Shown piece by piece: positions 1 through 50,887 of a stretch of 50,887 nucleotides of DNA. Numbering within the stretch: the stretch's first letter is position 1; each line of letters begins with the position of its first letter. Source of the stretch: Rhodospirillales bacterium (GTDB taxonomy: Bacteria > Pseudomonadota > Alphaproteobacteria > Bin95); the NCBI GenBank assembly GCA_008081395.1, contig VMCJ01000062.1:1-50887 (forward strand), in the 5' to 3' direction. The notes beneath the pieces are model-generated. The model made no database searches and was not told the DNA's origin. It saw nothing but the letters and a program-made list of their open reading frames with translations. The position numbers and the translations under genes are program-made.

Positions 1-1
1 A

Positions 2-448
2 TGTGTCGTCCCTGGCAGCCACAAACTGCGCCGCGTTGACATCCCAGCAATGGCTGCCGCGGCACAATCTGACCAATTTCCAGATGCGGTCCCTATAATT
101 TGTGCTGCTGGTGATGTGGCAATGACAAACCGTCAGGCGATCCATGGATCCTTTGCCAATACAAGTGAACAATGGCGTGTGACCGTCAATATGGGCTTTC
201 ACCGACGCTCCTCAGTATTGAATGTTGAAGCTGGAGGCCTGCACAATGCGCGTGCCGTTTATGATGACGAACGAATCAAGCGCCGAGCCCGGATGCTTGG
301 CTATGCAATAGATGCTCGCCAGCAGCGATTTCCTGATGAAACGCCATATGAATACAAACCGCATCGAGATAGTGGGCTTGTTTACCATTGGAATGAGAAG
401 GCGCGCGCCGACATTTGGGACTACAACAAGGAAGACCTGAGCATCTAA
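2..448 (+). CDS. Phytanoyl-CoA dioxygenase (PhyH) family protein, C-terminal part; 5' end outside window
   Basis: Frame is open from base 2 upstream of the listed ATG (CVVPGSHKLRRVDIPAM...). VVPGSH and the C-terminal arrangement resemble PhyH family proteins. Confidence 0.65.
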   Translation, partial: CVVPGSHKLRRVDIPAMAAAAQSDQFPDAVPIICAAGDVAMTNRQAIHGSFANTSEQWRVTVNMGFHRRSSVLNVEAGGLHNARAVYDDERIKRRARMLGYAIDARQQRFPDETPYEYKPHRDSGLVYHWNEKARADIWDYNKEDLSI

Positions 449-906
449 TCCCGTTGTTCTTTTTCAAGGCGACGATCTCGCGCAAGGTCGAGTTTATAGG
501 TTGCCTGGGCCTTTGCTACTAAACGACCCTCCTCATCCGTAGCAATAACGTCAACTATGGTGAGAATGCCTCCACGGCTGACCACTTTCCCCTCAGCCAA
601 TATATCCTTCCCAAGACCTGGGCCAATATAATTGATAGTTAGCGATACCGTTGTTCCTCGTGTAGTTGCTCTTGCATCAGGGGTTGCCCAAGCTGCACAG
701 GTTGCAGCAGTGTCAATGAGTGTGGCCGTTGCTCCTCCATGAACAATATTCAAGCCATTCATTATCTCCGGTGAAGCTTTCATGCGGCACACAACACGAT
801 CAATCTCAACTACATCAACAGACAACCCGACATGCCTTCCAAAAGGTCCAGTGGCAATGACATTATGAATTCGATCGAGCGCTGCTTCTGAGAGATTTTT
901 GGTCAT
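445..906 (-). CDS. PaaI-family hotdog thioesterase
   Basis: MNGLNIVHGGATATLIDTAATCAAW matches the hotdog HGG...D motif; 153 aa. Confidence 0.85.
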   Translation of the reverse strand: MTKNLSEAALDRIHNVIATGPFGRHVGLSVDVVEIDRVVCRMKASPEIMNGLNIVHGGATATLIDTAATCAAWATPDARATTRGTTVSLTINYIGPGLGKDILAEGKVVSRGGILTIVDVIATDEEGRLVAKAQATYKLDLARDRRLEKEQRD

Positions 907-1086
907 GGTGTTCCACTACGAGCTTGAGAGTTTTCAGTTCACGTTGTGCAATAAGACCATGAACGGAAAACAAATGTTAATCTTGGTTGAGTATCTACAG
1001 TTTCCAAAATCTAAGAATAAAAGCCTAGCCCCAAAAAAACTCAATCATGTTATTTTCGGCTAAAGGCCTACCTGGATTAAAATAGA

Positions 1087-1770
1087 ATGTGTGGACGATA
1101 TCTTCTAACAAAACCCACCACAGACTTGGCTAGATTATTTGGTTTTATTGAACTGCCGAATCTTGCTCCAAACTGGAATATAGCTCCAACTCAAGAGGCA
1201 CCAGTAATACGAAATATTGGGCGCAACCGGTCATGCGCTAAAATACGCTGGGGCTTTATCAAAAATCGAGCTCATTCATCATCAAGACAAAACCCACTCA
1301 TCAACGCTCGTGGTGAGACTATAGCTGAAAAGCCAAGTTTCAAAGAGAGTTTCAAAAAACACCGATGCCTAGTCCCCGCCGATGGGTTTTATGAATGGCG
1401 AGGCAAGGGGGACTCGCGGCAGGCTTTCTTTGCAGACCCCGGCGAGACAATTGCCTTTGCTGGTCTTTGGGAAAATAGCCGAAAGTCAGACGGGACAACT
1501 TTGGAGACCTTTACGATTGTAACAACAGAAGCAAATCAATCGCTAGCAAGTATCCACCATAGGATGCCTGTGGTTATTCAACCCGAGGAATTTGATACCT
1601 GGCTCAGAGCATCAGCGAAAGATGCTGCTAATCTAATTCGGGCGGCTTCAGAGGAAAGGTTTCGATTAGTTGAAGTTGATAAAAGGGTGGGGAACGTTAA
1701 ACACAATGACCCCGAACTTGTGATACCAATCAATAAAAGAACGTCTAAAGAACAATTACACTTATTTTAA
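1087..1770 (+). CDS. SOS response-associated peptidase (SRAP/YedK family)
   Basis: N-terminal MCGRY catalytic Cys2, NARGET, PADGFYEW and HHRMPVV motifs. Confidence 0.95.
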   Translation: MCGRYLLTKPTTDLARLFGFIELPNLAPNWNIAPTQEAPVIRNIGRNRSCAKIRWGFIKNRAHSSSRQNPLINARGETIAEKPSFKESFKKHRCLVPADGFYEWRGKGDSRQAFFADPGETIAFAGLWENSRKSDGTTLETFTIVTTEANQSLASIHHRMPVVIQPEEFDTWLRASAKDAANLIRAASEERFRLVEVDKRVGNVKHNDPELVIPINKRTSKEQLHLF

Positions 1771-1790
1771 AATTGTGAGGCCTGTGAACG

Positions 1791-3074
1791 ATGCGCACCT
1801 ATCTGAAAAAATCTAGCCAAAGAGAGGGCTTCGACCGACCAGCCGTCGAAGCTGCTGTCAGCAAGATGTTATCTGATATTCGAGAAAATGGTGACGATGC
1901 AATCCAGAGGTATGCTCGCGATCTTGATAATTGGAAAAGTTCAGAATTTCGTATGTCAGAAGACCGCATTCGCCAAGTTGAACGCATGCTGCCGGAAACC
2001 TTCAAGGAAGATATTAAATTTGCATTACAGCAAGTTCAGGACTTTGCGAAAGCTCAACGAGATACAATGGCAGAGCTCAACATTGAACTTCGGCCTGGTG
2101 CCCATATGGGGCATCGGCACATTCCAATAAAAGTAGCAGGTTGCTATACGCCAGGCGGCAAATACCCTCTAGTAGCGGGTTCAATTATGTCTGCAGGGGT
2201 GGCCGCAGTTGCCGGTGTTGGAACTATAGTTGGCTGCGCTCCACCCAAAGATTCAGACGGCGTCTATCCACAGACACTCTACGCCTTCCACGCAGCTGGA
2301 GCTCACGAAATCTTTGCTATAGGTGGCGTACAAGCCCTCGCAGCAATGGCATACGGGCTAGTAGGTATGCCACCCTCAGACTTAATTATTGGACCAGGCA
2401 ATCCTTATGTTGCTGAGGCAAAACGACAACTTTTTGGTGTATGTGGCATTGATCAGCTCGCGGGGCCTACTGAAACACTAATAATCGCAGACGATAGCGT
2501 CCCTGCATCGCTTGTTGCTACGGACCTTCTAGGCCAAGCAGAGCATGGGCCAGACAGTCCTTGCTGGCTCATAACTACGTCGCGCCGACTCGCCGAAGAA
2601 GTTTTAAGGGAAATTGAAACACAGCTAAAAACTCTCCCCACCCGAGAGGTCGCCCAAAAAGCTTGGCGTGATTATGGTGAGGTTGTGATTGTTGAAAGTA
2701 AAGAAGAAGCTGTTGAATTGGCGGATGAGTACGCGTCCGAGCACTTACAAGTAATGACTTCAGACGACGAATATTACCTTGCCAATCTTTCCAACTACGG
2801 CAGTCTTTTTGTAGGTGAAGCAACCACTGTTGCTTACGGCGACAAGGGAGTGGGAACAAACCATATCCTACCAACTGGTCGGGCTGCCCGTTATACGGGT
2901 GGGCTATGGGTCGGTAAATTTTTAAAAACTGTGACCTGGCAGCGACTAACTCCGGATGCCAGTCGGCAAATTGCTCCTGTTATCAGTAGAATCTCGGAGA
3001 GCGAGGGGATGCTGGCTCACGCAATTACCGCAGATGTTCGATATGCTAAGTATGCGCCTAAAAATGAGACTTAG
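1791..3074 (+). CDS. Histidinol dehydrogenase-family protein, HpsN-like (candidate sulfopropanediol 3-dehydrogenase)
   Basis: HisD fold motifs (AGCYTPGGKYPL, GPGNPYVAEAKR, GPTE, AEHGPDS). VGCAPPKDSDGVYPQTLYAFHAAGAHEIFAIGGVQALAAMAYG is typical of the HpsN-like branch. There are no his genes nearby. Confidence 0.8.
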   Translation: MRTYLKKSSQREGFDRPAVEAAVSKMLSDIRENGDDAIQRYARDLDNWKSSEFRMSEDRIRQVERMLPETFKEDIKFALQQVQDFAKAQRDTMAELNIELRPGAHMGHRHIPIKVAGCYTPGGKYPLVAGSIMSAGVAAVAGVGTIVGCAPPKDSDGVYPQTLYAFHAAGAHEIFAIGGVQALAAMAYGLVGMPPSDLIIGPGNPYVAEAKRQLFGVCGIDQLAGPTETLIIADDSVPASLVATDLLGQAEHGPDSPCWLITTSRRLAEEVLREIETQLKTLPTREVAQKAWRDYGEVVIVESKEEAVELADEYASEHLQVMTSDDEYYLANLSNYGSLFVGEATTVAYGDKGVGTNHILPTGRAARYTGGLWVGKFLKTVTWQRLTPDASRQIAPVISRISESEGMLAHAITADVRYAKYAPKNET

Positions 3075-3109
3075 AAGAAATTTCCAAGTTTATTTTCTAA
3101 TTTTTACTG

Positions 3110-3727
3110 TCATAGGGGCAACATCCAAATCGCAAACAGCGGGTCATTGCTCGACTTCATCGCGTGAATAATATTGGGCCTGTTATAGATCAATCCTCCA
3201 GGCCCAGGAGATTGCCATTCTCCGTTATTTTGTCTCCAGCACCCATCACTGAGCGCTATGTAAACCTCCTCTGGCGGATGTTGATGATTGGGATAAACAG
3301 TATTGGGCGCTAACAAACTTACCCCTATTCGGATGTCAGTTCGATATTCCAATCCCATATCACCCACTATAACGGCATTTGCGTGAGACTTAAGCCAATT
3401 TGGATCATTAGAGTGTCGATCCGATCGTGTCTGCCAGGAAAGTTTTGGAGTTAATACCTCCAAGGCTTCTGCTAGCCTACCTACTGGCCCAGACTTGGCT
3501 GTTTTAATAGCTTTATCCAACCAGGCTGTTACTGGAACTTCATGGGATGACAAAGCCCCTTTGTAGGCGCCAATATTTTTGAGCCTCTCATATACGAGAC
3601 CGGTTGCTGACCTAATTTTTTCGTCAGGTTTTCTTTTAAAAATTGATATTTTTAGCTCATTCAAAAAAAACTCAAGATCATCATTTCGAGGCATAATTTT
3701 TCTCAATTCATTATTAATCTGGAGCAT
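3110..3727 (-). CDS. dddQ: DddQ-like cupin DMSP lyase (dimethylsulfoniopropionate lyase family)
   Basis: C-terminal cupin YPNHQHPPEEVYIAL...GGLIYNRPNIIHAMKS...PLFAIWMLPL. Metal/active-site spacing Y-x2-H-x-H-x3-E-x-Y-x31-H. Confidence 0.8.
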   Translation of the reverse strand: MLQINNELRKIMPRNDDLEFFLNELKISIFKRKPDEKIRSATGLVYERLKNIGAYKGALSSHEVPVTAWLDKAIKTAKSGPVGRLAEALEVLTPKLSWQTRSDRHSNDPNWLKSHANAVIVGDMGLEYRTDIRIGVSLLAPNTVYPNHQHPPEEVYIALSDGCWRQNNGEWQSPGPGGLIYNRPNIIHAMKSSNDPLFAIWMLPL

Positions 3728-3759
3728 TTCGCGAGCAGCCTGCTAAGCTTCTCGCAAAT

Positions 3760-4557
3760 GTGACAACAAAAGGCGGTCAAGTGAAGAAAATTAGTCTAGT
3801 GACAGGAGGGGGAAGCGGGATTGGCAGAGCAACCTCCATCAAGCTATCGACGCGTGAAAATCACGTAATTGTTGCTGACATCGATGAAGAAGGTGCTGCA
3901 GAAACCGTTTCCCGAATTAAGGCGGCAGGAGGGGATGCAAGCGCAACTAAAGCTGATGTATCTGACGAATTATCAGTTGCTGCCTTGATGCAGACTGTCG
4001 CAAAGGCGGGCCGTATTGATACCCTCGTGAACTGTGCGGGTATCCTGCAAAACGGTTCGCGTGTTGAAGATATGGACTTGGCTGAACATGACAGAATTTG
4101 GAACGTTAACTATCGCGGCACCTATCTTTGTTGTCGGGCCTTTGGGCCGGTAATGGCGGAATATGGTGTTGGTTCAATAGTTAACATTGGTTCAATAGCT
4201 GGTTTCGAGATGTTCCCATTACCCGCCTACAGTCCTTCGAAAGCTGCCATTCACCAATTGACGAAGGTGTTGGCTGGCGATTTAGGGCCTCGTGGTGTTC
4301 GTGTTAATGCCGTAGCCCCCGGATTTGTTATGACTGAAGCTCTGAAGGCTCGAGTAGAAGCTGGTGAAAGAGACACATCCGTAATGGAAGAACAGAAGAC
4401 ACTACGTCGAATTGTTGAACCAGATGAAATTGCCGATGCTATCCTTTTTCTCTGTAGTAATGCGGCTAGAGCAATTACTGGCGCAACACTCCCAGTAGAT
4501 AACGGTTGGTTGGCTGGGCTTGCTTACAATAGCTATGCCGGTAACAAGAAAAACTAA
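3760..4557 (+). CDS. SDR family NAD(P)-dependent oxidoreductase
   Basis: TGGGSGIGRA, NCAG, YSPSK and APGFVMTE motifs. A start at a later codon is possible. Confidence 0.9.
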   Translation: MTTKGGQVKKISLVTGGGSGIGRATSIKLSTRENHVIVADIDEEGAAETVSRIKAAGGDASATKADVSDELSVAALMQTVAKAGRIDTLVNCAGILQNGSRVEDMDLAEHDRIWNVNYRGTYLCCRAFGPVMAEYGVGSIVNIGSIAGFEMFPLPAYSPSKAAIHQLTKVLAGDLGPRGVRVNAVAPGFVMTEALKARVEAGERDTSVMEEQKTLRRIVEPDEIADAILFLCSNAARAITGATLPVDNGWLAGLAYNSYAGNKKN

Positions 4558-4575
4558 CCTTTGGAGGATTCATAA

Positions 4576-5673
4576 ATGCCCGCAGAAGCCAAAGCCGCCA
4601 TCCTGCGAGAGACAGGCCAACCATTAACAATTGAAACCATTACAGTCGACGATCCAGGACCTCGCGAGATCCGGATTAAGACTAAAGCCTGCGGAGTATG
4701 TCACTCTGACTTACACATGGCAGAGGGTTCTTATCCTTGGCGCTACCCAACGGTACTTGGACACGAAAGTGCTGGAATAGTTGAAGCAGTTGGCAACCAA
4801 GTTACGGACTTTCAGGTAGGGGATACAGTAATTACTTGCCTCTCAGTCTTTTGCGGCAATTGCGAGTATTGTCTGTCAGGAAAGATGAGCCTTTGCGAGA
4901 GTCCATCCCGCATGCGTGGGGAAAGTGATAGGCCAAGGTTGTCTCAAGGGGACATGGAAATTCACCAATTCGCACAACTTTCCTCCTTTGCTGAACGGAT
5001 GCTTGTGCATGAGCATGCCGCGGTCAAAATCCGAGAAGATATGCCGTTAGACAAGGCCGCACTTATTGGATGTGGGGTAACTACTGGTGTTGGAGCAGTT
5101 CAAAACACAGCTAGAATCGAGGCTGGGTCGACAGTTGCTGTCATAGGCTGCGGAGGCGTTGGGCTATCCGCGATTAATGGTGCTGCAATTGCTGGTGCAA
5201 GCCGCATTGTTGCAATTGATCTTTCAGCTACCAAGCTCAACCTGGCCAAGGAATTTGGAGCAACCGATTTAGTTAATCCTAACGATGGAGATCCCGTAAA
5301 GCAGGTACGGAACCTGATTGGTGGGGGTGGAGTGCATTATGCTTTTGAAGCTATTGGGCTGAAGCAAACGGCCGAAGATGCCTTTCGCATGATTCGGCCT
5401 GGAGGAACTGCTACTATCATTGGCATGATTCCGGTAGGCACAAAAATTGAACTTCATGGCCCTGAATTTCTCCGCGAGAAAAAAATCCAAGGGTCCACAA
5501 TGGGATCAAATCGGTTCCGAGTTGATATGCCTCGTTACATTGATTTTTATATGCAGAGAAGACTTAAACTAGACGAATTAGTCTCTCAGCATATCGCTCT
5601 AGAAGATGTGAACGATGCATTTGAGGAAATGAAAAAGGGCGAAATTGCCCGGTCTGTGATCATGTTCAATTAA
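4576..5673 (+). CDS. Zn-dependent alcohol dehydrogenase (MDR, class III-like)
   Basis: GVCHSDLH, GHESAGIVEAVG, CGNCEYCLSGKMSLC, GCGGVGLSAI. Confidence 0.9.
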   Translation: MPAEAKAAILRETGQPLTIETITVDDPGPREIRIKTKACGVCHSDLHMAEGSYPWRYPTVLGHESAGIVEAVGNQVTDFQVGDTVITCLSVFCGNCEYCLSGKMSLCESPSRMRGESDRPRLSQGDMEIHQFAQLSSFAERMLVHEHAAVKIREDMPLDKAALIGCGVTTGVGAVQNTARIEAGSTVAVIGCGGVGLSAINGAAIAGASRIVAIDLSATKLNLAKEFGATDLVNPNDGDPVKQVRNLIGGGGVHYAFEAIGLKQTAEDAFRMIRPGGTATIIGMIPVGTKIELHGPEFLREKKIQGSTMGSNRFRVDMPRYIDFYMQRRLKLDELVSQHIALEDVNDAFEEMKKGEIARSVIMFN

Positions 5674-5689
5674 CAGGACAAAACTACTC

Positions 5690-6511
5690 ATGACTATCGT
5701 CGACGCTCAAATTCACCTTTGGGGACAAGGGCTGCCATCAAATATGGCACACCGACAAGTTACATCGTTTCTGGCCCCGGAAGCTATTGCCATGATGGAT
5801 GAAGCTGATGTCGCTGGTGCAGTAATCCACCCCCCACCTTGGGATCCCACGTCAGAAGCTTTAGCTCTTCAGGCGGTCTCCGACTATCCGGGCCGCTTCT
5901 CTATAATGGCATCACCACCTTTGGAAGGCCCAGGCGCTGCAGATAGGGTAAGAGATCTCAGAAAAACACCAGGAATGCTTGGTATCCGCTATACTTTTCT
6001 TGCAGGACGAGAGCGCGAATTGCTTTCTTCTGGTGAACTCGATCAAATCTGGGTAGCCGCTGAAGAAGGTGGAGTGCCGGTTTCAGCTCTGTGTACCGAT
6101 ACATTGGCTACGTTTGCAAAAATTGCGGAAAAGCATCCTGGCTTAAAAATTACGATCGATCATCTAGGGGGCCGCGGTGGTAATACAACGCTAAAAGACC
6201 ACGCAGCCATGACACATATGCCTGAGCTTTTGGCACTCGCTCGTTACCCAAATATCGCCGTAAAAGCTACGGGTGCTCCTGGTTATTCAGCCGAAGGATA
6301 TCCCTTTCCCATAATGCTCGACTATGTGCGCCAGGTATTCGAAACCTTTGGACCAGAGCGAACTTTCTGGGGGACCGATATCACGAAAATGCCATGCTCC
6401 TGGACTGAATGTATCGACATGTTTACTGCCGCCCCATGGCTTAAAGGAGATGATAAACGCCTCGTTATGGGTGATGCAATTTGTGATTGGTGGGGCTGGG
6501 AAAGAACATAG
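5690..6511 (+). CDS. Amidohydrolase family protein (TIM-barrel, amidohydrolase_2)
   Basis: VDAQIHLWG start, TIDHLGG, FWGTDITKM motifs. Confidence 0.85.
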   Translation: MTIVDAQIHLWGQGLPSNMAHRQVTSFLAPEAIAMMDEADVAGAVIHPPPWDPTSEALALQAVSDYPGRFSIMASPPLEGPGAADRVRDLRKTPGMLGIRYTFLAGRERELLSSGELDQIWVAAEEGGVPVSALCTDTLATFAKIAEKHPGLKITIDHLGGRGGNTTLKDHAAMTHMPELLALARYPNIAVKATGAPGYSAEGYPFPIMLDYVRQVFETFGPERTFWGTDITKMPCSWTECIDMFTAAPWLKGDDKRLVMGDAICDWWGWERT

Positions 6512-6531
6512 GCAGCTTAGGGGAGCAAGTA

Positions 6532-7302
6532 ATGGGCAAAATGGAAGGTAAAGCCACAATAATAACGGGTGGTGCGAGGGGGATTGGTGCGGCAGCAGCC
6601 AAGCTATTTACTAGCGAAGGTAGCCGCGTGATGCTTGTTGATGTACTCGAAGACCCAATGGCAAAACTCGTTGCCGAGTTGGGTGAAGACAAAGCTGCTT
6701 ACGTAGTTGCAGATGTGTCCGATGAGGAAGCCACCAAACACTATGTCTCCCAGACAATCGCACACTTTGGCGCCGTGGATGCAGCACTTCTGAATGCGGG
6801 CATCGTAGGTGAAGTCAAATCCTTTGCAGACTATCCGGCAGAGGCCTTCGACCGACTAATAGCAATTAACGTGCGCGGTGTATGGCTTGGTCTAAAGTAT
6901 GTGATGCAGGCGATGAGTGCCAAGGGTGGATCAATCGTTTGCACTTCTTCAACATCAGGCATTAGAGCAACTAGAAATATAGCTCCCTACACGGCCTCAA
7001 AACATGCGGTGATAGGATTGATGCGTTCAGCTGCGCTTGAAGGTGCTGCCCACGATATTAGAGTAAATACAGTAAACCCCGCCGCCACTGAAACCGACAT
7101 GATTTTTGAGATTGAGACGAAGCGTGGAGTGGCAGCAGGCGCTGGCGTCAACGCTACTATGGCTCAAGGCACGCCAATGCAGCGCTACGGAACGGCGGAA
7201 GAAATTGCGAGAATGATGCTATTCTTGGCTAGCGATGACTCAAGCTTCTGCACGGGCGGCGTTTATATGGTAGATGGTGGAGTTTCAGCTGGCCGAGTCT
7301 GA
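6532..7302 (+). CDS. SDR family oxidoreductase
   Basis: TGGARGIGAAAA, NAG, YTASKHA, VDGG. Start moved from 6487 to 6532 to reduce overlap with the upstream gene. Confidence 0.9.
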   Translation: MGKMEGKATIITGGARGIGAAAAKLFTSEGSRVMLVDVLEDPMAKLVAELGEDKAAYVVADVSDEEATKHYVSQTIAHFGAVDAALLNAGIVGEVKSFADYPAEAFDRLIAINVRGVWLGLKYVMQAMSAKGGSIVCTSSTSGIRATRNIAPYTASKHAVIGLMRSAALEGAAHDIRVNTVNPAATETDMIFEIETKRGVAAGAGVNATMAQGTPMQRYGTAEEIARMMLFLASDDSSFCTGGVYMVDGGVSAGRV

Positions 7303-8394
7303 TCATTCAGCAAGCAAGAAGGGGGCACTCGATTCTATTGCTACCTTACGAACTTCTTCAATGAGAGTGTCTGCAATTGGTATACCATCTGCCGAACGAG
7401 TTGCTGTAGACCGTACCTCTGCATCACCTGCAACCTGTACAGGGTTTTCTGGATCTGCCGGAGGGGTTGCGTGAAGCATATCAATCATACGGTCTAAATC
7501 GGCTTGAAACTCTCCATCGGCACGGACCTTGGAAGGATCTATTGCCAAGAAGAAATGGCCGACATTTGTCTTCGTCCGCACTGGCTTGCCATCTGGACCC
7601 GGTCCATCAGACCAAGAGCCCGAGAGAGTTGCGCACAATATTTCGACCATAGTGGCAAGCCCATAACCTTTATGGCTACCTCGCTCTCTATCGCCACCTA
7701 AAGGGGTGAGACGACGCGCTTCAAATGCTGCTGCACCATCGGTTTCCATTTGGCCTTCACTATTTAGAGCCCAACCTTCGGGAATAGCTTTTCCTAGTCT
7801 TCGAGCAATGTTCAATTTTCCGACAGCTACAGTGGTGGTCGCCATATCAAGACTAAATGGTGGATTGCGCTCTGCAGGGGCTGCGAAGGCAATTGGGTTC
7901 GTGCCGAGTATAGGGTCGCGACCAAATGTTGGAACCATGGCTGGAGTTGGAGCGTTGGTCATCGCCATTCCAACAATACCCTCCTCAGCCGCCATTCTAC
8001 TGTAATAACCCGCAGCACCAAAATGATTGGAATTCCTGACGGAAACGACAGCCACGCCCATTGTTCGGGCCTTTTCCATTGCAAGCTTCATTGCCATTAC
8101 CGACGGAGGATGGCCCAGGCTACGGTCAGCATCGATTAAAGCAGCCGCAGGTTTTTCTCTAACGACTCGGATATCAGGGGTGTCCTTTATCATGCCACGA
8201 CCACGCCTCTGATGGTAACCTGGTAACATGCCAAGACCATGGCTATCGACACCCGAGAGGTCGGTTGCAACCATTACCTCTACAGTCGTAGCTATATTTT
8301 CAGATGTCATACCCCATGCCTGAAAGACTGCTTCAAGCTGAGCGCGAACAACACTTGCTGGAATATTGGTCACTGTTGCCATTCGCTTATTCAT
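7303..8394 (-). CDS. Ldh family (malate/L-lactate/ureidoglycolate-type) oxidoreductase
   Basis: SGVDSHGLGMLPGYH, RNSNHFGAAGYY, TNPIAFAAPA, GSHKGYGLATMVEIL. Confidence 0.92.
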   Translation of the reverse strand: MNKRMATVTNIPASVVRAQLEAVFQAWGMTSENIATTVEVMVATDLSGVDSHGLGMLPGYHQRRGRGMIKDTPDIRVVREKPAAALIDADRSLGHPPSVMAMKLAMEKARTMGVAVVSVRNSNHFGAAGYYSRMAAEEGIVGMAMTNAPTPAMVPTFGRDPILGTNPIAFAAPAERNPPFSLDMATTTVAVGKLNIARRLGKAIPEGWALNSEGQMETDGAAAFEARRLTPLGGDRERGSHKGYGLATMVEILCATLSGSWSDGPGPDGKPVRTKTNVGHFFLAIDPSKVRADGEFQADLDRMIDMLHATPPADPENPVQVAGDAEVRSTATRSADGIPIADTLIEEVRKVAIESSAPFLLAE

Positions 8395-8727
8395 CCTAAT
8401 TCGTAATTGCTATTTTCAGTTAACCCGCTCAGCTCAAGTAGAGGAACCTCAATCTGAAATGTTATCTGCCTCTTCGAATTACTCCACTATAAGACTCTGA
8501 CGGATCATCCCAAAATGATCTTAGTTGATAAAATTGAAGAAAATTACGTCAGCGCCGATTCATCTTATATGCGCAAGGTGTTAAGTTTTTCTTATCGAAG
8601 AATTTTACGTCAGGACTCATATACAGCAACGTTTCGCCGACATTTTTTGAGAGAACCACAAAATATCATCTGCGGAGTGAACACGTTACAATTTTATAAC
8701 CCCTGAGGGTTTCCAGGACTTTACGCC

Positions 8728-9612
8728 ATGAAAAAAGTAAAAACAGATAAACTCGAAATTGCATACTTAGATTCAGGCCCAAAAGATGGCCCAGTTGCAA
8801 TGCTAATGCATGGTTTTCCATACGACATAGAGAGTTATTCAAAAGTTGGTCCTTTACTGAACGAGCGCGGAATTCGAACAATAATTCCTTATCTTCGAGG
8901 GTACGGCCATACAGTTTTTCTTGATCCCCAAACTCCTCGCTCAGGAGAACAAGCCGCCTTAGGGGCAGACCTTCTTGCACTTATGGATGTTCTTGCCATC
9001 GAGCAGGCAGTCTTAGCGGGATACGACTGGGGCGGCCGAGCTGCCAACGTTGTTGCAGCTCTCTGGCCTGCTCGGGCCATGGGCTTGGTGACGGGAGCTG
9101 GATACAACATACAAAATGTAGCCGCTTCGGAACGGCCCGCCTCACCCGAAGCGGAGCACCGCTACTGGTACCAATACTATTTTCATACCCCGAGGGGTCG
9201 GGCAGGCCTAGAGCAGAATCGAGCTAATCTCGCACGCCTTCTCTGGAGATTGTGGTCTCCAGAATGGAATTTTTCTGAGACCGAATTTCTTAAAACTGCC
9301 TCTAGTTTCGAGAATCCTGATTTTGTCGAAGTAGTAATCCAGTCTTATCGCGTTCGGTACGGCTATGCGGAGGCAGATCCAGCTTATGCAGAGATCGAAA
9401 CAGATCTTTCCGCAATGCCCAATATAAATGTTCCCACAATTAATCTTCACGGATTAGCCGATGGAGTGCACCCAGCACCTGCAAAAGATCGACAAGCGAC
9501 AAAATTCACCGGTAGTTACAAAAGACGGCTGCTAGAAAAAGTAGGCCACAATGTTGCGCAAGAGGCACCAGTGGCATTTGCAGATGCAGTTACTGAATTG
9601 GTGCGGATATAA
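8728..9612 (+). CDS. Alpha/beta hydrolase (epoxide hydrolase/haloalkane dehalogenase-like)
   Basis: LMHGFPYDIESY, LAGYDWGGRAANVVAALWP nucleophile elbow, GHNVAQEAP. Confidence 0.88.
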   Translation: MKKVKTDKLEIAYLDSGPKDGPVAMLMHGFPYDIESYSKVGPLLNERGIRTIIPYLRGYGHTVFLDPQTPRSGEQAALGADLLALMDVLAIEQAVLAGYDWGGRAANVVAALWPARAMGLVTGAGYNIQNVAASERPASPEAEHRYWYQYYFHTPRGRAGLEQNRANLARLLWRLWSPEWNFSETEFLKTASSFENPDFVEVVIQSYRVRYGYAEADPAYAEIETDLSAMPNINVPTINLHGLADGVHPAPAKDRQATKFTGSYKRRLLEKVGHNVAQEAPVAFADAVTELVRI

Positions 9613-9614
9613 AA

Positions 9615-10961
9615 TTGATGACCCAGACAACCAAAGAACTAGCTAAATTTGTTGCTTCCACAAAGGCAGACGACTTACCGGCTAACGTGCGCCTGGATGC
9701 AACTCGCCAATTCCACAACTTTGTTGGCTGCACCCTTGGTGGGATGACACATGATGCAACAGTCCGAACATTTAAAACTGTTTTACCGTTCACTGGGGGG
9801 GCGAAGACATCACTGATAGGTCGGAAAGAAAAATTATCTGCACCAGACGCCGTCCTCATAAACGCTCAAGCCTCAGCTGCACACGCATTTGATGACACGC
9901 ACCTATCTACAGTCCTCCACCCAGCTGGTCCAATAGCAGCGCCACTTATGGCTGAAGCAGAAAGGCAGATTATTTCTGGCCAAAACCTCCAACTCGCATT
10001 CACCATTGGGGTGGAGGTTGCATGCAGAATTGCGATGGCTCTTACCGTACCTCCTGCGGAAACACAGGTTGGTTGGTATATGTCCAGTGTTGCAACACCC
10101 ATGGGCGCAGCCGCTGCTTTAGCAAATCTTTTGAAATTTAATGAGGAACAGACACTCCACGCATTAGGCTTGGCAGCTAACGCTGCCATGGGCTTTCGCG
10201 AAACCCACGGCTCAATGTGCACCAGCCTCTTGCCAGCGCAAGCCTCACGCGCTGGCTACATGGCGGCATTACTAGCAGCTGAAGGAGTAACTGCGACTAG
10301 TGCTTCTCTCGAAGGCCCTAAAGGCTTTGGCCAGGTTTTTGCGCCAAAGGCTCACTTAGAACATGTAACGGCAGAGCTAGGAACGCGATGGGAAATGCGG
10401 GACAACATGCCAAAGCCATATCCATGCGGCATCGTCATACACCCCATTCTCGATGCATGCCTTGATATCTCAAATGACCCTACTTTTACCGCAGTAGAAA
10501 TTGACAACATTCTTCTAAGACTTAACCCACTTTGTTTAACGCTGACAGATAGACCCGAACCACCAGACGCCCAGCTGGCTCAGGTAAGCCTTCAACATTG
10601 GTCAGCCGTAGCACTTGTAAGGAAAGCTGCAGGAATCGGAGAAGGTTCGACGGAGGCGGTCAGTAACCCAGAAGTTATTGCGGCACGGCGCAAAATTCAG
10701 GTTCAACCGGATAATGCCGTGAATCGGGATGGTGCAGACGTTACAATCAAGATGGTCAACGGAAAGACCTATCATCGACGAATTGAGCATGGAATAGGAA
10801 GCCTTAAGCAGCCAATGTCAAATGATGCTCTTGAGAGTAAATTTATTAACCAGGCTAAGCTTGTGCTATCCGACCAAAAATCACAAAACTTGTCCGACCT
10901 CTGCTGGCAGCTGGAAGATTTGGATGACGTGGCAGTAATTATGCAAAATGCACAGCCATGA
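9615..10961 (+). CDS. MmgE/PrpD family protein
   Basis: 448 aa; AHAFDDTHLSTVLHPAGPIAAPLMAEAE, KPYPCGIVIHPILDA. Confidence 0.9.
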   Translation: MMTQTTKELAKFVASTKADDLPANVRLDATRQFHNFVGCTLGGMTHDATVRTFKTVLPFTGGAKTSLIGRKEKLSAPDAVLINAQASAAHAFDDTHLSTVLHPAGPIAAPLMAEAERQIISGQNLQLAFTIGVEVACRIAMALTVPPAETQVGWYMSSVATPMGAAAALANLLKFNEEQTLHALGLAANAAMGFRETHGSMCTSLLPAQASRAGYMAALLAAEGVTATSASLEGPKGFGQVFAPKAHLEHVTAELGTRWEMRDNMPKPYPCGIVIHPILDACLDISNDPTFTAVEIDNILLRLNPLCLTLTDRPEPPDAQLAQVSLQHWSAVALVRKAAGIGEGSTEAVSNPEVIAARRKIQVQPDNAVNRDGADVTIKMVNGKTYHRRIEHGIGSLKQPMSNDALESKFINQAKLVLSDQKSQNLSDLCWQLEDLDDVAVIMQNAQP

Positions 10962-11713
10962 CAGAAAAAAAAGTTGTGATAGTTACCGGTGCCGCTAGAG
11001 GAATAGGTCGAGCTGCAACAGATTTATTCCTTGCCGACGGCTGGAATGTTGTGATGATCGATCGGCTGGGCGAGTTGCTAGAAGCTGAAGCTAGCAAACT
11101 TCAAAATACATTTGCGCTCAAGGCTGATGTGTCCAATCCACAAGATGCTAACCGCATAATGACAGAAGCCGTTCGAGAGTTTGGACGCGTGGATTGCCTT
11201 GTGAATAATGCAGGCGTTGCTGATTTCGGTCTTCTCGAGGAACATGACTTTGCCCGCTGGAGGCGGGTCATGGAAACAAATCTTGATGGTGTTTTTCTCT
11301 GCTCTCAAGCCGCAATTCCTTATTTAAAAGAGGGTAGAGGCTCGATTGTTAACATAGGCTCAATTTCAGGCCTTCGGGCTTCAACTCTAAGAGTTGCGTA
11401 CGGCACTTCTAAAGCCGCTGTTATCCACCTTACCAAGCAACAAGCGGCTGAACTTGGTGAATATGGTGTGCGAGTGAACTGTGTCTCACCAGGACCAGTT
11501 GCTACCGAGATGTCAAAGCAAGTTCACTCCCAAGATATCATAGATGCCTATCATGACGCTATTCCATTAAACCGATATGGAACCGAGCGCGAAATTGCCG
11601 AAGCAATTGTGTTTCTCGCGAGCGACAAAGCATCCTACATTACTGGCCAAGTAATTGCGGTAGATGGAGGTTTTGATGCAACAGGCGTTGGACTTCCTGC
11701 ATTACGCAGTTAA
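10958..11713 (+). CDS. SDR family oxidoreductase
   Basis: TGAARGIGRAA, NNAG, YGTSKAA, VDGGFDATG. ATGA overlap with the upstream gene. Confidence 0.92.
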   Translation: MTEKKVVIVTGAARGIGRAATDLFLADGWNVVMIDRLGELLEAEASKLQNTFALKADVSNPQDANRIMTEAVREFGRVDCLVNNAGVADFGLLEEHDFARWRRVMETNLDGVFLCSQAAIPYLKEGRGSIVNIGSISGLRASTLRVAYGTSKAAVIHLTKQQAAELGEYGVRVNCVSPGPVATEMSKQVHSQDIIDAYHDAIPLNRYGTEREIAEAIVFLASDKASYITGQVIAVDGGFDATGVGLPALRS

Positions 11714-11898
11714 TAAAATACCCTTAGTCCTCTCCCGCAAAAATCTGCAGTGCTATTCCTTTTTGGTCGAATGAATTTTCGGATACTTCAAAGAAATTGT
11801 GCCGCCTTAGGTGAATTAAACTTACCTGGATTGGCGTTCTCGCTTCTTAGTCATACCATAGGGATAGTTGAACCATATTGCCCAAGGAGCCACTTTCG

Positions 11899-13446
11899 AT
11901 GTCCTGGCAGACTGAACTTGATGAATTAAAACGTCGTGAAGCCTTTGCAGAAATGATGGGTGGGGCCGACAAAATTAAGCGGCAAAAAGATGGTGGGCGA
12001 CTGACAGTCAGAGAGCGAATCGACGGAATGCTTGACCCCGGCAGCTTTCACGAACTGGGAAAAGTTGCTGGTATGGCACAGTACGATGGGAAGAATGATC
12101 TAGAACATCTTACCCCCTCAAATTTTGTGTTTGGTCGTGGTCGGGTGAATGGTCGCCAAGTTGTTATTGGTGGTGATGATTTTACTGTTCGCGGTGGCTC
12201 TGCAGATGCAACAATTAAAGAGAAGCACATAAAGTGCGAACAAATGGCCAATGAGCTTCGGTTACCTCTAATCCGTATTATCGAAGGTTCAGGAGGAGGC
12301 GGCTCTGTAAAAACAATTGAGACAACTGGTCGAGCAAATGTGCCCGGCGTTTCTGGCTGGGAGTGGGTAGTACGTAATATCGGAACGGTCCCACGGGTTT
12401 CGCTTGGCTTAGGCTCAGTTGCTGGGCTTGGGGCGGCACACCAAGCAGCCGCTCACTACTCTGTCATGGTTAAAGATATTTCAGCTCTCTTTGTTGCGGG
12501 TCCGCCGGTAGTAAAGCGGTTGGGCCAGGACTTGGATAAGCAACAGCTGGGAGGTTGGAAGATCCAACTACGTGCTGGTGCGGTAGATGAGGCAGTAGAT
12601 TCTGAGGAAGAAGCATTCGAGATGGCTCGACGGTTCCTCTCTTATTTACCTCAAAATGTTTACGAGCTTCCTGAGAGAATCGAGACTTCTGACAAAGAAG
12701 AGCGAAATGACCCGTCACTCATGGAAGCGATTCCAAGAGATATCCGTAAAGTCTATAAAATGCGTCCCATAGTTGAGTCGGTAGTTGACCAGGGATCCTT
12801 TTTTGAGATGGGCAAAATGTACGGTCGCTCCATAATAACCGGCCTTGCACGGGTTGATGGATGGCCAGTAGCAGTAATGGCAAGCGATCCATATCATTTT
12901 GGAGGAGGCTGGACTGCAGATGCCTGCCGAAAGGTGGAGCGCTTTGTGGATATGGCCCAAACCTTTCACTTGCCAATGATATATTTGGTGGATTGTCCAG
13001 GCTTTCTCATTGGACTAGAGAGCGAAAAAGCTGGAACCATCAAAGAAGGTACCCGCGCTATGGCTGCCATTTGGCAGACCACAATCCCATGGTGCTCAAT
13101 AATAGTTAGAAACTGCTTTGGAGTTGCTGGGGCAGCACATCAAAATGGCTCACGCTTTAATATGCGTTATGCCTGGCCCTCAGGGCGCTGGGGTTCATTG
13201 CCGCTAGAGGGTGGAATCGAAGCCGCTTATCGCGCAGATATTGCGGAAGCAGACGACCCCGCAGCCAAGCTTGCCGAGATTGAAGAAAGATTGGAGAAGT
13301 TACGTTCGCCTTTTCGTTCAGCAGAAACCTTTTGGATTGAAGAAATCATTGACCCCCGCGAAACACGAAAATATCTCGTTGATTTTGCTAATACGGCAGC
13401 ACCGCTTAGAGAAGTTGGCCCTTATCTTCACGGCATACGAGGATAA
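11899..13446 (+). CDS. Acyl-CoA carboxylase carboxyltransferase (beta) subunit
   Basis: GRLTVRERIDGMLDPGSFHELG, EGSGGGGSVKTIETTGR, LVDCPGFLIGLESEKAGTIKEG. Start taken at internal ATG 11899. Confidence 0.88.
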   Translation: MSWQTELDELKRREAFAEMMGGADKIKRQKDGGRLTVRERIDGMLDPGSFHELGKVAGMAQYDGKNDLEHLTPSNFVFGRGRVNGRQVVIGGDDFTVRGGSADATIKEKHIKCEQMANELRLPLIRIIEGSGGGGSVKTIETTGRANVPGVSGWEWVVRNIGTVPRVSLGLGSVAGLGAAHQAAAHYSVMVKDISALFVAGPPVVKRLGQDLDKQQLGGWKIQLRAGAVDEAVDSEEEAFEMARRFLSYLPQNVYELPERIETSDKEERNDPSLMEAIPRDIRKVYKMRPIVESVVDQGSFFEMGKMYGRSIITGLARVDGWPVAVMASDPYHFGGGWTADACRKVERFVDMAQTFHLPMIYLVDCPGFLIGLESEKAGTIKEGTRAMAAIWQTTIPWCSIIVRNCFGVAGAAHQNGSRFNMRYAWPSGRWGSLPLEGGIEAAYRADIAEADDPAAKLAEIEERLEKLRSPFRSAETFWIEEIIDPRETRKYLVDFANTAAPLREVGPYLHGIRG

Positions 13447-13451
13447 CTATC

Positions 13452-14624
13452 ATGAAAACAGGCGAAGTTACGTTCACACGACTTGAACGGGTGACGTATG
13501 GAATACCAATCGGCAAAGCAGTGGCTGACGCAGTAGAGAGAGCAGGTGCATCCCGTGTTTTTATCATGGCAAGTCGCACACTGATTGTGCGTAACCAGGA
13601 AATACAAGAGGTAATTGAAGGGCTGGATGGTAAAGTTTGCGGTGTTTACTCAGGCATGCCGCCTCACACTCCCCGAGACGCAGTTTTGGAAGCCGTAGAA
13701 AGCGCACGCAAAGGCCGAGCCGAGATGATTGTCACAATAGGGGGTGGCTCTATAACCGATGCTGCAAAGGCTGTTTGCCTCGCTATGGAACATGATTTGA
13801 AAAATATTCAAGACTTTGATCCGTTCATTGTACAAACAGCCCCCGATGGATCCACCATAACTCCTGAATATCGCGCACCAACTATGCCTCTTTTGTGTTG
13901 TCCGACAACGCTATCTGCAGGCGAATATAACCCACTTGCTGGTGTGTCTGATCCAAGAAAAGGAGTGAAGCAGGCTATTCGTTCACCGGGAATGGCGCCA
14001 AGCGAAGTAATACTTGATCCTGCCTTGACACTTCCAACTCCTGAATGGTTATGGCTTTCTACTGGCGTTAGAGCTGTGGACCACTGCGTTGAAGCTATCT
14101 GCTCACCTAGTGCAAATGCCTACTGTGACGCCCAATCACTCCACGGTCTGAAATTGTTGACTAAAGGTCTTACCGCCACCAAAGCAGACCCCACTGACCT
14201 TCAGGCAAGAAGTGACTGTCAACTTGGTGCATGGCTCTCGATGTCAAGCGTACAAGCTGGCGTCCCCAAAGGTGCAAGTCATGCTATTGGTCATATTCTT
14301 GGAGGTAGTTTCGGGGTCTCACATGGACACACTTCATGTGTGATGTTACCTCACGTAATGCGTTGGAACCTATCAAAAGATACGGAAAAACGTCAGCGCT
14401 TGGTTGCCGCAGCGATGGGAAATGAAAATCGTTCCGCAGGTGACATACTTCAGGAGTTTATCCAGAGTCTCGGTATGCCATCAAGTCTAAAGGAAGTTGG
14501 TGTAACAGAGGCAGATTTTGAGCGATGCGCTAAGCTTTCGATGCATGATCGCTGGATTCACACAAATCCAAAGCCCATAAAAGGGCCAGACGATGTGCTA
14601 GAAATTCTGAAACTTGCCTCATGA
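13452..14624 (+). CDS. Iron-containing alcohol dehydrogenase (maleylacetate reductase-like)
   Basis: VTIGGGSITDAAKAV, PTTLSAGEYN, AVDHCVEAICS, GASHAIGHILGGSFGVSHGHTSCVMLPHVM. Confidence 0.9.
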   Translation: MKTGEVTFTRLERVTYGIPIGKAVADAVERAGASRVFIMASRTLIVRNQEIQEVIEGLDGKVCGVYSGMPPHTPRDAVLEAVESARKGRAEMIVTIGGGSITDAAKAVCLAMEHDLKNIQDFDPFIVQTAPDGSTITPEYRAPTMPLLCCPTTLSAGEYNPLAGVSDPRKGVKQAIRSPGMAPSEVILDPALTLPTPEWLWLSTGVRAVDHCVEAICSPSANAYCDAQSLHGLKLLTKGLTATKADPTDLQARSDCQLGAWLSMSSVQAGVPKGASHAIGHILGGSFGVSHGHTSCVMLPHVMRWNLSKDTEKRQRLVAAAMGNENRSAGDILQEFIQSLGMPSSLKEVGVTEADFERCAKLSMHDRWIHTNPKPIKGPDDVLEILKLAS

Positions 14625-14694
14625 CAACTTGCCCTAAGAGGGTGTGACAGCTAGCTTCTAGTAATCCTCGGCCGCTAAAGACGGACAATATGTT

Positions 14695-14994
14695 ATGGAT
14701 GCAATATTGATTGCGCTTTTCCAGGTTATCGATCTAGTTTTAGGACTAGTTGTCTGGGCATTAATTCTATCCGCCATACTAAGTTGGCTGGTAGCTTTTA
14801 ACGTTGTTAATGTGCGCAACCAGTTTATCTCGACAGTCGGAAATTTTCTGTACCGAGTAACAGAGCCTATGTTGCGCCCCATCCGTCGCTATGTTCCCGA
14901 TTTTGGCGGTGTAGATGTATCCCCAGTCATCTTGATTTTGGTGATTTATTTCATCCGTAGTGTTCTCAGGCAGTGGGCTGTGTCAGGGTTTTGA
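14695..14994 (+). CDS. YggT family membrane protein
   Basis: 99 aa hydrophobic; [29 protein letters not shown]. Confidence 0.92.
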
Positions 14995-15305
14995 TTGTCC
15001 GTGAGGAGGGCAAAAACAGCATAATTCTTGAACTTCGGGTTCAACCTGGCGCATCAAAAACCAGAACAAAAGGTTTTGAGACTGACGGTAAGGGTGTTGA
15101 GCGCCTAAAACTCTACGTTAGTACTCGCCCCGTGGATGGCGCCGCAAATATAGCCGTAATTGAGTGGGTGGCTAACTTTTTTGGAATCCCCAAGCGCGAT
15201 GTCGCATTGACCCGTGGCCAGAAGTCTCGTTCAAAGTCAATTAAGATCAATGGCTCAGCAGCGGATTTAATAGCTCGAGCGCAAAGTCTTATTGGAGACA
15301 AATGA
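14973..15305 (+). CDS. DUF167 family protein (YggU-like)
   Basis: [49 protein letters not shown]. Start uncertain. Confidence 0.9.
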
Positions 15306-16174
15306 TGACCCGTTTGATTGACGGCAAAGCAATGGCGGCAAACCTTCGAGCTGGCGCAGCCCAAGCTGTATCTGCACTCGACTTCAAACCTGGCTTAGCA
15401 GTAGTACTCGTTGGAGAGGATCCAGCAAGCTCGGTTTATGTTCGAAACAAAGGGAAAGCCACTATAGAAGCAGGTCTAAATTCCTTCGAACATAAACTTT
15501 CTGAAGATATCAGCGAGGGTGAACTACTCTCGCTCATCGATAAGCTAAATAAAGACGACTCTGTCGACGGCATCTTAGTCCAACTTCCCTTACCTGCGCA
15601 TATTGATGCCGAACGCATTCTGAATGCTATTGATCCAGACAAAGACGTTGATGGCTTTCATCCTACTAATGTGGGGCGTCTTTGGTCAGGCATAGCAGCT
15701 CTTGCCCCCTGCACCCCCACGGGATGCATGCGGATGATACATGGAGTTTTACCAAAAATTAGCGGCAAAGAAGCAGTCATAGTTGGGCGCTCCAATATTG
15801 TCGGCAAACCAATGGCGGCGATGCTTCTAGCTCAGAGCGCAACTGTCTCAATCGCACATTCACAAACTACAGATTTAAAAGAACGATGTCAGACTGCAGA
15901 TATTTTGATTGCTGCTGTTGGTCGTCCAGAGATGATCCGCGGGGATTGGATCAAGCCCGGCGCTGTTGTTATTGACGTCGGAATTAATAGAGTAATTCAA
16001 GATGATGGAAAAAATCGTTTGGTTGGTGATGTAGCATTCGGAGAAGCCGCAGAGCGCGCTCGAGCCATCACCCCTGTCCCCGGAGGCGTTGGGCCAATGA
16101 CAATTGCGTGTCTTATAGAAAATGCCGTTCGGGCTGCGTGTATGCGGCGAAGCAGACCAATTCCGGAGATGTAA
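15302..16174 (+). CDS. folD: Bifunctional methylenetetrahydrofolate dehydrogenase/methenyltetrahydrofolate cyclohydrolase
   Basis: [75 protein letters not shown]. Confidence 0.98.
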
Positions 16175-16906
16175 ATGGAAGCTGCCATTCTTATTGAAAC
16201 TCGTGATGAGGCAACATTCATCACTCTCAATCGACCAGAAAAAGCAAATGCTCTTTCTGGAGAGATGGCAGATGGAATTAAATTAGCCATCAATGATGCT
16301 TCAGAAGCGGGATCACGTGCTGTTATTATTCATGGAGTTGGACGACACTTCTGCGCTGGCTTTGATTTTGGTGACTTTGACCGCCTTACTGACGGTGACC
16401 TTGCGCTCAGGTTCATACAGGTGGAAGAAATGTTGCAAACGGTGTTCCACGCACCAATGCCCGTATTAGCTTTAGTTAAGGGTCAGGCAGTAGGGGCAGG
16501 AGCAGACCTTGCCGCAGCAGCCATGCGGGTCGTGGCAGCTCCAGGCACACGTTTTCAAATGCCCGGACCTCGCTTTGGTGTAGTGCTAGGGACACGTCGC
16601 CTAGCGTATAGAATTGGAAACGTGAGTACTCGACAGATACAAATTGAAAATAGAGCCATTGAAACCGAAGAGGCAGAAAAACTGGGTTTGGTGGATGCCA
16701 TTGCAGACCCAGAAAGTTGGGATGCGGTTATCGATAACTTTATAGTCGAATACACCCGCCTATCGGCCACCGTTACAGCAGCCCTTTCAGATGTAACTCG
16801 TCCTGACACCCGAGATGCCGACATGGCTGCCTTAGCTCGATCAGTGAGTATTCCTGGGATTAAGGAACGTATTTCTGCATTCCGAAAATCCATGACAAGA
16901 AACTAG
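16175..16906 (+). CDS. Enoyl-CoA hydratase/isomerase family protein
   Basis: LNRPEKANALSGEM, GRHFCAGFDF, GQAVGAGADLAAAAMRVVA. Confidence 0.88.
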   Translation: MEAAILIETRDEATFITLNRPEKANALSGEMADGIKLAINDASEAGSRAVIIHGVGRHFCAGFDFGDFDRLTDGDLALRFIQVEEMLQTVFHAPMPVLALVKGQAVGAGADLAAAAMRVVAAPGTRFQMPGPRFGVVLGTRRLAYRIGNVSTRQIQIENRAIETEEAEKLGLVDAIADPESWDAVIDNFIVEYTRLSATVTAALSDVTRPDTRDADMAALARSVSIPGIKERISAFRKSMTRN

Positions 16907-16938
16907 GTTAGCGATTAAAGTATTTTTTGACCTGATTA

Positions 16939-18273
16939 TTAGTTAGGTATCCCAGCTATTGCACTTGGAATAGCATCAGTAACTGCAGAAACTATTGCAT
17001 CAATGTCACTTACGGATGTGGTGAAAGGAGGGGCAAGTACGATGTGATCACCGAAAATGCCATCAATAGTTCCTGGCATTGGGTAGACCATCACACCTCT
17101 TTCTTTGGCTTCTTGCTTTACTCGCTGATTTAGTTTCCAGGAGGGCTCGAACGGGGCCTTGGTTTCTCTATTCTTTACAAACTCCAGGCCAATCAGCAGA
17201 CCTCTGCCGCGAATATCGCCAACATTGGGGTGCTGGCCTAGCCCCTGCTTCAAGCCATCAATCAAGCGTGCTCCATTAACAGCCACGGCCGTTAAGAGAT
17301 TTTCATCCTTTATAACCTTTTGAACTGCAAGCGCTGCTGAGCAGGCTAAGGGATGCCCAAGATAAGTGTGGCCGTGCATAAAGCTACCGGTTCCGTTCCT
17401 TATCGCTGTAGCAATCTGGTTAGAAAGCAACATTGCCCCTATGGGCTGATAGCCGCCACCAAGTCCTTTTGCAATTGTAATAATGTCTGCCGCAACCTTC
17501 TCAGAATCCATAACAAACATATCGCCCGTGCGTCCGCCGCCGCACATAATTTCATCGGCAATTAATAAAACACCATATTTATCGCAAATATCACGGATAC
17601 GGCGGAAATACCCTGGTACAGGCTCTACAGCACCTAAAGTTGCTCCAACTATCGGCTCAGCAATAAACCCCGCAACTGTTTCAGGTCCCAACTTAAGTAT
17701 TTCGGTCTCTAATTCATTAGCCACGCGAAGGCCATAAGCCTCGATGCTTTCATCTATGAATCTATCTCTATACGCATAACAGGGACTTATATGGCTGGTG
17801 GACATTAAGAGAGGCTGGTAGGATTTTCTTCTCATCGCATTACCACTAACGGCTAGAGCGCCCAACGTGTTGCCATGGTAGCTTTGTCTTCTTGAAATAA
17901 AGTGCCTGCGTTCTGGCTGACCTATCTCTAAAAAATACTGGCGAGTTAGCTTTAAAGCAGATTCGACGGCCTCAGACCCACTTGAAACGAAAAACGCATG
18001 GGAAATATTTTCTGGTGCCGATGATACTAGGATCTCTGCTAACTCTTCTTGGGACTCATGAGTAAAAGACCCAGTATGAACATATTGTAAATTGCTCATA
18101 GCTTCCTGTAGGGCGCTTAGAACGCGAGGATGTCCATGTCCAAGGCAAGAAACGGCTGCACCACCAGAAGCATCAATATAAGATTTTCCAGCGCTGTCGA
18201 ATATTCGGCAACCCTCAGCTCGTACAGCCACCGGTGGTGGTTCAGCTATATTTCGATGTAGTACTTTGCTCAT
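16939..18273 (-). CDS. Class III (omega) aminotransferase
   Basis: PLP Lys motif DIITIAKGLGGGYQPIGAML, LIADEIMCGGGRTG, GSEAVESALKLTRQY. Start set at MSKVLHRN (18273) because the longer ORF overlaps the divergent gene. Confidence 0.9.
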   Translation of the reverse strand: MSKVLHRNIAEPPPVAVRAEGCRIFDSAGKSYIDASGGAAVSCLGHGHPRVLSALQEAMSNLQYVHTGSFTHESQEELAEILVSSAPENISHAFFVSSGSEAVESALKLTRQYFLEIGQPERRHFISRRQSYHGNTLGALAVSGNAMRRKSYQPLLMSTSHISPCYAYRDRFIDESIEAYGLRVANELETEILKLGPETVAGFIAEPIVGATLGAVEPVPGYFRRIRDICDKYGVLLIADEIMCGGGRTGDMFVMDSEKVAADIITIAKGLGGGYQPIGAMLLSNQIATAIRNGTGSFMHGHTYLGHPLACSAALAVQKVIKDENLLTAVAVNGARLIDGLKQGLGQHPNVGDIRGRGLLIGLEFVKNRETKAPFEPSWKLNQRVKQEAKERGVMVYPMPGTIDGIFGDHIVLAPPFTTSVSDIDAIVSAVTDAIPSAIAGIPN

Positions 18274-18341
18274 GGAAAAGACCTCATTATGTCTTATGGC
18301 AGCAATCTTAGCGTGAAATAAGCATTTGATGGAGAGGTAAC

Positions 18342-19298
18342 TTGACTGCCGATTTACCAATCGAGATAGAAGCAACATTCGGCCTCCACACACGGATCCC
18401 AAACCCTGATTATGCGCGAGTTTTAGTAGACCTAGCTGAGAAAAACGATTTCTCAATGATTGCAGTTGGCGATCATCTAGCCTTTGCACAAAGTATCGAT
18501 GACCCACTACTCGGATTGGCTATGATAGCCACTTTGTCGAATAAGCTGACAATCGGTACTTCTGTATTCCTTCTTGGTTTGAGACACCCTGGATTAGTCG
18601 CAAAGCAAACAATTACCCTTTCGCGTATGGCGCCAGGTCGATTTGTCTTTGGTGTTGGAGTGGGCGGTGAATTCCCGGCCGAGTTTGAATTCGCCGGAGT
18701 TCCTTTGAACGAGCGCGGGCCTCGTGTCGATGAAAGCATTAAAATTCTTAAAAGACTTTGGTCTGGTGAGCCGGTCGCTCACGAAGGACGTTTCTTCAGC
18801 TTCCCTAAAACACAACTTAGTCCAAGTCCTGAACCCTTAGGCGGACCTCCGATTTGGGTAGGAGGACGGTCTAAAGCAGCATTCAAGCGAGCTGGAAGGC
18901 TTTGCGATGGCTATATTTCGTACGTAATTACACCCAACCAGTATCGTCAGTCCCTGGAACTTATTGCCACTGAATATGCAAATGCGAAACGAAAGCTTAG
19001 TTCATATGGCGCAGCGCATCTTCTCTTCGTTCGGTTAGATGAGTCCTATGATGAAGCTTTTAGGGTAGCAAATTCACTATTATCCCAACGCTATGCAATG
19101 GACTTTAGTCGTGCCACCAAACGCTACGTTGCTCTTGGTACAGCTTCCGATGTAGCTGAAAAGCTTTCAGAGTTTTATTCGAGCGGTGTTAGGCATTTTG
19201 AATTTGATTTTCTGGGCACCCCAGAGGAGCGCCTGCACCAAGCAAAGATCTTTTCCGATGAAGTCAGACCTTTGCTTGATTTCCCATGTAAGAGCTAA
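18342..19298 (+). CDS. LLM class (luciferase-like) flavin/F420-dependent oxidoreductase
   Basis: GLHTRIPNPDY, GVGVGGEFPAEFEFAGV, GGPPIWVGGRSKAAFKRAGRLCDGYI. TTG start. Confidence 0.87.
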   Translation: MTADLPIEIEATFGLHTRIPNPDYARVLVDLAEKNDFSMIAVGDHLAFAQSIDDPLLGLAMIATLSNKLTIGTSVFLLGLRHPGLVAKQTITLSRMAPGRFVFGVGVGGEFPAEFEFAGVPLNERGPRVDESIKILKRLWSGEPVAHEGRFFSFPKTQLSPSPEPLGGPPIWVGGRSKAAFKRAGRLCDGYISYVITPNQYRQSLELIATEYANAKRKLSSYGAAHLLFVRLDESYDEAFRVANSLLSQRYAMDFSRATKRYVALGTASDVAEKLSEFYSSGVRHFEFDFLGTPEERLHQAKIFSDEVRPLLDFPCKS

Positions 19299-19333
19299 CT
19301 GCGGAGACGAAATTAACGAGAAATTGAAAATAC

Positions 19334-19783
19334 TTAAGATGATTTTTTAGCTAAAATCTTTTCAAAAACATCGAGAGTTTCGTTGCTCACGTGGTGTTCA
19401 ATGCCCTCTGCATCGATAGCTGCTGTATCTGGCGACACACCTATTGCTATGAGGAAACCAAGGACAATTTCGTGCCTTTTCCTTGAGCGCACTGCAAGTG
19501 CAGCCCCTTTTTCTGTAAGGAAAATTGATCGATAAGGACGGGTCTGAACGAAGCCTTCCCGTGAGAGCCTTGCAAGGGTTTTATTCACTGTTGCATGGCT
19601 AACACCGAATCGTTCGGCCAGATCAACAGCACGTGCCTCTCCTTCTTCAGCAAGGAGATCAGCTATCAGCTCAACATAATCTTCAGCAACCTCAGTTTGT
19701 CGCGCTTTGCGTAAACGATCAAAGCCAGCAGCCTGACTACTCACATCTTGCAAACGACTTTTAGCGGCATTTTGGTCGGTCAT
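19334..19783 (-). CDS. mntR: MntR family manganese-responsive transcriptional regulator (DtxR family)
   Basis: wHTH DLAERFGVSHATVNKTLARLSREGFV, RHEIVLGFL, DAEGIEHHVSNETLDVF. Divergent from a metal ABC operon. Confidence 0.9.
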   Translation of the reverse strand: MTDQNAAKSRLQDVSSQAAGFDRLRKARQTEVAEDYVELIADLLAEEGEARAVDLAERFGVSHATVNKTLARLSREGFVQTRPYRSIFLTEKGAALAVRSRKRHEIVLGFLIAIGVSPDTAAIDAEGIEHHVSNETLDVFEKILAKKSS

Positions 19784-19847
19784 GGTTTCCCCTCAATAAA
19801 ACACGTCTAAACCTCAAAAACCTCATTAGCAAGCACGAGAACTATTT

Positions 19848-19861
19848 TTAGCCTTGGCTAA
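19848..19861. promoter_or_regulatory. Candidate MntR operator: perfect dyad TTAGCC-TT-GGCTAA
   Basis: Inverted repeat with 6-bp arms and 2-bp centre in the mntR/metal-ABC divergent intergenic region. Confidence 0.55.
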
Positions 19862-19957
19862 CAAATTATATATAGATATATTATTTACTATAAAGCAAAG
19901 ACTTGAAACATTGGCCGAGAAAAATATACTAGGATTACTAGCGTCGGGAATCGTCGG

Positions 19958-20935
19958 ATGCATCCAGGCATCTTCACAGTCTTAAGGTTGGCACGATTGT
20001 TCTTAATCGGTTTTTTTGCTGCCACTTCCCCGGTGTTCGCGGCGGAGAGACCCGTTATTCTTACAACTATTGCACAGATAGGAGAGCCGCTAGGCCGTAT
20101 TTTTTCGGGTTGTGCGAGGGTCGAAACACTTCTGGGAACAGGGATAGATCCACATCTATATAGGCTAAATAGAACAGATGTTGCCAAAGCCCTAGAAGCA
20201 GATGTGATAGTGGCTAACGGTTTAAATCTTGAAGCTCAAATGCAATCTCTGTTTGAGCGCTTATCTGCCACAAGACCGGTAATTTTTGCCGCGGAGCTCT
20301 TATCCGAAATTCATATTATTCGGCCAGATGGTCGCTCAGCCGATCCTCACATTTGGATGGATCCTAATTTATGGGGCGCTGTTTTAGGAAAAACTTCTGA
20401 TGAATTGGTAAAAATATGGCCAAGGTGCAAACCAACGGTCGCGAACAATAAAGCTATTGTAATCGCTGAAATTGAAGCGGTGAATCAGTACGGAAAGTCG
20501 CGTGTCGCCAGCATTCCTGAACAAGCTCGCATACTTATTACAGCGCATGACGCATTTGGTTATTTTGGGCGCAGGTATGATCTAACTGTTTTAAGCGTTC
20601 AGGGACTCTCCACTGAGAGTGAAGCTGGAATAGCTCATATCCGTGATTTAGTTTCCATCATAGCTGACCGAAAAGTTGGGGCGGTGTTTGTCGAAACATC
20701 TGCACCAGAACGGTCAGTTGACGCTGTTATAGAGGGAGCCCGTGCGTTAGGCGCCGCCGTAGAAAAAGGAAGTCCCTTGTTCTCTGATGCAATGGGCAGC
20801 TCTAACACCTATGAAGGTACTTATGTTGGGATGATAGATCATAACATAACAACTATTGTGCGGGGCCTAGGTGGTGAAGCACCAATGACTGGCATGCAGA
20901 AGCGTCTTGCTGTTCCTCCCAGGGGGGAGAGTTAA
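19958..20935 (+). CDS. Metal (Mn/Zn) ABC transporter substrate-binding protein
   Basis: Signal peptide; metal-ligand motifs [38 protein letters not shown]. TroA/ZnuA cluster A-I fold. Confidence 0.92.
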
Positions 20936-20939
20936 TAAG

Positions 20940-21740
20940 ATGAGCCCAGAGATCAGAGCCTTAATTCAAGGAGAAGAGCTTCATGCCCCTCTGGATAAGC
21001 AATCTCCTCTTGATGTTTCAGGCCTTACAGTTGCCTATCGACGAACACCTGCCGTCTGGAATGTAGACTTCAAAGCAGTACCGGGCTCTTTGACGGCTAT
21101 CTTAGGCCCAAACGGAGCCGGTAAATCTTCGTTCTTAAAGGGAGCTCTTGGACTTGTACCTACCCTTGAGGGACGCATTGGAGCCTTTGGCTTGCCAATT
21201 AACAAAAGCCGGCGACGCATTGCATATGTGCCACAACGGGAAAGCGTTGATTGGGAATTCCCAGCTACGGCCCTCGATGTAGTCACCATGGGGTTGTACC
21301 GAAGTATTGGCTGGTTTCGTCCAATCAGACGTTATCATAAAGAGGCAGCCCTTGAAGCATTGGCCCAACTGGGCATGGCCGACTTCGCCAGTCGTCAAAT
21401 TGGTCAGCTCTCAGGTGGGCAACAGCAACGTGTTTTTCTCGCCCGCGCCCTCGCTCAGGACGCCGATTTATATCTAATGGATGAGCCTTTAGCCGGAGTA
21501 GATGCGGCAACCGAGCGAACTATCGTTACCCTACTGCGCCACCTAGCATCCTCAGGAAAAACGGCATTAGTCGTTCATCATGATCTGTCTACAGTGAAAG
21601 AATATTTTGACCAGGCTCTACTTTTAAATGTTCGCCGCATTGCCTCTGGATCTGTTGATGAAGCCATAACTGAAGATACACTTCAACGCGCCTATGGGGG
21701 GCGGTTAGCGGCACCGCAACTCCGAGCTGTGCTTAGCTGA
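20940..21740 (+). CDS. Metal ABC transporter ATP-binding protein
   Basis: Walker [10 protein letters not shown], signature [15 protein letters not shown], Walker B DLYLMDEP. Start set at ATG 20940. Confidence 0.95.
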
Positions 21741-21746
21741 AGTATT

Positions 21747-22931
21747 ATGCTTGAAAGTTTCATCGGTGCATTGTTGCTCGAGGGCGGGTATAACAGCGTT
21801 CTTGTAATGGTAGGGCTTGGATTACTTGGAGCTGCGGCTGGTCCGGTTGGGACTTTTATGATCATCAAGGGCCGACCATTATTGGCTGATGCAGTAGCTC
21901 ACGCGACTCTTCCTGGTATCGCTGCTGGCTTTTTACTTTCCCTTTTTTTAACAGGGGACGGAAGGAACCCGATCTATCTTCTAGTTGGGGCAACTATTAC
22001 TGGGATCACCGCAGCTGGGGCCATGCATCTTCTAAAAGATGGTATTCGAATTGGCGAAGACGCAGCAACAGCAGCTACCCTCAGCGTTTCTTTTGGCGCC
22101 GGCGTGGTACTTCTGAGCTTTATCCAAAATTTACCTACAGCGGGACAGGCAGGATTAAATGCCTATCTCCTAGGCCAAGCAGCTACCATGACCCAAGGAG
22201 AGGCGTGGCTTGTTTTAGCTGTTGGGGCAACGACATTACTGATCCTCTTCTTAGTATTCAAAGAATTAACCATTTCAGCGTTTGATCCTATTGGCGCTAA
22301 AGCACTCGGCCTCCCTGTACGTTTACTCGACCTGCTAACAACTGCCCTCATGCTCCTAATAGTGGCGTCAGGTCTCAGAGCTGTTGGCCTGGTTCTAATC
22401 TTAGCCCTTCTGGTTACACCTGCTGCTGCAGCACGATTCTGGACAGATAATATTACGCGCATGACTGCTATCTCTGCTCTCCTTGGAGGTTTGGGAGCAT
22501 ATTTAGGTGGCGCTTTATCAACGGCCATTTCTGGCATACCAACTGGCGCTCTAATAGTCGCGATAATGAGTTCTGTTTTTGGTTTTAGTCTTCTCTTTGC
22601 ACCCAAAGGAGGCGCCATCGCGGTTGCTATGCGTAAGCATCGACTTACCAAACACATTCAGCGCCTTCGTGTACTGGGCAGGATTGCCGATGGAGTAGCG
22701 CTAGCTGAGCTTATTAAAGTTGCACGACATTATGGCTGGGCCGATACCAACGGCAGGCCAACAATGTCAGGTGAAATAGCTGCCAAATCCTGGGCGAAGG
22801 AAGAAAAACTTCGATCATTATATCTTACTGACAGACCCGAGGAGGCAAATCGAATAACCCTCAGCCTTATGCCACTTCATCGTCTGATACCAAGAGATGT
22901 CCTAGCGGACTTAGAACGTCGGTCCTCATGA
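21747..22931 (+). CDS. Metal ABC transporter permease with about 100-aa C-terminal extension
   Basis: ABC-3 permease (PLLADAVAHATLPGIAAGFLL, GLRAVGLVLILALLVTPAAAARFW), then hydrophilic tail MRKHRLTKH...DLERRSS. Confidence 0.92.
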   Translation: MLESFIGALLLEGGYNSVLVMVGLGLLGAAAGPVGTFMIIKGRPLLADAVAHATLPGIAAGFLLSLFLTGDGRNPIYLLVGATITGITAAGAMHLLKDGIRIGEDAATAATLSVSFGAGVVLLSFIQNLPTAGQAGLNAYLLGQAATMTQGEAWLVLAVGATTLLILFLVFKELTISAFDPIGAKALGLPVRLLDLLTTALMLLIVASGLRAVGLVLILALLVTPAAAARFWTDNITRMTAISALLGGLGAYLGGALSTAISGIPTGALIVAIMSSVFGFSLLFAPKGGAIAVAMRKHRLTKHIQRLRVLGRIADGVALAELIKVARHYGWADTNGRPTMSGEIAAKSWAKEEKLRSLYLTDRPEEANRITLSLMPLHRLIPRDVLADLERRSS

Positions 22932-23833
22932 CTTTCCTGCAAATTGATTTGCCAGCGATGACACTTGCCATTCTAGCTGGACTAACTGCTGCCCTAGTCG
23001 GCAACTTACTAATTTTACGAAGGCAAGCTTTGATGGGAGATGCTCTATCCCATATGGTGTTACCGGGCATTGTCGGTGGTTATGTCATTAGTGGCCACCC
23101 AAAAAGCTGGGCTATAGTTGGTGGCGCGTTATTAGCGGGCCTTCTGGGCGCCGGCTTGATTTCCTTAATTCAACGACTTGGTCGATTAGATGCAGCAACA
23201 GCAATGGGAGTGGTCTTGACCACCATGTTTGCTGCTGGCGTACTTTTAATTGAAGTAATCAATATTTCTGGGATCCATCTCGACATCGAGCATGCATTAT
23301 ATGGGAGCCTCGAGAGTGTGATTTGGCTTTACCCGGTAGGTTGGAAAGATATCTTTAACCCTGCTGGTTGGGCTGACCTACCCCGGGAAATACCCTTTAT
23401 TGCAGGAACTTTTTTTACCTTAGCAACCGCCTTTTTTATCACTGCGAAAGAGATAAGGTTAGTAACATTTGATCCCAGCTTTAGTGCCACTCTAGGTATA
23501 CCTTTCTGGCTTACGGAATTATTAATTAACTGCGCTGTCGCTATTGCAGTAGTAGCTGCATTTGATGCCGTTGGCTCAATCTTAGTGATATCGATGCTCA
23601 TTTGCCCGACTGCAACAGCGAGACTAATCACCAATCGCTTTAACCTTCAGATAGGGGTCAGCCTTTTTATTGCGGCTTTCAGCGCTCTACTTGGGTATGT
23701 CTTCGCGGTATGGGGAGCTCCATATCTTGGTTCTCCAGGGGCAGTAAACGCGGCGGGCGGTATCGCGTGTGTGGCAGGTACCATCTTGGTTTCAACATCT
23801 ATTTTGCATGTACTGTTGCAGAAAAGAGCATAA
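22928..23833 (+). CDS. Metal ABC transporter permease
   Basis: ABC-3 family (LILRRQALMGDALSHMVLPGIVGGYV, DAVGSILVISMLICPTATARL). ATGA overlap. Confidence 0.93.
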   Translation: MTFLQIDLPAMTLAILAGLTAALVGNLLILRRQALMGDALSHMVLPGIVGGYVISGHPKSWAIVGGALLAGLLGAGLISLIQRLGRLDAATAMGVVLTTMFAAGVLLIEVINISGIHLDIEHALYGSLESVIWLYPVGWKDIFNPAGWADLPREIPFIAGTFFTLATAFFITAKEIRLVTFDPSFSATLGIPFWLTELLINCAVAIAVVAAFDAVGSILVISMLICPTATARLITNRFNLQIGVSLFIAAFSALLGYVFAVWGAPYLGSPGAVNAAGGIACVAGTILVSTSILHVLLQKRA

Positions 23834-23851
23834 GGCTGCTAACAGATATCT

Positions 23852-25099
23852 ATGATCATTTCTGGTCGAAATATGCAGCATTTTATCGCCCTTTTGTTGC
23901 TAGGTTTTGCTTGTTTTTCACCTAGCAATAGCTTGGCAGGAGAGAAGCCGCCAAAAGCTTTTCTTGCCATCGACGGGGCTTCGGGACAGGAGCTGCTATC
24001 TGAGTCACCAGACCTCAAAATTTATCCAGCATCTCTAACCAAGATGATGACTTTATATTTGCTATTTGATGATCTGAGTGGTGGACGGTTAAAACTCGGC
24101 ACCCGAATTCGATTTTCTGCTAATGCCGCGGCGCAGCCCCCATCCAAACTTGGCATCCCTAGAGGCCAGAGCATCACAGTAGAGAAGGCTATTTATGCTC
24201 TAGCCGTTAAGTCGGCTAACGACGTGGCAGTTGCCGTTGCTGAGCGGCTATCAAAGTCGGAAAAAAGTTTCGCAGCCCGAATGAATAGAAAAGCACGCGC
24301 CATTGGCATGTCACGGACTAATTTCGTAAATGCCTCTGGGCTTCATAATCGCGCCCAAACCTCAACGCCTCGCGATTTGGCGATGCTCAGCCGCGCACTG
24401 CTATATAAGCACAAACGATATTTTAAATACTTTAATGCACAATATTTCAGACATGGACGTAGAACCGTTTATAGCCACAATAACTTTATGAAAAGGTATG
24501 AAGGTGCCGATGGAATAAAAACTGGCTACATCCGAGCCTCTGGTTTCAATTTAGCGGCATCCGCAGTCAAAAATGGTCGGCGCCTGATTGCGGTCATAGC
24601 TGGAGGAGAGTCAGGAGCAGAACGCGATCGTGAAATGATGCAAATCATGGACAAAGGTTTCTATCTAGCCGAACGACTTGAAAAACCTCGTTATGCTGGA
24701 ATAGCACCTGTTTCCCTAGACTTTCAAACTGGGGAACCGGCTGTTCCTCCCACGCGTGACTTCATTGCACAATTTCTAGAAAACTCGTCGGAAGACAAAG
24801 ACCCATCTACCGATTACCAAATATCAGAAGGCGATACCGACAATGATGCTGCCCCAATTTATGCTAGCCAATTGGGCGCCTTAAGCTCACCAAAAGCCGC
24901 GCGCGCGCTAGCTAATAGAAGACTGGCAGAACTTGGCCCTGTCGCTCTAGGGGGAACTTTGAAAGTCAAACCATTAACACTAAAAAATGGAAAGAGACTT
25001 TTCAGAGCTAGGATTGTTGGGCTAACAGACGACCAAGCAGAGAAAGCTTGCCATATTCTTAAGAATGATGGCAAAGACTGCCTTGTCATAAGGCCCTAG
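23852..25099 (+). CDS. D-alanyl-D-alanine carboxypeptidase (peptidase S11) with C-terminal SPOR domain
   Basis: PASLTKMMTLYLLF (SxxK), KSANDVAVAVAE (SxN), DGIKTGYI (KTG). The C-terminus RLFRARIVGLTDDQAEKACHILKNDGKDCLVI is SPOR-like. Confidence 0.93.
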   Translation: MIISGRNMQHFIALLLLGFACFSPSNSLAGEKPPKAFLAIDGASGQELLSESPDLKIYPASLTKMMTLYLLFDDLSGGRLKLGTRIRFSANAAAQPPSKLGIPRGQSITVEKAIYALAVKSANDVAVAVAERLSKSEKSFAARMNRKARAIGMSRTNFVNASGLHNRAQTSTPRDLAMLSRALLYKHKRYFKYFNAQYFRHGRRTVYSHNNFMKRYEGADGIKTGYIRASGFNLAASAVKNGRRLIAVIAGGESGAERDREMMQIMDKGFYLAERLEKPRYAGIAPVSLDFQTGEPAVPPTRDFIAQFLENSSEDKDPSTDYQISEGDTDNDAAPIYASQLGALSSPKAARALANRRLAELGPVALGGTLKVKPLTLKNGKRLFRARIVGLTDDQAEKACHILKNDGKDCLVIRP

Positions 25100-25116
25100 C
25101 CTTCACGGTGAGTTTA

Positions 25117-26274
25117 CTATTGGCGCGGAGCTGCCCCACTTCTTTGCGCAGCTTCGGGCTTATCGATAACGTCCTGGGAAGTAGCCGTCAGACGCTTCGA
25201 TTTGTAGTCTGTTAAACGATATGCCCAACCATTTACTCGACTGTCTAAAAGCTTTGCTTCTTTGGCTACTTCGTCCTGAGTCTTCATTTGTTGAGCGATA
25301 CGTGCTTCCTCTGTATCGGCATCACGCTTGAGGTTAATGAAAGTTTCCAAATCAGAAGATCGCTTGCCCATTTCAACAAGCACTTTTGACCAAACTTTAC
25401 TATCGTCTTGAATGGCGGAGTAAAATTTGAGGCGCAAGCCATCAAAGGTTTCATAAACTGTTTCAACAGAATGATCCCACTTCAAACGTTCCGCCGGTTT
25501 TACGTCCTCTAAAATCATAAAGTCGGGAACGCGTGCGATATTGGAAAGCTCATGATTGGGTTTAGCTTGAAAGCCAGTGGGAATTTTGACGCCTAAATCA
25601 TAATCACTCTGATCTGGTGTAGTTTTTGATATTGTGACTATTTCTTCCACGCCACCCATTTTTTTACTTGAGTGCTGTATGCGTGTGGAGCGAATACGAC
25701 GACCGTCGACATTTACTACTGATCTATCCAAAAGGTCTAACGTTCTGCGACGAGGCTTAACTTCGTCCTTCACCAACCAAGTTTGGTCCTCCCCATACAA
25801 TCGAACGAAGGTACCACCGCCATGTTGGGGTGGACTCACAAGCCCAAAAATTACGTCAGCAACATCTTCACCTGAGACCTTGAGGGTTACTCTGGTCCCC
25901 TTAGTGCCATCGCCACTCGGGTCATCCAAGTTTAAACGCGCATGGTTTTGCGGTTTTGCAGTTTTTGGTTCTATCTTCTCCAGCGTGGCAACTTGCTTCA
26001 AGAGAATTGAAACACGATCTGGATTTGCGCGGTAATTGTGATGATTTTGGACCATCCACATATCCTTATTGCGCGCGAGATCTATAACGCCCCCCTCCTG
26101 ACTTTCCACACGGATCATGTCGATGTCATTAACGCGCGACTGCAACTTGGGAAGGAGCAAACCTCCCTCATACGCTTCCGAATGCAAGGCCTTTCGGTCT
26201 TGGCTAAAGTAGTAAGCACCGCCACTGATTAATACGACTATGGCAGACAAGACTATAAAAATACGGATGTTCAT
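25117..26274 (-). CDS. DUF4340 domain-containing protein
   Basis: N-terminal TM; GLVSPPQHGGGTFVRLYGEDQTWLVKDEVKP. Sits at the end of a Gld-type ABC operon. Confidence 0.8.
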   Translation of the reverse strand: MNIRIFIVLSAIVVLISGGAYYFSQDRKALHSEAYEGGLLLPKLQSRVNDIDMIRVESQEGGVIDLARNKDMWMVQNHHNYRANPDRVSILLKQVATLEKIEPKTAKPQNHARLNLDDPSGDGTKGTRVTLKVSGEDVADVIFGLVSPPQHGGGTFVRLYGEDQTWLVKDEVKPRRRTLDLLDRSVVNVDGRRIRSTRIQHSSKKMGGVEEIVTISKTTPDQSDYDLGVKIPTGFQAKPNHELSNIARVPDFMILEDVKPAERLKWDHSVETVYETFDGLRLKFYSAIQDDSKVWSKVLVEMGKRSSDLETFINLKRDADTEEARIAQQMKTQDEVAKEAKLLDSRVNGWAYRLTDYKSKRLTATSQDVIDKPEAAQRSGAAPRQ

Positions 26275-26306
26275 TGAATTGCGCGCTCCCTAAGCGCTTC
26301 TCTGCG

Positions 26307-28307
26307 TCAAACTTTGCCGAAGGTCGCAGCGAATGTCTTTCGCCGGCGACTACGCCAAACTGCAGCTATTATTGCGATGATGCCGACTGCTAATGGCATT
26401 CCAGCGATATTTGCAGCTTTTATCCAGCCATTTAGCTCTTCAACATCCGACCGAAGTGCAAACTGAACATCTCTCAACTCCTTGCGGATTCGAAGTACTT
26501 CTTCCTGAAATTTTTCTATCTGAGCTTTCTGCTCATCAGAAAGAACAATTCGTGCATCACCGGAAGGATCCGTTGCCTTGCGAACTTCTCCAAGTTGCTT
26601 TTCGGTGGACGCGAGACTTACCAGAAGTTCTTGCTCTTTCGCACGGAAGTCACGCTCAGCTTCACGCTGTATGTCTTCGATTAGGGTAAAAGGCCTTTGA
26701 AACCCACCCCTGCTGCGAAGGCTGATAAGGTCTGCAGAACCGGTCATATTGTCCAAGAGGTTCTGGAACCAAGCACCATTATTGGAGGTTGGGACGGAGA
26801 TCCGTTGACCAAACATATCGCGAACCTGAACCCAAAGTCCGTCAGCAAGCATATCAACATCGGCGGTCAGTACGATGTTCACATTGCTCTTAGCCTCTAA
26901 TAAATGCCTAGCCTTACGAACTTCCCAAATTTGTTCGGCTTTTGCCTTTTCCTCACCCTTAATGTCATCTTGATTAAGAGCTTTTGGCTTCGGCGGCCCT
27001 CCTGGGAACGCTGTTTTTGCCTTACCTACCAAGCGAGCAGAAATTACTTGTTTTCCATCCGCCTTCATATCATTAGCAACACCCAGGATATCTGGCTGTT
27101 GCCCTTGAATCCGGGCTACATCTACTGTCCCACCTTGGCTTGATGTTTGGATCAAGGGCTCAATTGTGAGACCATCACCTTTCTGGATGATATGTCCTGG
27201 CGATGCAATGCGGAAGGCCTCAAGCTGGCTTGTTGTAATGTCATCGCCAGAAAAATCGCCTTTTCGAATTTCCATCCAAAGTGGGTAAAGGACGGCTTGA
27301 ACTCTCGTTCGACTATCGTCAGGCACACGAACTTTTCGACCATTCTTCAAATCGCCGGCCAATACATCCGCTGGAATATCGACGCCCCAGGCATCCATAA
27401 GTTTTTGAATATTACGGGTAGACCCATAGTCTCCGCGCTGCCCACCCATACCAGGCGGACGGCTTGCATCCGCTTCTGAATGCGGATCAACAAAAATTAA
27501 AACTCTTCCTCCATTTAATACGAACTGATCAATTGCATATAGTGAAAGGTCAGAGAGTATCGGGGGGTGAATCAAAATTAGGAGATCGAGATTTATTGGA
27601 AGTTCTTCGGCCTGAGGAGGCAACTCAATGATATCAAACAAATTTTGTGCCTGAGCCCAAACCATCCAGCTGTCATCTGGGCCACCGCCAGGCAACACCA
27701 TAGCGCGGTTTCTCTGCGAACCCGCGATAGGTAACTTAGTGATTACTCCAATGCGAGGCTTCTCGGGATTTGCCAGGCCATAAACTAATCGGGCCAAGTC
27801 ATATTCAAGGAATTTTTCACGTTGTTCATCAAAAAATGGAATGGCTAGCTGACTATTTGTCGAATTAGTTCCAGCCAATCCGAAATAAACTGTCTCTCCT
27901 GTCTGATCTACAGGCACTCCCTTTAAACCAAAGCCTACAGCACGGTCCTCTACGTCAGTAAACGGCTCTGGGTCATAAACTTCCAACCGTATTTTACCGG
28001 CACTTTCAGCAGAAAACTCCTCGAGCATATCTTGGACACGCTGGCCATAGATCCCAAGCTGTGGAATTTCTCGTGACAAGCGGCTGGAAAAATAAAAGCG
28101 CAATGTTACAGGCTCATCCAAATTGGTAAGCACATTGCGGGTACCCTGCGACAAAGTAAAAAGACCGTCGTCTGTTAGATCAATTCGGCTTGATCTAAGG
28201 GCATTATTGGAAAGCATCACTGTTGCCACAAAACCAATAGCAATGACGGATAGGGTAAGCGCTACAAGTGCGCCGCTTCGCGTTTTACTTTGAGACATAT
28301 CCATCAA
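26307..28307 (-). CDS. GldG-family ABC transporter auxiliary protein
   Basis: IDLTDDGLFTLSQGTRNVLTNLDEPVTLRFYFS; C-terminal coiled coil and TM helix; neighbours are the permease and ATPase. Confidence 0.88.
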   Translation of the reverse strand: MMDMSQSKTRSGALVALTLSVIAIGFVATVMLSNNALRSSRIDLTDDGLFTLSQGTRNVLTNLDEPVTLRFYFSSRLSREIPQLGIYGQRVQDMLEEFSAESAGKIRLEVYDPEPFTDVEDRAVGFGLKGVPVDQTGETVYFGLAGTNSTNSQLAIPFFDEQREKFLEYDLARLVYGLANPEKPRIGVITKLPIAGSQRNRAMVLPGGGPDDSWMVWAQAQNLFDIIELPPQAEELPINLDLLILIHPPILSDLSLYAIDQFVLNGGRVLIFVDPHSEADASRPPGMGGQRGDYGSTRNIQKLMDAWGVDIPADVLAGDLKNGRKVRVPDDSRTRVQAVLYPLWMEIRKGDFSGDDITTSQLEAFRIASPGHIIQKGDGLTIEPLIQTSSQGGTVDVARIQGQQPDILGVANDMKADGKQVISARLVGKAKTAFPGGPPKPKALNQDDIKGEEKAKAEQIWEVRKARHLLEAKSNVNIVLTADVDMLADGLWVQVRDMFGQRISVPTSNNGAWFQNLLDNMTGSADLISLRSRGGFQRPFTLIEDIQREAERDFRAKEQELLVSLASTEKQLGEVRKATDPSGDARIVLSDEQKAQIEKFQEEVLRIRKELRDVQFALRSDVEELNGWIKAANIAGMPLAVGIIAIIAAVWRSRRRKTFAATFGKV

Positions 28308-29041
28308 CCCGCTTTCTTGTAGTCAATAACTGCCATTGCCGCGAGCAGCCAAGCGGCTATGAGTGCAATGAAATAAACAAGATCCTTGAAAGCGATAACG
28401 CCTTTCACGATTTGATTGAAATGAGGCAAGATCGATATGTCCGCAATTGTATCAAGCACTGCCTTTCCTACGAATTCCGAGATCAAATCAGTAAGAAAAC
28501 CTGCTCCACCAGCAGTGAAAATAAATGCGACCGTAACGGTGAGCACAAAAGCAATCACTTGGTTCTTAGTTGCCGCGGAGAGGCAAGAGCCAATTGCCAA
28601 GTACCCCCCCGCCATAAGGAAAGAAGCTAAATAACTGGCTAAAATTACACCATTATCCGGCTGACCGAGAATGTTGACAGTCATCCACATGGGGAAGGTT
28701 AGAGAAAGAGCAAGCCCCAGGAACAGCCATGCTGCTAGAAACTTTCCTAGAACTGCCGCCCAAAGCGGGATCGGCAGCGTCAAAAACAACTCTATAGTTC
28801 CTTGACGCCTCTCCTCTGCCCATAGACGCATTGAAAGTGCTGGGGCGAAGAAAAGATAAAGCCATGGATGGAAATTAAAAAACACTTGGAGATCTGCATT
28901 ACCACGCTCCAAGAAATAACCAACGAAGAAGGTAAAAGCGGCGCTTACTGCAAGAAAAATAACTAGAAAAATAGCCGCTATCGGAGTTGCAAAATATCCT
29001 GCAAATTCTCGCTTTGCTACAGTGTAAAGAGCACCCATCAA
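28304..29041 (-). CDS. ABC transporter permease (GldF-like)
   Basis: KREFAGYFATPIAAIFLVIFL, MRLWAEERRQGTIELFLTLPI. ATGA overlaps on both sides. Confidence 0.88.
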   Translation of the reverse strand: MMGALYTVAKREFAGYFATPIAAIFLVIFLAVSAAFTFFVGYFLERGNADLQVFFNFHPWLYLFFAPALSMRLWAEERRQGTIELFLTLPIPLWAAVLGKFLAAWLFLGLALSLTFPMWMTVNILGQPDNGVILASYLASFLMAGGYLAIGSCLSAATKNQVIAFVLTVTVAFIFTAGGAGFLTDLISEFVGKAVLDTIADISILPHFNQIVKGVIAFKDLVYFIALIAAWLLAAMAVIDYKKAG

Positions 29042-30000
29042 GCTGCCTCCCGCTTGTCAGAGCTTACTGTGAGCTGTCGGAAAAGATCTTCCAGCGCAGT
29101 TGCTTCAGGGCGAATCGAAACTATGTCCAATTTCTCTTCGGAGAGACAATTTGTGACTATACTTAAAATTAATTTCCCACGAACAGGCACCACGATCAAC
29201 TTAATCAAACCATCTGCCAGAGTTTGAGAGCGAACCTCTTGCACTTGGTCTTGAGCCTCTAAAATTGAAAGCGCTTGCGAAACTTTTTCATTCGGCAAAA
29301 CAACGGAAAGAGCATTGAAAAGAGGAGAACGCTCTGCCAACTGGCCGGGAGCGCCGTCGGCGATGACTTTTCCATCGGCTATGATGACGGCACGCGAGCA
29401 TATAGCGTCAACCTCTTCTAAAATGTGCGTAGAGATAATGATTGCTTTGTTCGGAGCTATTTCTCGGATTAATTCACGAACCTCGTGCTTCTGATTGGGA
29501 TCCAAACCATCCGTTGGCTCATCTAAGATCAATACTTCTGGATCATGAAGAAGTGCTTGAGCAAGGCCAACTCGACGCTTGAAACCTTTTGACAAGGTAT
29601 CAATCGGCTGCATCACAACAGATTGAAGATTTGTTCGCTCAATAGATTCAATGATCCTTTTTTGGCGGAGATCTGAGGGCAGATTACGCACCTCAGCACA
29701 GAAATGGAGCAAACTCCATGGCGTCATATCGGGATAGAGCGGCGCCCCTTCAGGAAGGTAACCAAGCACTTTACGCGCAGACATAGCCGCTGTTGCCACA
29801 TCGTATCCGGCTATAGAAGCGCGACCAGCGGATGGTCTCAAAAAACCTGTCAGCATCTTCATCGTTGTTGATTTACCAGCACCGTTAGGTCCCAGGAAAC
29901 CTAGGACTTCACCGCGCTTTACCGTTAGCGAAACATTATCAACAGCTCGCTTCTGACCAAAATCTTTAACAAGATGATCGGCCACTATCATGTCCGTCAT
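29038..30000 (-). CDS. ABC transporter ATP-binding protein (GldA-like)
   Basis: [58 protein letters not shown]. Confidence 0.93.
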   Translation of the reverse strand: MTDMIVADHLVKDFGQKRAVDNVSLTVKRGEVLGFLGPNGAGKSTTMKMLTGFLRPSAGRASIAGYDVATAAMSARKVLGYLPEGAPLYPDMTPWSLLHFCAEVRNLPSDLRQKRIIESIERTNLQSVVMQPIDTLSKGFKRRVGLAQALLHDPEVLILDEPTDGLDPNQKHEVRELIREIAPNKAIIISTHILEEVDAICSRAVIIADGKVIADGAPGQLAERSPLFNALSVVLPNEKVSQALSILEAQDQVQEVRSQTLADGLIKLIVVPVRGKLILSIVTNCLSEEKLDIVSIRPEATALEDLFRQLTVSSDKREAA

Positions 30001-30363
30001 GACATTCGCCTCCCTAGGCGTCTTAACTTTTTCATGAACCTGCGCACCTAAGATTTGTCCTGTGTAAGGTCAAACGCTTGAGAAAAGGCGCAGCAAATCT
30101 CATTGCAATATGGTTCTAAAACCAGCTTTTACTAGGGTAGCTGGCGCCTGTCCAATTGGGCTGAGAATTAAATTTTGTTAACAAAGGCACATCGGCAGAG
30201 CCCAGATCTAATTCTATGCTGTACTTCACTTGGAAACCCTGGATTGCCCAGTCAATTAACCAAGAAATTGCAGCAATGTTCATAAACTGTCGTTTTTAAA
30301 AGGAGTTTGCTCAAGCTTTTCGCTAAAGTGCAAAAAGCATGTTTATTCAACATCTAAGAATGG

Positions 30364-30393
30364 AAAAAGCCCAGAAGCAGAGCTTCTGGGCTT
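30364..30393 (-). terminator. Rho-independent terminator of the Bax inhibitor-1 family gene
   Basis: Perfect 12-bp stem aagcccagaagc/gcttctgggctt with 3-nt loop, followed by a T run on the minus strand, just after the CDS. Confidence 0.85.
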
Positions 30394-30415
30394 CCTAACC
30401 GGCTATGTTGTTTCG

Positions 30416-31150
30416 TTATTCCCGGTTGCCTAACAAAGCAAGCAAGAACTGGAACATATTTACGAAATCAAGGTAAAGAGCCACAGCACCCATTATGGCC
30501 ATTTTGCCGGCCGTTTCATAGCCATGACCTTCGTGATATTGCTCTTTAATGCGTTGAGTGTCCCAAGCCGTCAAACCTGTGAAGATAAGAACTCCCAAAA
30601 TAGAGATAGCAAATTGCATAGCGGAGCTTTGAGTAAAGATATTCACGATCATGGCAATCAAAAGACCAATGAGGCCCATGAACAAAAATGAACCCATTTT
30701 CGCAAGATCACGCTTAGTCGTGTAACCATACAAACTGGTGGCGGCAAACATTCCTGCCGTGATGAAGAAAACTTTAGCTATCGATCCACCCGTATAAACT
30801 AGGAAGATTGAGGCCATAGATACGCCCATTGCCGCTGCAAATGCCCAAAAAACCATTTGAAGCGTTGAAAAGGACATTTTTTGAACACCAAAACTTAGCA
30901 CCAAAATAAATGCTAAAGGCGCCAACATTGCTATCCATTTCAGTGGAGTAAAGAAGATTAACTCAACGGCTGCTTGGCTATTAGCGATACCAAAGGCCAC
31001 AAGGCCCGTTAAAATTAAGCCTGCGCACATGTAATTGTAGACACGCAGCATGTGGGCGCGAAGACCAGCATCATAGGCATCAGTGGCTACTGAACTGCCA
31101 GCTCGCATGTAGTCACGGTCTTGAAGAGCCATAATTATTTCCCTGTTCAA
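30416..31150 (-). CDS. Bax inhibitor-1/YccA family membrane protein
   Basis: LRAHMLRVYNYMCAGLILTGLVA, GLTAWDTQRIKEQY, GAVALYLDFVNMFQFLLALLGNR. Confidence 0.95.
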   Translation of the reverse strand: MNREIIMALQDRDYMRAGSSVATDAYDAGLRAHMLRVYNYMCAGLILTGLVAFGIANSQAAVELIFFTPLKWIAMLAPLAFILVLSFGVQKMSFSTLQMVFWAFAAAMGVSMASIFLVYTGGSIAKVFFITAGMFAATSLYGYTTKRDLAKMGSFLFMGLIGLLIAMIVNIFTQSSAMQFAISILGVLIFTGLTAWDTQRIKEQYHEGHGYETAGKMAIMGAVALYLDFVNMFQFLLALLGNRE

Positions 31151-31380
31151 GTTGTTTTTTAGGTGGGGATTTTTGCCGCTGTATCCGACCTAGTTTTTTT
31201 TGCCCCTCTCTAATATCGGGATATCAGAGGCCAAGATCAAGGATTTGTTGAATAAATTACACGCAGGCCTTGTGTTTTATCAAATATTTGAGCGTATTTT
31301 TTTAGTAGCAAAAAGGAATTAATTACGTATCCAGCTACAAAGATATTACTGCCGGCGCTTTAAGCCACCAAATCTGAAAC

Positions 31381-32868
31381 CTATCGTTTATTGGATTTAA
31401 AAAATAAAACAATTGGAGCGGCAATCGCAGGCGCAATTGTCATAAGATGAAAAGCATTTATATAGCCTGCCATTACAGCTTGCCTCCGAACCTCCTCTTG
31501 GGCCACCACAGCAAAGCTTCTGCTGCTAACGTCCCCAAATCGCTGCACCCAAGGTTCAAGAAGCTCCGCATTAAAAACCGAGACATAACCGATCAGGTTT
31601 GAATAAGCCTCTGCAGCAGAATTCAAAAATACGACAAATGTAATAGCAATAAAGAGGCTGCTACCCATCATTCGAAGCAGACTAAAAATAGCATTGCCTT
31701 GGGTTAATAAGCGCGTTTCCAAGGTTGAGAAAGCCAGGGCAGCCATTGGCGTGTAAGCTAAACCAAAGCCAAATCCATGAAGGAGATTAGTCCACATAAC
31801 CTCATTTTCTGTCATATTCATATCAAGCTGACCCATCCATGCACCTGCTGCTGCTTGGATAAGTAAACCTGCTGCCAACGTAGCTTTGGCATTAATGCGT
31901 GTAAGTTGGGCCACAACAAAAAAGCTAATAAAGTTTCCAACCCCGCGCATCGCTATCAGAACCCCGATAATGGATTCCGGGTACCCTCGCAGGTCCTGCA
32001 ACAATGGAGGGAATAACGCCATTGGCGTGAATTGCATCATCCCCATAACGAGGGCGAAAAATATTCCGAGCACAAAATTACGATCTTTAAAAACTGCGCC
32101 CTCAAACAAAGGTGTTGGTGAGAGGCGAGAATGAATAACGAAAAAATAAATACACGCCGCGGCTACGCAGGACTGAATAACTATCTCAGTGGAGTCGAAC
32201 CAGTCTTCTCTCTGCCCTCTGTCAAACACCAGCTGCAGACATCCAACTGCTATAGCAATCAGCCAAAAACCAATAAAATCAAATCGCCGCGCAGCTCCTT
32301 TCTCCTCATTGCCAAGTGAAAGTATTACAGGCAAACACGCGAGGGCGCCGAGCGGTAGGATCATATAGAACGACCACCGCCACCCTAATAAGTCAGCAAC
32401 CACTCCTCCAAAGGTTGGCCCTAATATCGGCCCCATCACTCCTCCAACACCCCACATCATCAATGCCATGGGATGCTGTGCACGCTCAAAGCGAGCAAGG
32501 ATAATTGACTGACCAAGTGGGAATATGGGGGCGCCAAGAGCGCCTTGAATGACCCGAAAAACAAGAAGTGTTTCAAGACTTTCAGCCAAGCCACAAGCGA
32601 CTGAAGCAAGCGTGAAACCTATCACCGAACCTAGCATAAGGCGCCGCCAACCTAGCTTACCTGCGAGCCAGCCGGTAAGGGGGGTTGCTGCAGCAGTTGC
32701 CACAAGATTGAGCGTTAGCACCCAAGCAATTTGATCTTGAGTTGCAGAGAGGGCACCTTTCATTTGAGGCAGAATCACTGTGACACTAGTCACCGTAGCG
32801 CCAAACAGGACAGTGCATGCTTGGACTGTTGCCAGCGTTAGCCACTGCTTGCCCGTGAAGCCCATCAT
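31381..32868 (-). CDS. MFS transporter, DHA2 (EmrB/QacA-like) family
   Basis: ATVTSVTVILPQMKGAL, LTGWLAGKLGWRRLMLGSVIGF, GPILGPTFGGVVADLLGWRWSFYM. Confidence 0.92.
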   Translation of the reverse strand: MMGFTGKQWLTLATVQACTVLFGATVTSVTVILPQMKGALSATQDQIAWVLTLNLVATAAATPLTGWLAGKLGWRRLMLGSVIGFTLASVACGLAESLETLLVFRVIQGALGAPIFPLGQSIILARFERAQHPMALMMWGVGGVMGPILGPTFGGVVADLLGWRWSFYMILPLGALACLPVILSLGNEEKGAARRFDFIGFWLIAIAVGCLQLVFDRGQREDWFDSTEIVIQSCVAAACIYFFVIHSRLSPTPLFEGAVFKDRNFVLGIFFALVMGMMQFTPMALFPPLLQDLRGYPESIIGVLIAMRGVGNFISFFVVAQLTRINAKATLAAGLLIQAAAGAWMGQLDMNMTENEVMWTNLLHGFGFGLAYTPMAALAFSTLETRLLTQGNAIFSLLRMMGSSLFIAITFVVFLNSAAEAYSNLIGYVSVFNAELLEPWVQRFGDVSSRSFAVVAQEEVRRQAVMAGYINAFHLMTIAPAIAAPIVLFFKSNKR

Positions 32869-33189
32869 GCCAGTTTGGTAGCTCCTAATTTTAAGATGTC
32901 ATAAGCCAAAACGTGTGTTGCAAATCTACGCGGCTTGATTTTCTAAATCAGCTTAAAAGCGACTAGAGTTAAAATGCACTCTTTTCATGTAAGGCAATAA
33001 CTAAAAAATTTTCTCAAACCTTTTTTATTTACAGCTTCTTTTTCAAACCCGCCGGCTTCTGCTTGTTGGAGTCATTCAACATAGCCGATAGCACTTGTGC
33101 TTTTACTAGCGGATAATTGGTCGGATTGCCTCCATAACAATCACAGTGCAGGCTTCCTATAGCGAATATAAATTTAAAGCGAGAAGACT

Positions 33190-34023
33190 ATGGGAGAACT
33201 TGACGGCAGAGTTGCAGTAATCACTGGTGGCGCCAGCGGAATAGGTGAAGCAACAGTAAAACTTTTCGTGGAAGAGGGTGCCCGCGTTATAATAGCTGAT
33301 ATGCAGCGTGAACGGGGAGAAGCGCTTGCTTCGTCTCTAGGCGACCAAGCAGTTTTTACACACTGCGAAGTAAGGCAAGAAAATCACATTAAAACGGCCG
33401 TTGGTCTTGCAGTCGAACGATGGGGAAGACTCGATTGTATGTTCAATAATGCAGGCTTCGGAGGCGCTTTAGGCCCACTTGAAGATATACCCGTTGAAGA
33501 ATTCGATATGACTTTTGATGTTCTGGTGAAGGGTGTTTTTCTAGGCATCAAACACGCTACTCCCATCATGCGCAGCCAAGGCTCTGGCTCTATAATTAAC
33601 ACTGGGTCAATTGCAGGGGTGACAGTCGGGCGAGGGCCATTGGTATATTCTGCCGCTAAAGCAGCGGTTATTCACATGACTAAAACTGCGGCCATGCCGC
33701 TTGGTGAAAATTCAATACGCTGCAACTGCATTTGCCCAGGTGCAATTGCTACCCCGTTGTCCGCAAATACTGTTGGAAGACCCGACAGTCTTATAGACGA
33801 CAAAATTGATGATTACCGTCATCAGCAACCAATCCCCCGGCCTGGTGTTCCTAAAGACATTGCTGATCTTGCCTTGTTCTTAGCGAGTGACCGCTCAACC
33901 TTTATCACGGGGCAAGCAATCGTTGTGGACGGTGCAGGGGCTAGCGGTGTTTTCTGGGCAGATCAAAAACTGGCCTACAAAACCCACCGACCACTCAGAG
34001 TATATAACCCAGACTTAGATTGA
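33190..34023 (+). CDS. SDR family oxidoreductase
   Basis: TGGASGIGEATV, NNAGFGG, YSAAKAAVIHMTK, VDGAGASGVF. Confidence 0.92.
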   Translation: MGELDGRVAVITGGASGIGEATVKLFVEEGARVIIADMQRERGEALASSLGDQAVFTHCEVRQENHIKTAVGLAVERWGRLDCMFNNAGFGGALGPLEDIPVEEFDMTFDVLVKGVFLGIKHATPIMRSQGSGSIINTGSIAGVTVGRGPLVYSAAKAAVIHMTKTAAMPLGENSIRCNCICPGAIATPLSANTVGRPDSLIDDKIDDYRHQQPIPRPGVPKDIADLALFLASDRSTFITGQAIVVDGAGASGVFWADQKLAYKTHRPLRVYNPDLD

Positions 34024-35010
34024 AGGTGTGAGAGCTTCTGGATTTATAACGTTTATCGGTTTTCCAGCTTCAAACGCGTTCACTTGATCAAAAATATCAC
34101 TGAATTGAAGCTCAAACTCATCTTCGGTTACATATCCTATATGAGGCGTACATACGACATTAGGATGATTTGCTAATGGGTCATTCTCGTCATGAAGGGG
34201 CTCATTCTCAAATACGTCTATAGCGGCAGAGCCAGGACGCCCTGCGTTGAGTGCTGCTAATAATTGATTAGGCTCCACCAGCTCAGCTCTAGACGTATTC
34301 ACAAATAAGCTGTCTGGCCTCATCCAAGCCAGATCTTGTGCTGTGATTAGCCCTTGTGTGGCTGAATTTAACCGCACATGGATGCTAATTATGTCTGGCT
34401 CAGAAAAGAATGCTTTTCGGCTTTCCGCAACCCTCACTCCATCTGCTTTGGCTCGCAATCGGCCTGCTTCAGATCCCCACCAAATCACCTGAAGTCCAAA
34501 AGCTTTTGCATATTCAGCAACTAACTTTGCAATGCGGCCATATCCGAAAAGACCGAGGGTTCGCCCTCTAACCGACTTCCCAACACCCATTTGCCATTTG
34601 CCCGCTTTTAGAGAAGCCTGCTGCTCTGGAATTTGTCGCATTGCTGCCAAAATAAGAGCCCATGTCAGCTCGGCCGTGGCAAAGGATGGAGTATCGGCAT
34701 GCTGACTTGAACAGAGAAGCACGCCTCTTTCAGTCAGTGCATTTAGGTCAATATGTGGCCAGACACTGCGCTGACTCACGAGTTTTAGGTTAGGTAATCG
34801 ATCGATTAATGCCTTTCGAATTGCCGTCCTCTCACGAAATAAACATAAAGCCTCTGCATCTGCTAGCCGTTTAGCAAGAGTATCAACGTCATCTGTGTGA
34901 TCATTCCAAATTGTTGTCTGATGGCCCTCCATCTTCTTGTAACAATCCAGCTGACGAAGGGTATCAAACCAGTCATCTAAAATGTGGACACGCAATTCTT
35001 CAATTCCCAA
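34015..35010 (-). CDS. D-isomer specific 2-hydroxyacid dehydrogenase
   Basis: GRTLGLFGYGRIAKLVAEYAKAFGLQVIWWG, FVNTSRAELVEPNQLLAAL, NVVCTPHIGYVTEDE. The start lies between about 34995 and 35073; 35010 (TTG) is only one candidate. Confidence 0.88.
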   Translation of the reverse strand: MGIEELRVHILDDWFDTLRQLDCYKKMEGHQTTIWNDHTDDVDTLAKRLADAEALCLFRERTAIRKALIDRLPNLKLVSQRSVWPHIDLNALTERGVLLCSSQHADTPSFATAELTWALILAAMRQIPEQQASLKAGKWQMGVGKSVRGRTLGLFGYGRIAKLVAEYAKAFGLQVIWWGSEAGRLRAKADGVRVAESRKAFFSEPDIISIHVRLNSATQGLITAQDLAWMRPDSLFVNTSRAELVEPNQLLAALNAGRPGSAAIDVFENEPLHDENDPLANHPNVVCTPHIGYVTEDEFELQFSDIFDQVNAFEAGKPINVINPEALTPSI

Positions 35011-35881
35011 GTGCTTTAATTGCGGCAGCTTTAGCAAGAATGCGCCGAGCCTGCACTGCGTGCAGATTTTCAATTAATTTCCCGTTAAGCGTCGCGACCC
35101 CTTGGCCTGTTGCTATTGCTGTCTCATAGGCTTCAACGACTTTTTCTGCGTTCTCTATTGCCTTTGGGTCAGGACCAAACCAAGCATTCGCCGGCGCAAC
35201 TTGTTTAGGATGAATTAATGTCTTCCCATCAAAACCCATATCAACAGCCTGCCGGCAATGGACCTCAAATTCTTCATCATCCGCTAGATTTAAATGAACG
35301 CCATCAAGGACGCTCCTACCGTGTGCGCGAGCCGCTAAAAGAACTAAACCAAAACTAGTGAAGAATGGAATTCGTTCCGGCGTATGGTTTGCTGTGAGGT
35401 CAACGGCCAGGTCAGAAGTACCCATTACTAAGACTGTAAGCTTTGAGTTTGCGGCTATTTCTTCGACACGAAGAACGCCTTTTGGCGTCTCTATCATAGC
35501 CCATAGCCATAAATTTTCTGGCGCGCCTGAATCTGCTAGAATTTGGGCCGCCTCTTCCAGCATTTTGGTGGACTCCACCTTTGGAATGACAACTGCATGA
35601 GCTCCTGATCGGGCTATAGCCTGGAGGTCTTCTTTACCCCATGGGGTGTCTAGTCCATTTGCCCTTATAGCAATCTCCCGCCTTCCATATTCACCCGAGA
35701 GCGCTGCTTGCACAGCCATTCCTCGTGCATCAGCCTTAGCGTCTGGAGCAACAGCATCCTCTAAGTCGAAAATAAGTGCATCAGCCGGCAAGCTTTTTGC
35801 TTTTTCGAGAGCTGAGGCGCGAGATGCAGGCATGTAGAGGACGCTGCGTCGCGGGCGTAAGACTTCCTCTTCTTGAGACAT
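35000..35881 (-). CDS. HpcH/HpaI aldolase/citrate lyase family CoA ester lyase
   Basis: RRSVLYMPASRASALEKAKSLPADALIFDLEDAVAPDAK, MIETPKGVLRVEEIA, GFDGKTLIHPKQVAPAN. Confidence 0.93.
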   Translation of the reverse strand: MSQEEEVLRPRRSVLYMPASRASALEKAKSLPADALIFDLEDAVAPDAKADARGMAVQAALSGEYGRREIAIRANGLDTPWGKEDLQAIARSGAHAVVIPKVESTKMLEEAAQILADSGAPENLWLWAMIETPKGVLRVEEIAANSKLTVLVMGTSDLAVDLTANHTPERIPFFTSFGLVLLAARAHGRSVLDGVHLNLADDEEFEVHCRQAVDMGFDGKTLIHPKQVAPANAWFGPDPKAIENAEKVVEAYETAIATGQGVATLNGKLIENLHAVQARRILAKAAAIKALGN

Positions 35882-35952
35882 GTAAGAGCTCCTGCGCTAT
35901 AATTTTGATAAACTGTTGATAGCGCTAGGGCGGGAATGAAGAAAGGCGGTTG

Positions 35953-36810
35953 ATGGAAATAGATATGTGTCAGCCTGTCTTAACTCTGCAATCCAGCGTC
36001 GCTTATGGCCATGTTGGAAATTCAACTGCAGCTTTTGCTTTGCAGAGACTGGGTCGTGAAGTGATCCGGATTGATACTGTGCGTTTTTCAAATCATCCAG
36101 CCCACGGCGGGTTTACTGGAGACAGTACAAGTTCAGCCGAAATCAACTCGCTGATCTCAGGCCTGTCTAGCGGTGGCTTCCTTTTAAATGTCTCTGCAGT
36201 CCTGTCTGGATATTTGGGTACATCTGCCAATGCCCAGTCAGTCAAAAAGGCCGTTGTAACAACCAGAGCAGCAAACCCTGCCGTGATATTTTGCCTTGAT
36301 CCAGTGATAGGGGATCACCCTAAAGGCCGTTTTGTCGCCGAAGATGTGCCTAATGCCATAGCTTTAGAGCTGCTACCAATTGCTGATATAGCCACACCAA
36401 ATGCTTTTGAGTTGGAAATTCTTTCTGGGTTAAAAGTTCAAACCACTGCTCAGGCAATCCAAGCGGCAAGGGTTCTTTTAAATCAACACGGCTTGAGAGT
36501 GGTAGTGACAACTGGGCTCCATGTCGGCAATTCTATAATAACGATTGCAGTCACCCGGACCCAAGCCTGGGAGGTTTGTACCCCACGAATAGATGCACCA
36601 GCATTCGGAGCAGGAGATTTATTCTGTGCAATCTTCTTGGCTCGGTATCTGGAAAAAGCTATGCCCGATAGAGCTCTGTCACTCGCAGCCTCAAGCGTAT
36701 TTGCTGTATTTGCAGAAACTGCTCGGTCCGGAAAACCAGAGCTAGCATTAATCAAAGCCCAGGATGCTCTTTTAAATCCACCAGAAATTTTTCCTGCGGA
36801 GATTAGATAG
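35953..36810 (+). CDS. pdxY: Pyridoxal kinase (PfkB/ribokinase-like)
   Basis: LTLQSSVAYGHVGNSTAAFALQRLGREVIRIDTVRFSNHPAHGGFTG, FCLDPVIGD, GAGDLFCAIFLA. Confidence 0.9.
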   Translation: MEIDMCQPVLTLQSSVAYGHVGNSTAAFALQRLGREVIRIDTVRFSNHPAHGGFTGDSTSSAEINSLISGLSSGGFLLNVSAVLSGYLGTSANAQSVKKAVVTTRAANPAVIFCLDPVIGDHPKGRFVAEDVPNAIALELLPIADIATPNAFELEILSGLKVQTTAQAIQAARVLLNQHGLRVVVTTGLHVGNSIITIAVTRTQAWEVCTPRIDAPAFGAGDLFCAIFLARYLEKAMPDRALSLAASSVFAVFAETARSGKPELALIKAQDALLNPPEIFPAEIR

Positions 36811-36813
36811 TCT

Positions 36814-38568
36814 ATGGCAGGTGAGACTACGGATTTTGTTTGGCTACATGACGCAGTCGTTTACCTTGGAGCAGCTGTCGTAACAGCACCGATTTGTGCC
36901 CGCATCGGTGCAAGTCCAATTCTGGGTTATCTTCTAGCTGGTGTTGCCCTTGGACCTTTCGCATTCCGAGTAATTAAAGATGTAGAAGGAGCTGCCAACC
37001 TAGCAGAGCTCGGTGTTGTGTTGCTGATGTTCACCATTGGCTTAGAACTCTCTTTTCAGCGATTACGCGTAATGGCCAAACATATATTTGGCTTTGGCCT
37101 AGCCCAGGTCCTACTGACGAGTGCAGGAATTTGCGCAATTGCTAGAGCCATTGGCCTCTCTTGGGAGGCCTCGCTTTTGGTGGGTGGTGCGCTCTCTCTA
37201 TCGTCAACCGCTCTTGTACTGCGGCTTTTAGCTGAACGAGGCGAGCTTCAAACTAAGCATGGTAGACTGGTATTTTCAGCCCTGTTGTTCCAGGACTTGG
37301 CAGTCGCGCCAATGTTGGCAGCCGCACCATTGTTGGCCTTGAATAATACACCAAAATTGCTTGAGGTTGGGGACCTTTTACAAGCGTTTGCAACTGCCAT
37401 TGTTGCAGTTGGTGGCTTCATACTTATTGGGCGGTTTGCATTACGCCCCTTCCTTCGCGTCATCGCAGCTATGAATAATCGGGAGGTTTTTGCTGCAGCC
37501 AGCTTGCTAATTGTTCTAGCGACTTCGTGGATAGGAGCCATTACAGGCTTATCAATGGCTTTAGGTGCCTTTCTTGCAGGAATGCTGCTTGCTGGAAGTG
37601 GCTTTCGACATCAAGTCGAGATGGAAATTGTGCCCTTTCGTGGTCTTCTTCTTGGTTTGTTTTTCATGTCCATTGGAGCGCTAATTGATATTCAAGCTTT
37701 AGCCCATCTGTGGCGTGAAGCTCTTCTGGCTACTCTTGCATTAATCGTTTTTAAGAGTTTGGTAATCACAAGTTTGGCTCGCCTCATTGGCTTCTCATTG
37801 CCTACGGCCATTCATTGCGGTCTTCTGCTGGCTCAAGGTGGCGAGTTTGCTTTTGCTCTTGCATCCATTGCATTTGGCAGTGGCGTTTTAGATGGGGTTG
37901 AAGCCCAGATTTTTTTACTGGCAACTGCAATATCCCTGGGCTTAACTCCGGTACTCGCATGGCTTGGAGGCTTTCTAGACAAGAAATTGGAAGGACGCGG
38001 TCTGCCAGGGTTAACAGAATTTGAGTCCAGGCTTATGAAGCTTGGGGGAGAGATGGTTATCATAGGGTTTGGTCGCGCAGGACAGACCTTAGGAAGAGTA
38101 CTTGAGGCAGCTCAGGAAAATTTTGTTGCAATTGATAATTCACCATCACGAGTATTAGCCGCTAACGCTAATGGACAGTCTGTTTTTTTTGCCGATGTAA
38201 GAAGCGCTCGAGTACTGCGAACAATAGCGAAGGCTCGTCCACGATTGGTCATCATTGCGATTGGTGATGCTGACAGCGGGATCGAGTTAATTAATTGGCT
38301 GCGAAAGAAGGCACCTGACATAAAGGTATATGCGCGCGCAGCTGACCAAACTGCTCAGGAGAATCTTATTTCTGCAGGTGCTGAATTTGTTGTTCGTGAA
38401 GTTGCAGAGTCTAGCTTACACATGGGTGGTGAAATTTTGCGTGCTCTGGGACGAAGCAAAGATGATGTGGCATCCACTATCGATACTTTCCGTCAGGATG
38501 AATATCAGGCCTTAAGTTCATTTATTGATCCGAAAGGTGAGAGATACGGGAATAATTTGACACATTAG
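36814..38568 (+). CDS. CPA2 monovalent cation:proton antiporter with TrkA-N domain (KefB/C-like)
   Basis: Multiple TM, ASPILGYLLAGVALGP, SLSSTALVLRLL, Rossmann MVIIGFGRAGQTLGRVLEAA. Confidence 0.92.
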   Translation: MAGETTDFVWLHDAVVYLGAAVVTAPICARIGASPILGYLLAGVALGPFAFRVIKDVEGAANLAELGVVLLMFTIGLELSFQRLRVMAKHIFGFGLAQVLLTSAGICAIARAIGLSWEASLLVGGALSLSSTALVLRLLAERGELQTKHGRLVFSALLFQDLAVAPMLAAAPLLALNNTPKLLEVGDLLQAFATAIVAVGGFILIGRFALRPFLRVIAAMNNREVFAAASLLIVLATSWIGAITGLSMALGAFLAGMLLAGSGFRHQVEMEIVPFRGLLLGLFFMSIGALIDIQALAHLWREALLATLALIVFKSLVITSLARLIGFSLPTAIHCGLLLAQGGEFAFALASIAFGSGVLDGVEAQIFLLATAISLGLTPVLAWLGGFLDKKLEGRGLPGLTEFESRLMKLGGEMVIIGFGRAGQTLGRVLEAAQENFVAIDNSPSRVLAANANGQSVFFADVRSARVLRTIAKARPRLVIIAIGDADSGIELINWLRKKAPDIKVYARAADQTAQENLISAGAEFVVREVAESSLHMGGEILRALGRSKDDVASTIDTFRQDEYQALSSFIDPKGERYGNNLTH

Positions 38569-38619
38569 GAGACAATAATTCAGGGTGCTATCGTTGGCCA
38601 AATGTTGGAGTAGGCGTCA

Positions 38620-39816
38620 ATGGATATGACATTCACAGCTGAAGAATTTCAGTTTCAACAAAAAGTTGCCGATTGGACTAAAGAGAATTTACCGGCTGAC
38701 ATAAAAGAAAAAGTAGATCGTGGATTGGAGCTACATCGAGACGATTTTGAACGATGGATGCGCATCCTTTCTCGTCAGGGCTGGATTGCCACTAATTGGG
38801 ATTCAAAGGATGGTGGCCCAGGATGGAGCGTTGCAGAAAAATTTTTAGCTGATGAAGCTATTTTTACCGAGGGAGCCCCTCGCGTGGTGCACTTTGGCAC
38901 CAGGATGGTTGGCCCAGTCTTGCTTGCTTTTGGAACGGACGAACAAAAGGCAAAGTACATCCCCAAAATACTCTCCAGCGAAGAAATCTGGTGCCAAGGA
39001 TATTCAGAACCCCAAGCTGGATCTGACTTAGCGCAATTGCAGTGCTCCGCAGTTCTTGATGGAGACCATTATGTGGTCAATGGCACAAAAATTTGGACAT
39101 CATATGCCCATTGTGCAGATCGAATGTTTGCGCTTGTTCGCACGGCAAAATCTGCAAAAAAACAAGAAGGCATCACTTGCCTTTTGATTGATCTAAAAGC
39201 TCCTGGAGTAGAGATTCGGCCTATAATTACGCTCGACGGGAAACATCACTTCAACCAAGAATTTTTAACGAACGTCCGGGTTCCTGTCTCGGACCGAGTT
39301 GGAGCAGAGGGCGAGGGTTGGAAGGTTGCAAAATTTCTCCTCGGCCATGAACGCTCGAATGCATCGTACGTTTCCATTAACAAGCGAAATTTGAAGAAAC
39401 TAAAAGAAATTGCAAGCGATCAACGGGCAGATGGTCAGCGGCTCGCTGATAACCCAGATTTCATGACCAAGATTGCAAACCTAGAGATCGAAATTACCAC
39501 AACAACAACCATGGCGATGCGTCAGCTAGCGTCTGCCGCCGCTGATAAACCTGTAGGCGCTGAAGCATCCATTTTAAAAATTCGAGTTATGGATGCGTTG
39601 AAATCATGCCACGAGCTAATGATGGAAGCGGGTGCTTATTACGCAATGCCCTGGGAGACTAGCCACATACGAGCTGAAAGTAACCTTGATTGGGTCGGGC
39701 CAAGTTATATGTACCGAATGACACCAGATTACTTTGAAAGCCGAGCGATGAGCATTGCTGGAGGTAGCCACGAAATACAAAAGGATATCTTGGCAAAACG
39801 CTCGCTTGGACTTTAA
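38620..39816 (+). CDS. Acyl-CoA dehydrogenase family protein
   Basis: CQGYSEPQAGSDLAQLQCSAVLDGDHYVVNGTKIWTSYAHCAD, SIAGGSHEIQKDILAKRSLGL. Confidence 0.95.
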   Translation: MDMTFTAEEFQFQQKVADWTKENLPADIKEKVDRGLELHRDDFERWMRILSRQGWIATNWDSKDGGPGWSVAEKFLADEAIFTEGAPRVVHFGTRMVGPVLLAFGTDEQKAKYIPKILSSEEIWCQGYSEPQAGSDLAQLQCSAVLDGDHYVVNGTKIWTSYAHCADRMFALVRTAKSAKKQEGITCLLIDLKAPGVEIRPIITLDGKHHFNQEFLTNVRVPVSDRVGAEGEGWKVAKFLLGHERSNASYVSINKRNLKKLKEIASDQRADGQRLADNPDFMTKIANLEIEITTTTTMAMRQLASAAADKPVGAEASILKIRVMDALKSCHELMMEAGAYYAMPWETSHIRAESNLDWVGPSYMYRMTPDYFESRAMSIAGGSHEIQKDILAKRSLGL

Positions 39817-39817
39817 C

Positions 39818-40597
39818 TCAGCCTAAGAAGGTCAAAACTTCTTCAGCTAAAGCTTCAGGCTGATCAAGGTCGACCAAATGTCCTGCATCGGGAATTTCAA
39901 CTATTTCAGTAGGCCCTGAGATCGCTTCTGCAAATTTTTCCGCATAGGCTTTGGGTATTAATCGATCATCTGCCCCCCATACTATCAATGTTGGACAAAT
40001 AATCCGATGAAGGCGCCGAATAATTCGCGTATCACCCATCGGCCAGAGCAAACGAGCGGATGCTTCACGTGCACGAGCCATCTCGATCGGCCACTCTACA
40101 GGGTCCGCATCATTTGGTCGGCGGATAAAATCCGAATAAGCATCACCATTTTTACAAAAAAGGCTTCCAAATTCGTGGCCCTGCTGAGCCCATGGACTAG
40201 CAGTTGGGTGCAACTCGTCGTACATCCCAAAAGGAGCGACAAGCACAAGCTTATCGACTTTGTGTGGCCACATTGCAGCAACCTCTGCTGCGAGTGTTGC
40301 ACCTATTGAAACTCCTACTAAAGGTGGCCCCTCAAGATTTGCACCATTCAGAAGTTCTCGCATGGCTACGATCCAATCAAGTGTCGTATCCAGCTCACGA
40401 TGGCCTTCGGCTCCTGGAAAGCCAGGAATTGATGGAGCTATAACTTTATGATTTACGGCAAGAGCTTCAGCAAAGGCAGGCCACTTAGGCAAGCCCGCAA
40501 GACCTGCTAAATACCCAATGGGCGCGCCAGTACCTTTTTGCCAAACACGACAGGGGTACCCATTCACCGCAACACTCGAGATCTCCAACTCAGACAT
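39818..40597 (-). CDS. Alpha/beta hydrolase
   Basis: LVGVSIGATLAAEVAAMWPHKVDKLVLVAPFG, IVWGADDRLIPKAYAEKF, PDAGHLVDLDQPEALAEEV. Start at MSELEISS (40597). Confidence 0.87.
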   Translation of the reverse strand: MSELEISSVAVNGYPCRVWQKGTGAPIGYLAGLAGLPKWPAFAEALAVNHKVIAPSIPGFPGAEGHRELDTTLDWIVAMRELLNGANLEGPPLVGVSIGATLAAEVAAMWPHKVDKLVLVAPFGMYDELHPTASPWAQQGHEFGSLFCKNGDAYSDFIRRPNDADPVEWPIEMARAREASARLLWPMGDTRIIRRLHRIICPTLIVWGADDRLIPKAYAEKFAEAISGPTEIVEIPDAGHLVDLDQPEALAEEVLTFLG

Positions 40598-40607
40598 AAA
40601 GCTCAAC

Positions 40608-41879
40608 CTACTCTGCTGCCTCCAGGTTTCGGGGAAGTGGTGTTGAACGATGGTCTGCGGCCATCGGCTTTGGCCACCAGTGGTTTTGCCACTCGTCATC
40701 CCAAATATCTTTAAGCTGTGGTAGTACCTGCTCGGCATATAATTTAGTGTTATACATGGCGACATCACGGCTCATATTTCCGTACTGCAGTAGCAGCATC
40801 AGTTGCCCCACATGGAGTTCTTGGGCGACTTCTTTAAGCTTTTCTGCCACCTGATCTGGAGTACCAATTATCACATACCCATTGTCAAGAATTGCATCAA
40901 ATTCACGTGCTTTTTTGTCTACTACCAAGGCTGTCTTATTATCACTTGCTACACGAGATACTTGGCCCTGAATGCCCGCACGCATGGTGGCCTCTGTGGT
41001 ATATCCCGGCGGAGTTGCATATCTCGGATCAACATGCAGGCAACGACCGTAGAAATATTCAGCTGGCTCCTTATAGAGTTTGTAAGCTTCTTCTTCCGTC
41101 TCAGCCACGCCTACAAACTGCAAGAACCCAGCTCTGTAAGGGTTTCTATCCTTGCCTAGACGATCCATCTCCTCCCAAAAGCCCTTCATTGTGGCCATCC
41201 CAGCCTTGTATCCATAATACGAGAGATAGCAATAAACGTAGTCCATCTCAGCACACCATTGCCACGTCTCTACTGAGCCACCGCCTGGTATCCAGACCGG
41301 TGGGTGAGGATCATCTTGAACTGGCCTTGGCCATACATTGACATAGCGCTGCTGATTGTATCGACCATTGAATGAGAATGTTTCCTTCTCCTTCCAGGCT
41401 TTCATGACAAGATCGTGCGCCTCCAGATATCGCTCTCGAAGCATGGATGGGTTCTGACCATAGGCGTAACAAGTATCCATAGGAGTGCCTACTGGGAAAC
41501 CTGCGATAAGGCGGCCTCCTGATATACAATCGATCATCGCAAACTCTTCAGCAACACGCGTTGGCGGGTTGTAGAGAGCGAGCGAGTTACCCATCACGCA
41601 CAAGGCTGCATTACTCGTTCGTCTGGCCAGTGAAGAAGCAATCAGGTTTGGCGACGGCATCAATCCATACCCATTGGAGTGATGTTCGTTGACACAAATC
41701 CCGTCAAAACCGCAATCAGCTGCGTATTCCAGCTCATCCATAAAGTCGTTGTACATGCCATGTGCTTTGCGCGGATCAAACAGAGAGGAATGAACATCCA
41801 CCCAAACCGAAGGATGATTGTCTCTGAAATCATCAGGCAAGTCGGTGTAGGGCATTAAGTGGAACCAGAGCTGCTTCAT
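40608..41879 (-). CDS. LLM class flavin-dependent oxidoreductase (bacterial luciferase-like monooxygenase)
   Basis: GFDGICVNEHHSNGYGLMPSPNLIASSLARRT, GGRLIAGFPVGTPMDTCYAYG, PPVWIPGGGSVETWQW. Confidence 0.92.
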   Translation of the reverse strand: MKQLWFHLMPYTDLPDDFRDNHPSVWVDVHSSLFDPRKAHGMYNDFMDELEYAADCGFDGICVNEHHSNGYGLMPSPNLIASSLARRTSNAALCVMGNSLALYNPPTRVAEEFAMIDCISGGRLIAGFPVGTPMDTCYAYGQNPSMLRERYLEAHDLVMKAWKEKETFSFNGRYNQQRYVNVWPRPVQDDPHPPVWIPGGGSVETWQWCAEMDYVYCYLSYYGYKAGMATMKGFWEEMDRLGKDRNPYRAGFLQFVGVAETEEEAYKLYKEPAEYFYGRCLHVDPRYATPPGYTTEATMRAGIQGQVSRVASDNKTALVVDKKAREFDAILDNGYVIIGTPDQVAEKLKEVAQELHVGQLMLLLQYGNMSRDVAMYNTKLYAEQVLPQLKDIWDDEWQNHWWPKPMAADHRSTPLPRNLEAAE

Positions 41880-41943
41880 GATCAGGGTCTCCTGGCTAAA
41901 ATTCAGTGATAAAATAGTAACGCGTCTCTTTTAGTTATGTCTA

Positions 41944-42732
41944 TTACGCGTATGTTGCTTGGACCTCACCAAATGGCCCAAAATCAGCAATAAAAGTTTC
42001 TCCGACTTTGGGGCGAAGCATACCTGTCAATGTGCCAGTGCTTATGATTTGTGATGCCTTCAGCCCATCCCCTTTTGAGGAAAGTTCATTGGCAAGCCAA
42101 TGGACTGGGGTTATTGGGTCATCTATCGAATCCCTTGCCACTCCCTCCCGTCGCAGAACACCATTTGCAGATAACGTTATGCGTTGGTTAGAAATATCTC
42201 GATTTTGCCAATCAGAAATCGCAGGTCCAATTACAAGCGAGCCACCACCACTTCCATCTGCCAATATGCCAGACAAAGGTGGGAAGAACTCATCATGGAC
42301 AAAGCGACATTCTGCTAATTCAATTCCAATATGAATGGTCTCAACAGAATCAAGGATGTCTGCTCGCTTGGAAGGTGTCGAGCGGCTTGGCAAATCTGAG
42401 CCTATGAGCACCATATATTCTGGTTCAGGAATTGGGCTGCATTGCTTATCATATTCGACTGCCCCTGGGGTCTTCAAAATTTTCCCTGAGAAAACGCGCC
42501 CATAAATTGGCCTATCAGTGCGCAACTGCGCTTGTATCCTTGGCTTATTCGCAGCTATCTTCCAGCCAACTACACCCCAACCAAGTTGCTTGGCCACCTT
42601 GGAGGCGACGCGATAGGCGGCATCTTGATCCGGTGGCACCAAATGCTCTTGAAGGCCACTTTGCTGCCTTCCTTCAGACCGCAATTCTGTTAATAAATCC
42701 ACTAACTGTTTCTCAGCAGGAAAATCCATCAA
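41944..42732 (-). CDS. Fumarylacetoacetate hydrolase superfamily, 2-keto-4-pentenoate hydratase-like (MhpD-like)
   Basis: YRVASKVAKQLGWGVVGWKIA, PIPEPEYMVLIGSDLP, VHWLANELSSKGDGLKASQIISTGTLTGM. Confidence 0.88.
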   Translation of the reverse strand: MMDFPAEKQLVDLLTELRSEGRQQSGLQEHLVPPDQDAAYRVASKVAKQLGWGVVGWKIAANKPRIQAQLRTDRPIYGRVFSGKILKTPGAVEYDKQCSPIPEPEYMVLIGSDLPSRSTPSKRADILDSVETIHIGIELAECRFVHDEFFPPLSGILADGSGGGSLVIGPAISDWQNRDISNQRITLSANGVLRREGVARDSIDDPITPVHWLANELSSKGDGLKASQIISTGTLTGMLRPKVGETFIADFGPFGEVQATYA

Positions 42733-42846
42733 GCACTCCCAGACGAACTACAAATAACCAACGCAAAAATAAGGGAAATATTTCTGATTGGTCTCTTCAT
42801 CTGATAGACCCCCAGGATAAAAACTTTAAGAGTGGTTCAGTTTAAA

Positions 42847-43524
42847 ATGCCCAAAATTCTTAAAAGAAGCCTCTCATATATCTATCTGGCCAGCTTAATG
42901 ACAGTATATGGGTGCGGATCCACTACAACACTCATATTACCAGAAAAAACACCAGTTAAAGTTCAAGCTGCAATAAAACCTGCAACAGATTCACCATCGC
43001 TAACTATTATCCAAAAAACAAAAAAACTGGAAAAACAAGCAAAGTTAATTTTGACAGCTAATTTAAAGCCATCAGAAATCGAACAAAAAAGCCCTGAAAA
43101 AATGATGTCGTTTTTATATTCGAGAATGATGTCGAGGAAAGAATTAAAGAGATCAATAGATTCTTTAAAAGACAGTCGCAGGCTTATTTATTTAGTAAGG
43201 AAATATAACAAGGACCATGAAATTGATTCAGTTAATTCGAAGGCACAAATGATTTCTGATATCGCAGAAATCGAATCGATGTTTGGAGAACCTGAAAACG
43301 CTTGGCAGCTAACCCAAGAAGCATTTTCATACGACCATAAACCCATTTTAACTTACACCCTTTATGCCCACTTTTTGGTTTTGCAGGGAAAAGACGACGA
43401 AGCTGAAAAGGTTCGACAGAAACTATTGCGTGAAAGGGGTAATGAATCAGAAGTCCTTCATTCAACTTATTTGAAGGTTCTTTTGAATCGAGCGGACGCA
43501 AAACAACTTAATACGTCCAGATAG
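42847..43524 (+). CDS. Hypothetical lipoprotein, Lys-rich, possible helical repeat at C-terminus
   Basis: Signal peptide ending in a lipobox-like TVYG|C; ATG at 42847; no recognisable family. Confidence 0.6.
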   Translation: MPKILKRSLSYIYLASLMTVYGCGSTTTLILPEKTPVKVQAAIKPATDSPSLTIIQKTKKLEKQAKLILTANLKPSEIEQKSPEKMMSFLYSRMMSRKELKRSIDSLKDSRRLIYLVRKYNKDHEIDSVNSKAQMISDIAEIESMFGEPENAWQLTQEAFSYDHKPILTYTLYAHFLVLQGKDDEAEKVRQKLLRERGNESEVLHSTYLKVLLNRADAKQLNTSR

Positions 43525-43631
43525 GTCTGAAAATTTTTGCAAATGAACTGTTTGGGAATCCCGAGAAGCGAATAATTTCAGGAATTCCTATTTTTGGAAA
43601 AAACCAAGTCGGAGCACCATGCTCAGATAAA

Positions 43632-43708
43632 TGGTCGGAGCGGCAGGATTTGAACCCGCGGCCCTCTGCTCCCAAAGCAGATGCGCTACCAGGCTGCGCT
43701 ACGCTCCG
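43632..43708 (-). tRNA. tRNA-Pro(TGG)
   Basis: Minus strand: acceptor CGGAGCG/CGCTCCG, anticodon stem-loop CTGCT-TTTGGGA-AGCAG, T arm GCGGGTTCAAATCCTGC, encoded CCA. Confidence 0.96.
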
Positions 43709-43738
43709 ACTCCCCTCTTCATAGAACTCCTTGGTACC

Positions 43739-45001
43739 TCAGGTCAATCGGCGTCTTAACTCCGGATACAAGAAGTTTGCAATTAAGTAACAAAAAAATC
43801 CGATACTCGTCACAGTAATGACGGCCACAGCCGCGTCTCCGACCGTTTCTGCTATCCACCCAACATTCAAAATACCGATAGGCCCACAGCCAATACACAT
43901 TGCCAAAACGCCCATCACTCGCACCCTCATGTTCGAAGGTGCTCTCGCTAAAATGAGGCCTGACTGCATTGATCCAAAGCCCGAAAGCCCAAACCCTGCA
44001 ATGAAAAGAAAACCACCTGCCATGAAAATTAAAGCTGTCCCTCCAAGCAAACCCATCCAAGCGAATAAACCCATGCAAACGATATATGTACCGGCGCCAA
44101 TCGCAAAAATGCGGGCAAGTTGAGAAGGCCGCGCGAAGGCCGCAACAAGGGTAGCGCCGCAAAGGGCACCTAAACCCTCCAAACTTGTTAATGTTCCGGT
44201 TTGCAATGCACTCATACCAAAATTTTGACGACCAATAACTGGAAGCATTGAGACACAAGCAAAACCGAAGAGGTTTAAAATTATTGTCACTACCAGAACC
44301 GCCTGTATGACCCTTTCCTGACGAATATATCGCAGGCCTGATGTCAAACTTCTTAAGACGGGTTCTCGTCCAATTCCTTCACTTCTTATCCCTCGCCGCA
44401 CCCCAGCAATTAAGCAAGCGCCTATAAGGCACACACATGCGCCGAATCCGAATGGTCCTTGAATGCCCACAAAATCTAAAAGAGCACCTCCAATAAATGC
44501 TCCCGACGCTCGGGTAATGCTGTTAGTGGCACTTTCTAAGCCCATAGCTCTTGGTAAGCGCAGAGGCCCCGCAATATCTCCAACCATGGTTCTACGTACT
44601 GGAAGCTCAAAAGACCAAAAAACACCAGAGAGGGTCACGCCTATGGCAACGTGCCAAAGCTCCAATTTTTCAAGAACAGCAAGGCCAGCTAACGAGAAAT
44701 ACATCGCGGCCATCGACACCATCAAGCTAACCAACAGAACCCGACGATCGAAACGTTCTGCCCACGCCCCACAGAAGGCACCTAGAAGAAACATAGGAAG
44801 CATGCGAAGAAAAAGCATCTGCGCTGTAATCAAGGCCGATCCCGTGATTTGGACTGTGTAGTAGCCAACTACCAACACATCCATCCACCGCATGACGCCT
44901 ACCATACCGCCAGCAAGCCATACTCGCATAAAATCTCTATCGATGAAGAGAGATGATGGCTTTTCGAGCGGCTCAGCTTGTGCTGATATCACTTCCTGCA
45001 A
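43739..45001 (-). CDS. MFS transporter
   Basis: RVWLAGGMVGVMRWMDVLVVGYYTVQITGSALITAQMLFLRMLP, CGAWAERFDRRVLLVSL; about 12 TM. Confidence 0.9.
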   Translation of the reverse strand: MQEVISAQAEPLEKPSSLFIDRDFMRVWLAGGMVGVMRWMDVLVVGYYTVQITGSALITAQMLFLRMLPMFLLGAFCGAWAERFDRRVLLVSLMVSMAAMYFSLAGLAVLEKLELWHVAIGVTLSGVFWSFELPVRRTMVGDIAGPLRLPRAMGLESATNSITRASGAFIGGALLDFVGIQGPFGFGACVCLIGACLIAGVRRGIRSEGIGREPVLRSLTSGLRYIRQERVIQAVLVVTIILNLFGFACVSMLPVIGRQNFGMSALQTGTLTSLEGLGALCGATLVAAFARPSQLARIFAIGAGTYIVCMGLFAWMGLLGGTALIFMAGGFLFIAGFGLSGFGSMQSGLILARAPSNMRVRVMGVLAMCIGCGPIGILNVGWIAETVGDAAVAVITVTSIGFFCYLIANFLYPELRRRLT

Positions 45002-45033
45002 TTTATTCCTTTCCCGTTTTTACGAGACACACA

Positions 45034-46119
45034 ATGCAAATTATAGAACACGCTCGACTTCGTGATGCCATCACAGCGATTTGTGCTGCAGGTGGAAGCG
45101 AAGCCAAAGAGGCTCGCATAGTTGCTGACAACTTAGTAGATGCCAATATGGCCGGACATGATAGCCATGGCGTTGGAATGATTCCTACTTATATCACCAA
45201 CCTTCTTAACGGAGGACTAAAGCCAAACGAGCACGCTGAGATTGTTGTTGATAACGGAGCAGTCATAGTCATCGATGGCCGTTCCGGTTATGGCCAGGTT
45301 ATTGGGCAAGAGGCGATGGCCATTGGCATTGATAGGGCAAAGAAATTTGGGGCTGCTTGTGTCGGTCTAAGAAATGCCCATCACATAGGAAGAATCGGAC
45401 AATGGGGCGAACAATGCGCTGCTGCCGGTTTTGTATCGACACATCATGTGAATGTTGTCGGCCATAAAGCTTCAGTCGCTCCTTTTGGTGGCTCTGATGC
45501 CCGTTACATTACCAACCCATACTGTGCTGTCATGCCAGCCACGGACAAGAATCCACCAACGGTACTTGATTTCGCAACTAGCTTCGTTGCTATGGGCAAA
45601 ATACGTGTTGCCAGAAATAAGGGTGAGCCTGCACCCGAGGGAGCATTGATAGACACAACCGGACAGCCAAGTCGTGACCCCAACATCATGTACACTGACC
45701 CTATCGGAGGTGCCCTTAACCCTTTTGGTCAGCACAAAGGTTACGGACTAGCTCTTCTTAATGAGATATTGCCATCGGCCATGACGGGCACCGTCGGGTG
45801 TAGACCAGAGACACGGTTTGACCCACCAAAGACCATTAACAATATGCTTTCCATTATTATTGACCCCAGCCGTCTTGTCTCCCGTGAACGGTTTAATGAG
45901 GAAACTGATGCGGCCATTTCTAACGTTAAAGGTTCTCCAGCAGCTGACCCATCAAAGCCGGTAGTTGTGCCAGGTGACCCAGAACGGATCTCTTGGAAGA
46001 AAAGAGACTCGGAAGGAGTACCGGTGGATGACGAAACCTGGCGAGAAATAACAGCATCAGCTGTATCAGTTGGTATGCGTGCTGAAGATCTTGACGTCAT
46101 CGCAGGCATTAAGGCCTGA
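45034..46119 (+). CDS. Ldh family oxidoreductase (paralog 1)
   Basis: GHDSHGVGMIPTYI, RNAHHIGRIGQWGEQCA, HKGYGLALLNEIL. Start at ATG 45034, not 44953. Confidence 0.93.
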   Translation: MQIIEHARLRDAITAICAAGGSEAKEARIVADNLVDANMAGHDSHGVGMIPTYITNLLNGGLKPNEHAEIVVDNGAVIVIDGRSGYGQVIGQEAMAIGIDRAKKFGAACVGLRNAHHIGRIGQWGEQCAAAGFVSTHHVNVVGHKASVAPFGGSDARYITNPYCAVMPATDKNPPTVLDFATSFVAMGKIRVARNKGEPAPEGALIDTTGQPSRDPNIMYTDPIGGALNPFGQHKGYGLALLNEILPSAMTGTVGCRPETRFDPPKTINNMLSIIIDPSRLVSRERFNEETDAAISNVKGSPAADPSKPVVVPGDPERISWKKRDSEGVPVDDETWREITASAVSVGMRAEDLDVIAGIKA

Positions 46120-46133
46120 GGAGAATATATAAA

Positions 46134-47225
46134 ATGCCAACTATTCAAGCTGATAAACTCGAAGCCGTATGTCGCCTAATTACAACTGCTCGCGGGTCTG
46201 CGGAAAAGGAAGCAGATCAGGTTGCACGAAATCTGGTCGTCGCAAATTTAAAGGGCCATGACAGTCACGGTGTGGGGATGTTGCCTCGTTACATCAAGTC
46301 GTCCTTTGTGGGAGAACTTAATATCAATTCTCATGCAGAAATTGTCACTGATCATGGGCTAATCGTACAGATTGATGGGAATCAAGGTTACGGCCAGGTT
46401 ATTGGTGAAGAGGCCATGGAGATTGGCATTGAACGCGCCAAAGCTTTTGGGCTCTGCATCCTAACAATTCGGAATTCCTATCACTTATGCAGAATAGGAG
46501 CCTGGGGTGAACAATGCGCAGAACATGGTTTAGTCTCCATGCATCATGTAAACGGATATGGCCATCCAGGTTACGTTGCTCCATTCAGGGGATCCGATGC
46601 GAGGATTTCAACTAACCCCTACTGCGTTGTCTTGCCAAAAACCGCTAATAACCCTCCGACTGTGCTAGACTTTGCAACCTCGGCTGTTGCTCAAGGCAAA
46701 ATTAGAGTTGCCAAAAATAAGGGTGTTGAAGCGCCAGAGGGCGCTCTGATTAACCATAAAGGTCAGCCAACTCGAGACCCGATGGTGCTGTTTCAAGAAC
46801 CAATGGGTGCTCTTGCTGCTGTTGGTGGAGAAGCGGCAGGCCATAAAGGTTACGGGCTTGCTTTTATCAATGAACTTTTTGGCGGAGTTCTATCTGGTGG
46901 TCATACATGCCGGCCAGAGACGCATCATGAACATGACGTTATCATCAATGGGATGTTATCAATCATTATTGACCCTGAGAAAATGACTGATCGTGAGAGC
47001 TTTGAGGCTGAAATTGATGCTGCAATTGCCCACGTAACCGCATCTCCAGCAGCTGACCCTGAAAAACCTGTCCTTGTCCCAGGCGACCCAGAGCGCCAGA
47101 CTTTAGCTGAGAGACGTTCTGAGGGTGTGCCTATAGATGACGAAACTTGGCGCGAAATCCTTGCAACCGGTCAAAGTGTCGGTATCGAGCCCGATGAACT
47201 GCGAAGTCTAGCAGCTGTGAATTAA
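46134..47225 (+). CDS. Ldh family oxidoreductase (paralog 2)
   Basis: GHDSHGVGMLPRYI, RNSYHLCRIGAWGEQCA, HKGYGLAFINELF. Confidence 0.93.
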   Translation: MPTIQADKLEAVCRLITTARGSAEKEADQVARNLVVANLKGHDSHGVGMLPRYIKSSFVGELNINSHAEIVTDHGLIVQIDGNQGYGQVIGEEAMEIGIERAKAFGLCILTIRNSYHLCRIGAWGEQCAEHGLVSMHHVNGYGHPGYVAPFRGSDARISTNPYCVVLPKTANNPPTVLDFATSAVAQGKIRVAKNKGVEAPEGALINHKGQPTRDPMVLFQEPMGALAAVGGEAAGHKGYGLAFINELFGGVLSGGHTCRPETHHEHDVIINGMLSIIIDPEKMTDRESFEAEIDAAIAHVTASPAADPEKPVLVPGDPERQTLAERRSEGVPIDDETWREILATGQSVGIEPDELRSLAAVN

Positions 47226-47306
47226 CGCACGTTGGCCCGTGAACTTCTAGGTTTGCAAGATTTTTAAAAATTAGGCCAATCATTAAAAAACTTTTGGAAA
47301 AATCAA

Positions 47307-47741
47307 ATGCCTGAATACATCCCTCCAGCAATCGATTGGGTACGTGAGCAAGTCGAGCTCTATGAAGGAAGCGGTGGCACTGAAGGAACAACTCTCAGAG
47401 ATACGGGGCTTCCATGCATTATTGTTACCCACCAAGGAGGTAAAACTGGAGGTATTCGGAAAATCCCTCTTATGCGGGTTAAAGTTGGACAAAGCTATGT
47501 GCTTGTTGGGTCTTACGGTGGTCGCCCGAAGAACCCTGTTTGGGTATACAATCTCCGAGCCCATCAGGACGTGGAAATCCGTGACAAAACTGAAGTCATG
47601 AAGATGCGTGTTCGCGAAGTTACAAACGAAAAGGAGCGAAAATCGCTATGGGATGCCAGCGTCGCAGCATTCCCCAGCTATGCAGAATACCAGGCTAAAA
47701 CCGACCGCACTATTCCAGTTTTTCTTGCTGAGCCAGTTTAG
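47307..47741 (+). CDS. Nitroreductase/deazaflavin (F420)-dependent oxidoreductase, Ddn family
   Basis: LPCIIVTHQGGKTGGIRKIPLMRVKVGQSYVLVGSYGGRPKNPVWVYNLRAHQDVEI is typical of the Ddn/FDOR fold. Confidence 0.87.
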   Translation: MPEYIPPAIDWVREQVELYEGSGGTEGTTLRDTGLPCIIVTHQGGKTGGIRKIPLMRVKVGQSYVLVGSYGGRPKNPVWVYNLRAHQDVEIRDKTEVMKMRVREVTNEKERKSLWDASVAAFPSYAEYQAKTDRTIPVFLAEPV

Positions 47742-47788
47742 TATTGAAGTTCTAGCACCCGCCGCTCAAATAGTTGCGGAACAATACT

Positions 47789-49108
47789 TCAAGCAGCAAG
47801 TTGACGGCGCCAGTATTGAAGTCCCGCACTGTTAGGGTGTTGCACCCCTCTTTCTGCAAGGAGGGATTCTGCAAGCTTTCGGCGGCCAGCTTTTACAGCG
47901 CTATCCACTAAAACCTGGGTGTAGAGATCACGTTGGGCATGACTGCCCCCAACGCGTACCCATTCCTCACGACTTGCAAGCAATCCATCACAAGCTTTTT
48001 CATAATCACCCATTGTATAAGCCGCGAAAGCATCAGCGAGGGGAATTGAGACCTCACTAGCCAAGTTAGCAGCCCAGCCCTCACCATCTGCTCTTTCTGC
48101 TAGCTGCTGCCTCTGTTTTGCAAGCGCCTCAGACCTCCCGGCCTTTGCCAGCGCCGCAGACACATGGCTTTCCGTGAAGGCAAGTAATTGGTCGTCCATT
48201 GTGGCTTCTGCCTGCCCGGCAAGAGCATGCCAACGACTCCCCACATCTACCCCAGTCATTTCTAATCGCCATAATAAGGCAGCCGCATTTTGTACGTCGA
48301 TGTATGCCGTCGAAGGAGCTGGATAGACGGCACTATCATATAGCGCCAAAGTTTCATCGTAGCTCCCAGAATCCCATAGAAATAGTGCTTTATGCCACCA
48401 TATGTGCCTAGCAAGTGGGGCTCGGTCATCCCAAGCATTTAGAGGGTAATTGATCCATTCAATCCCATCTTTATGGCGTCCCTGCATTTCCAGAACGTGC
48501 GCAACGGTATGGACTGCCCATAAGTCCTCTGGGCTATGCTGAAGCGCAGCCCGGCCACACATTTCAGCTTTCTCGTACTCCCCTGCTTCCTCGTAACCAA
48601 AGCCAAGCATTCCCAAATAATGGCCAAATCCAACCACATCTTTATCCCAAGCATGGCTAACTCTAAGAACGGAGTCTCGTAAATCGAGGCTCTTCCCTCG
48701 CCAAAATAGGGTCTGTTGGTGTAGCTGTTTCAAAACAAAAAGATCTAATGGCCACTCTGCCATGTGCTGCCCAAGTACCTTGGATGCATGAGGAAGATCG
48801 TTCGCGCTCAATGCCTTCAAGCCAGCAAGCCAACCCTTAGCTCTTTGAGTCAAGCCGCCAGGCTTTGCTTCCGCCTTAGCAATATGTTCTGCCACTACTG
48901 GTAGGAGATTTCGCGACTGCGCGCCCATCAGCATATAACCCTTCAGGAGTTGGGCCATGGAGCAGTCTGGGTCTGCGGAAATTGCCGCGTCTGCATATTC
49001 GACGGCGTCGAGCCTAAATTCAAAGAATCGCGCCACTGCCTTATCAAAATTCTCCACGCAAGCTGAGCTGCTGGTATCAAGTTGATATCCACGAACGTCT
49101 TGTAGCAT
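47789..49108 (-). CDS. TTC38-like tetratricopeptide repeat protein
   Basis: Repeats with DLWAVHTVAHVLEMQGRHKDGIEW and HIWWHKALFLWDSGSYDETLALYD. GGAG lies upstream of ATG 49108. Confidence 0.82.
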   Translation of the reverse strand: MLQDVRGYQLDTSSSACVENFDKAVARFFEFRLDAVEYADAAISADPDCSMAQLLKGYMLMGAQSRNLLPVVAEHIAKAEAKPGGLTQRAKGWLAGLKALSANDLPHASKVLGQHMAEWPLDLFVLKQLHQQTLFWRGKSLDLRDSVLRVSHAWDKDVVGFGHYLGMLGFGYEEAGEYEKAEMCGRAALQHSPEDLWAVHTVAHVLEMQGRHKDGIEWINYPLNAWDDRAPLARHIWWHKALFLWDSGSYDETLALYDSAVYPAPSTAYIDVQNAAALLWRLEMTGVDVGSRWHALAGQAEATMDDQLLAFTESHVSAALAKAGRSEALAKQRQQLAERADGEGWAANLASEVSIPLADAFAAYTMGDYEKACDGLLASREEWVRVGGSHAQRDLYTQVLVDSAVKAGRRKLAESLLAERGVQHPNSAGLQYWRRQLAA

Positions 49109-49312
49109 CTGAAACTCCCGGAGAAACATAGTCTCGAAAAACTGCAATATTTTAGCGATGAAATCTAGAAGAGAGGGATTGTTGGGTTATTTTCAAATAA
49201 TGACATTAATAGTCTGACAGGCTTAATTTACTCAGAGAGCGTTTAATTTCGCTAAGAAGCCGCATCCTGTTAAAGTAATCATGAAATTCCTTCCCCTTAA
49301 GGAGAAAGCCCT

Positions 49313-49768
49313 ATGCCCGGTCTGTACTATGAAGAATTCGAAATTGGTCAGGTTTTCAAACACGACCTAACACGAACCGTAACAGAGATGGACAACGTCC
49401 TCTTCTGTGCACTTACCCATAATCCTCAACCTCTTCATCTTGATGAAGAGTTTGGTAAAGCGTCGGAGCACGGAGGCCGGTTAGTAAACTCACTTTTTAC
49501 ACTGGGTCTAGTCATTGGTGTTTCTGTGGGGGACACAACTCTCGGGACAACAATTGGCAATTTAGGAATGACCGATACGGCCTTCCGCAACCCAGTTTTT
49601 CACGGTGACACAATACGATCGGAAACAACTGTAATCGACAAAAGAGAGTCAAAATCTCGCCCCACCCAAGGCATAGTCACTTTTGAACACCGCGGTTTTA
49701 ACCAACATGGAAAAGAAGTGGCTTACTGCAAAAGAATGGGCCTAATGATGAAACGTCCAACAACCTGA
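49313..49768 (+). CDS. MaoC family dehydratase (hotdog)
   Basis: YYEEFEIGQVFKHDLTRTVTEMDNVLFCALTHNPQPLHLDEEF. Confidence 0.92.
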   Translation: MPGLYYEEFEIGQVFKHDLTRTVTEMDNVLFCALTHNPQPLHLDEEFGKASEHGGRLVNSLFTLGLVIGVSVGDTTLGTTIGNLGMTDTAFRNPVFHGDTIRSETTVIDKRESKSRPTQGIVTFEHRGFNQHGKEVAYCKRMGLMMKRPTT

Positions 49769-49784
49769 ACAAAATAGGATAGAA

Positions 49785-50711
49785 ATGGTGGAAGCTATTT
49801 CCTTCAACGCTACTCGAAGCTGGACGAAGACGCTACCAAACGCGACAGTCGTTCAGGCTAGAGAGTTTGACTTCAAAGGGCCATTCAATGGCCGAAATGC
49901 AGACGCATCAGAAGACAGACCGCAAGCATTTCGGGTTGAGCAACCACCCGGTTCAATAGTAGAGCCTCATTTCCATGTAGCCGCAGAATTTCAGCTAATT
50001 GCTTGTGGAGGCGGTAGATTAGGTAGGCATGAATTAAAGCCACTATCAATCCATTATTCAGGTGCATTCACCCCTTATGGTCCTATTGTAGCGGATGCGC
50101 GTGAAGGGGTGATCTATTACACACTTCGCCCCCGTCATGACCCAGGTGCTTTATTTTTGCCTGACGCAAAAGAAAAGTTGCAGCCTGCACCAAAGCGCTT
50201 TTTCATGACTGAACCCGAGCAAAAAAATCTAAGCTCAGCTGTATTGAGGACATGGGAAGCCCCAAATTTATCCTTCTTATACGGATCAGAAGCTGATGAT
50301 GCCGCTGCCTGGCGCGCAACACTTGGACCAAATCAGCGACTCACTCCACCCAAACCAAAAGGCGACGGTTATTACGTTGTTGTAACTGGTGGAAGCTGGA
50401 TATTTTCTGGAGAAAAATTTCCAGAATGGTCTCTGGCCTTTGCAGCGCAGGGCGAGTCTGCACCCGAGCTCTTGGCAGGAGAAGAAGGCCTGGATGCAGT
50501 GATCCTCCAATTTCCCGATAATTCGTCTAGGGTCAAGAAATCTATTTCTCTAGAAGATCAACATGAGTGTCCACTGTGTGGCTATGTTTATAACCAAGCG
50601 GAGGGAGACCCCGAAGCAGGGGTGGCGAAAGGAACTGTTTTCGCTGACGTCCCATCAGACTGGACATGCCCTAATTGTGATGCGCCAAAATCAGATTTTC
50701 AGATAATTTGA
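49785..50711 (+). CDS. Cupin-like protein with C-terminal rubredoxin domain
   Basis: N-terminal EPHFHVAAEFQLIACGGG (cupin-like). C-terminal CPLCGYVYNQAEGDPEAGVAKGTVFADVPSDWTCPNCDAPKSDFQ is a complete rubredoxin. Confidence 0.85.
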   Translation: MVEAISFNATRSWTKTLPNATVVQAREFDFKGPFNGRNADASEDRPQAFRVEQPPGSIVEPHFHVAAEFQLIACGGGRLGRHELKPLSIHYSGAFTPYGPIVADAREGVIYYTLRPRHDPGALFLPDAKEKLQPAPKRFFMTEPEQKNLSSAVLRTWEAPNLSFLYGSEADDAAAWRATLGPNQRLTPPKPKGDGYYVVVTGGSWIFSGEKFPEWSLAFAAQGESAPELLAGEEGLDAVILQFPDNSSRVKKSISLEDQHECPLCGYVYNQAEGDPEAGVAKGTVFADVPSDWTCPNCDAPKSDFQII

Positions 50712-50832
50712 AGCCCCTAATTAAAGACTGATCTATATCTTCAATGCGGTAACATCTCTGAATTCAATGCAATAATCTGTTCCGGACAGCATACTGTTGA
50801 CCGCCCAAGTTATCAGCACGCTTTGGTGGGAA

Positions 50833-50887
50833 TGGTGCCCCGGATAGGATTCGAACCTATGACCTACCGCTTAGGAGGCGGTCGCTC
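50833..50887 (-). tRNA. tRNA-Arg(CCT), truncated by window end
   Basis: Minus strand 3' part: anticodon arm ACCGC-CTCCTAA-GCGGT, T arm ATAGGTTCGAATCCTAT, CCA. Confidence 0.88.

What the first reader, a model, noticed from the sequence alone, without database searches (positions are those of the whole stretch)
3110..3727. DddQ-type DMSP lyase with all six cupin active-site residues at the expected spacing
Seen: residues Y145, H148, H150, E154, Y156 and H188 of the 205-aa ORF (YPNHQHPPEEVY ... NIIHAM). Knowledge, from memory: characterised DddQ of Ruegeria uses Tyr120/His123/His125/Glu129/Tyr131/His163. Every offset here is a constant +25, so the metal/catalytic frame is intact. Inference: this organism may cleave DMSP to DMS plus acrylate. 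The N-terminal ~100 aa look divergent, so it could be a new clade of the DddL/Q/W/K cupin superfamily.
Basis: partly seen in the sequence, partly recalled or inferred. Interest (0 to 1): 0.75.

Follow-up and report, generated by a model that had tools for sequence, protein, structure and literature searches.

The report
Cupin lyase-like protein, not proven DddQ
The gene encodes a real metal-binding enzyme of the 'DMSP lyase' cupin superfamily with an intact active site, but it belongs to a separate branch, common in soil and plant bacteria, whose natural substrate is unknown, so calling it a DMS-producing DddQ enzyme is not justified.

Summary
A 205-codon ORF on the MINUS strand (3110-3727; likely start Met12, 3694) carries Y145, H148, H150, E154, Y156 and H188 at exactly the spacing of DddQ Y120/H123/H125/E129/Y131/H163. 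It matches Pfam DMSP_lyase (148 bits, cut-off 27). An AlphaFold model (pLDDT 94) matches solved DddQ structures best over its whole length, including the helical N-terminal half. All six residues are invariant in 54 aligned relatives. Identity to solved DddQ is about 23% in the cupin half. In the tree the three solved DddQs form their own supported group. The window's branch replaces several conserved DddQ positions. [quoted passage not shown] there the gene lies in a betaine-transport and demethylation-like cluster. The window's genome has an AcuI homologue but no BCCT or OpuAC-type importer, and the gene has no ddd/acu neighbours. Best reading: a functional metal-dependent cupin lyase of the DLL superfamily, probably acting by beta-elimination on a DMSP-like carboxylate, with DMSP possible but unproven. 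It is a new member of a known superfamily. The six-residue frame does not identify the substrate.

The parts
3110..3727 (-). ORF of the DMSP-lyase-like cupin (205 aa as listed; 194 aa from Met12, 3110-3694, more likely)
3434..3694 (-). N-terminal helical half (residues 12-98; helices 16-30, 36-48, 65-78, 83-95), as in DddQ
3116..3385 (-). Cupin barrel (residues 115-204)
3260..3295 (-). Cupin motif 1, YPNHQHPPEEVY (Y145, H148, H150, E154, Y156): metal ligands and putative catalytic tyrosines
3164..3166 (-). H188, cupin motif 2 metal ligand (DddQ H163, DddK H96)
3125..3127 (-). W201, invariant in the clade, aligned with DddK W110, which stacks on the sulfonium of DMSP/DMSOP

Best explanation
A functional, single-cupin, metal-dependent lyase of the DMSP-lyase-like (DLL, PF16867) superfamily, in a branch distinct from DddQ. 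Shown: fold (predicted), family, intact 3-His/1-Glu frame plus two tyrosines, purifying selection, separate clade. Inferred: a divalent metal (Fe/Mn-type) is held by H148, H150, E154 and H188. It binds the carboxylate of a small substrate, and Y156 (DddK Y64, DddQ Y131) takes an alpha-proton, expelling a leaving group from the beta-carbon. W201 suggests the leaving group may be a sulfonium or ammonium cation. The natural substrate is more likely another compound of that type than DMSP itself; DMSP or DMSOP cleavage may be a side activity.
For: PF16867 148 bits. Six residues invariant in 54 sequences, W201 too. Model pLDDT 94, and the six best PDB fold matches are all DddQ over about 200 columns, TM 0.59-0.67. 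DddQ forms a separate SH-aLRT 99 group. Clade-specific residues at 101, 115, 117, 127, 129, 131, 171 and 182. Relatives on 258 plasmid records, mostly Rhizobium and Sinorhizobium. Rhizobium context: ProVWX transporter, NADH:flavin oxidoreductase, ETF, formaldehyde-detoxification genes. A gene with the same frame in R. johnstonii 3841, described as without known DMSP links. No BCCT or OpuAC importer in the own genome. DddK/DddQ chemistry from PMC10686828 and PMC4437653.
Against: No substrate is identified. Contexts of relatives are heterogeneous: folA-hflK in Mesorhizobium, TRAP-like transporters, betaine clusters, so none defines the reaction. I could not measure which clade-specific residues line the pocket. 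AcuI is present in the genome, which would suit an acrylate-releasing lyase. All known cupin DMSP lyases cleave DMSP, so the prior for some DMSP activity is not small.
Confidence: 0.55

Rival explanations
1. It is a genuine DMSP (or DMSOP) lyase of a new clade: the organism takes up DMSP, cleaves it to DMS (or DMSO) plus acrylate, and removes the acrylate with AcuI.
For: Complete six-residue frame, including the two tyrosines said to be specific to cupin DMSP lyases. DddQ-like fold. W201 aligned with DddK W110. AcuI homologue of 420 bits.
Against: Outside the DddQ clade, about 23% identity. The E-value to solved DddQ is 5e-4 or worse by single sequence, far from the 1e-30 used for DddQ homologues in PMC5395565. 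No ddd/acu neighbours. No BCCT or OpuAC importer. Relatives with the same frame in rhizobia not known for DMSP cleavage.
Confidence: 0.27
2. It has a different cupin chemistry (isomerase, dioxygenase or decarboxylase) or a ligand-binding/regulatory role, and the lyase resemblance is only ancestral.
For: Very varied contexts of relatives. Many general cupins match the barrel structurally. The second copy in R. etli has lost the metal ligands and so cannot be a lyase of this type.
Against: Both catalytic tyrosines and the Trp aligned with the cation-stacking Trp of DddK are invariant in the clade, which a change of chemistry would probably relax.
Confidence: 0.15

Closest known systems
DddQ DMSP lyase (Ruegeria lacuscaerulensis 4LA2, R. 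pomeroyi 5CU1, Roseovarius nubinhibens 4B29)
   Same: Pfam family, fold over the full length, order and spacing of Y/H/H/E/Y/H
   Different: About 23% identity in the cupin half, separate clade, replaced positions at 101, 115, 117, 127, 129, 131, 171, 182
Uncharacterised 'dimethylsulfoniopropionate lyase' proteins of Rhizobium, Sinorhizobium and Mesorhizobium (e.g. WP_011649282.1)
   Same: Same broad clade, roughly 37-43% identity, same invariant residues
   Different: Rhizobium copies sit in a betaine-transport/demethylation-like cluster; the window's copy does not
DddK of SAR11 (6A53)
   Same: H56/H58/E62/Y64/H96 and W110 align with H148/H150/E154/Y156/H188 and W201
   Different: DddK lacks the N-terminal helical half and the first Tyr (Leu instead). 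Its carboxylate-binding Tyr122 lies beyond the point where the window protein ends
DddL, DddW, DddY
   Same: Cupin metal motif (PMC4437653); DddY gives a weak structural match
   Different: DddL and DddW sequences could not be fetched for a tree; DddY matches only around motif 1 by sequence

Membership tests
PF16867 DMSP_lyase (DLL cupin superfamily) | Profile score above the curated cut-off | tested here: met
   148 bits vs 27
PF16867 DMSP_lyase (DLL cupin superfamily) | Cupin metal motif HxHxxxE ... H | tested here: met
   H148, H150, E154, H188; invariant in 54 relatives
DddQ | Tyr120/His123/His125/Glu129/Tyr131/His163 at the same spacing | tested here: met
   numbering confirmed in PMC4437653
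DddQ | Fold: N-terminal helices plus cupin barrel | tested here: met
   pLDDT 94; best PDB matches all DddQ
DddQ | Groups with characterised DddQ in a tree / passes E < 1e-30 used in PMC5395565 | tested here: not met
   Separate clade; best single-sequence E 5e-4
DddQ | Shares further positions conserved among the solved DddQs (F/Y115, F127, T/S129, H182) | tested here: not met
   H, E, R and N instead
DddQ | Produces DMS and acrylate from DMSP | not testable with these tools
   Needs an enzyme assay
DMSP cleavage pathway | Importer of BCCT or OpuAC type in the genome | tested here: not met
   None in own genome, 96% complete; controls positive; both absent also from same-genus G010 and G011
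DMSP cleavage pathway | Acrylate disposal gene (AcuI) | tested here: met
   420 bits vs 297, but unlinked and present in non-DMSP bacteria too
DMSP cleavage pathway | Linkage to other ddd/acu/dmd genes | tested here: not met
   Neighbours are an HDH paralogue, SDR, Zn-ADH, amidohydrolase
DddL / DddW | Groups with DddL or DddW in a tree | not tested
   No sequences of these could be fetched

The most novel reading that the evidence does not exclude
The branch holding this protein, annotated 'DMSP lyase' across rhizobia and other Alphaproteobacteria, performs a so far undescribed elimination on another betaine-type or beta-substituted carboxylate, and DMSP cleavage by DddQ is an offshoot of that older activity.
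Probability: 0.4. Interest if true: 0.6.

Novelty: new member of a known kind. Interest (0 to 1): 0.35.

Why it matters
This case shows that the complete DddQ active-site frame and the Pfam name occur in a clade widespread in soil and plant bacteria, including Rhizobium johnstonii 3841. Frame-only or Pfam-only calls could therefore over-count DMSP lyases. It also offers a tractable way to ask what the ancestral substrate of cupin DMSP lyases was: assay the Rhizobium copy inside its betaine cluster.

Tried and rejected
(1) Neighbour-based function: the gene sits between an HDH-family gene and an SDR only in the window and in L026. In other genus members the HDH-SRAP pair stays together without it, and the cupin lies elsewhere, so the neighbours say little. 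(2) Organosulfonate idea: the HDH neighbour scores far better to HpsN than to HisD but has Leu where HpsN needs His126, so I did not build on it. (3) Relaxed or decaying gene: the cupin is 65% identical to L026 while some neighbours are 85-97%, but dN/dS is about 0.11 and another neighbour (SRAP) diverges as much. (4) One shared context across relatives: not found. (5) New N-terminal fold: rejected. My home-made gene calling in high-GC loci was unreliable and I do not rely on it for counts.

Full report
Observation. The ORF 3110-3727 is real and lies on the minus strand. DddQ of R. lacuscaerulensis has Y120, H123, H125, E129, Y131 and H163 in the PDB 4LA2 sequence and in PMC4437653, so the spacing is identical. 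The absolute offset of 25 depends on the start: orthologues and the profile match begin at Met12, giving a 194-aa protein that starts at 3694.

Family. P0001 matches PF16867 DMSP_lyase with 148 bits against a cut-off of 27; NCBIfam has no equivalog hit above its cut-off. Single-sequence matches to solved structures are weak (RnDddQII E 5e-4, DddK 0.004, R. lacuscaerulensis DddQ 0.05). A 54-row profile raises DddQ to 4e-14. The AlphaFold model has mean pLDDT 94. Its six best PDB matches are all DddQ, over 198-204 columns, TM 0.59-0.67. The N-terminal half is therefore the known DddQ helical half with diverged sequence.

Relatives. The closest is 65% identical, in an alphaproteobacterial MAG (L026). 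Among plasmids, 258 records match, mostly Rhizobium and Sinorhizobium, often annotated as DMSP lyase. In an even draw of 289 Alphaproteobacteria, 23 carry a match at E <= 1e-20. In 54 aligned members, W98, G122, G135, Y145, H148, H150, P152, E154, Y156, N182, H188, M190 and W201 never vary.

Placement. A quick maximum-likelihood tree of 104 rows puts the three solved DddQs in one group (SH-aLRT 99), with the window inside a separate group of 91 rows (support 81). Caveats: the DddQ rows are partial, the branches are long, and the sampling was drawn from relatives of P0001, so intermediates may be missing. Identity to DddQ is about 23% in the cupin half. Positions 101, 115, 117, 127, 129, 131, 171 and 182 are conserved in the window's branch (R, H, N, E, R, D, W, N) and differ from all three DddQs. 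Whether they line the pocket was not tested.

Does the frame imply DMSP cleavage? Rhizobium johnstonii 3841 plasmid NC_008378.1 carries a gene identical to L137:5992-6597, whose product has YPDHVHAPEEVY...HAM. [quoted passage not shown] PMC10686828 used R. leguminosarum J391 as a host that 'cannot catabolize DMSOP'; I did not verify the parentage of J391. The gene may simply be silent under the conditions used, so this weakens rather than excludes lyase activity. In Rhizobium the gene lies next to ProVWX betaine transport genes, a P5C-reductase-like gene, an NADH:flavin oxidoreductase, ETF genes, a second cupin and formaldehyde-detoxification genes, which suggests (inference) breakdown of an N-methylated betaine. 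In R. etli the second cupin has lost the metal ligands. Other relatives have quite different surroundings, so context does not fix the substrate.

Own genome. AcuI/YhdH is present (420 bits) in an unrelated context. BCCT and OpuAC families, the two importer families reported for DMSP (PMC10030565), are absent from a 96%-complete draft, and also from G010 and G011 of the genus, though G012 has both and G013 has OpuAC. The neighbours of the gene are not ddd, acu or dmd genes, and their adjacency is not conserved in the genus beyond L026.

Mechanism. By analogy with DddK/DddQ (PMC10686828, PMC4437653): metal held by three His and one Glu, substrate carboxylate on the metal, a motif-1 Tyr as base, expulsion of the beta-leaving group. 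Predicted fold, residues and selection are shown; metal, chemistry and substrate are inferred.

Verdict. A real, intact, DMSP-lyase-like cupin in a branch of unknown substrate; not a demonstrated DddQ. Moderate interest, mainly as a warning against frame-based annotation and as a pointer to an untested clade.

Noticed in passing
window 1791-3074 (+): Histidinol-dehydrogenase-family paralogue that scores 470 bits to sulfopropanediol 3-dehydrogenase HpsN vs 248 to HisD, but has Leu127 where HpsN has its diagnostic His126. A separate HisD-like gene exists in the genome. Substrate unknown.
   Followed up: partly
L106:7992-11110 (Rhizobium etli IE4771); L137 (R. johnstonii): Two cupin copies flank the ETF genes. 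In R. etli the second (DLL2) has lost metal ligands (H-Q-R-F ... F), a likely pseudoenzyme partner in a betaine-demethylation-like cluster.
   Followed up: partly
L065, L067, L090, L100: In Mesorhizobium-type genomes the cupin lies between what look by eye like dihydrofolate reductase and HflK genes, a housekeeping neighbourhood with no link to sulfur or betaine use.
   Followed up: no
L027:9092-12060: In this same-genus genome the cupin overlaps by 8 bases the start of a polysaccharide-deacetylase-like gene, followed by genes that look by eye like a maleate-isomerase-like protein and an FAD monooxygenase: a possible operon with a different context.
   Followed up: no
G000:C29:13691-14899: The genome's HisD-like gene match contains one in-frame TGA: assembly error or broken gene.
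   Followed up: no
window 44953-47225 and 7303-8394: Two tandem malate/L-lactate dehydrogenase-type ORFs (by eye), plus a third at 7303-8394 that resembles L-sulfolactate dehydrogenase at 265 bits, below that family's cut-off of 500.
   Followed up: no
window 19334-23833: Apparent metal ABC transporter set (binding protein, ATPase, two permeases) next to a DtxR/MntR-like regulator, judged by eye from the translations.
   Followed up: no
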